A stretch of 32,199 bases of DNA from Deltaproteobacteria bacterium (GTDB taxonomy: Bacteria > Desulfobacterota > Desulfomonilia > UBA1062): NCBI GenBank assembly GCA_029552245.1, contig JAKPDW010000054.1:1-32199 (forward strand), written 5' to 3'. Each line of letters begins with the position of its first letter. Positions within the stretch are counted from its first letter, which is position 1. Both the position numbers and the translations under genes were made by a program. The notes beneath the pieces were generated by a model. The model worked only from the letters and a program-made list of their open reading frames with translations. It searched no databases and was not told the DNA's origin. Positions 1-32,199 of the stretch are shown here, in pieces.

Positions 1-1
1 G

Positions 2-115
2 ACGCTGGGCATGGCGCCCAACTTCACGCTCGTGGGCCTTGTCGCGGGCGTCTGCCTCGGCTTCAAGGGGTTCGTGGAAGAGGTCATCATCGAACGCAAG
101 GCCAAGAGGGCCTGA
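2..115 (+). CDS. C-terminal end of an unidentified membrane protein (partial)
   Basis: An open frame enters from the left edge and ends at TGA 113-115. The 37 visible residues start TLGMAPNFTLVGLVAGVCLG, a hydrophobic glycine-rich segment that looks like a last transmembrane helix. A short charged tail with EEVIIERK and a basic end KAKRA follows, as expected for a cytoplasmic C-terminus. This could be the end of a transporter or permease, but too little is present to name a family. No gene follows on the same strand for about 790 bases. Confidence 0.55.
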   Translation, partial: TLGMAPNFTLVGLVAGVCLGFKGFVEEVIIERKAKRA

Positions 116-860
116 GGGAAAGGGCCACCACGGCGCACGGATGGGCGTGTGCAGGGGTGACCCTCTCTCCCCATCGTCGGACCATCCTCCATCCATCTTC
201 CATGCTTCGGACATTTTTCTATTGACTCCAAAAGGAACCATCGACTCTCCCTGCCGCTGGACAATCCTTTTTCCATCTTCCTCTCCCACACTCGATACCC
301 AGGACACCTGCGGACTTCCCGTCAAGGGACTCAAACAGACGCCGTTCGACCCGACACCCGGCAGGAACCCTCGGTATCACCTTCTTTATCAAGGGTTCAC
401 CCCGAGACCAGTCTCCTTCAGGCCGCATCCGGGGTCCAGGCATCCCCGACTGTTCATGGACATGCACCGTTACGCTCCACCTGCGCAGCATGCAGGCTAG
501 AGCCCTGTGCCTATCCTCAGGGGACGAGCTGCACGCGCTGAGGACTGCCCTGTGTGCTCGGAAAACGGGCTCGTCCGTTCCGGCCCCTGTCGCCCCCCTC
601 GATGGAGAAGCGCCGTGAGGCGGCGCATGTCCATACGATGTGTTCGGATCGACACCCCTTCTTCGTGTCCGACTGAAGAGACCCCCCCCCGGCAGGCTGA
701 GCCCTCGTAAACACCCCGGTGTCCGGCTCTCCATACGGATCACGGGGTGCACGTGTGACAGGAAGCACGGCGCCGAGCATGGCCTAGGCAGACGAGATCC
801 TCCCCTTGAAGCATGTGACCAGGCAGGTATACGACAGGGCTTGACACGCTCAGGCGTCTC
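116..860. other. Gene-free stretch upstream of the TetR gene
   Basis: Open frames occur on both strands here, but they overlap one another, are rich in Arg, Pro and Ser, have no convincing ribosome binding site and match no family I recognise. The only structure I see is a perfect 6-bp hairpin GCGCCG-TGAGG-CGGCGC at 610-626 with no T tract. A TTGACA at 841-846 has only a weak -10 (TAACTT, 864-869), so I do not use it as the main promoter of the next gene. Confidence 0.5.
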
Positions 861-867
861 CTGTAAC

Positions 868-896
868 TTGAACAAATGATCATATTGTTCTATAAT
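868..896 (+). promoter_or_regulatory. Sigma-70-type promoter of the TetR gene
   Basis: TTGAAC (868-873) and a perfect TATAAT (891-896) are separated by exactly 17 bases. Transcription would start near 903, only about five bases before the ATG at 908. The mRNA would then have almost no leader, and no Shine-Dalgarno sequence is visible before the ATG. Confidence 0.75.
870..890. promoter_or_regulatory. Inverted-repeat operator, probably for TetR autoregulation
   Basis: GAACAA (870-875) and TTGTTC (885-890) are perfect 6-bp arms around a 9-base spacer that itself contains the palindrome TGATCA. The site fills the space between -35 and -10, so a bound repressor would block polymerase. That the adjacent TetR protein binds it is inferred from the usual autoregulation of this family. 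Confidence 0.6.
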
Positions 897-907
897 TCGA
901 GAATCAC

Positions 908-1507
908 ATGAAACGGTTGACAAAGCGGGAACTCAGGGTCGAGGCGATCTACAAGGCGGCGCTCAAGGTGTTCGCCGCCTACGGGTTCAGGAAGGCCACC
1001 ATAGAGGACATCGCCAACGAGCTCGGCGTGGGGAAGAGCTCGTTATACTTCTACGTGCGCGACAAGCGCGAGCTCTACGAGAAGGCGGTCGCCTACGGGC
1101 TCACGAGGTGGCAGGACAAGGTCCGCAAGGCGGTCGCGGACGAGCCCGACCCCGAGCGCAAGTTCGTGGTCATGGCGAAAAAGGCCTACGAACACCTCGT
1201 CGAGGACCAGGACCTCCGCCGCATCCTCGAGCGTGACCCGTCGTTGTTCCCGCTCGACGAGTCCCGTGACCCGTATGCCCACATCAACCGCGCATCAATG
1301 AACATGATCCGCGAGGTCCTTGCAAACGCCATCGACGCGGGCAGGTTCAGGAGCGTCGATTTGGATGCCGTTCCCCAGCTCCTCTTCGCTGTCTACGTCA
1401 TGCTCGTGCAGAAGGCCTACATGTTCGGCCAGGGGCCTCTTGCCGGCATCATGTTCGAGGACGGGCTCGACATCGTGCTGGACGGCCTGAGGAAGCCCGG
1501 CCGATGA
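908..1507 (+). CDS. TetR/AcrR-family transcriptional regulator
   Basis: The 199-residue product has the normal length of a TetR repressor. An N-terminal helix-turn-helix lies at about residues 10-55. The segment KATIEDIANELGVGKSSLYF is the typical recognition region and is followed by KRELYEKAV. The remaining all-helical part would be the ligand-binding and dimerisation domain, whose ligand cannot be predicted. The ATG at 908 is the only start that keeps the whole DNA-binding domain. The gene stands alone behind its own promoter and overlapping inverted repeat. The nearest downstream genes on the strand, about 640 bases away, encode an SCP-2 protein and an M24 protein; TetR proteins often control lipid or acyl-CoA genes, so a link is possible but not shown. 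Confidence 0.92.
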   Translation: MKRLTKRELRVEAIYKAALKVFAAYGFRKATIEDIANELGVGKSSLYFYVRDKRELYEKAVAYGLTRWQDKVRKAVADEPDPERKFVVMAKKAYEHLVEDQDLRRILERDPSLFPLDESRDPYAHINRASMNMIREVLANAIDAGRFRSVDLDAVPQLLFAVYVMLVQKAYMFGQGPLAGIMFEDGLDIVLDGLRKPGR

Positions 1508-2146
1508 TCCCTCTTCGTCATGGATACCAGCGAGGTCAGGGTCGCACCTTGCGGAAAGGCGGGCAGGCATCCCATGCAGAAGGCAGCCGTGCCCGGCTGC
1601 CTCATGAAGTACCGGGCGCCCGGATGGAGCTGCGGGCAACGTGCGGATGGATGAAGGAGGGTGCAGCGCCCGCTGTGAACCTCACCGCAGGGGGCACCAG
1701 GAGCTGCCTTCCCGTGTGCCTCGCCGCGCGCGCAGGAAAAGGGGGAAGACGTAAGGGTTTTGCTTGAGGCACCAGGGGTTTCCTTTCCCTTGTGTCCCAT
1801 CGCACCCTCCAACGAGAAAGAGGGGGTCGACGGAACAGGCCGAACGGGATACTGGGGGGTTCCTGGGGCAGAGATCTCGTTCTCGAGGCCCGAGGACATG
1901 AACGGAGCTGACTGCACAGGATACAGCGGTCACTGCCCGCCCAGCGGCGGATACGGGAAGGTATCGGCGCAACAGGGTATGGACGTGGGATGGAGGCGAC
2001 ACCCGAGACCCGGGGCGTGCGCCTGCAGGCAAGAGACCTCGTCGGGTCGAGCGTCGCCCTCGGGTATCCGGCGCATGGCAACACGACGGCTCCCGGCCGG
2101 CCAGGCCGAGATCCGCTTTCCTTACACCAGGTGAAGGGAGGTTCAC
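1508..2146. other. Gene-free stretch between the TetR and SCP-2 genes
   Basis: No frame here has both a plausible start and a recognisable product; those present overlap on both strands and are biased toward Arg, Pro and Gly. It holds the hairpin at 1581-1602 and a 12-bp palindrome CCGGGCGCCCGG at 1612-1623. I do not see a clear promoter for the SCP-2 gene. Confidence 0.45.
1581..1602. terminator. Strong hairpin downstream of the TetR gene, possible terminator
   Basis: AGGCAGCC (1581-1588) and GGCTGCCT (1595-1602) form a perfect 8-bp stem with a 6-base loop, about 75 bases after the TetR stop codon. No T tract follows on either strand, so it is not a classical intrinsic terminator. It could instead stabilise an mRNA end. 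Confidence 0.35.
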
Positions 2147-2548
2147 ATGGAAAAGAAGGTCGTCTACCTGAGCGAGGAGTGGGCCGCAGAGGCCCTGAGG
2201 CGCATCAACGAGGAGCTCTCGCCCGAGCGAATGAACAACGTCACGACGTCCATGTCCAACATCTACAAGAACTGCCCCGACGGCAAGGAGCGCTATCTCT
2301 TCATACAGGCCGAAGACGGGAGGGTGACACGCCTCGTGGTGGGCCAGGGCGAACCACCCAAGGCGGAATTCACCATCACGGGAGACTACGAGGTCTTCGC
2401 GAGCATCTCCAGGGCCGAGCTCGGCTCGCAGCGCGCGCTCATGACAGGCAAGCTCAAGGTGCGCGGCAACCTGACCAAGGCGCTCAGGCTCGCGGCGCTT
2501 GCAGACAGGCTCAACAAGGTGCTCTCGACGATCCCTGCCGTCTACTGA
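2147..2548 (+). CDS. SCP-2 sterol-transfer-domain protein
   Basis: The 133-residue product matches the size and pattern of single-domain SCP-2 proteins, which bind lipids or acyl-CoA in a hydrophobic tunnel. The C-terminal half, with AEFTITGDYEVFASI, a short loop and GKLKVRGNLTKALRLAALAD, is the characteristic end of the fold. There is no signal peptide, so it is probably cytoplasmic. The ATG is preceded by a good ribosome binding site (AGGGAGG) at normal spacing. The next gene starts 19 bases after the stop with its own GGAGG, so the two are probably co-transcribed. The substrate is unknown. Confidence 0.85.
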   Translation: MEKKVVYLSEEWAAEALRRINEELSPERMNNVTTSMSNIYKNCPDGKERYLFIQAEDGRVTRLVVGQGEPPKAEFTITGDYEVFASISRAELGSQRALMTGKLKVRGNLTKALRLAALADRLNKVLSTIPAVY

Positions 2549-2567
2549 CAAGGAAAGGAGGCTTGCC

Positions 2568-3791
2568 GTGCCGAGAATCCTCGATCCCGCCGATCCTTAC
2601 TACATTGACAACCCCGGCCGCGTCAGGGCCATGCAGGAGGTCATGCACGAGCAGGACATCGACGTGTACCTCGGTAGCCGCATAAGGACGCTGAGCTGGA
2701 TCACGGACGCCTTCTGCCCGTGGCGGAGCTTCATCGTCGTGCCTGCCGAGGGCATGCCGACACTCTTCACCTTCATCATAGACGCCCTGCGCGTCTCGGA
2801 CGAGACCTGGCTCGACGAGGACCACGTCCGGGCCTATGCACCCATGGGAGGGATGGACCAGATAGGCGCGTTGGCGGACTTCATAACCACCGAGCTTGGC
2901 CTGACGAAGGGCCGCATCGGCTACGAGACCGGGATGTCAACCTACACCGCCGAGGGCAACCTGACCCACTACGAGTACGAGCGCCTCACCGAGGCCCTCC
3001 CCGGCTTCACCTTCGTGAACGCCCACGAGATCGTCGACGGGCTCTCCATCATCAAGGACCAGGGGACCATCAACCGCTTCCGCAAGGCTTCGGCCATCGT
3101 GGACGAGGGTCACCGAGCGGCCAGGGAGGCCCTCGAAAACGGCGGCTACAAGGGCATGACCGAGACGGTGATCGCCGGCATCGCGGCCTTGGCCATGCGC
3201 AGGGCGGGCAGCGTGTCCGAGTGGAACTTCGCCGGCCTCAACGAGATATCGAGCGGCTACCGCACCGGGCTCGGGGCGTGCACGCCGCCGACCGAGAAGG
3301 TCATCCAGGGGGGCGAGCCCCTCATGCTCGACTTCCACGCCATGTTCAGGCTCGCCCTGGGCGACCACTCGCACAACTACCTCATCGCGCCGGCAACCAG
3401 GCGGCAGCGCTGGCACGCGGACAACTTCGTGGAACTGGTCAGGCTCGTCCTCGACAACTACCGTGCGGGAGCCACGCCCTCGGGCCTTGCCCAGATCATG
3501 ATGGACCGGGCCGAGTCGTTGGGCTGCGCGGACTTCGTCGTTCCCGGCTGCGAGCACGGTATCGGCCTCTTCGGCGACGAGTGGCGCATCGGCGCCAAGA
3601 ACGACGGCCCGGTGCCTTACTGGACGAACCCTGACCACGTCTACCGGGAGAACGAGCTCGTGATCTGCGCCATGCAGTACGCCTGCCCGGCCGAGGGCAT
3701 CGGGTTCCGCTACGAGAACCCCGTGCTCATCCTCGAGGACGGCTGCGAGTGTCTCTCGCGGTACCCGCTCGCCATAGAGGAGATCGAGTAG
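2568..3791 (+). CDS. M24-fold (pita-bread) protein with one substituted metal ligand
   Basis: The GTG at 2568 has AAAGGAGG just upstream and gives 407 residues; a longer frame exists but lacks this site. The first ~165 residues form a creatinase/prolidase-like N-terminal domain, the rest the pita-bread domain. Residues that fit the M24 metal set are D255, D266 (spacing 11, as usual), H330 in GCEHGIGL and E383 in RYENPVLI. The fourth position, normally Glu in a VEPG-like or VEAY-like motif, reads CAMQY, with Met369 or Gln370 instead. HGIGL followed by GDEW recalls the DddP-like branch more than aminopeptidase P, but DddP also keeps that Glu. It may be a non-peptidase enzyme or a binding protein. 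Co-transcription with the SCP-2 gene is likely. Confidence 0.82.
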   Translation: MPRILDPADPYYIDNPGRVRAMQEVMHEQDIDVYLGSRIRTLSWITDAFCPWRSFIVVPAEGMPTLFTFIIDALRVSDETWLDEDHVRAYAPMGGMDQIGALADFITTELGLTKGRIGYETGMSTYTAEGNLTHYEYERLTEALPGFTFVNAHEIVDGLSIIKDQGTINRFRKASAIVDEGHRAAREALENGGYKGMTETVIAGIAALAMRRAGSVSEWNFAGLNEISSGYRTGLGACTPPTEKVIQGGEPLMLDFHAMFRLALGDHSHNYLIAPATRRQRWHADNFVELVRLVLDNYRAGATPSGLAQIMMDRAESLGCADFVVPGCEHGIGLFGDEWRIGAKNDGPVPYWTNPDHVYRENELVICAMQYACPAEGIGFRYENPVLILEDGCECLSRYPLAIEEIE

Positions 3792-3844
3792 GCCGGCAGC
3801 AGTTGAGCAGCTCCTAGCCCAAAGCCGTCTCAGGCGCCGGTGGC

Positions 3845-4111
3845 CCCTCGACATCGCACAGGCGCGCTCCGCCTGCGCAGTGCTGCGGGCCCGGCACACA
3901 AGACGGTCGCGCATCCCTTGGTTGCACAGCCTCACTCAACCGGTCAGTGCGATCACCTGAGCACCCAGGACTCTGTGCTCCCCCAGCAGCAATATGGGCA
4001 AGCCAATGAGCGATGACCTGAGCGCCCATGGACTCTGCGCACGAGGCTTCCATGATCCCTCGACATCGAACGGGCGCGCCCCACCTGGCGGATCGATGGC
4101 CTGAGCGCAGG
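3845..4111. repeat. Degenerate direct repeats in a gene-free stretch (3792-4232)
   Basis: Two kinds of unit recur. Unit A (31 bases, beginning CCCTCGACATCG) occurs at 3845-3875 and 4057-4087 with four mismatches. Unit B (about 28 bases, beginning GATCACCTGAGC or GATGACCTGAGC and containing GGACTCTG) occurs at 3951-3978 and 4012-4040, and a shorter copy starts at 4095. The A copies are 212 bases apart. GCCGGTGGCC also appears on both sides of the block. No credible gene overlaps this region. It looks like a decayed tandem duplication or a remnant of a dispersed repeat. Confidence 0.6.
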
Positions 4112-4232
4112 CCTTGGTTTCATCACCGCGCTCCCTCGCAGGAAGCCGGTGGCCGTAGAGAACCTTCGGCGCAGGTTCTCCCCTGCGGCAGGATGCCCGG
4201 CCCGGTCGCCTCCCTGGCCCAGGGGGCGTGCA

Positions 4233-5324
4233 TCACCTGCAGCTCAGGTAGCAGATGCCGTCTTCCGTCTCGACGGCCTTCGGGAAGTATTTCTTCCTCA
4301 GCCTGATGGACACGTTCACGAGGCTTATGAGCACCGGCACCTCGAGGAGCGGCCCGATGACCGTGGCGAAGGCCTGGTTCGAGTGGATGCCGAAGATGGC
4401 GACCGCCACGGCGATGGCGAGCTCGAAGTCGTTGCTCGCGGCCGTGAAGGCCACGGTGGCGGTCTGGGCGTAGTTCGCCCGGATCCTGTAGGCGATGAAG
4501 AAGGTGAAAAACCACATGAAGAAGAAGTAGACGGTCAAGGGTATGGCCACCCTGACCACGTCGAGCGGCAGCTCGACGATGTACTGGCCCTTGAGCGAGA
4601 ACATGACCACGATGGTGAAGAGCAGCGCCACCAGCGTGACCGGGCTGATCCGGGGGACGAAGACCTCGTCGTACCACTTCCTGCCCTTTGCCCTGAGCAG
4701 CGTCAGGCGCGTCAGCACCCCTGCGATGAAGGGGATGCCCAGGTAGATGAACACGGTCTTTGCCGCGTCCGCGATCGAGATCCTCACGTCGAGGCCCGAG
4801 ACGAGACCCAGCCAGTTGAGCCCCACGGTTATGAACACGAAGATGTACACCGCGTAGAAGAGCACCTGGAAGACCGCGTTGAACGCCACCAGGCCCACCG
4901 CCAGCTCCCGGTCGCCCTCTGCCAGCTCGTTCCACACGATGACCATGGCTATGCACCGGGCCAGCCCCACGAGGATGACGCCGATCATGTACTCGGGGTA
5001 GTCGTGGAGGAAGACGACGGCGAGCGCGAACATGACGATGGGCCCCACGACCCAGTTCTGCACGAGCGAGACGCCGAGCAGGCGCTTGTGCCTGAACACC
5101 TTTCCCATCTCCTCGTACTTCACCTTCGCCAGGGGAGGGTACATCATGAGGATGAGCCCGATGGCGATGGGTATCGACGTGGTGCCCACCTGGAGCCCGG
5201 CAATGAACCTGGTGACCCCGGGCGAAAAGTACCCGAGGAGAATGCCCGCGCCCATGGCCAGGAAGATCCACAGGGTGAGGAACCGGTCGAGCCAGGAAAG
5301 CTTCTTACCCTTCGTGTCCGTCAT
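4233..5324 (-). CDS. acr3: Acr3-family arsenite efflux permease
   Basis: This 363-residue protein would export arsenite across the inner membrane. It has about ten hydrophobic helices and the Acr3 hallmarks: Cys124 in [20 protein letters not shown], and Glu301 in [13 protein letters not shown], the counterparts of the essential Cys and Glu of characterised Acr3 proteins. The ATG at 5324 is preceded by a purine-rich GGAAGGGGGG; an ATG at 5348 with GGGGAG is a possible alternative. The start overlaps the end of arsR by about 20 bases, so the pair is translationally linked and under the same arsenic-responsive promoter. The C-terminus ends in CYLSCR, an unusual cysteine pair. No arsenate reductase gene lies in the window. 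Confidence 0.93.
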
Positions 5325-5715
5325 CGGGTGCCCCCCTTCCCTTGTCATGTTCTCCCCTACGCGCCTTTTTCGCGTGCCGGCCCGGTTCCCCGCACGAGGT
5401 CTTCGAAAGCCTCTCCAGGTCTTTTTTGAGCGTACGGTCATTCACCATGCCCTCGTACAGGAAGTCGTGGAGAGACTGCGCGAGTCTGGAGCGGGGCTTC
5501 ACGAGCCTGTAGTAGATCCACGTGCCCTGTCTCCTCGCCCTGACCATGCCGGCCGACCGCATGACGCCGAGGTGACGCGATATCTTGAAATCCGGTTCGT
5601 TCAGGGCCTCAGCGAGCCTGCACACGCAGGTCTCCCCGTTGAACAGGAGGAGGCACGCGAGCCTCAGCCGTGTCTGGTCCGAGAGCACCTTGAAGAGGGC
5701 CGCCTCCTTCTGCAT
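5305..5715 (-). CDS. arsR: ArsR-family arsenic-responsive repressor
   Basis: The 136-residue product is a winged-helix repressor. The metalloid-binding motif [11 protein letters not shown], with Cys30 and Cys32, sits at the start of the DNA-contacting region as in classical ArsR (CVC motif). [19 protein letters not shown] is the recognition helix and wing, and GTWIYYRL the second strand. The C-terminal 30 residues are basic and probably disordered. The ATG at 5715 was chosen because it begins the conserved helix ([16 protein letters not shown]) and follows GGGGATG; an upstream in-frame ATG at 5772 lies inside the operator. It represses itself and the downstream acr3; arsenite binding to the cysteines would release it. 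Confidence 0.93.
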
Positions 5716-5736
5716 CGAATCATCCCCGGTTTTGCG

Positions 5737-5769
5737 ATTATCTGCATATTTGCACTGATTTGCAAATAT
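5737..5769 (-). promoter_or_regulatory. arsR-acr3 promoter with ArsR operator
   Basis: On the minus strand TTGCAA (5765-5760) and GATAAT (5742-5737) are 17 bases apart and form a sound sigma-70 promoter. Perfect 9-bp arms ATATTTGCA (5746-5754) and TGCAAATAT (5761-5769), separated by 6 bases, overlap the -35 and the spacer. An AT-rich imperfect 12-2-12-like palindrome is what ArsR/SmtB repressors recognise, and its position would exclude RNA polymerase. Confidence 0.8.
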
Positions 5770-6050
5770 CAAACAGCGTTCTCACCGGTCAAGGGCTGTG
5801 TTTTTGTCCTGCACGCCGGTCTCTCTCGGCGACCCCGGTCCAGAGTATGGCGCGTGCGGTCTCGATGTCGACGCCCACGGCAGGCACGTGGGAGACGCCC
5901 TCTCGGCGTTTTTCGCCCTGGGCCCGTCTGAACGGCGAGATCTCGAGGGAGAATGGCACTCAAACCCACGATCCCAGGGATCGCGATGGACAAAGCGGAA
6001 GACAGGGTGAAATCTCCCCACCCCCATGACACCGGTGTCTCAACCTTGGC
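5770..6050. other. Gene-free stretch upstream of arsR with several small palindromes
   Basis: Overlapping open frames exist on both strands but none has a ribosome binding site or a recognisable product. There are short hairpins: CGCCG/CGGCG at 5814-5831, and ACGCC-CTCTC-GGCGT at 5895-5909 followed by TTTT, which resembles a weak plus-strand intrinsic terminator although no plus-strand gene precedes it. A perfect 12-bp palindrome GACACCGGTGTC lies at 6028-6039, just upstream of the next promoter, and could be an operator. The segment 6013-6028 resembles the core of the repeat at 9999-10105. Confidence 0.4.
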
Positions 6051-6054
6051 TGAT

Positions 6055-6083
6055 TTGGCATGCCCGCACGCGGCCTTTATAAT
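6055..6083 (+). promoter_or_regulatory. Sigma-70-type promoter of the small membrane protein gene
   Basis: TTGGCA (6055-6060) and a perfect TATAAT (6078-6083) are separated by 17 bases, giving a leader of about 32 bases before the ATG at 6122. The palindrome GACACCGGTGTC ends 15 bases upstream of the -35. Confidence 0.72.
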
Positions 6084-6121
6084 GGACGTGTACAGGTCAC
6101 CTCATGCAGGAGGGGGTTTCG

Positions 6122-6307
6122 ATGAAGTTCAAGTATCACGTCCCGTTGATCGGTTTCCTCGTCCCCACGTTCGTCATATCGAGCCTCATGTTCGCCTACA
6201 GGGGGTTTCCCCCCACGGACCAGCTGGTCGGGTTCTACGTATGCGTTGCAGGCGCCGTCGCGACCTACTACGCAGGCATTCACACGGTCCTGAAAGACAA
6301 GCCTTAG
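6122..6307 (+). CDS. Small two-helix membrane protein of unknown function
   Basis: The product has 61 residues. The start MKFKYHVPLIG is chosen because AGGAGGGGG lies five bases upstream of its ATG; an in-frame ATG 18 bases earlier overlaps that site. Two hydrophobic segments, about residues 7-26 and 35-56, flank a short loop RGFPPTDQ, and the C-terminus is charged (KDKP), so it is probably an inner-membrane hairpin protein. I do not recognise a family. The strong promoter and ribosome binding site suggest it is really expressed. It stands alone; arsR is divergent and a gene-free stretch follows. Confidence 0.72.
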   Translation: MKFKYHVPLIGFLVPTFVISSLMFAYRGFPPTDQLVGFYVCVAGAVATYYAGIHTVLKDKP

Positions 6308-6852
6308 CGAGACGTTCGAGGCCGACGGCCGGGATGACCTCAGCTTGGCGCGGCCCGCCACTCCATAGGGGCACGGGGCGGCCGGCGACCCTCTGGGCGC
6401 GGTGAATGCGGCGCCCGAGTGACGGGGGCTTCCGCGGCCTCCTGACGAGGGGGATCGAGCGACCCCATGTGCACGGTGAACGCGGCTGTCAAAGGGTCGG
6501 CCGGGCGGGGCCTGCAGAAGCCCACTCGCGTATGGATCGTCAGCCATCCTCGCTAACGGCACAATCGTAGGCATTACGAAGCCCCCTCGCGTATGGGTCG
6601 TCAAGGTCCGCGGCCCTGACATGTGAGCGCGCTTGGTCTCCTGGCAGGTGCGTGATCGGCGGCACAGGGAGACCGCCCTTGTCGCTGCGGTCTCCGGGCT
6701 CCTGCCGCAGGAGCCTCCTGCATGGCTGTTCAACCGGGCGGAAAGACGGATTGAAAACATGACCAGCAGCGCCGTGTCGTGGCGGTGAAAGACGCCTGGG
6801 CGCACGGCGTTGTTTTTCGTGTCCCCAGTGAGGGGGATCGGACACCGGTCGG
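6308..6852. other. Gene-free stretch between the small membrane protein and tRNA-Val
   Basis: No supported gene is present. The main structure is the 26-base direct repeat at 6517-6603. A shorter echo, GGTGAATGCGGC and GGTGAACGCGGC, occurs around 6401 and 6475. The open frames here run through both strands and do not look like proteins. Confidence 0.45.
6517..6603. repeat. Two-copy 26-base direct repeat
   Basis: A 26-base segment containing CTCGCGTATGG occurs at 6517-6542 and 6578-6603, with two mismatches and a 61-base period. Two copies are too few for a CRISPR array and there are no cas genes. It may be a remnant of a dispersed repeat. Confidence 0.6.
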
Positions 6853-6873
6853 AAAAAGACCACACCGGTCTTT
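6853..6873 (-). terminator. Intrinsic terminator of tRNA-Val
   Basis: Read on the minus strand, AAAGACC-GGTGT-GGTCTTT forms a perfect 7-bp stem with a 5-base loop, and the run of T continues to five. It ends transcription about 29 bases beyond the 3' end of the tRNA. Confidence 0.75.
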
Positions 6874-6901
6874 CGGGCGTGTCGTGTTTTGAGGAGAGGG
6901 G

Positions 6902-6976
6902 TGGTGGGCCGCATAGGATTTGAACCTATGACTTCTACCGTGTGAAGGTAGCGCTCTCCCCCTGAGCTAGCGGCCC
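6902..6976 (-). tRNA. tRNA-Val (anticodon CAC)
   Basis: The minus strand folds into a complete cloverleaf: acceptor GGGCCGC pairs with GCGGCCC, the D arm carries GCTC/GAGC, the anticodon stem CTACC/GGTAG encloses the loop TTCACAC with anticodon CAC, and the T arm is ATAGG-TTCAAAT-CCTAT. The discriminator is A and CCA is encoded (6904-6902). It reads GUG codons. It has its own promoter and terminator, so it is a single-gene transcript. I see no duplicated 3' end nearby that would mark an integrated element. Confidence 0.97.
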
Positions 6977-6991
6977 TTCTCGATGCGGACC

Positions 6992-7020
6992 TGTATACAA
7001 TCCGGCCGCCACTGTGTCAA
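6992..7020 (-). promoter_or_regulatory. Promoter of tRNA-Val
   Basis: On the minus strand TTGACA (7020-7015) and TATACA (6997-6992) are 17 bases apart. The expected start near 6985 leaves a short leader before the mature tRNA at 6976. Confidence 0.82.
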
Positions 7021-7333
7021 GGGGGATGAACGGTTGAACAAACCCCGCGGCAGCCGGTGAGATGCTCGCCACCCGGCCTCGGGGCGACATGACGCATTCG
7101 CCTACCCGGGACATGCGGGCAAGCTTGTCGAAGGAGTCTCAGGTGGAGCCCAACCGGGACGACAGGACGCCTTCTTCGCGCACCCAGCCCCTGCCCCGTT
7201 ACGCCGTCCATGGCCCCCGGCCGAGATGCGCACCTGCCACGGTGAACCGAGCCGGGAAGAGGAGCAACGCGAGCGGCCCCGGCAACCCCCGCCGAGAGTG
7301 GCGTTGGTGCCGGGCGCCCATAGACGCGCCCCT
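7021..7333. other. Gene-free stretch between tRNA-Val and the histidine kinase gene
   Basis: I see no gene, clear terminator or promoter here. The frames present are Arg- and Pro-rich shadows on both strands without ribosome binding sites. Confidence 0.4.
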
Positions 7334-9265
7334 TCATTCCTTGGGGATGGTGAAGTAGAAGGTGGACCCCTTGCCCGGCTGAGACTTCACCCAGATGTCA
7401 CCGCCCATGACGCTGAGCGCCTTCTTCACGATGGACAGCCCGATGCCCGTCCCCTCCACGTGGTTGTCCGAGGCCCTGTAGAAGATGTCGAAGATGCTCC
7501 TGTGATGTTCTTCGGGGATCCCTATGCCGTTGTCCTTGACCGAGAAGATGTGCTGGTTGCCCTGGAGCTGGTGCCCGACCTCCACCATGGGAGGCCTGTC
7601 GGGGTGGGCGTACTTCAGCGCGTTGGATATGAGGTTGGTGAAGACCTGGGTCACCCTGAGCCGGTCCGCCTTGATGGTGGGGAGGTCGCGCTCGACGATG
7701 ACACGCCCCTGGGTCGCGTCGATCAGGGGGGAGAGGTCCTTGAGGAGGTCGTCCAGGACATCGCGCGTGGAGAACTCTTCCTTCTTGAGCTTGAGGTTTT
7801 CCACGGCCGACAGGGTGAGGAGGTTCGAGACGAACTCCTCCATGTGCCTGCCGCTCTCCCGGATCGCCTCCACGTACTGGAGTTCCTTGGGCGAGAGCTT
7901 GTTCGCCGCGGTCTTCATGAAGCGCTCGCAGAAACCGTTGATGGCCACGATGGGGTTCTTCAGGTCGTGCGAGACGGTCGAGACGAGCTGCCTGAGCTCC
8001 TCGTTGCGCTGGCGGATGAGGTCGAGGGCGTCCCTGAGTTCCTCGGTCGTCCTCGAGACTTCCTGGAACAGCTCTATGTTCTCGATCACGGCGCCCATGT
8101 GCACGCCTATGGTGATGAGCAGGCGTTCGTCCTCGGGAGAGATGCGACGCTGGCCGAAGGACCCGATGTTCATGACCCCCATGAGCCTCGTACGGGACTG
8201 GATGGGTATCGAGGCGTACGACTGGAGACCCTTCTGCCTGAGCGTGATGGAATGGAGCCTGGGGTCCATCGATGCGTTCTCGATGATGATCGGCTTGCCG
8301 CCGGCCGCGACCCTGCCCGCGATGCCGTCGCCAACCCGTATCTCCCTGAGGCTCTCGAGGATGTCGTCGGTGATCCCGTGGGACACGACGCACCTGAGCA
8401 CGTTTTTCCTCTCGTCCAGCAGGTGGATGAAGCCCATCTCGATGTTCATGATCTGGAGGACCTGCTCGAGGGTCTTCTGGAGCACCTCCACCAGGTCCAC
8501 CGACGAGGAGAGGGTCTTCGAGATGGTGTTGATCGCGGCCAGGTCCTGGTTCTGGCGCATGAGCCTCTTCTGGAGGAGCACCTTCTCGGTCACGTCCCTG
8601 AGCATGGCCAGCGATGTGCCGGGCCTGTCCTCGATGAACTGGAAACTCCCCTCCACCACCCTCTGGCCGGTCTTCGTGTTCACGGTGACCTGCGTGAAGA
8701 ACTTCCTGGCCGTCTTTCGCCTGAGCGGGGACAGGGCCTCCCTGCCCTGCTCGTCCACGAAATCGAACAGGGAACGGCCCAGGATCTCGGTGATCGGAAC
8801 CTGCATGATGTCGACGAAGGCCTGGTTCGCGAACGTGATGAACCCGTGGTTCATGATGAGGATCGCATCGGGCGCATCCTCGATGAGGGTCCGGTACCGG
8901 CTTTCCCGCGCGACGCCCCCGCTCATGAAGTCGCCGATGAGCACGTAGAGGGAATCGACCTTGTAGCCCGTGATGTTGATGAACCCCGAGGCCTTCACCT
9001 TGGGCGAGCTGAGGGTCTCCACGACGATGTTGAAGGGCTTGTTCGTCTCTATGAGGCGCTTGAGGTTCTTCTCGAGCCTGTCGTCGACCAGGAAGGTGTG
9101 AATGAGCTCGTAGAGGGATTTCCCCACGAAGGGCATCGTGGAGGGGTCCATGTTGGACTCGAGGACCTTGTTGATGTAGACGACCGTGCCGCTCCTGTCG
9201 AACGCGCACACGGCGAACGGCGCCTTCTCGAAGACGGTCCGTACGTTTTCGGTATGGTCCTTCAT
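7334..9265 (-). CDS. Soluble PAS-PAS-GAF sensor histidine kinase
   Basis: The ATG at 9265 gives 643 residues with no transmembrane segment, so this should be a cytoplasmic sensor. In order: PAS domain about 1-118, PAS domain about 121-230 (SRYRTLIEDAPDAILIMN), a short coiled linker, GAF domain about 255-400 (VGDGIAGRVAAGGKPIII), HisKA with the phospho-acceptor His433 in VSHDLKNP, and a HATPase domain with N box around N544-N548, D578-N579-G580 (G1) and GTGIGL at 605-610 (G2). All catalytic motifs are intact. No receiver domain or response regulator gene is nearby, so its partner is elsewhere. It begins seven bases after the stop of the metallo-hydrolase gene, which suggests one transcript. 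A longer upstream frame exists but only reads through the hydrolase gene. Confidence 0.92.
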   Translation of the reverse strand: MKDHTENVRTVFEKAPFAVCAFDRSGTVVYINKVLESNMDPSTMPFVGKSLYELIHTFLVDDRLEKNLKRLIETNKPFNIVVETLSSPKVKASGFINITGYKVDSLYVLIGDFMSGGVARESRYRTLIEDAPDAILIMNHGFITFANQAFVDIMQVPITEILGRSLFDFVDEQGREALSPLRRKTARKFFTQVTVNTKTGQRVVEGSFQFIEDRPGTSLAMLRDVTEKVLLQKRLMRQNQDLAAINTISKTLSSSVDLVEVLQKTLEQVLQIMNIEMGFIHLLDERKNVLRCVVSHGITDDILESLREIRVGDGIAGRVAAGGKPIIIENASMDPRLHSITLRQKGLQSYASIPIQSRTRLMGVMNIGSFGQRRISPEDERLLITIGVHMGAVIENIELFQEVSRTTEELRDALDLIRQRNEELRQLVSTVSHDLKNPIVAINGFCERFMKTAANKLSPKELQYVEAIRESGRHMEEFVSNLLTLSAVENLKLKKEEFSTRDVLDDLLKDLSPLIDATQGRVIVERDLPTIKADRLRVTQVFTNLISNALKYAHPDRPPMVEVGHQLQGNQHIFSVKDNGIGIPEEHHRSIFDIFYRASDNHVEGTGIGLSIVKKALSVMGGDIWVKSQPGKGSTFYFTIPKE

Positions 9266-9272
9266 GGAGCGC

Positions 9273-9890
9273 TCAGCCGATGGTGACCGACTGGCCGGGC
9301 TCCAGCACGTGCACCGTGCAGGAGCACAGTCTCTCGAGCTCCCTGGCATTCCTCTCCGTACCCACGATGTCGCCGAAGTGTATGGGTATGGCGTGGCCCG
9401 CCCGGACGTCGCCCACGGCCCCGGAGGCCTCCTTCGCGTCCATGGTGTAGGTCCCACCCACGGGCACGAACATGACGTCCACCGAGAGGGTCTTCATCTC
9501 GGGGATCCGGTCCGTGTCGCCCGGGTGATAGAAGGTCTTGCCGTCCATCTCGATCACGTACCCCACCCATCCGTTCGCCTTGGGGTGAAAGGCCTTGTTC
9601 AGGTTGTAGGCGGGCACCGCCTTGACGTTCACGGCCCCGATCCTGAGCGAACCACCGGGGGACACGGTGTCCGTGACCACACGTGCGGCCATGGGCGCGA
9701 CGACCCTCGTGGATGCCGAGGAAAGGGCCTTCACGTCTTGCTCGGAGTAGTGGTCGTAGTGGTCATGGGTGAGGAGGATGATGTCCGCCTTCGGGCCCTT
9801 TGGCGTCTTCCACGGATCTATGTACACCGTCCCCGATGGGCCTGTGATCCTGACGCTCGCATGGCCGAGCCAGGTGACGATCAACGCCAT
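9273..9890 (-). CDS. Metallo-beta-lactamase-fold metal-dependent hydrolase (UPF0173-like)
   Basis: The 205-residue protein starts MALIVTWLGHAS, the usual beginning of the small MBL-fold group with a conserved early His (H10). The metal motif THDHYDH supplies H42, H44, D46 and H47. HPGDT near the middle and IPIHFGD near the C-terminus supply further ligands. It probably hydrolyses a small ester, lactone or phosphodiester; the substrate is unknown. The ATG at 9890 has AGGAGGT at ideal spacing, whereas a GTG two codons earlier would lie on top of that site. The histidine kinase gene follows after seven bases. Confidence 0.87.
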   Translation of the reverse strand: MALIVTWLGHASVRITGPSGTVYIDPWKTPKGPKADIILLTHDHYDHYSEQDVKALSSASTRVVAPMAARVVTDTVSPGGSLRIGAVNVKAVPAYNLNKAFHPKANGWVGYVIEMDGKTFYHPGDTDRIPEMKTLSVDVMFVPVGGTYTMDAKEASGAVGDVRAGHAIPIHFGDIVGTERNARELERLCSCTVHVLEPGQSVTIG

Positions 9891-9933
9891 GGGCACCTCC
9901 TGTGGGAAATGGTCTCAGGCCCGTGATGGGGTC

Positions 9934-9939
9934 ATTGTA
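9934..9939 (-). promoter_or_regulatory. Possible -10 element for the hydrolase-kinase operon
   Basis: On the minus strand TACAAT occurs about 45 bases upstream of the ATG at 9890, inside the only AT-rich patch of the area. The hexamer 17 bases upstream (CTGCGG) is a poor -35, so this is a weak assignment. Confidence 0.35.
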
Positions 9940-9959
9940 AAATAATACAAAAGCACCGC

Positions 9960-10369
9960 AGTCGTTTCAACGGGAAACACCGAGGTTCGTGCCCGGCGCC
10001 GGCGCAAAAACCTCCCCACTCCCATGCCGGGTGGAGCTTTCACCCCCGCGTTGACTGCAGAGAAGCGCGGCACCGGCGCAAAAACCTCTCCACTCCCATG
10101 CCGGGGGCGCGCCGCGTTCGCCCGGGCCGGGACGGAACGACGCCCCGGGGTCGTGCGCCAGGGTTTTCGCCCGGCCTTGGGTATCGCGTACACCGCCCGC
10201 CCGTCTGCAGGCCCGCAGGGCGCGCCGCCCTCGGCCCCCCGCCGCCCTCACGGCCTGCTTCGATACACAGGCGGGAGCAACCCGCGGCCTTGCCCGCCCA
10301 GGTGCACGACACCTAAGCAGGGCACGCTCATCGGGCCGGCCCGGAGGGGCACCGCGGACCGGATCCTCC
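9960..10369. other. Gene-free stretch with direct repeats
   Basis: Several Arg-, Pro- and Gly-rich frames overlap on both strands and none has a ribosome binding site. The only clear structure is the 33-base repeat pair at 9999-10105. Confidence 0.45.
9999..10105. repeat. 33-base direct repeat, two copies
   Basis: The segments 9999-10031 and 10073-10105 differ at one base over 33 and are 74 bases apart. Each begins CCGGCGCAAAAACCTC and ends ACTCCCATGCCGGG, so the ends CCGGC and GCCGG are inverted relative to each other. A diverged version of the core is at 6013-6028. This looks like a small dispersed repeat family. Confidence 0.65.
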
Positions 10370-10765
10370 TCAGAACGCGCCCAGCTGGCACGGTGCTATC
10401 TTGATGCCGAGCGAGTCCGCGGCGTTGCCGACCTCCGCCCTGGCCAGGCCCATGGCGTCGGCGATCCTCCACAACTCGGCGCAGGCGACCCTGCCGCCTC
10501 GTGCTGCCGAGCGGATCGCGTCGAGGACCTCCTTTTCGACCTCCACCTTCCTGCCGAGGATCTTGTACGAGGATCTCCCCTTGCGGCCGTACCCGAACAG
10601 GCCGAGCTGGCACTGGTCGAGCTTGACGCCCATGTCCGTCGCCTCCCTGCCGACTTCCAAGGGGGCTACCCCGAGAGAGGCCGCTATGTAATGCGCGACA
10701 GCGCACTGCAGCTTGCCCCCGCCGGGGTTCCTCGCGATCATGTCCCTTATCCGTGCATCGCTCAT
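10370..10765 (-). CDS. Protein built of two cysteine-containing helical repeats, function unknown
   Basis: The ATG at 10765 follows GGAGAGAGG and gives 131 residues; a longer frame lacks such a site. Residues 21-57 and 95-131 align without a gap at an offset of 74. Both carry Cys-Ala at the start (C21, C95), then I-A, a Gly, E-V-G, A, a G-[VI]-K segment and end in CQLG-x-F (C52, C126). In both copies the two cysteines are 31 positions apart. The pattern of short helices with an x-E-V-G turn resembles a helix-turn-helix. The linker 58-75 is basic and glycine-rich. There is no signal or membrane segment. It might be a DNA-binding or metal-binding regulator, but I recognise no family. The acyl-CoA synthetase gene ends about 135 bases downstream on the plus-coordinate side and may be transcribed with it. 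Confidence 0.78.
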   Translation of the reverse strand: MSDARIRDMIARNPGGGKLQCAVAHYIAASLGVAPLEVGREATDMGVKLDQCQLGLFGYGRKGRSSYKILGRKVEVEKEVLDAIRSAARGGRVACAELWRIADAMGLARAEVGNAADSLGIKIAPCQLGAF

Positions 10766-10900
10766 GCCTCTCTCCTTCCACAGGGCCGCCCGGCCCATAG
10801 GCCACCGCACTCCCCGTTGGCCCACGCCGAGAACGGTCCTTCCCTCACCATCCGCACCCCCTTCACCGCGACCGCCTATCCCGGGCAACGACCATGTCCA

Positions 10901-13084
10901 TCATCGGGCGTTTTCGATGCCCTTTTCTGTGTCCCCTTCACCGAGCACCACGAGGGCGTCCGCCACGATCGGGGAGCCGTCCACCACGATGATGGGGTTC
11001 AGGTCGACCTCCGCTATGTGGGGAAAGTGCAGCGCGAGCCTTCCCAGGGCGACGAGGATGTTTGACAGCGCCACCCTGTCCACCGCCTTCATGCCCCTGA
11101 ACGGCCCGAGAAGCCTGGACGACCTGAGGCCGTCCATCATCCCGTGGGCGTCCGTGGCACTCAACGGGGCGAACCTCGACGAGATGTCCTCGAGCGCCTC
11201 CGCGAACACGCCGCCGAGCCCCAGGACCACGCACGGGGGAAAACCAGGGTGCCTGGTGACGCCGGCCATGAGCTCCCGTTCGCCGCGGAGCATCTCGGCG
11301 ACGATGAAGCCTGGCACGCCCGCCCTCTCGCTCATGGAGCGATACGCCCTTTCCAGTTCGTCCTCGCTGGCGATCCCGAGCCTCACGAGCCCGAGTTCGG
11401 TCTTGTGCCTGATCTCGGGTGCGCACGCCTTGAGCGCCACGGGGAACCCGATCGAACGTGCGGCCTCCCTGGCGGCCGCAAGAGTCGAGACGCGCACCTC
11501 GACGGGCGTGGGTATCCCGTAGGACCGGAGCAACGCCTTTGCGTCGTACTCGTCGAGGCCGGCGCCGCCTGCCCGCTTCACGATGGCCGTCGCCTCTTCG
11601 GGGGGGCTCCCGATGCGGCCCTGCCTGTCCACGGGCCGGTTCCTGATCTCCAGGTGCCTGAGGAACGCGCCCATGGCGCGTGCAGCCTTCTCGGGCGCGT
11701 CGAAGGTCGGTATGCGTCTCTCGTGGAAGGTGCGGACGCAGTGGTCCTCGAGGCCGAAGAACGAGGATATGAGCAGGGGCTTGCCGTGGGTGGAAGGCAT
11801 GGCCACGAGCCTGTCGAGCCCGATGCTCATCGCCTCGAAGAGCTGCTCCTTGGTCTCGTTCATGAATCTACTGACCGCCGGGTACAGGAGATCCAAGAAC
11901 CCCGTGTCCATGATGCCGTGGATGATGACGCCGTCGACCTCTTCCGACTCGAAGAGGATGCTCGGGATCTCCTCAGAGAGCACCTTCATGTCCATGTGGA
12001 ACGTGAGGTCGATGGGGTTTTTCGCGCTCGCGTGGCCGGGGATGAGCTCGGCGATCCGCTCCTTGAGCCCGGGCGAAAACTCGGGCACCTCGAGACCGAG
12101 CCTGTCGCACGTGTTCGCGATGGCCGTGCCCGGGCCGCCGGAGTTGGTGAGCACCGCGATGCGCCTGCCCTTCAGCCGGGGCTGGGTCGCGAGCGCGGAG
12201 CCGATCCTGTAGACGTCCTCTATGCTCTCCACCTGGATCACGCCGGCCTGCTCGAACAGGGCCTCGTAGAGGTGCGCCGGCCCCGCCATGGCGCCGGTGT
12301 GGCTCGCGCACGAGCGGGCCCCCGCCTCGGACCCTCCCACGTACTGCGCGACGATGGGCTTGTCGCGGCTCACCAAGGACGCGGTCTCGAGGAACCTCCC
12401 CACGTCCTTGATCCCCTCGATGTAGAGGCCTATCGCCTTCGTCCGCTCGTCCGCACCCAGGTACTCGATGCAGTCGACGATGTTGATGTCCGCCTCGTTC
12501 CCGACGCTGATCGCCTTGCTCAACGCCACGCCGTTCCTGTGGAGGTACGAGACCACCTGGGCCACGTACGTCCCGCTCTGGGAGGCGATGCCGAGCGCGC
12601 CGTCGAAGTCCTGGACAGGGCCCACCGTGATGTTCAGCCTGTTCGAGGTGTTCACGATGCCGAGGCAGTTCGGCCCGAGGAACCTGATCCCGTAGTGCCT
12701 CGCGCGCTCCACGAGGGTCTGCTCGAGCGACCGGCCGTCGTCACCCGTCTCGCGGAAACCCGCCGTCACGATGACCATCCGCTTCGTGCCGATCCTCCCG
12801 AAGGCCTCCACGAGCTCGAGGACGAGCCTGGTGGGAACGACGAGCACGGCGAGCTCCGGCGTCTTTGGGAGAGCGTCCACGCTCGGGTACGCCTTGAGCC
12901 CCAACACCTCGGGCTCGGTCGGGTGGACCGGCAGCACCTCTCCCGTGTACCCGCCCGTGACGAGGTTCAGGCACTGGATCGTGCCCATGGTGGTCAGGTT
13001 GTTGCTCGCGCCCACGAAGGCGATCGATGCCGGGTTCATCATCGTCTCGATGGGGTTGTCGTATGCACGGGTGGGAACGCTCAT
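10901..13084 (-). CDS. NDP-forming acyl-CoA synthetase (fused alpha-beta, acetate-CoA ligase type)
   Basis: The 727-residue protein would interconvert an acyl-CoA plus ADP and phosphate with the free acid plus ATP. An N-terminal CoA-binding domain (about 10-130, IAFVGASNNL) is followed by the succinyl-CoA-synthetase-like domains (FLGPNCLGI, IASQSGTYV) with the phosphorylated His262 in SHTGAMAG. An ATP-grasp domain occupies about 510-720 (DAKALLRSYGIPTP, APEIRHKTELG). The usual GGV after HKT/S-D reads LGL here, a mild deviation. The ATG at 13084 has AGAGGAGG nine bases upstream. In anaerobes this family makes ATP from acyl-CoA; the actual acid cannot be told from sequence. Confidence 0.9.
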   Translation of the reverse strand: MSVPTRAYDNPIETMMNPASIAFVGASNNLTTMGTIQCLNLVTGGYTGEVLPVHPTEPEVLGLKAYPSVDALPKTPELAVLVVPTRLVLELVEAFGRIGTKRMVIVTAGFRETGDDGRSLEQTLVERARHYGIRFLGPNCLGIVNTSNRLNITVGPVQDFDGALGIASQSGTYVAQVVSYLHRNGVALSKAISVGNEADINIVDCIEYLGADERTKAIGLYIEGIKDVGRFLETASLVSRDKPIVAQYVGGSEAGARSCASHTGAMAGPAHLYEALFEQAGVIQVESIEDVYRIGSALATQPRLKGRRIAVLTNSGGPGTAIANTCDRLGLEVPEFSPGLKERIAELIPGHASAKNPIDLTFHMDMKVLSEEIPSILFESEEVDGVIIHGIMDTGFLDLLYPAVSRFMNETKEQLFEAMSIGLDRLVAMPSTHGKPLLISSFFGLEDHCVRTFHERRIPTFDAPEKAARAMGAFLRHLEIRNRPVDRQGRIGSPPEEATAIVKRAGGAGLDEYDAKALLRSYGIPTPVEVRVSTLAAAREAARSIGFPVALKACAPEIRHKTELGLVRLGIASEDELERAYRSMSERAGVPGFIVAEMLRGERELMAGVTRHPGFPPCVVLGLGGVFAEALEDISSRFAPLSATDAHGMMDGLRSSRLLGPFRGMKAVDRVALSNILVALGRLALHFPHIAEVDLNPIIVVDGSPIVADALVVLGEGDTEKGIENAR

Positions 13085-13178
13085 CGCCTGGATCCTCCTC
13101 TGAACGGCGTCATCGTAGCACATGGCGCCGGCTCGTCCCGGGGGCACCCCCTCGGTCGTTCACCGGTCTCCCCCCAAA

Positions 13179-13207
13179 AGTATAGAACATAACATATGGG
13201 AAATCCA
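13179..13207 (-). promoter_or_regulatory. Probable promoter of the acyl-CoA synthetase gene
   Basis: On the minus strand TATACT (13184-13179) is a good -10 in an AT-rich patch, with TGGATT (13207-13202) as a mediocre -35 at 17 bases. It lies between the end of the aro-efp-accB operon and the synthetase gene. Confidence 0.5.
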
Positions 13208-13242
13208 TCATGAAGAGAACCTGTTTCTCCTGCGTGTGCACG

Positions 13243-13907
13243 TTAGGCGAAGGCAGGGACACGAAGCGCACGGGCGAGGTTCTCCCTCAGGAGCTCGACG
13301 AAGCGGTCCGGGTCGAAGGAGCCCGATATCTCGAGGAGCCCTTTCGCCCCCTCGGGTGCCTGGGGGCCGAACACCCGGCGGCTCAGCGCCCTGTCCACCC
13401 TGAGGGGTATCACCCCCTGGAGGAGGACATGGGATCTCCGCAGAGCGAGGGCGAGCCCCATGACCTTGGAACCATCGACCGCGAGCTCCAAGGGCGTGGA
13501 CCGTGCGAAGCACACGTCCGAGAACGTGCGGTTCTTTCCGTCCATGGTCGCGTGGATCCCGCACGCATTGAGCGCCGTTCGGACGGCCGATGTCACGAGC
13601 AGGCCGGCCGCCTCCACGCGGGCGGGCAGGACATCCCCCGCCCTGGCTGCGAGGGAAAACGTGACGTCGTCCACGTGCAGCACCGCCCCGCCTCCCGTGG
13701 GCCGCCTCAACACGGGCAGGTCGAGCGTTGGGTCGAACAGGGGGAAGTCCTTCTGGTGGTACCCGGTGGTCACCGCAGGGACAGCCCAGCCGTACACCCT
13801 CAGGAAACCCGGTATGGCCCCGGAGATGACCTCCTCGAAGAGGGCACGGTCCCTCTCCATGGTCGCTTGGGGGGGGACGCCTCCTTCACGGAAGAATGGC
13901 CACGGTC

Positions 13908-13911
<4 letters not shown>
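13243..13911 (-). CDS. Lipoate-protein ligase / octanoyltransferase family protein (LplA/LipM-like)
   Basis: The 222-residue protein belongs to the biotin/lipoate A/B ligase fold. RRPTGGGAVLH (69-79) is the family signature, Lys149 in DGSKVMG is the catalytic lysine, and SDVCFA supplies Cys134 where LipM-type transferases carry a Cys-Phe motif. The C-terminal accessory domain of E. coli LplA is absent. It may attach lipoyl or octanoyl groups to acceptor domains; LipM-type activity is my slight preference. Its ATG overlaps the accB stop as ATGA, so the two are translationally coupled. That is unusual, since the next gene after accB is often accC. Whether it acts on the neighbouring carrier protein is unknown; it lacks biotin-ligase motifs. 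Confidence 0.83.
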
Positions 13912-14321
<410 letters not shown>

Positions 14322-14885
14322 TCAGCTCACCCGCTCGATGTACTCGCCGGTGCGCGTGTCGACCTTGACCACCTCGCCCACGCTGATGAAGAGCGGCACC
14401 TGGATCGTGACCCCCGTCTCCAGCTTGGCCGGCTTTGAACCGCCGGACGCCGTGTTGCCCTTGAGGCCGGGATCGGTCTCGACCACCTCGAGTTCCATGA
14501 ACATGGGGAGCTCGATGCCGATGGGGGACCCGTTGTGGAAGAGGACCTCCACCTCCACGTTCTCCTTGAGGTAGCCGAGTGCGTCGCCGATCTGGTCGGC
14601 GCTCAGCGTCATCTGTTCGAAGGTCTCCGTGTCCATGAAGCAGTACCCGTTCTCGTCCTGGTAGAGGTACTGCATCTTCTTTTCCTCGAGGTCCGGGACG
14701 TCGACCTTCTCCCCCGACCTGAACGTGATGTCCAGGACCCTGCCAGTGAGGAGGCTCTTCACCTTCGTCCTGACGAAGGCCCCTCCCTTGCCGGGCTTGA
14801 CGTGCTGGAAGTCCACGATGGTGAAGGGCTCGCCGTCGATCTCGATCTTGAGGTTTTTCCTGAACTGTGCTGTGGAATACTGCAT
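14322..14885 (-). CDS. efp: Translation elongation factor P
   Basis: The 187-residue product has the standard EF-P length. It comprises the KOW-like N domain with the modifiable Lys33 in KPGKGGAF, then the two OB domains, ending in the signature around GEYIERVS. EF-P relieves ribosome stalling at polyproline. The ATG at 14885 is preceded by GGGAG at normal spacing; a GTG three codons upstream would be too close to it. No EF-P modification gene (epmA, earP, ymfI-type) is visible nearby, so the nature of any Lys33 modification is open. The start lies five bases after the stop of the peptidase gene. Confidence 0.96.
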   Translation of the reverse strand: MQYSTAQFRKNLKIEIDGEPFTIVDFQHVKPGKGGAFVRTKVKSLLTGRVLDITFRSGEKVDVPDLEEKKMQYLYQDENGYCFMDTETFEQMTLSADQIGDALGYLKENVEVEVLFHNGSPIGIELPMFMELEVVETDPGLKGNTASGGSKPAKLETGVTIQVPLFISVGEVVKVDTRTGEYIERVS

Positions 14886-14890
14886 CGAGC

Positions 14891-15958
14891 TCACTCCCGG
14901 TCGATTATTCTGACGATCCCCTTATCAATATTCGTGAGGAGCTTGCAAGAGCTATCTGAGACCACCGCCATGTCCTCGAGCCTCACGCCGAACCTGCCCG
15001 GCAGGTACACGCCGGGCTCGACGGTGAAGACCATGCCTTCCTCGAGGGTGTCCTCGGAAACCGACGAGATCGTCGGCGACTCGTGGACCTCCATGCCCAC
15101 GCCGTGGCCAAGGCCGTGGCCGAAGAAGGTATCGAGCCCGCGCGAGCCGAGGTGGCCCCTGGCGATACGGTCCATGTCCGAGGCCCTCATCCCGGGGGTG
15201 ACGGCCTTCAGGGCGCGAAGCCGCGCCTCGTCGACCGCCCGGTACACCTCCTCGAAGCCGTCCGGCGGCCTGCCGGTGAGCACGGTCACGGTCTGGTCCG
15301 AGCAGTAGCCGCGGTAGATGCACCCGAAATCGATGATGACCACCTCGTCCTTGCCTATGACACGGGACGACGCGGTGCCGTGGGGCATCGCGGAACGGGG
15401 GCCCGAGGCCACGATCAGTTCGAACGAGACGGCATCCGCCCCCCTCCTTCGCATGCCCACCTCGAGATCGAAGGCCACCTCCGCCTCCGTCCTCCCGACG
15501 AGCCCCTGCTGGAGAACGTGCTCGAGCGCCTCCTCGGAAATCCTCGCCGCCTCCTGTATGCAGGCCACCTCGCGCTCGTCCTTCAGGTCCCTCATGTGCT
15601 TGAGCTGCCCCCCGAGCGGCGTCATCTCTATGCCGCGGAAGAGGTCCTTCATCCTGATGAAGCTGTCCACGTCGAGGACGTTGGACTCGATGCCGAGCGA
15701 CCTGACGTCCTCCTCCACGAGCACGTCCCGGATGTCTTCCCAGCGCCTCGAGACCTCAACCACGCAGGCCTTCGTCTCGTCTTTGGCCTGGAGGGTGTTC
15801 CTGGCGTCCACGAAGAGGTAGTCCTTGTCCTGCAGGCAGACATAGACCGCGTCAGTCCCCGTGTAACCGCTCAAGTACCTGACGTTGGAACGGGAGACGA
15901 GCAGGATGGCGTCAAGACCCTTGAGAAAGGACCGGGCGCGCTCAAGCCTCTTGTCCAT
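14891..15958 (-). CDS. Xaa-Pro aminopeptidase/dipeptidase (M24B)
   Basis: The 355-residue enzyme has a creatinase-like N-terminal domain (1-125) and a complete pita-bread catalytic domain. All five metal ligands are present: D210, D221, H285 in GHGLGHGVGMEVHE, E314 in FTVEPGVY, and E328 in VRLEDM. It should remove N-terminal residues preceding proline or cleave Xaa-Pro dipeptides in the cytoplasm. The first codon overlaps the end of aroQ by 17 bases. A peptidase of this type next to efp is a common bacterial arrangement. Unlike the M24 protein at 2568-3791, nothing in its active site is altered. Confidence 0.94.
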   Translation of the reverse strand: MDKRLERARSFLKGLDAILLVSRSNVRYLSGYTGTDAVYVCLQDKDYLFVDARNTLQAKDETKACVVEVSRRWEDIRDVLVEEDVRSLGIESNVLDVDSFIRMKDLFRGIEMTPLGGQLKHMRDLKDEREVACIQEAARISEEALEHVLQQGLVGRTEAEVAFDLEVGMRRRGADAVSFELIVASGPRSAMPHGTASSRVIGKDEVVIIDFGCIYRGYCSDQTVTVLTGRPPDGFEEVYRAVDEARLRALKAVTPGMRASDMDRIARGHLGSRGLDTFFGHGLGHGVGMEVHESPTISSVSEDTLEEGMVFTVEPGVYLPGRFGVRLEDMAVVSDSSCKLLTNIDKGIVRIIDRE

Positions 15959-16385
15959 GGAGTCTCCACAGCGCCTCGAGGGCGAGCTCGTATACCAGCG
16001 GGCCGAGCCCGGTGATGGTGCCCCGGGCGATGTCGGAGAAGTAGTTCACCTGCCTGAACTGCTCGCGCGAGGCGACCCTCGAGACGTGCACCTCGATGAA
16101 GGGCAGGTTCACCGCGAGCAGCGCGTCCCTGAGGGCGACCGAGGTGTGGGTGTAGCCTCCCGGGTTCAGGATGAGCGCGTCGACGCCCTGGCCGGGGGCG
16201 GCCTGGACCTTGTCCACGAGCGCGCCCTCGTGGTTCGACTGGAAGAACTCCAGCTCTATCCCGAGGCCGGCGGCCTTCTTCGCGAGAGCCTCCTCGATCC
16301 GCTCGAGGCTCGTCGTGCCGTAGACACCCGGTTCCCTGGCGCCCAGCATGTTGAGATTCGGGCCGTTCATGACGAGGACCTTCAT
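15942..16385 (-). CDS. aroQ: Type II 3-dehydroquinate dehydratase
   Basis: The 147-residue product starts MKVLVMNGPNLNMLG, the classical type II signature. The loop with Tyr in REPGVYGTTSL, SNHEGALVD, NPGGYTHTSVALRDAL and the conserved His in IEVHVS are all present. It forms 3-dehydroshikimate from 3-dehydroquinate, the third step of the shikimate pathway, normally as a dodecamer. The ATG overlaps the stop of the TPR gene as ATGA. A few extra in-frame codons upstream were rejected because they lie within that gene. Confidence 0.95.
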   Translation of the reverse strand: MKVLVMNGPNLNMLGAREPGVYGTTSLERIEEALAKKAAGLGIELEFFQSNHEGALVDKVQAAPGQGVDALILNPGGYTHTSVALRDALLAVNLPFIEVHVSRVASREQFRQVNYFSDIARGTITGLGPLVYELALEALWRLHGQEA

Positions 16386-16918
16386 TTGCGCAACCTCACG
16401 AGCCATTCCTCCAAGGTCTTCATGATATAGAGATTCTGGACGGCGCTCGCGTGCCTCCTGGCATCCTCGTCCAGCCCCCGGCTCTCGGCGAGCCTGGAAT
16501 AGATGTCGAGCGCCTGCTCGTAGTGCCCCTGCTGGGCATAGATTCTCGCCAGCTCCACGGAGGGCTCGGTGACGAATTCCTCGCGCCTGAGCATGGTGTC
16601 GCCCTCGAGGAGGTCCCTGGCCTCGTCGTCGTCCGGGTGGTAGGCGAGGTAACGTTCGAGGCAGGCCCTGTACGCGTCGTCGTCGCCCTCCTTGCCGTGG
16701 ATCAACGCCAGGTAGTACTCAGCCGTGGCGAGGCTCTTGGTGAGGGCGGACACCTTCTCGAGCACGTCCCTCGCCTCGGCGAACCGCGACAGCCTGTAGA
16801 GGGAGATCCCCGCCAGCAGCTTGTCTTCGGGGTTCTTCCTCGTCCTGGCGGCCTTTATGACGTCCAGGTACCTGCCTTCGTCAAAGGCCTTCTGCACTTT
16901 CTCCGACGAACCGGCCAT
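16382..16918 (-). CDS. TPR-repeat protein in the aro operon, function unknown
   Basis: The 178-residue protein is helical with about four TPR-like units, for example LLAGISLYRLSRFAEARDVL, AEYYLALIHGKEGDDDAYRA and LARIYAQQGHYEQALDIYSR. There is no signal peptide, so it probably acts in the cytoplasm as a binding scaffold. The ATG at 16918 follows AGGTG. It overlaps the end of aroKB by 38 bases, and its stop overlaps aroQ as ATGA, so it is locked into the operon between two shikimate genes. A role in organising pathway enzymes is possible but only inferred. Confidence 0.85.
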   Translation of the reverse strand: MAGSSEKVQKAFDEGRYLDVIKAARTRKNPEDKLLAGISLYRLSRFAEARDVLEKVSALTKSLATAEYYLALIHGKEGDDDAYRACLERYLAYHPDDDEARDLLEGDTMLRREEFVTEPSVELARIYAQQGHYEQALDIYSRLAESRGLDEDARRHASAVQNLYIMKTLEEWLVRLRK

Positions 16919-18440
16919 ACGCACCTAATATTTGAGAACGAGAGAGTTTTTTTACCGTAGCACCGCCGATGCCGCACGTCAACACAAAGTGGATGTCGTC
17001 GAGGGTGGATTTCTTGTCCGATGCCATGGCGCTTTCCACGAGGCCCGGTTCTGGGCAGTAGAGCGTACGCGGGTCGTAGGTCCACTTCTGGATCAGCCGC
17101 CTCATCCTGATGGCGGTCTTCTCGTCGATGAGTTCCAGCCTCTGCGAAAGCCACACGGCGAAGTGCATCCCGGTCGCGACCGCCTTGCCGTGGCTCGTGC
17201 TGTATCCCAGGGCGTGCTCCACGGCGTGGCCCAGGGTGTGCCCGAAGTTGAGCACCCTCCTCAAGCCGCCCTCCCTCTCGTCCCTCGCCACCACGGACGC
17301 CTTGTCGAGGGCGCACATCCTCACCACGCGTGCATAGTCCAGTTCGTGGGCCTCCTCCAGGTAGTGGAAGAGGGGCGCATCCAGGGTGATCGCGTACTTG
17401 ACGACCTCCGCCATGGCGTCCCTCACGAGGTCCTCATCGAGGGTCTCGAGGAACTCCGTGTCCGCGATCACCAAGACGGGTTGGTGGAAGGTGCCTGCAA
17501 GGTTCTTGCCCTGCGCGAGGTCGACCGCCGTCTTCCCGCCTATGCTCGAGTCCACCTGGGCCAGGAGGGTGGTGGGCACGTGGATCACGGGGATGCCCCG
17601 CATGTAGACGCTGGAAGCGAACGCGGCGAGGTCGCCGGTCACCCCGCCGCCTATGGCGATGCATGCCCACTGGCGGTTCACCCCGGCATCCGCCATGGTC
17701 TCGAGCACCTGGCCGAGCACCTCCAGGGACTTCGTCCCCTCGCCGGGCGGCACGGTCATGAAGGTGCAGGGGATCTTTCCCAGGCACGACCTCAAAAACG
17801 GCCCGTGGAGATCCATGACCCGGGAGTCCACCACGGCGAAGAACCCCTCGGGCTTGACGTGCCTTCCGGCGAGCCTCCTGAAGTCCTTCAAGACCCCGCG
17901 CCCCGCGTACACGGGGTACGGCGACGAGGGCACGGGCACGGGCACGGGGTGCACCATGCCGGGCGCGAGGTTCGCGAGCTCTTCGACCACCTCTGCCACG
18001 GTCAGGCCGTCGGTGTTCACGACGAGGTCCGCATCCTCGTACGCCGCCTTCCTCTCCTCGAGGAGTCTCTGGGCGTCTTGGCCCCACAGGGGCCTTTCCG
18101 GGTCCTCGGGTATGCGGCGTCTCAACGTCTCGAACGAGGCGGCCAGGTACACGACCGTCCCGCACGCCTTCATGAGGGCGCGGTTGGACGCGTCCACCGG
18201 TGCGCCCCCGCCGGTCGCGACCACGGTGGACCACGGCATGGCCGCGACCTCCGCGAGGGCCTCGCGTTCCAGGAACCTGAACGCCTTCTCGCCCGCGTAG
18301 GCGAAGATCTCCCGGATGGGTCCGGCCGCCTTGTCGCTGATGAGCCCGTCGAGGTCCACGAACGTGTAGCCGAGCCTCTCTGCGAGCCTCGAGCCCACGG
18401 TGGTCTTGCCCGAGCCCATGAAGCCGGTCAGAAAGATCAC
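16881..18440 (-). CDS. aroKB: Bifunctional shikimate kinase / 3-dehydroquinate synthase
   Basis: The 519-residue fusion starts with GTG at 18440, which overlaps the aroC stop as GTGA and is preceded by GGGAGG. Residues 1-155 are shikimate kinase: Walker A GFMGSGKTT (6-14), FVDLD, and VATGGGAPVD. A proline-rich linker lies at about 163-176 (HPVPVPVPSSPYP). Residues 177-519 are dehydroquinate synthase, with AIGGGVTGDLAAF, the substrate/NAD segment VPTTLLAQVDSSIGGKTA, and metal ligands E345, H401 (NFGHTLGH) and H417 (SHGK). It carries out the second and fifth steps of the shikimate pathway. Such fusions are known, for example in Thermotoga. Both halves look intact. Confidence 0.94.
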   Translation of the reverse strand: MIFLTGFMGSGKTTVGSRLAERLGYTFVDLDGLISDKAAGPIREIFAYAGEKAFRFLEREALAEVAAMPWSTVVATGGGAPVDASNRALMKACGTVVYLAASFETLRRRIPEDPERPLWGQDAQRLLEERKAAYEDADLVVNTDGLTVAEVVEELANLAPGMVHPVPVPVPSSPYPVYAGRGVLKDFRRLAGRHVKPEGFFAVVDSRVMDLHGPFLRSCLGKIPCTFMTVPPGEGTKSLEVLGQVLETMADAGVNRQWACIAIGGGVTGDLAAFASSVYMRGIPVIHVPTTLLAQVDSSIGGKTAVDLAQGKNLAGTFHQPVLVIADTEFLETLDEDLVRDAMAEVVKYAITLDAPLFHYLEEAHELDYARVVRMCALDKASVVARDEREGGLRRVLNFGHTLGHAVEHALGYSTSHGKAVATGMHFAVWLSQRLELIDEKTAIRMRRLIQKWTYDPRTLYCPEPGLVESAMASDKKSTLDDIHFVLTCGIGGATVKKLSRSQILGAYGRFVGESAEGL

Positions 18441-19570
18441 AACGCCTCCCAGTACTTCCGGTGTTCGGAGAAGGCTGCGGTGAGCGCTTCCATGCTCGGC
18501 TGGGCGAAGCTCGCGCAGACGGCCTGGGCGACGGCGATGACCGCAGCGGCCTCGCCCACCACCGAGGCCGCGGGTACCGCGCAGACGTCCGATCGCTCGT
18601 ACGCGCTCGTGACGGCCCGGCCGTCCCGTATGTCCACGGTGGGCATGCCCTTGAGTAGGGTGGGTATGGGCTTCATGGTGCAACGCAGGACTACGGGCTC
18701 ACCGTTGGTCATCCCGCCCTCCATGCCGCCGGCGTTGTTCGTGGGCCTCCTCTTGGGGCTGCCGGGCAGGATGGGGTCGTGGACGAGCGAGCCAGGCAGG
18801 GTGCCGCAGGTCACGCCGGCCCCTACCTGCACCGCCTTGACGGCGGGGATGGACATGAGGTGCCTGGCGAGCAGGGCGTCGAGACGCTGGTCCCACTGCG
18901 TGGACGAGCCGATGCCTGCGGGCAGACCCTCTACGACGACCGCGAACTCGCCCCCCACCGAATCCCCGGCCTGGGCGGCCTCGTCTATGACCCGCTCCAT
19001 CTCGCGGGTCGCCCGCTCGTCGGGGCAGAAGACGCTCGATGCGTCCCTCGCCTGCCTGTCGAAGGGGCCCTCGAAGGCGACGGGGCCGATCCTCGTCACC
19101 CACGCGTGCGCGCTCACCCCCAGTTCGGAAAGGAACGACTTCAGGAGAGCGCCGCATGCCACCCTTGCCGCGGTCTCCCGCGCGCTCGAGCGCTCGAGGA
19201 CGTTCCTGAGGTCTTTGTGCCTGAACCTGGCGGCGCCCGCCAGGTCCGCGTGGCCGGGTCTCGGCGTGGTGAACTCCCTGCCGGGCCTGATCTCCCACGG
19301 GTCCATGAGGTCTTTCCAGTTCTCGTGATCGGCGTTCCAGACGGCCAGGAGCACCGGGCTGCCCAGCGTGAGGCCGCCGCGAAGTCCGGCCAGCACGTCC
19401 ACGCGGTCACGCTCGACGGCCATCCTCCCGCCCCTGCCGTACCCCTGCTGGCGCCTCTTGAGGTCGGCGTCGATCAGGTCCCGGTCGACCCGGATACCTG
19501 CCGGCAGACCGTCCAGGAAGGCGAAAACGCCCCTGCCGTGCGATTCCCCGGCGGTGTAGAAGACGAGCAT
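18437..19570 (-). CDS. aroC: Chorismate synthase
   Basis: The 377-residue enzyme makes chorismate from EPSP with reduced FMN. Recognisable signatures are GESHGRGVFAFLDGLPAG at the N-terminus, RQQGYGRGGRM, RPGHADLAGAARFRHKDLRN, ERSSARETAARVA, and NAGGMEGGMTNG. The ATG at 19570 has GGGAGG a few bases upstream; an in-frame ATG four codons earlier is less well placed. It is the first gene of the aro operon and lies 26 bases after the predicted transcription start. Confidence 0.95.
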   Translation of the reverse strand: MLVFYTAGESHGRGVFAFLDGLPAGIRVDRDLIDADLKRRQQGYGRGGRMAVERDRVDVLAGLRGGLTLGSPVLLAVWNADHENWKDLMDPWEIRPGREFTTPRPGHADLAGAARFRHKDLRNVLERSSARETAARVACGALLKSFLSELGVSAHAWVTRIGPVAFEGPFDRQARDASSVFCPDERATREMERVIDEAAQAGDSVGGEFAVVVEGLPAGIGSSTQWDQRLDALLARHLMSIPAVKAVQVGAGVTCGTLPGSLVHDPILPGSPKRRPTNNAGGMEGGMTNGEPVVLRCTMKPIPTLLKGMPTVDIRDGRAVTSAYERSDVCAVPAASVVGEAAAVIAVAQAVCASFAQPSMEALTAAFSEHRKYWEAL

Positions 19571-19602
19571 GTGACCTCCCATGACATGCTGATAGGCAAC
19601 CG

Positions 19603-19632
19603 ATTATGTTCGAAGCCGACTCCCCTTGTCAA
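19603..19632 (-). promoter_or_regulatory. Promoter of the aro-efp-accB operon
   Basis: On the minus strand a perfect TTGACA (19632-19627) and CATAAT (19608-19603) are separated by 18 bases in the 130-base gap after hypE. This makes the aro operon independent of the hydrogenase genes upstream. Confidence 0.72.
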
Positions 19633-19700
19633 GGCAGGCGGCTCTTCGGGAAAGCGCCTCTCGAGGTCGCCCGGGCGATGCCTTTGCAGGCGGGGCCACG

Positions 19701-20714
19701 TCAGCAGATGCGGGGCACGAGTTCCCCCTCCGGCAGGTCCACCTCCCTGCTTCCGCCGGCGATCGTCCAGAGCACAACGCGGCCCCTCGTTCCCTTCCTC
19801 GTCACCCTCCCGATGATGGCCGCGTCCCTGCCGAGAGGATGGGACCGCATGATCTCCAGTATGCCGGGGGCCCCTGATCCCTCGCAGATGACGACCATCC
19901 TGCCCTCGCACGCGAGGTACAACGGGTCCATGCCGGTGATCTCGCACAGGCCCCTCACCCCTTCCCTGACGGGAACCGCCTGCTCGTCGATCTCGAACGT
20001 GAGGCCAGCTGCGTGCGCAGCCTCCGCCAGCACGGCCGCGAGCCCTCCCCGGGTGGGGTCCCGCATGAAATGCACCGCGTCCCCCGTGCGCAACACCTCC
20101 TGCACCATCCCGCCCAACGGCGCGGAGTCCGACAGGATCCTCGTCCTCATCCCCAGATCGCTCCTGGTGCTCAGGATCGCCGCGCCGTGGTCGCCCACGG
20201 GGCCGCTTATCAGCACTGCATCCCCTTCCCTGATCGCGGAGGGGGACACCTCGGATGCATACTCCACCACGCCGATCCCGGACGTCGTGATGAAGATCTT
20301 GTCGGCCGAGCCTTTGGGTACCACCTTCGTGTCGCCCGTCACCACCTTCACGCCGGCCTCGCGCGAGGCCCTCGCCATGGAGTCGACGATCCTGGCCAGC
20401 TCCTCCATGGCAAACCCTTCCTCGATGATGAACCCGGCGCTCAAGAACAGCGGCCTTCCTGCACAGGCAGCGATGTCGTTGACCGTGCCGTGCACGGCGA
20501 GCGACCCGATGTCGCCTCCGGGAAAGAAAATCGGGTCTACGACGAAGGAATCCGTGGTGAAACAGAGCCTCCCCTCACCCACCCGCACGACCGCGGCGTC
20601 GTCCATCCTGTCCAGGTGCTCGTTCGAAAACGACCCCACGAACATCTCCCGTATGAGCCTGTTGGTGAGCATGCCCCCCGACCCATGTTCGAGGAGAACC
20701 GTATCCGTCTTCAT
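19701..20714 (-). CDS. hypE: Hydrogenase maturation factor HypE (carbamoyl dehydratase)
   Basis: The 337-residue protein is a PurM-like ATPase that dehydrates the carbamoyl group on its C-terminal cysteine to a thiocyanate, giving the CN ligands of the [NiFe] site. The C-terminus reads PRIC, exactly the required end. The N-terminus LEHGSGG, DDAAVV, the DIAACAGRPLFLSAGF segment and RDPTRGGLAAVL are typical. Two ATGs compete; the one at 20714 has AGGAG six bases upstream, while the one at 20720 touches it. It is the last gene of the hyp cluster, twelve bases after hypF. Confidence 0.95.
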   Translation of the reverse strand: MKTDTVLLEHGSGGMLTNRLIREMFVGSFSNEHLDRMDDAAVVRVGEGRLCFTTDSFVVDPIFFPGGDIGSLAVHGTVNDIAACAGRPLFLSAGFIIEEGFAMEELARIVDSMARASREAGVKVVTGDTKVVPKGSADKIFITTSGIGVVEYASEVSPSAIREGDAVLISGPVGDHGAAILSTRSDLGMRTRILSDSAPLGGMVQEVLRTGDAVHFMRDPTRGGLAAVLAEAAHAAGLTFEIDEQAVPVREGVRGLCEITGMDPLYLACEGRMVVICEGSGAPGILEIMRSHPLGRDAAIIGRVTRKGTRGRVVLWTIAGGSREVDLPEGELVPRIC

Positions 20715-20726
20715 GAACATCTCCTT

Positions 20727-23009
20727 TCACACGTTCCCATAAGCCAGGCGGGACGCAGCGACCACGGCCTGCCCGAGGGATATACCGCCGTCGTTTGGAG
20801 GCACCCGTGCATGAGTGGCCACCGAGAACCCCTCTCCTTCGAGACGGGATGCGCACCCCTGGAGGAGGAGGCGGTTCTGGAAGCATCCGCCTGAGAGGAC
20901 CACCGTGCCTATACCCGTCATGCCCCGCAATCTCACGGCCGTCCCGGCCAGGGCTTCCACGACCGTGGCATGGAACGCGGATGCGAGCCTCGAGGCATCT
21001 TCACCCGAAAGACGCCTTTCCACGATCTTACTCACAGCCGCCGACAGGTCGACGACCAGGGGTTTCCTCGTATCGTCCACCACGAAAGGCAGGACCTCCG
21101 CGTACGTCCTGTCCGCGCAAGCCTCGAGCACGATCGCCGCCTGCCCCTCGTACGATGACCGCCTGCACAGGCCCAAGAGGGCCGAGACCCCGTCGAAGAG
21201 CCTCCCCAGGCTCGAGGTCACCGGGCAGTTCAGCCCCGACTCCAGCAAGGCCTCGATCTGTGCCGGGTCGATGCCCGCGGGAACCAGGCCCAACCTCCCC
21301 GCGATCTCCTGCCACTCCTCGCCGAAGCACCCTCTCAGGAGGCTCGCCCCCGTTCTCCACGGCTGGCGCACGGCCGCCTCGCCGCCGGGCAGAGCCACGC
21401 ACTTCAGGTGGCCGGCCCTCTCGAAGGCCGTCTCGGTCGCAATCAGGAACTCACCGCCCCATATGGTGGAGTCTTCCCCGTACCCGGTCCCGTCCATGGC
21501 CAACCCGATGACCGGGCCTTTCAAGCGGTTCTCCGCCATGCAGCTGACGATGTGTGCGTGGTGGTGTTGAACCCGGATCACCCCGGAGGAGGCCTTCCCC
21601 AGTGCGTAGCGGGTGGAGAAGTAGTCCGGGTGCATGTCGCACGCGAGAACGCCGGGCCTGCACCTCGCTATGCGCTGCATGGTCTCCACGGTCTCGAGGA
21701 AGAAGTCCCTGGCGAGCGGCGTCTCGAGATCCCCCACGTGCGGGGACAAGAAGGCGAGGTCGTCCCTCACCACGCACACGGTCGACTTGAGGTGGGCCCC
21801 CAGGGCAAGCACCTCGGGCATCCGAGCGCCGAGGAGCACCGGCCTCGGCGCATAGCCGCGCGAGCGCCTGACGACGGTGGGGCCCCTCTCTGTCGCGATG
21901 GCCACCGAGTCGTCGCACCGGACCACGATGTTCCGGTTGTGCAGGACAAAGGCGTCCGCCACGTCCTTGAGCCTCTCGACGGCCTCCTCGTTGTCGATGC
22001 ATATGGGCTCGTCCGTCAGGTTGGCGCTCGTCATGACGAGCACCGGCGGGTCCTTCTCCAGGATGAGGTGGTGCAGGGGCGTGTACGGCAGCATGACGCC
22101 GAGCGTTCCCATGGACGGCGCGACCAGCCGGGACACGGGCGAGACTTCCCTCTCCCTGCATATGACGATGGGCCTGGAGGGCGACCTGAGGAGCCTCCTC
22201 TCCTCCTCTCCAAGGTGAACGAGCCTCTCGGCGGTGACCAGATCCCTCGCCATGACCGCCAGTGCCTTTTCCTCCCTGCACTTTCTCTCCCTCAACCTGG
22301 CTACCGCCTTGTCGTAAAGCGCGTTGACGCAGAGATGGAATCCGCCGAGCCCCTTGACGGCCAGGATCCCGCCTTCCCGGATCAGGTTCGCCGCCCAGGC
22401 GAGGGGATCGTCCGTCCGGATCCCGCGACCCTCTCTGTCCACCAGCGTCAGCCGGGGACCGCAGACTGGGCAGGCATTGGGCTGGGCGTGGAAGCGCCTG
22501 TCGCCCGGGTCCTCGAACTCCTTCCGGCACTGCTCGCACATGGGGAAGACGGACATGGACGTCCGCTCCCGGTCGTACGGGACGTCCTCGACGATGGTCA
22601 GCCTCGGCCCGCAATCCGTACAGTTGATGAACGGGTACCGGTACCTGCGGTTCGACGGGTCGAACAACTCGGCCAGACATGCGTCGCACGTGGCCACATC
22701 GGGGGAGATGAGGGCCTCGGCCCGCCCCGTTGCGTCGCTCGCCACGATCCTGAAAGCCTTCTCCCCGAGGGGTGGGACCCTCTCTCTCAGGACGCCGTGT
22801 ATCTCGGCAAGGGGAGGGGTCTTCTCCAAGAGGGATGAGACGAAAGCATCGACGAGACCCTCCGCGCCTTCCGCCTCGACGGTGACCCCGTCCGCGTCGT
22901 TGCGCACGAACCCGGCCATGCCGTGGGACAGCGCCGTTCTGTACACGAAGGGCCTGAAGCCCACGCCCTGGACGATCCCCGAGAAACGCAGGCGGATCCT
23001 GGATTTCAC
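20727..23009 (-). CDS. hypF: Carbamoyltransferase HypF
   Basis: The 760-residue enzyme converts carbamoyl phosphate to carbamoyl-adenylate and passes the carbamoyl group to HypE. The acylphosphatase domain (about 1-90, GIVQGVGFRPFVY) is followed by two zinc-finger motifs (CDAC...CTDC and CEQC...CPVC), a YrdC-like domain (KGLGGFHLCVNA, MTSANLTDEP) and the Kae1-like domain (VQHHHAHIVS, AMDGTGYGED, SGGCFQN). GTG at 23009 is the only start that keeps the acylphosphatase domain complete; it lies five bases after the hypB stop, with AAGGGG further upstream, so coupling is likely. Every domain looks intact. Confidence 0.95.
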   Translation of the reverse strand: MKSRIRLRFSGIVQGVGFRPFVYRTALSHGMAGFVRNDADGVTVEAEGAEGLVDAFVSSLLEKTPPLAEIHGVLRERVPPLGEKAFRIVASDATGRAEALISPDVATCDACLAELFDPSNRRYRYPFINCTDCGPRLTIVEDVPYDRERTSMSVFPMCEQCRKEFEDPGDRRFHAQPNACPVCGPRLTLVDREGRGIRTDDPLAWAANLIREGGILAVKGLGGFHLCVNALYDKAVARLRERKCREEKALAVMARDLVTAERLVHLGEEERRLLRSPSRPIVICREREVSPVSRLVAPSMGTLGVMLPYTPLHHLILEKDPPVLVMTSANLTDEPICIDNEEAVERLKDVADAFVLHNRNIVVRCDDSVAIATERGPTVVRRSRGYAPRPVLLGARMPEVLALGAHLKSTVCVVRDDLAFLSPHVGDLETPLARDFFLETVETMQRIARCRPGVLACDMHPDYFSTRYALGKASSGVIRVQHHHAHIVSCMAENRLKGPVIGLAMDGTGYGEDSTIWGGEFLIATETAFERAGHLKCVALPGGEAAVRQPWRTGASLLRGCFGEEWQEIAGRLGLVPAGIDPAQIEALLESGLNCPVTSSLGRLFDGVSALLGLCRRSSYEGQAAIVLEACADRTYAEVLPFVVDDTRKPLVVDLSAAVSKIVERRLSGEDASRLASAFHATVVEALAGTAVRLRGMTGIGTVVLSGGCFQNRLLLQGCASRLEGEGFSVATHARVPPNDGGISLGQAVVAASRLAYGNV

Positions 23010-23014
23010 CTGGC

Positions 23015-23683
23015 TCAGGCGCGCCCCTTCCTGAAGGTTTCCACCCTCGTCGTAAGCCACTCGACCCAGGCGTCGAGACCCTGCCCCGTCCTGCACGACA
23101 CCTCGATGATCACGAGCTCGGGGTTGCATGCGAGCGCGTCGGCCTTGGCCTTGACGATGTCGAACTCCACGTACGGCAGCAGGTCGATCTTGTTGATGAT
23201 CATGACCGAGGACTCGTGGAACATGAGCGGGTACTTGGAGGGCTTGTCCGCGCCCTCGGGGGTGGACAGGATCATGACCTTGTCGTTCTCGCCGATGGTG
23301 AACTCAGCGGGGCACACGAGGTTGCCGACGTTCTCGTTTATGAGGACGTCCACCTCGTCGAGCGGCAGACCTGGCAGGGCCTCCCTGACCATGTTGGCGT
23401 CGATGTGACACCCGCCGCCGGTGTTGATCTGGACCACCGGCACACCGTGCCTCGCCACCCTCTCCGCATCGTGGGTGCTCTGGATGTCGCCCTCGATGAC
23501 CGCTATGCGGTACCTTCCCTTGAGGGCATCGATCGTCTTTTCCACGAGCGTGGTCTTGCCGGCCCCGGGGGAGCTCATGAGGTTCATCACGTAGATCCCC
23601 TTCTCGTCGAACAGGGCCCTGTTGCCTCCCGCTATCCTGTCGTTCGAGTCGAGGACCTGCCTCACCACGTTGATCACGGGCAT
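23015..23683 (-). CDS. hypB: Hydrogenase nickel-insertion GTPase HypB
   Basis: The 222-residue GTPase delivers nickel to the hydrogenase large subunit together with HypA. The P loop SSPGAGKTT is at 37-45, the G-domain metal site comprises Cys92 and His93 (GGGCHID) and Cys124 (NLVCPAEF), and the guanine-specificity motif is NKIDLL. It has neither the N-terminal CxxCGC motif nor the His-rich stretch seen in some HypB proteins, so it has only the low-affinity G-domain site. It starts 19 bases after hypD. Confidence 0.95.
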   Translation of the reverse strand: MPVINVVRQVLDSNDRIAGGNRALFDEKGIYVMNLMSSPGAGKTTLVEKTIDALKGRYRIAVIEGDIQSTHDAERVARHGVPVVQINTGGGCHIDANMVREALPGLPLDEVDVLINENVGNLVCPAEFTIGENDKVMILSTPEGADKPSKYPLMFHESSVMIINKIDLLPYVEFDIVKAKADALACNPELVIIEVSCRTGQGLDAWVEWLTTRVETFRKGRA

Positions 23684-23702
23684 CGTCGTCTCCTTTCTGT
23701 TC

Positions 23703-24791
23703 TCAGCTGAACCTGTAGTGGGCGGCGCACGTCCCCTCCCGGGATACCATGCAGGGGCCCACCGGGTCGTGGGGGGTGCACGAGGTCTTGAAGAGCGGGC
23801 ATTCCTCGGGGGAAGCCACCCCTCTCAGGATGTGGCCGCACATGCAACCCTCCTCCTGCTCGTACTCTCTGTACGGGACGTCGAATCTCTCGATCGCGTC
23901 GAAGGAAGAGTACTCGGGCCTGAGCACGAGCCCGCTCTCCGGAATGACACCGAGGCCGCGCCACTGGGAAGGCGCCGGCATGAACACCTCTTCCATCAGC
24001 TCCACGGCCTTCGTGTTGCCATGGGGCTTCACGGCACGTCCGTACTGGTTCTCGACCGTGAACTCACCGGTTATGATCTGCTCGAGGATCATGGATACCC
24101 CCTCGAGGATATCCACCGGTTCGAACCCGGCGATCACTGCCGCCTTCTTCTTCCGCGGTATCATCTCGTACGGGCGGGTGCCGATGATCGCGCTCACGTG
24201 CCCAGGGCAGAGGAAGCCGTCCACCTTGAGCTCGCTGTCGGCCAGCAACGCCTCGATGGCGGGGGGGACGAGCTTGTGAACGGAGTACAATGACATGTTC
24301 TTCACGCCCAATCTCGCGCACGTCTTTATCATGGAAGCCACGGTGGGGGTCGTGGTCTCGAAACCTATGCCCATGAACACGACCTCGCTGCCGGGGTTGT
24401 CCGTCGCTATCCTCATCGCCTCGATGGTGGACCCGACGACGCGCACGTCAGCCCCCTTCGCCCTCAGCTTCTGGAGGCTCTCACCGCCCGGGCCCGGCAC
24501 CTTGAGCATGTCGCCGAAGGTGGTGAAGATCACCCCCTTCTTCCCCGCCATGTCGAGCGCCCTGCCGACATCGGATGCCGACGTCACGCACACCGGGCAT
24601 CCCGGCCCCGAGATCAGGCGCACGTTCTCGGGCAGGATCCTCCTGATCCCGTACCTGCCTATGGCGTACGTGTGCGTCCCGCAGACCTCCATGAGGGTGA
24701 CGCCTCTCCCGATGCCGCGGGCCTGGCGATGGATGCGTTCCCTGAGGCGCACGAGCAGCTCGTTGTCCCGGTACTCGTCGATCAGCTTCAC
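23703..24791 (-). CDS. hypD: Hydrogenase maturation protein HypD
   Basis: This 362-residue iron-sulfur protein forms, with HypC, the scaffold on which Fe(CN)2CO is assembled. The essential motifs are Cys37 in MEVCGTHT and Cys65/Cys68 in SGPGCPVCVT, followed by GFLCPGHVSAIIG. A C-terminal cysteine cluster (EEGCMCGHILRG, ECPLFKTSC, GTCAAHY) carries the [4Fe-4S] cluster. The GTG start overlaps the hypC stop as GTGA; a much longer upstream frame only reads through hypC and hypA. Confidence 0.95.
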   Translation of the reverse strand: MKLIDEYRDNELLVRLRERIHRQARGIGRGVTLMEVCGTHTYAIGRYGIRRILPENVRLISGPGCPVCVTSASDVGRALDMAGKKGVIFTTFGDMLKVPGPGGESLQKLRAKGADVRVVGSTIEAMRIATDNPGSEVVFMGIGFETTTPTVASMIKTCARLGVKNMSLYSVHKLVPPAIEALLADSELKVDGFLCPGHVSAIIGTRPYEMIPRKKKAAVIAGFEPVDILEGVSMILEQIITGEFTVENQYGRAVKPHGNTKAVELMEEVFMPAPSQWRGLGVIPESGLVLRPEYSSFDAIERFDVPYREYEQEEGCMCGHILRGVASPEECPLFKTSCTPHDPVGPCMVSREGTCAAHYRFS

Positions 24792-25009
24792 GCTTCGAGA
24801 ATCTCCCTGAGCAGGGCGAGGCGTTCCTCGGCGTCCACCTCGTCCACCTTCCGGATGGCGAACCCCGCGTGACACAGCACGAAGTCGCCGACGGCCACAG
24901 GCTCGTCCATGATGTCCAGGCTCACCTCGCGCCTGACGCCACCGATATCGATGACCGCCATGTTGTCCTGGTCTATCTCGAGCACCTTTCCGGGAAAAGC
25001 TATGCACAT
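24788..25009 (-). CDS. hypC: Hydrogenase assembly chaperone HypC
   Basis: The 73-residue protein begins MCIAFPGKVLEID. The N-terminal Met is removed so that Cys2 can bind HypD and the iron cofactor, and length and start match the family. The body is a small beta barrel (VDIGGVRREVSLDIM, VGDFVLCHAGFAI), followed by an acidic helical tail. The ATG lies inside the last codons of hypA, a 10-base overlap, and its stop overlaps hypD as GTGA. Confidence 0.94.
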   Translation of the reverse strand: MCIAFPGKVLEIDQDNMAVIDIGGVRREVSLDIMDEPVAVGDFVLCHAGFAIRKVDEVDAEERLALLREILEA

Positions 25010-25365
25010 GGTCTTTCCACCTCGTCCACCTCCAGGTCCTCGCACCTCAGTTCCTCTGTCCCCCCGGCGAGGACGGTCTCCGAAGAGCCGCATGCACGAC
25101 ATGCGGACGGAAAGTCCTCGGAGACGCCTTCCGCCCCGCACGCGAGGCACCTCAAGACGATGGGCAGCACCTCGAGCTCGAGCGAGGCCCCCTCAGCCCT
25201 TGTACCCTTCGACGCAACTTCGAAGGCGAACCTGAGCGCCTTTTCCTCGACCCCGGCGAGCGACCCACAGGACAGCCTGATGGATTTCACCCGGGAGAAC
25301 CCGTGCCTGCCTGCGTATTCCTCTACGATATCCAGGAGGGAGCACACCAGCGACATCTCGTGCAT
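25000..25365 (-). CDS. hypA: Nickel metallochaperone HypA
   Basis: The 121-residue protein begins MHEMSL, where the N-terminal amine and His2 with Glu3 bind nickel. The zinc site is the pair of motifs CLAC (C73, C76) and CRAC (C89, C92). It works with HypB to insert nickel. Its ATG overlaps the stop of the endopeptidase gene as TGATG. A C-terminal extension of about 20 residues after the zinc domain (CEDLEVDEVERPCA) is slightly longer than in E. coli HypA. Confidence 0.94.
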   Translation of the reverse strand: MHEMSLVCSLLDIVEEYAGRHGFSRVKSIRLSCGSLAGVEEKALRFAFEVASKGTRAEGASLELEVLPIVLRCLACGAEGVSEDFPSACRACGSSETVLAGGTEELRCEDLEVDEVERPCA

Positions 25366-25880
25366 CAGCTTCCCCCCCTCTCCACGGCGCCCAGCATCGC
25401 CAGCTCCCGCACGAGCAGGTCTTCCACCACGGGGAATACCCGGGACATGGACGGCGACATCTCGAGTTCCATGATCCCGTACCGTTCGGGGACCACGCAC
25501 AGGAACACGACCTCGGGGCACTGGCCCATGAGGTCCGCCATGGCGAGCACGTCGGGGAACTCCACCTCGTGCGCCGTGGTCGGGTCCGGCATCCTCAGGA
25601 GCATCTCCTCCCTGGTGAACCGGTACACCGCCCCGGGTTCCTCCTCGAGCTTTATCGCGTCCACCACGATCAGGTGCCTGGTGCTCGTTACGATATCGAG
25701 CAGCCTGTAGCCGAGGGTGCCGCCGTCGAGCAGTTCCACCTCGGGGCCATAGGAATGCCTTTCGGAAAACCACCGCACGAAGTGCACGCCGAAGCCCTCG
25801 TCCTTGAGGAGGATGTTGCCCAGGCCCAGCACCGTGATCTTCTTTTCCCCTTGTATCACCTCAGCCTCGTCCCCCAGCAT
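25365..25880 (-). CDS. [NiFe]-hydrogenase maturation endopeptidase (HyaD/HupD type)
   Basis: The product has up to 171 residues. This protease removes the C-terminal peptide of the large subunit after nickel insertion. The fold signature VLGLGNILLKDEGFGVH, LLDGGT and VVDAI are clear. The nickel-sensing residues correspond to Glu28, Asp74 and His104, as in HybD. The start is uncertain: the ATG at 25880 lies just beyond a hairpin and has no good ribosome binding site, whereas a GTG at 25859 (seven codons later) has GAGG six bases upstream and still keeps the whole fold. It opens the maturation cluster and matches the 15-residue tail on the large subunit. Confidence 0.92.
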   Translation of the reverse strand: MLGDEAEVIQGEKKITVLGLGNILLKDEGFGVHFVRWFSERHSYGPEVELLDGGTLGYRLLDIVTSTRHLIVVDAIKLEEEPGAVYRFTREEMLLRMPDPTTAHEVEFPDVLAMADLMGQCPEVVFLCVVPERYGIMELEMSPSMSRVFPVVEDLLVRELAMLGAVERGGS

Positions 25881-25885
25881 ACCGA

Positions 25886-25968
25886 GAGGGGGAAAGATCT
25901 CCGTCTCTCCCCCTCATCGTAGTGTTATGATCCGACGACCCCTTTCGATGGATCCTCATGAAAAGGGG
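25886..25968. promoter_or_regulatory. Two hairpins between hydrogenase structural and maturation genes
   Basis: GAGGGGGA (25886-25893) pairs with TCCCCCTC (25908-25915), and CCCCTTT (25939-25945) pairs with AAAGGGG (25962-25968). Neither is followed by a T tract on the minus strand. They fill the only sizeable gap (183 bases) in the hydrogenase locus and could set different levels for the structural and maturation parts, by partial termination, mRNA processing or masking of the first start site. No clear promoter is seen here. Confidence 0.45.
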
Positions 25969-26063
25969 CACGAAGCCGGCGGCTGCCTCGGTGCCGAACC
26001 GCTTCGGGGAGACCCTCGAGACATGGCGTCCTTGCCTGTCTCCCCCCCCTTTGCCCGATGCCG

Positions 26064-26732
26064 TCACTCGTGCTGCTTCCTGAAGATCCTTCCTCCGATC
26101 ATGGACGATATCGTGCCCTCCTTGAAGACCATGTCGTACCAGAAGGCCATGTACACGTGGACGACCACGAACAGGATCACGAGCCAGGTGAACACGTGAT
26201 GGACCACCCTTACAACCGCAAGCCCGCCGATGGCGTTCGTGATCGGGTTGAACACCGCGTACGCCGTACCTATGAACCCTGAGCTGTAGTCCACCCCTGC
26301 CAGGATGAGCCCGGTCACGATCAGCACCAGGAGCATCGCGAAGAACCCCCCGTAGGCGATGGACTGCAGCGGGCCGTACAGGTGCGTGTGCTCGGGCTTC
26401 TTCTGGGACAGGAAGGTGTAGAACTTGATCTGCGTCCAGAAATTCCTGAAGTCGGTCCAGGCGAAGAAGTCCTTCCAGTCGGCGTGGAAACGGGAGAAGA
26501 ACATCAGGTACACCCTCCAGACAAACAGGAAGGTGAGCGTGACCCCGAACATCAGGTGAAAATACCGTGCGTAACCCATGGCGAACTTGTCGATGGTCTC
26601 TCCGGCGCTGAACGTGATGGGTCTCGCGATGTAGAAACCTGTCGCGATGAGGCCGAAGATGCACAGGGCCATGATCCAGTGGTTCGCCCTCAAGGACAGG
26701 CTCCATTCCTTTTTGGCAGTTCTCGTGTCCAT
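26064..26732 (-). CDS. [NiFe]-hydrogenase cytochrome b subunit (HyaC/HupC type)
   Basis: The 222-residue integral membrane protein anchors the hydrogenase and passes its electrons to quinone. It has four hydrophobic helices. Likely heme-b ligands are the His in RANHWIMALCI (helix 1), YFHLMFG (helix 2) and the two pairs in RVVHHVFTWLVILFVVVHVY (helix 4). The ATG follows GGAGGGAGGGGG. It lies 21 bases after the large-subunit stop, in the usual small-large-cytochrome order. This subunit argues for a respiratory uptake enzyme facing the periplasm. Confidence 0.94.
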   Translation of the reverse strand: MDTRTAKKEWSLSLRANHWIMALCIFGLIATGFYIARPITFSAGETIDKFAMGYARYFHLMFGVTLTFLFVWRVYLMFFSRFHADWKDFFAWTDFRNFWTQIKFYTFLSQKKPEHTHLYGPLQSIAYGGFFAMLLVLIVTGLILAGVDYSSGFIGTAYAVFNPITNAIGGLAVVRVVHHVFTWLVILFVVVHVYMAFWYDMVFKEGTISSMIGGRIFRKQHE

Positions 26733-26753
26733 CTCGTTCCCCCTCCCTCCGGG

Positions 26754-28427
26754 CTAGACCACACGGAAGTGCATGATCTCGTCCGAGCCGGGCCGCATGA
26801 TGTGCACGGCACAGGCCATGCACGGGTCGAACGAGTGGATGGTCCTCAGGATCTCGAGCGGCTGTTCCGGGTTGGCGAGCTTCGTCCCGATAAGGGATTC
26901 CTCGTACGGGCCCCTCATGCCGTCCTGGTTCCTCGGCGCGCAGTTCCAGGTCGAGGGGACGACGGCCTGGTAATTGGCGATCACGTGGTCCTCTATGACG
27001 ACCCAGTGACCCAGGGCGCCTCTCGGAACCTCTACCATCCCCCTGCCCTTGCCCGACTTCGGCACGTCGCACCTGGTCCATGTCCTCGTGTCGCCGGCCT
27101 TGATGTTCGCCACGAGCTCGTTTATCCAGTTCTGGGTATAGTCCGCTATGAGCTTCGTCTCCAGGCCCCTGGCCGCGGTCCTCCCGAGGGTGGAGAACAA
27201 CACCGTGGCCGGCAGCCCCGTGGCCTTGAGGGTGTCTTCCACGAGGGGCTTGATCCTCTCGTCGCCCTGGGCGTACCCGAGCACCATCCTTGCGAGAGGC
27301 CCCACCTCGAAGGGTTTGCCGTCGTAGCACGGGCCCTTGCACCATGAATACTTCTCGTTGCCTTTGACGTAGCCGTTCGCGTCCAGCCCCGTATACTCGG
27401 GCTCGGTCGAACCATCGTACGGGTGAGCGGGCTTGTCGCCCTTGTACCAGGAATGCGTCACGTCCTCGGTGATCTTCGCCTCGTCGAGCGGCAGCGGCTT
27501 GGAGATGTCCCCGCCGACGATCACGCCCTTGGGCAGCAGGGTCTTGTTCCACTGGTCGTCGAGCGGGAACCCGCCGTAGCAGATGTAGTTCTTCACCCCG
27601 GCGCCCACGCCCGCCAGGCCCTCGTCCTTGTAAGCACCGGCCGCGAGGAGCAGGTCGGGCAGGTAGGCCGTGTCGATGAAGCGCTTGAGCTCGTTGAGCC
27701 TGAACTGGTACTCGGCGATCCGGTGAGCGTCGAGCATGTCCATGACGGATGTTATGCCGCCCGCGACCAGCGTCTGCGGGTGGGGGTTCTTTCCGCCGAA
27801 GATGGCCATCATCTGCGCGCCTGTCTTCGAGACCTGGAGCGCGTCCAAGTAGTGGGACACGATGATGAGGTTCGCCTCGGGGGATAGCTTGTACGACGGG
27901 TTGCCCCAGTACGCGTTCGCGAAAGGCCCGAGCCTGCCGGACTCCACGTACTTCGCGAGCCTTTTCTGCACGGCGCGGTAATGGGTCTCCGAGCAGTTGT
28001 AGGGATTGTCGCTGTACTGCTTGGCCAGTTCGACGGCCTTCGCCGGGTCGGCCGAGATCGCCTTGGTGATGTCGACCCAGTCGAGCCCGTGCAGGTGGTA
28101 GAAGTGCATGATGTGGTCGGTCATGTACAAGGCCGCGTGGATGAGGTTCCTCACGAGCCTCGCGTTTGCGGGGGGCCTCACGCCGAAGGCGTCTTCCAGC
28201 GCGAGGATGCTCGCCTCGTAGTGCACGTAGGTGCACACTCCGCAGAACCGCTGGACCATGAGAGGCGCATCCCTGGGATCGCGGCCCTTGAGGATGGTCT
28301 CGATGCCGCGCCACAACGTGATGCTGCTCCATGCGTCCTTGACCGTGTTGGTATCGTCCAGCTCCACCTCTATACGCAGATGACCCTCGATCCTGGTGAT
28401 CGGATCAATGACTATCCTCTGTGCCAT
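26754..28427 (-). CDS. [NiFe]-hydrogenase large (catalytic) subunit, group 1
   Basis: The 557-residue precursor carries the four cysteines that bind the nickel-iron centre: C62 and C65 in RFCGVCTYVH, and C536 and C539 in DPCMACAVH. RIEGHLRIE near the start is also diagnostic. The residue after the first Arg is Phe where Ile is common. After His542 there is a 15-residue tail, the expected substrate of the maturation endopeptidase. There is no signal peptide; it would be exported with the small subunit. The ATG is preceded by GGGAGGAGAG. It is flanked by the small subunit and cytochrome b genes. Confidence 0.96.
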   Translation of the reverse strand: MAQRIVIDPITRIEGHLRIEVELDDTNTVKDAWSSITLWRGIETILKGRDPRDAPLMVQRFCGVCTYVHYEASILALEDAFGVRPPANARLVRNLIHAALYMTDHIMHFYHLHGLDWVDITKAISADPAKAVELAKQYSDNPYNCSETHYRAVQKRLAKYVESGRLGPFANAYWGNPSYKLSPEANLIIVSHYLDALQVSKTGAQMMAIFGGKNPHPQTLVAGGITSVMDMLDAHRIAEYQFRLNELKRFIDTAYLPDLLLAAGAYKDEGLAGVGAGVKNYICYGGFPLDDQWNKTLLPKGVIVGGDISKPLPLDEAKITEDVTHSWYKGDKPAHPYDGSTEPEYTGLDANGYVKGNEKYSWCKGPCYDGKPFEVGPLARMVLGYAQGDERIKPLVEDTLKATGLPATVLFSTLGRTAARGLETKLIADYTQNWINELVANIKAGDTRTWTRCDVPKSGKGRGMVEVPRGALGHWVVIEDHVIANYQAVVPSTWNCAPRNQDGMRGPYEESLIGTKLANPEQPLEILRTIHSFDPCMACAVHIMRPGSDEIMHFRVV

Positions 28428-28453
28428 GTTCTCTCCTCCCGTGGGCTATGGGG

Positions 28454-29680
28454 CTATTCGTGTGAACCCTGGTCCGTCTTCTCGTCGGACTCGGGCTTGG
28501 CCGGCTGTCCGTGCTTGAGGGCGCCGGTCACCAGGGCGTGGGCGCCGATACCGACGAGCGTCGCTGCGCCCAGCCCGAGGCCGAGCTTGTCGATCCGGGC
28601 CGTGACGCCCCACCCGCCGACGGGCTTGTCCGTGAGCGGCTTCTCGAGCGGGGCCATGGTGTCCCAGAAGCCGGGCTCCGTGCAGCCCATGCACCCGTGC
28701 CCGGCCATGATGGGCCAGGATACGCCGTCGTTGAACCTGACCTTGGCACAGTTGCTGTACGTGTACGGCCCCTTGCACCCCATCTTGTAGAGGCACCACC
28801 CCTTCTTCGCCCCCTCGTCGCCCCACTCCTCGACGTATTCGCCCGCATCGTAGTGAGGCCTGCGCTCGCAGTAGTCGTGGATGCGCTTCCCGTATGCCCA
28901 CACGGGCCTTCCCAGGTTGTCGACGGGCGGCAGCGCGCCGAACATGAGGAAGTGCAGCACCGTGCCCACGAAGTTCTGGGGGCTCGGCGGGCATCCCGAG
29001 ATGTTCACGGTCTGGATGCCGATTGCCTCCGAGATGCCCTTGGCGTCCGTCGGGTTCGGTTTCGCCGCCTGCACGTTGCCGAACGAAGAGCAGCTGCCGA
29101 TGCAGATGGTGGCCGCCGCCTTGGAGGTGACCTCCTTCGCTATCTCGATGCCGGTCTTGCCCTTGGGGCCGAGTCGCAGGTACTGCCCGTCGAGCCCCGT
29201 AGGGAGCGCACCCTCTATGACGCACACGAACTTGCCCGGAAAGTCGGCCAAGGCCTTTTCCAGACACTCCTCCGCCTGTTTCCCGGCGGCGGCCATGAGG
29301 GTCTCGTGATACTCGAGGGAAATGGTCTCGAGGAGGATGTCGTCCACGTTGGGGTAGGACGACCTGAGGAATGCCTCGGAGCACCCCGTGCACTCCGCGA
29401 AGTGGAGCCACACCACGGGAAGCCTGCCGAAGTTCTCCGCTGCCCGGGCCACCAGCGGCCTGAACATGGGCGGCAACATCAGGGCGGCCGTCATGGCGGA
29501 GGTCCACTTGAGGAAGTCCCTCCTGGTGACGCCTCGTTCCTCGAGGACCTCGCCCAGACCCTCGCGCGCAGGCGGCAGGTCGGCCTCGAGCATGTCCATG
29601 TGAGCCTGGCACCTCTCCATCAGCTGACGGTAGTAGCCGCTCACCCTTCTCCGGTATTCCCTGTCGCTCTCTCTACCCAT
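28454..29680 (-). CDS. [NiFe]-hydrogenase small subunit with Tat signal, group 1
   Basis: The 408-residue precursor carries the iron-sulfur relay. The twin-arginine motif TRRDFLKW has its Arg pair at 53-54, after an unusually long N-terminal extension of about 50 mostly charged residues; a hydrophobic stretch and ARA-like cleavage site follow at about 80. Proximal cluster: C97, C100, C196, C230. Distal: H268, C271, C296, C302. Medial: C311, C330, C333. Residue 99 is Gly and 201 is Gly, so the two extra cysteines of oxygen-tolerant enzymes are missing. A C-terminal helix (about 367-388) anchors it to the membrane. The ATG follows AGGGGG. Confidence 0.95.
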   Translation of the reverse strand: MGRESDREYRRRVSGYYRQLMERCQAHMDMLEADLPPAREGLGEVLEERGVTRRDFLKWTSAMTAALMLPPMFRPLVARAAENFGRLPVVWLHFAECTGCSEAFLRSSYPNVDDILLETISLEYHETLMAAAGKQAEECLEKALADFPGKFVCVIEGALPTGLDGQYLRLGPKGKTGIEIAKEVTSKAAATICIGSCSSFGNVQAAKPNPTDAKGISEAIGIQTVNISGCPPSPQNFVGTVLHFLMFGALPPVDNLGRPVWAYGKRIHDYCERRPHYDAGEYVEEWGDEGAKKGWCLYKMGCKGPYTYSNCAKVRFNDGVSWPIMAGHGCMGCTEPGFWDTMAPLEKPLTDKPVGGWGVTARIDKLGLGLGAATLVGIGAHALVTGALKHGQPAKPESDEKTDQGSHE

Positions 29681-29699
29681 TCTTACCCCCTCACGAAAT

Positions 29700-30177
29700 G
29701 AGTGTTCTCGCTTGCGGTGTACGCCGAGCCCGCGATGCCGTACAGCAGTGCTTCATGACACGGGCGCGCTCCTCATACACCCATGTCCCTCCGGGCTTGG
29801 ACGCATGAACCTCCCCTTCTGTATCCCATCGCTCCTACGAGGCGTTCGCAGGGGATTAGCGAGATGAAATACAGAAGAGAACCCGGTCTCGTCAAGATGC
29901 TTTTCACCCTGCAGGACCCCGCCCGGGGGTCTTGAGACGGCCCGACCGCACAGGCCCCTCGATGCACCACGGGCAGTGCGCCGTACCCAGCCTGCCGGCC
30001 GGCCCCGGTGACGCACGGCTCCCTGAACAACCTCCACCGCATGGGCCGGGGCCGCCGCTGCCGGCCCGGGACGTGACAGGCGGCGGGAGTAAACCCCTTC
30101 ATGACCGGACACCGCGTGCGGCCCGAGGACTCGGCCGTCTTTCGGCCCGCCGTCCCCTGCACCACCGGGCCCGTTCC
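29700..30177. other. Intergenic region between the divergent hydrogenase and umuD-like genes
   Basis: No supported gene is present. Minus-strand reading gives the hydrogenase leader; the plus-strand end carries the promoter of the umuD-like gene. Open frames through this region are Arg- and Pro-rich on both strands. I looked for a -24/-12 (sigma-54) element ahead of the hydrogenase genes and found none with correct GG-GC spacing. Confidence 0.4.
29866..29895 (-). promoter_or_regulatory. Weak candidate promoter of the hydrogenase operon
   Basis: On the minus strand TTGACG (29895-29890) is a good -35, followed after 18 bases by TATTTC (29871-29866), a poor -10. It would give a leader of about 180 bases. 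An activator-dependent promoter would be consistent with such a -10, but this is only a candidate. Confidence 0.3.
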
Positions 30178-30206
30178 TTTACACGTCACCCCCCTGGTGG
30201 TACAAT
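30178..30206 (+). promoter_or_regulatory. Sigma-70-type promoter of the umuD-umuC-like operon
   Basis: TTTACA (30178-30183) and TACAAT (30201-30206) are 17 bases apart. The start should fall near 30212-30215, on or just before the GTG start codon. The spacer contains CACC-CCCCT-GGTG (30187-30199), a short inverted repeat that could be an operator. No LexA box of the E. coli or Bacillus type is present. Confidence 0.65.
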
Positions 30207-30214
30207 GGTTTGCC

Positions 30215-30658
30215 GTGGCTGAGACAAAGGGAACACGCGTCAGCGCCGTCTGGGGGTTCGAGGCGAGGACGAGGCTCGAGATCCCCCTGTTCACGGCCCG
30301 GGTCCAGGCCGGCTTCCCCTCGCCCGCGGACGACTTCGTGGACAAGAGGCTCGACCTCAACGAGCTGCTCGTCGCGCACCCCGCGGCGACCTTCTTCGTG
30401 CGGGTGGAAGGCACGTCCATGATCGAGGCGGGCATACACCCGGGGGACATCCTGGTGGTCGACCGCGCCCTCGAGCCGAAGAACGGCAGCGTCGTCATCG
30501 CGGTCGTCGACGGCGAGTTCACGGTCAAGCGCTACCGGCATTCCCGGGGCAGGAGCGTGCTCGCCGCCGACAACCCCGACTTCAGGCCCATCGAGCCCGC
30601 GGGCCACATGGCGGTGGAGGTCTGGGGCGTGGTGACCTACGTGATCCACAAGGAGTGA
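30215..30658 (+). CDS. umuD: UmuD-like translesion polymerase accessory protein (S24 peptidase)
   Basis: The 147-residue protein resembles UmuD along its length: IPLFTARVQAGFPSPADDFV, LDLNELLVAHPAATFFVRVEG, and VIAVVDGEFTVKR. The self-cleavage site would be Ala32-Gly33 and the catalytic dyad Ser68 (GTSMI) and Lys105. Cleavage, stimulated by RecA filaments, would activate the polymerase. The GTG at 30215 is the best start: it sits right at the predicted transcription start, and no ATG lies between it and the conserved region. Earlier in-frame ATGs lie upstream of the promoter. umuC follows after three bases. Confidence 0.9.
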   Translation: MAETKGTRVSAVWGFEARTRLEIPLFTARVQAGFPSPADDFVDKRLDLNELLVAHPAATFFVRVEGTSMIEAGIHPGDILVVDRALEPKNGSVVIAVVDGEFTVKRYRHSRGRSVLAADNPDFRPIEPAGHMAVEVWGVVTYVIHKE

Positions 30659-30661
30659 GTC

Positions 30662-31927
30662 ATGGACAGGGTCTTCGCGCTGGTCGACTGCAACAACTTC
30701 TACGCGTCCTGCGAGCGGGTCTTCGACCCGCGGCTCGCTGGCAGGCCCGTCGTGGTGCTCTCGAACAACGACGGGTGCGTGATCGCCCGCTCCGAGGAGG
30801 CCAAGGCCCTGGGCATACGGATGGGCCAGCCCTTCTTCGAGTGCGCGCACATCGCAAGGCTCCACGGGGTGCACGTGTTCTCGTCCAACTTCCCCCTCTA
30901 CGGGGACATCTCGCGCCGGGTCATGGAGACGCTCTCCCGCTTCACCCCCTCAATCGAGTTTTACTCCATCGACGAGGCCTTCCTCGACCTCTCGGGCATG
31001 GAACGGGATCTGACCGCCTACTGCGCGGCCGTCAGGGACACGGTGCTCAAGTGGGTGGGCATCCCGGTCTCCATCGGCGTCGGACCCACCAAGACCCTGG
31101 CCAAGGCGGCGGCCAAGGCGGCGAAGAGGGACCCCTCGCTCGGCGGCGTGCTCGACATCCGCGGCAGGGAAGAGGAGACCCTCGCGTCCCTGGAGGTGGA
31201 AGACGTCTGGGGTGTGGGCCGACGCCACGCGCGCATGCTCGCGTCCTGCGGGATACGCACCGCGCTCGACCTCAGGGACGCGCCGGTCGACTGGGTGAGG
31301 AGCCGCATGACGGTCACGGGCCTGCGCACGGTCATGGAGCTCAGGGGCGTCTCCTGCCTGCGGCTGGACGAGGTCGAGCCGGCAAGGAAGTCCATCATGT
31401 GCTCCAGGTCCTTCGGCAGGAAGGTCTACGCGCTGGCCGAGCTGGAGGAGGCCGCCTCCGCCTACGCGTCGCGTGCGGCCGAAAAGCTCAGGTCCCAGGG
31501 GTGCGCCGCCTCGCTCGTCCAGGTGGTGCTCATCGAGTTTCCCTTCAACGAGGGGTTTCCCGCGACCCGCGTCTGCTCGGGGGAGCTTCCCGTCGCGACC
31601 TCCTCCACGCCCGAGTTCATCCGGGCCGCCAAGGCCCTGTTGAGACGCATCTACGTCGAGGGGCCCGCCTACTGGAAGGTGGCCGTCGTGCTCTCGGGCA
31701 TCGTGGCCAGAGGCGCCGTGCAGCTCAACCTCTTCTCGCCGGGGGGCAGAGGCGGCAAAGACCTGGCCCTCATGGAGGCCGTGGACACCGTGAACCGTCG
31801 GTGGGGCCGCGGCACGCTCTCCTTCGCGGCATGCGGGTTCGACAGGCCGTGGTGGATGCGCCAGGCCAGGAGGTCCGCGCCCTTCACCACCTCGTGGGAC
31901 CACCTGCCCACGGCCAGGGCGATCTGA
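30662..31927 (+). CDS. umuC: Y-family DNA polymerase V catalytic subunit UmuC
   Basis: The 421-residue polymerase performs error-prone synthesis across DNA lesions. The catalytic carboxylates are Asp9 ([13 protein letters not shown]), Asp104 and Glu105 ([12 protein letters not shown]); the steric-gate Tyr is Tyr14. The fingers segment [14 protein letters not shown] is the UmuC hallmark, the thumb has a helix-hairpin-helix ([15 protein letters not shown]), and QLNLF near the C-terminus is a beta-clamp binding motif. The length matches E. coli UmuC (422). The ATG lies three bases after the umuD stop, with AAGGAG at the end of umuD as ribosome binding site. Confidence 0.96.
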
Positions 31928-32065
31928 CGGGTCACCCGAGGCCTTCGTCCCCAGCGCCGATCGCCGCATCTCCCCCGCTCACCCTGCCTGCCGTGCCCTC
32001 CAAGGGCCGAGAGGCCCTGGCCGCCCGGACCTCCCCCGCCCGGCCGGCCTATGGGGTGGGGGTGG
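31928..32065. other. Short GC-rich gap after umuC
   Basis: It contains a hairpin AGGGCC-GAGA-GGCCCT (32003-32018) without a T tract, and nothing else I can identify. Base composition changes abruptly at about 32066. Confidence 0.4.
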
Positions 32066-32199
32066 TGTCAAGAATGTTTCGCACTTTTGATCCAGGTCTC
32101 TGTCCTTCGGAGTAGATCCTCCTGTACTAGTGACTATCCCTTTGTCTGAGGTTGATTGTGGCCATCCCTTCGCCGTCGGCCTGCTTCACCACCAGCATG
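32066..32199. mobile_element. Probable end of an insertion sequence (partial)
   Basis: From 32066 the sequence changes to a lower-GC stretch beginning TGTCAAGAATGTTTCGCAC, which looks like the terminal repeat of an insertion sequence (starting TG, as many do). About 60 bases inside, a minus-strand frame entering from the right edge ends at TAG 32129-32127; its last residues read MLVVKQADGEGMATINLRQR followed by DSH. This could be the C-terminal end of a transposase reading toward umuC. The other end is outside the window, so the family cannot be assigned and target duplications cannot be checked. Confidence 0.45.

Follow-up and report, generated by a model that had tools for sequence, protein, structure and literature searches.

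A small protein of two cysteine-paired units and its unnamed, widespread family: a putative metal site that may be shared between units

Cysteine ligands are joined to a helix-turn-helix (HTH)-type core in the Rrf2 family (IscR, SufR; PF02082), FeoC (PF09012) is a small HTH-like protein with several cysteines, and in the CoA-dehydratase activases and the nitrogenase iron protein a cluster is held by two cysteines from each of two subunits. Here we analysed a 131-residue protein built of two cysteine-paired units, encoded in a stretch of DNA of 32,199 nucleotides (hereafter the window). The window protein gave no match to FeoC at E values up to 10, and FeoC itself occurred in 2 of 30 genomes carrying the cysteine-paired family. 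Nor did the window protein give a Pfam match to Rrf2; a comparison with 27 Rrf2 sequences reached an hhalign probability of 5%, with the HTH segment alone aligned.

The gene occupies positions 10370–10765 of the reverse strand, stop included, its coding part running from an ATG at 10765 to 10373 and its stop codon lying at 10372–10370. A likely ribosome-binding site, GGAAGGAG, can be read just upstream of the ATG (10772–10779, reverse strand). Substitutions at codon positions 1, 2 and 3 numbered 22, 28 and 59 against the relative L031, 33, 30 and 75 against L039, and 38, 29 and 68 against L032. On this codon-position bias and the ribosome-binding site before the ATG, the open reading frame is a real gene; in its own genome the window protein gave a single match at E ≤ 10. 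From the internal repeat, a single-unit profile and structural models, the protein divides into an N-unit (residues 1–57; 10595–10765, with cysteine codons at 10703–10705 for C21 and 10610–10612 for C52), a linker (residues 58–74; 10544–10594, model confidence being low at residues 60–63) and a C-unit that ends in CQLGAF (residues 75–131; 10373–10543, with cysteine codons at 10481–10483 for C95 and 10388–10390 for C126), all on the reverse strand. The first-pass annotation had aligned residues 21–57 with 95–131 without gaps at an offset of 74, and this repeat is sound: 17 of those 37 residues are identical, and the alignment extends without gaps to residues 3–57 against 77–131 (21 of 55 identical) with a score of 102, which none of 5000 shuffles reached (mean 23.7, maximum 52). 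The offset of 74 is not general, however, since it ranges from 67 to 75 across 93 two-unit proteins and is 70 in 66 of them.

The window protein belongs to a widespread family, unnamed here by Pfam and NCBIfam, with the near-invariant signature C-x30-C-Q-L-G-x-F. Of 395 genomes sampled from the phylum, 186 gave a relative when searched with the window protein (E ≤ 0.01) and 188 gave a match to the single-unit profile (E ≤ 0.001). The nine named relatives are MAGs, eight of Deltaproteobacteria and one of Syntrophaceae. We chose 129 loci from among the search matches, a selection and not the full set (L031 and L145, both included, come from one genome, and L158, of 100 bases, was dropped); 93 encode two-unit proteins and 36 encode one-unit proteins of about 57 residues, a form short enough to be dropped by gene callers. 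Profile comparison related the N-units to the C-units and single units taken together with a probability of 99.8%. As counted by eye, the number of unit matches did not exceed two in 176 of the 188 positive genomes. A single gene per genome, in either form, thus looks usual, so the one- and two-unit forms may replace each other. Among the two-unit proteins we also observed an N-terminal extension resembling MTHxDxGxYAxKH, the strict pattern being present in 34 of 93 two-unit and none of 36 one-unit proteins and looser versions in more (for example L051:7983-8417:+, L060:8022-8480:- and L113:7993-8427:-); the window protein does not have it. A second two-unit type, with a conserved start like DFNDADRKKK...NPGNL, was seen by eye in six cases: L145:7908-8372:+, carried as a second gene by a genome from the same genus as the window, and L074, L075, L127, L129 and L147.

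That the protein had earlier been assigned to no family agrees with our searches. Pfam and NCBIfam yielded no convincing family match with either the window protein or 33 two-unit rows as queries, and PHROGs none with 132 unit rows (best E 0.0008 for one row, and 0.003 for the window unit). Two family alignments likewise found no convincing match among PDB sequences: the best E value was 0.38 with one and 0.023, to a designed repeat protein, with the other. No paper was returned by a full-text literature search for CQLGAF and CQLGCF, and the passages of PMC2859854 consulted did not bear on the cysteine-paired family. A plasmid search with one one-unit relative and a phage search with one two-unit relative gave no match, and three single-protein queries found no relative in viral contigs; a plasmid link of the window protein itself, seen at three places only with 28% identity and an E value of 0.5, was rejected.

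Conservation in the family centres on the Cys/CQLGxF site and not on the recognition helix. Both cysteines were kept in all 222 units of the 129 loci, although the search may have overlooked relatives that lack them and score poorly against that profile; the pair proposed as conserved in the first-pass annotation was therefore borne out, and no unit without it appeared. Q53 and G55 were each present in 219 and F57 in 220 of the 222 units, and CQLGxF formed the end of the protein, or lay one or two residues from it, in 128 of 129 proteins, the exception (L115) ending in CQLETF. Mean column entropy was 0.46 bits at positions 52–57, compared with 2.5 in helix 3 and 2.88 in helix 1, so that no other stretch of the unit approaches the tail in conservation. 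The further claim of exactly two cysteines per unit is correct for the window protein (positions 21, 52, 95 and 126) but breaks down in its relatives, where extra cysteines occur in one-unit proteins and in many C-units. About 77% of C-units carry one at position 42, absent from the window's C-unit. All 36 one-unit proteins have a third cysteine, at position 56 in 32 of them and at position 24 in the other four, and 7 of the 36 have cysteines at both 21 and 24 (CxxC). Because a third cysteine is always present, and the four proteins without Cys56 all have Cys24, the pattern suggests a ligand site.

AlphaFold2 gave pLDDT values of 80.4 for an alignment of 33 two-unit rows and 86.8 for one of 132 single units. 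In both models the unit runs helix-strand-helix-helix-strand, with C21 opening helix 2 directly after strand 1 and C52 coming after strand 2, and each unit is predicted to be a trihelical HTH-like module without a wing. The winged helix suggested at first is consequently retained in part: the models contain the HTH-like trihelical core, but in the unit model, in place of a hairpin wing, the third helix is followed by a single short strand (residues 48–50) and then the CQLGxF tail, and a true winged helix is not supported. In the unit model mean pLDDT was 60 at residues 51–57 as against 92 in the core, a low predicted order that fits a tail which becomes ordered on binding a ligand or partner. 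Foldseek returned no match at E ≤ 0.001 for either the two-unit or the unit model. Among the Foldseek candidates, VIA-align listed the L11 C-terminal domain (best Z 6.5), NuoE-type N-terminal domains (Z ~6) and homeodomains (Z ~5), which are practically tied and fall within the range of common arrangements; as all rows fell below Z 8, we claim no homology.

Gene neighbourhoods were read from gene calls made with a simple ORF picker, and many neighbour names were assigned by eye. In the window, an ADP-forming acyl-CoA synthetase-type gene lies upstream (10901–13147, reverse strand; Pfam ATP-grasp_5, Succ_CoA_lig and CoA_binding_2), 135 bases before the ATG, and is a possible operon partner. The same type of gene is next upstream in eight of the nine named-relative loci (L036 being the exception) and in L093 and L095, which belong to another taxonomic family; the gap is 9–12 bases in five loci and 338 in L039. 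The reverse strand of the window between 7334 and 15958 also carries an M24 peptidase, EF-P, a biotin/lipoyl carrier and a lipoate ligase-like gene, together with, on the downstream side, a beta-lactamase-fold hydrolase and a PAS/GAF histidine kinase.

Neighbour genes vary by lineage. In 11 loci the next gene upstream is an ACT-domain gene, and some of these loci have AMP-binding acyl-CoA ligase genes farther out. Seventeen of the 36 one-unit loci, spread over four taxonomic families, have a radical SAM gene following the family gene and then a ~1394-aa CoA-enzyme activase-type gene; the distance to the radical SAM gene is 1–18 bases in 13 of the 17 and -22, 80, 113 and 316 in the others. The ~1394-aa gene has BadF/BadG, DUF2229 and HGD-D domains, and a compact run of this kind is found, for instance, at L077:8039-13353:+. 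Single lineages place the family gene near IscU and cysteine desulfurase (L045), SufC-SufB (L122), a NUBPL-type ATPase (L146) or FdhD (L097, L137). Separately, a MoaE-type gene adjoins the two-unit gene in convergent orientation in L084, L092, L096, L100, L103, L116, L117 and L048 (identified by Pfam in L116 only), and IspG (GcpE) is near the two-unit gene in L044, L050, L058, L059, L066, L091, L102, L107, L119 and L120, adjoining and divergent in nine of them, with prolyl-tRNA synthetase beyond it in most of the ten (Pfam on one example each).

IscU lay within 10 kb of a family gene in at least 9 of 80 genomes where 1.03 were expected, and SUFBD in 2 of 80 where 0.23 were expected, these near counts being read by eye from coordinates with rounded genome sizes, and IscU having been chosen after the loci had been viewed. 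A control family, tRNA-synt_2b, was within 10 kb in 6 of 40 genomes against 0.84 expected (counted in the same way, and assuming a common genome size of 3.5 Mb); in the same 40 genomes IscU was near in 7, among the matches listed, and the control in 6. Since the control was enriched almost as much, inherited gene order inflates such counts, and we rejected the Fe-S neighbourhood as proof. The Fe-S and Mo-cofactor genes found nearby in several lineages are therefore only a hint as to function.

We consider a metal or Fe-S centre common to two units a better explanation than a classical DNA-binding sensor, and for the putative cysteine site metal, Fe-S or redox chemistry is plausible. Each unit would be a trihelical HTH-like module in which an invariant cysteine lies at the end of each of two short strands. 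If one unit contributes only two or three thiols, and so half a site, two units would jointly hold one metal centre, either through homodimerisation of the 57-aa form or between both halves of the 131-aa form. The likeliest centre would be an Fe-S cluster, around which the CQLGxF tail would become ordered, and the protein would then be an accessory factor (for cluster delivery, insertion or sensing) for anaerobic metalloenzymes, not an enzyme. A metal centre common to two units is the simplest reading of the paired cysteines, the third cysteine of the one-unit proteins, the near-invariant but poorly predicted tail and the apparently interchangeable forms. It has to be set against the finding that the neighbour in the window's lineage is an acyl-CoA synthetase and not an Fe-S gene, and we put forward the whole of it, from metal and sharing to accessory role, tentatively, as a real but far from secure possibility. 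A structural disulfide appears less likely, because the hosts are presumed to be anaerobic. Small modules often require a metal for stability, and a structural zinc (or similar) site could stabilise a small protein-protein adaptor whose docking surface is the CQLGxF tail. The near invariance and usual C-terminal position of the tail, and the metal need of small modules, are consistent with this, yet the low order of the tail and the variable third cysteine fit it no better than a cluster site, and we regard it as unlikely.

A metal-, Fe-S- or redox-responsive regulator, in which the HTH units bind DNA and the cysteine pairs switch binding as in IscR or SufR, would account for the modelled fold and draws on weak, scattered matches of single members to HTH families (GerE, MarR, HTH_10, HTH_1) and on insignificant fold matches that include homeodomains, Cbp1 and MarR-type proteins; the variability of the recognition helix could also mean differing targets. 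Helix 3, however, is near neutral or acidic and not basic, with a mean net charge of -1.75 in N-units, +0.45 in C-units and -0.17 in single units against +1.56 in the Rrf2 helix region. The wingless unit model, the lineage-dependent neighbours and the lack of any operator recognisable by eye in upstream stretches of six groups point the same way, which leaves this explanation rather doubtful. Alternatively, one invariant cysteine near a flexible C-terminus could serve a thiol or sulfur relay, as a persulfide carrier or disulfide former in the style of DsrC/TusE. In L045, L060 and L114 the gene immediately upstream is that of a cysteine desulfurase, and in L137 the family gene sits between FdhE-like and FdhD genes; both settings would suit such a role, but neighbours of this kind occur in few of the 129 loci and the CxxC arrangement in few of the one-unit proteins, making a relay quite improbable. 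If, in keeping with the shared metal centre that we favour, the cysteine pairs do share a cluster, then the protein binding it would be a very small one, in which separate dimer and fused form provide a built-in comparison, and it would be an overlooked part of anaerobic metalloenzyme biology. A bolder version, speculative and on balance unlikely, is that the family represents a new type of Fe-S carrier or sensor of minimal size, in which the cysteine pair of a 57-aa HTH-like module binds a cluster only on pairing with a second module, as a homodimer or a duplicated single-chain pseudo-dimer, and that in roughly half of the phylum as sampled it serves low-potential enzymes, among them radical SAM, CoA-activase and formate dehydrogenase.

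Among described domains, DUF7645 (PF24655) was matched weakly by seven of the 33 members searched (lowest E 7.4e-5); membership was rejected, as the curated cut-off is 27 bits, two one-unit members scored 14.0 and 13.3, and none of 21 genomes had a match above the cut-off. A similar helix arrangement is found in the N-terminal helical domain of NuoE and its [2Fe-2S] thioredoxin-like relatives (PF01257; Z ~6 with 8x9v_O), which also gave the highest profile score of those tried, 28% over 29 columns and not significant, and a PF01257 match in 1 of 33 members (E 0.022). Unlike NuoE, the cysteine-paired unit has no thioredoxin-like domain following it. The best structural match of the unit model was to the C-terminal RNA-binding domain of L11 (PF00298; 1mms_B, Z 6.5, rmsd 2.2 over 49 residues, 22% identity). 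There was no sequence-profile link to L11 (hhalign probability 1.5% with 27 sequences), and the L11 domains compared are the more basic, with a mean net charge of +3.7. In the L11 domain two strands form a parallel ribbon, and a ribbon of this kind in the cysteine-paired unit would bring C21 and C52 together.
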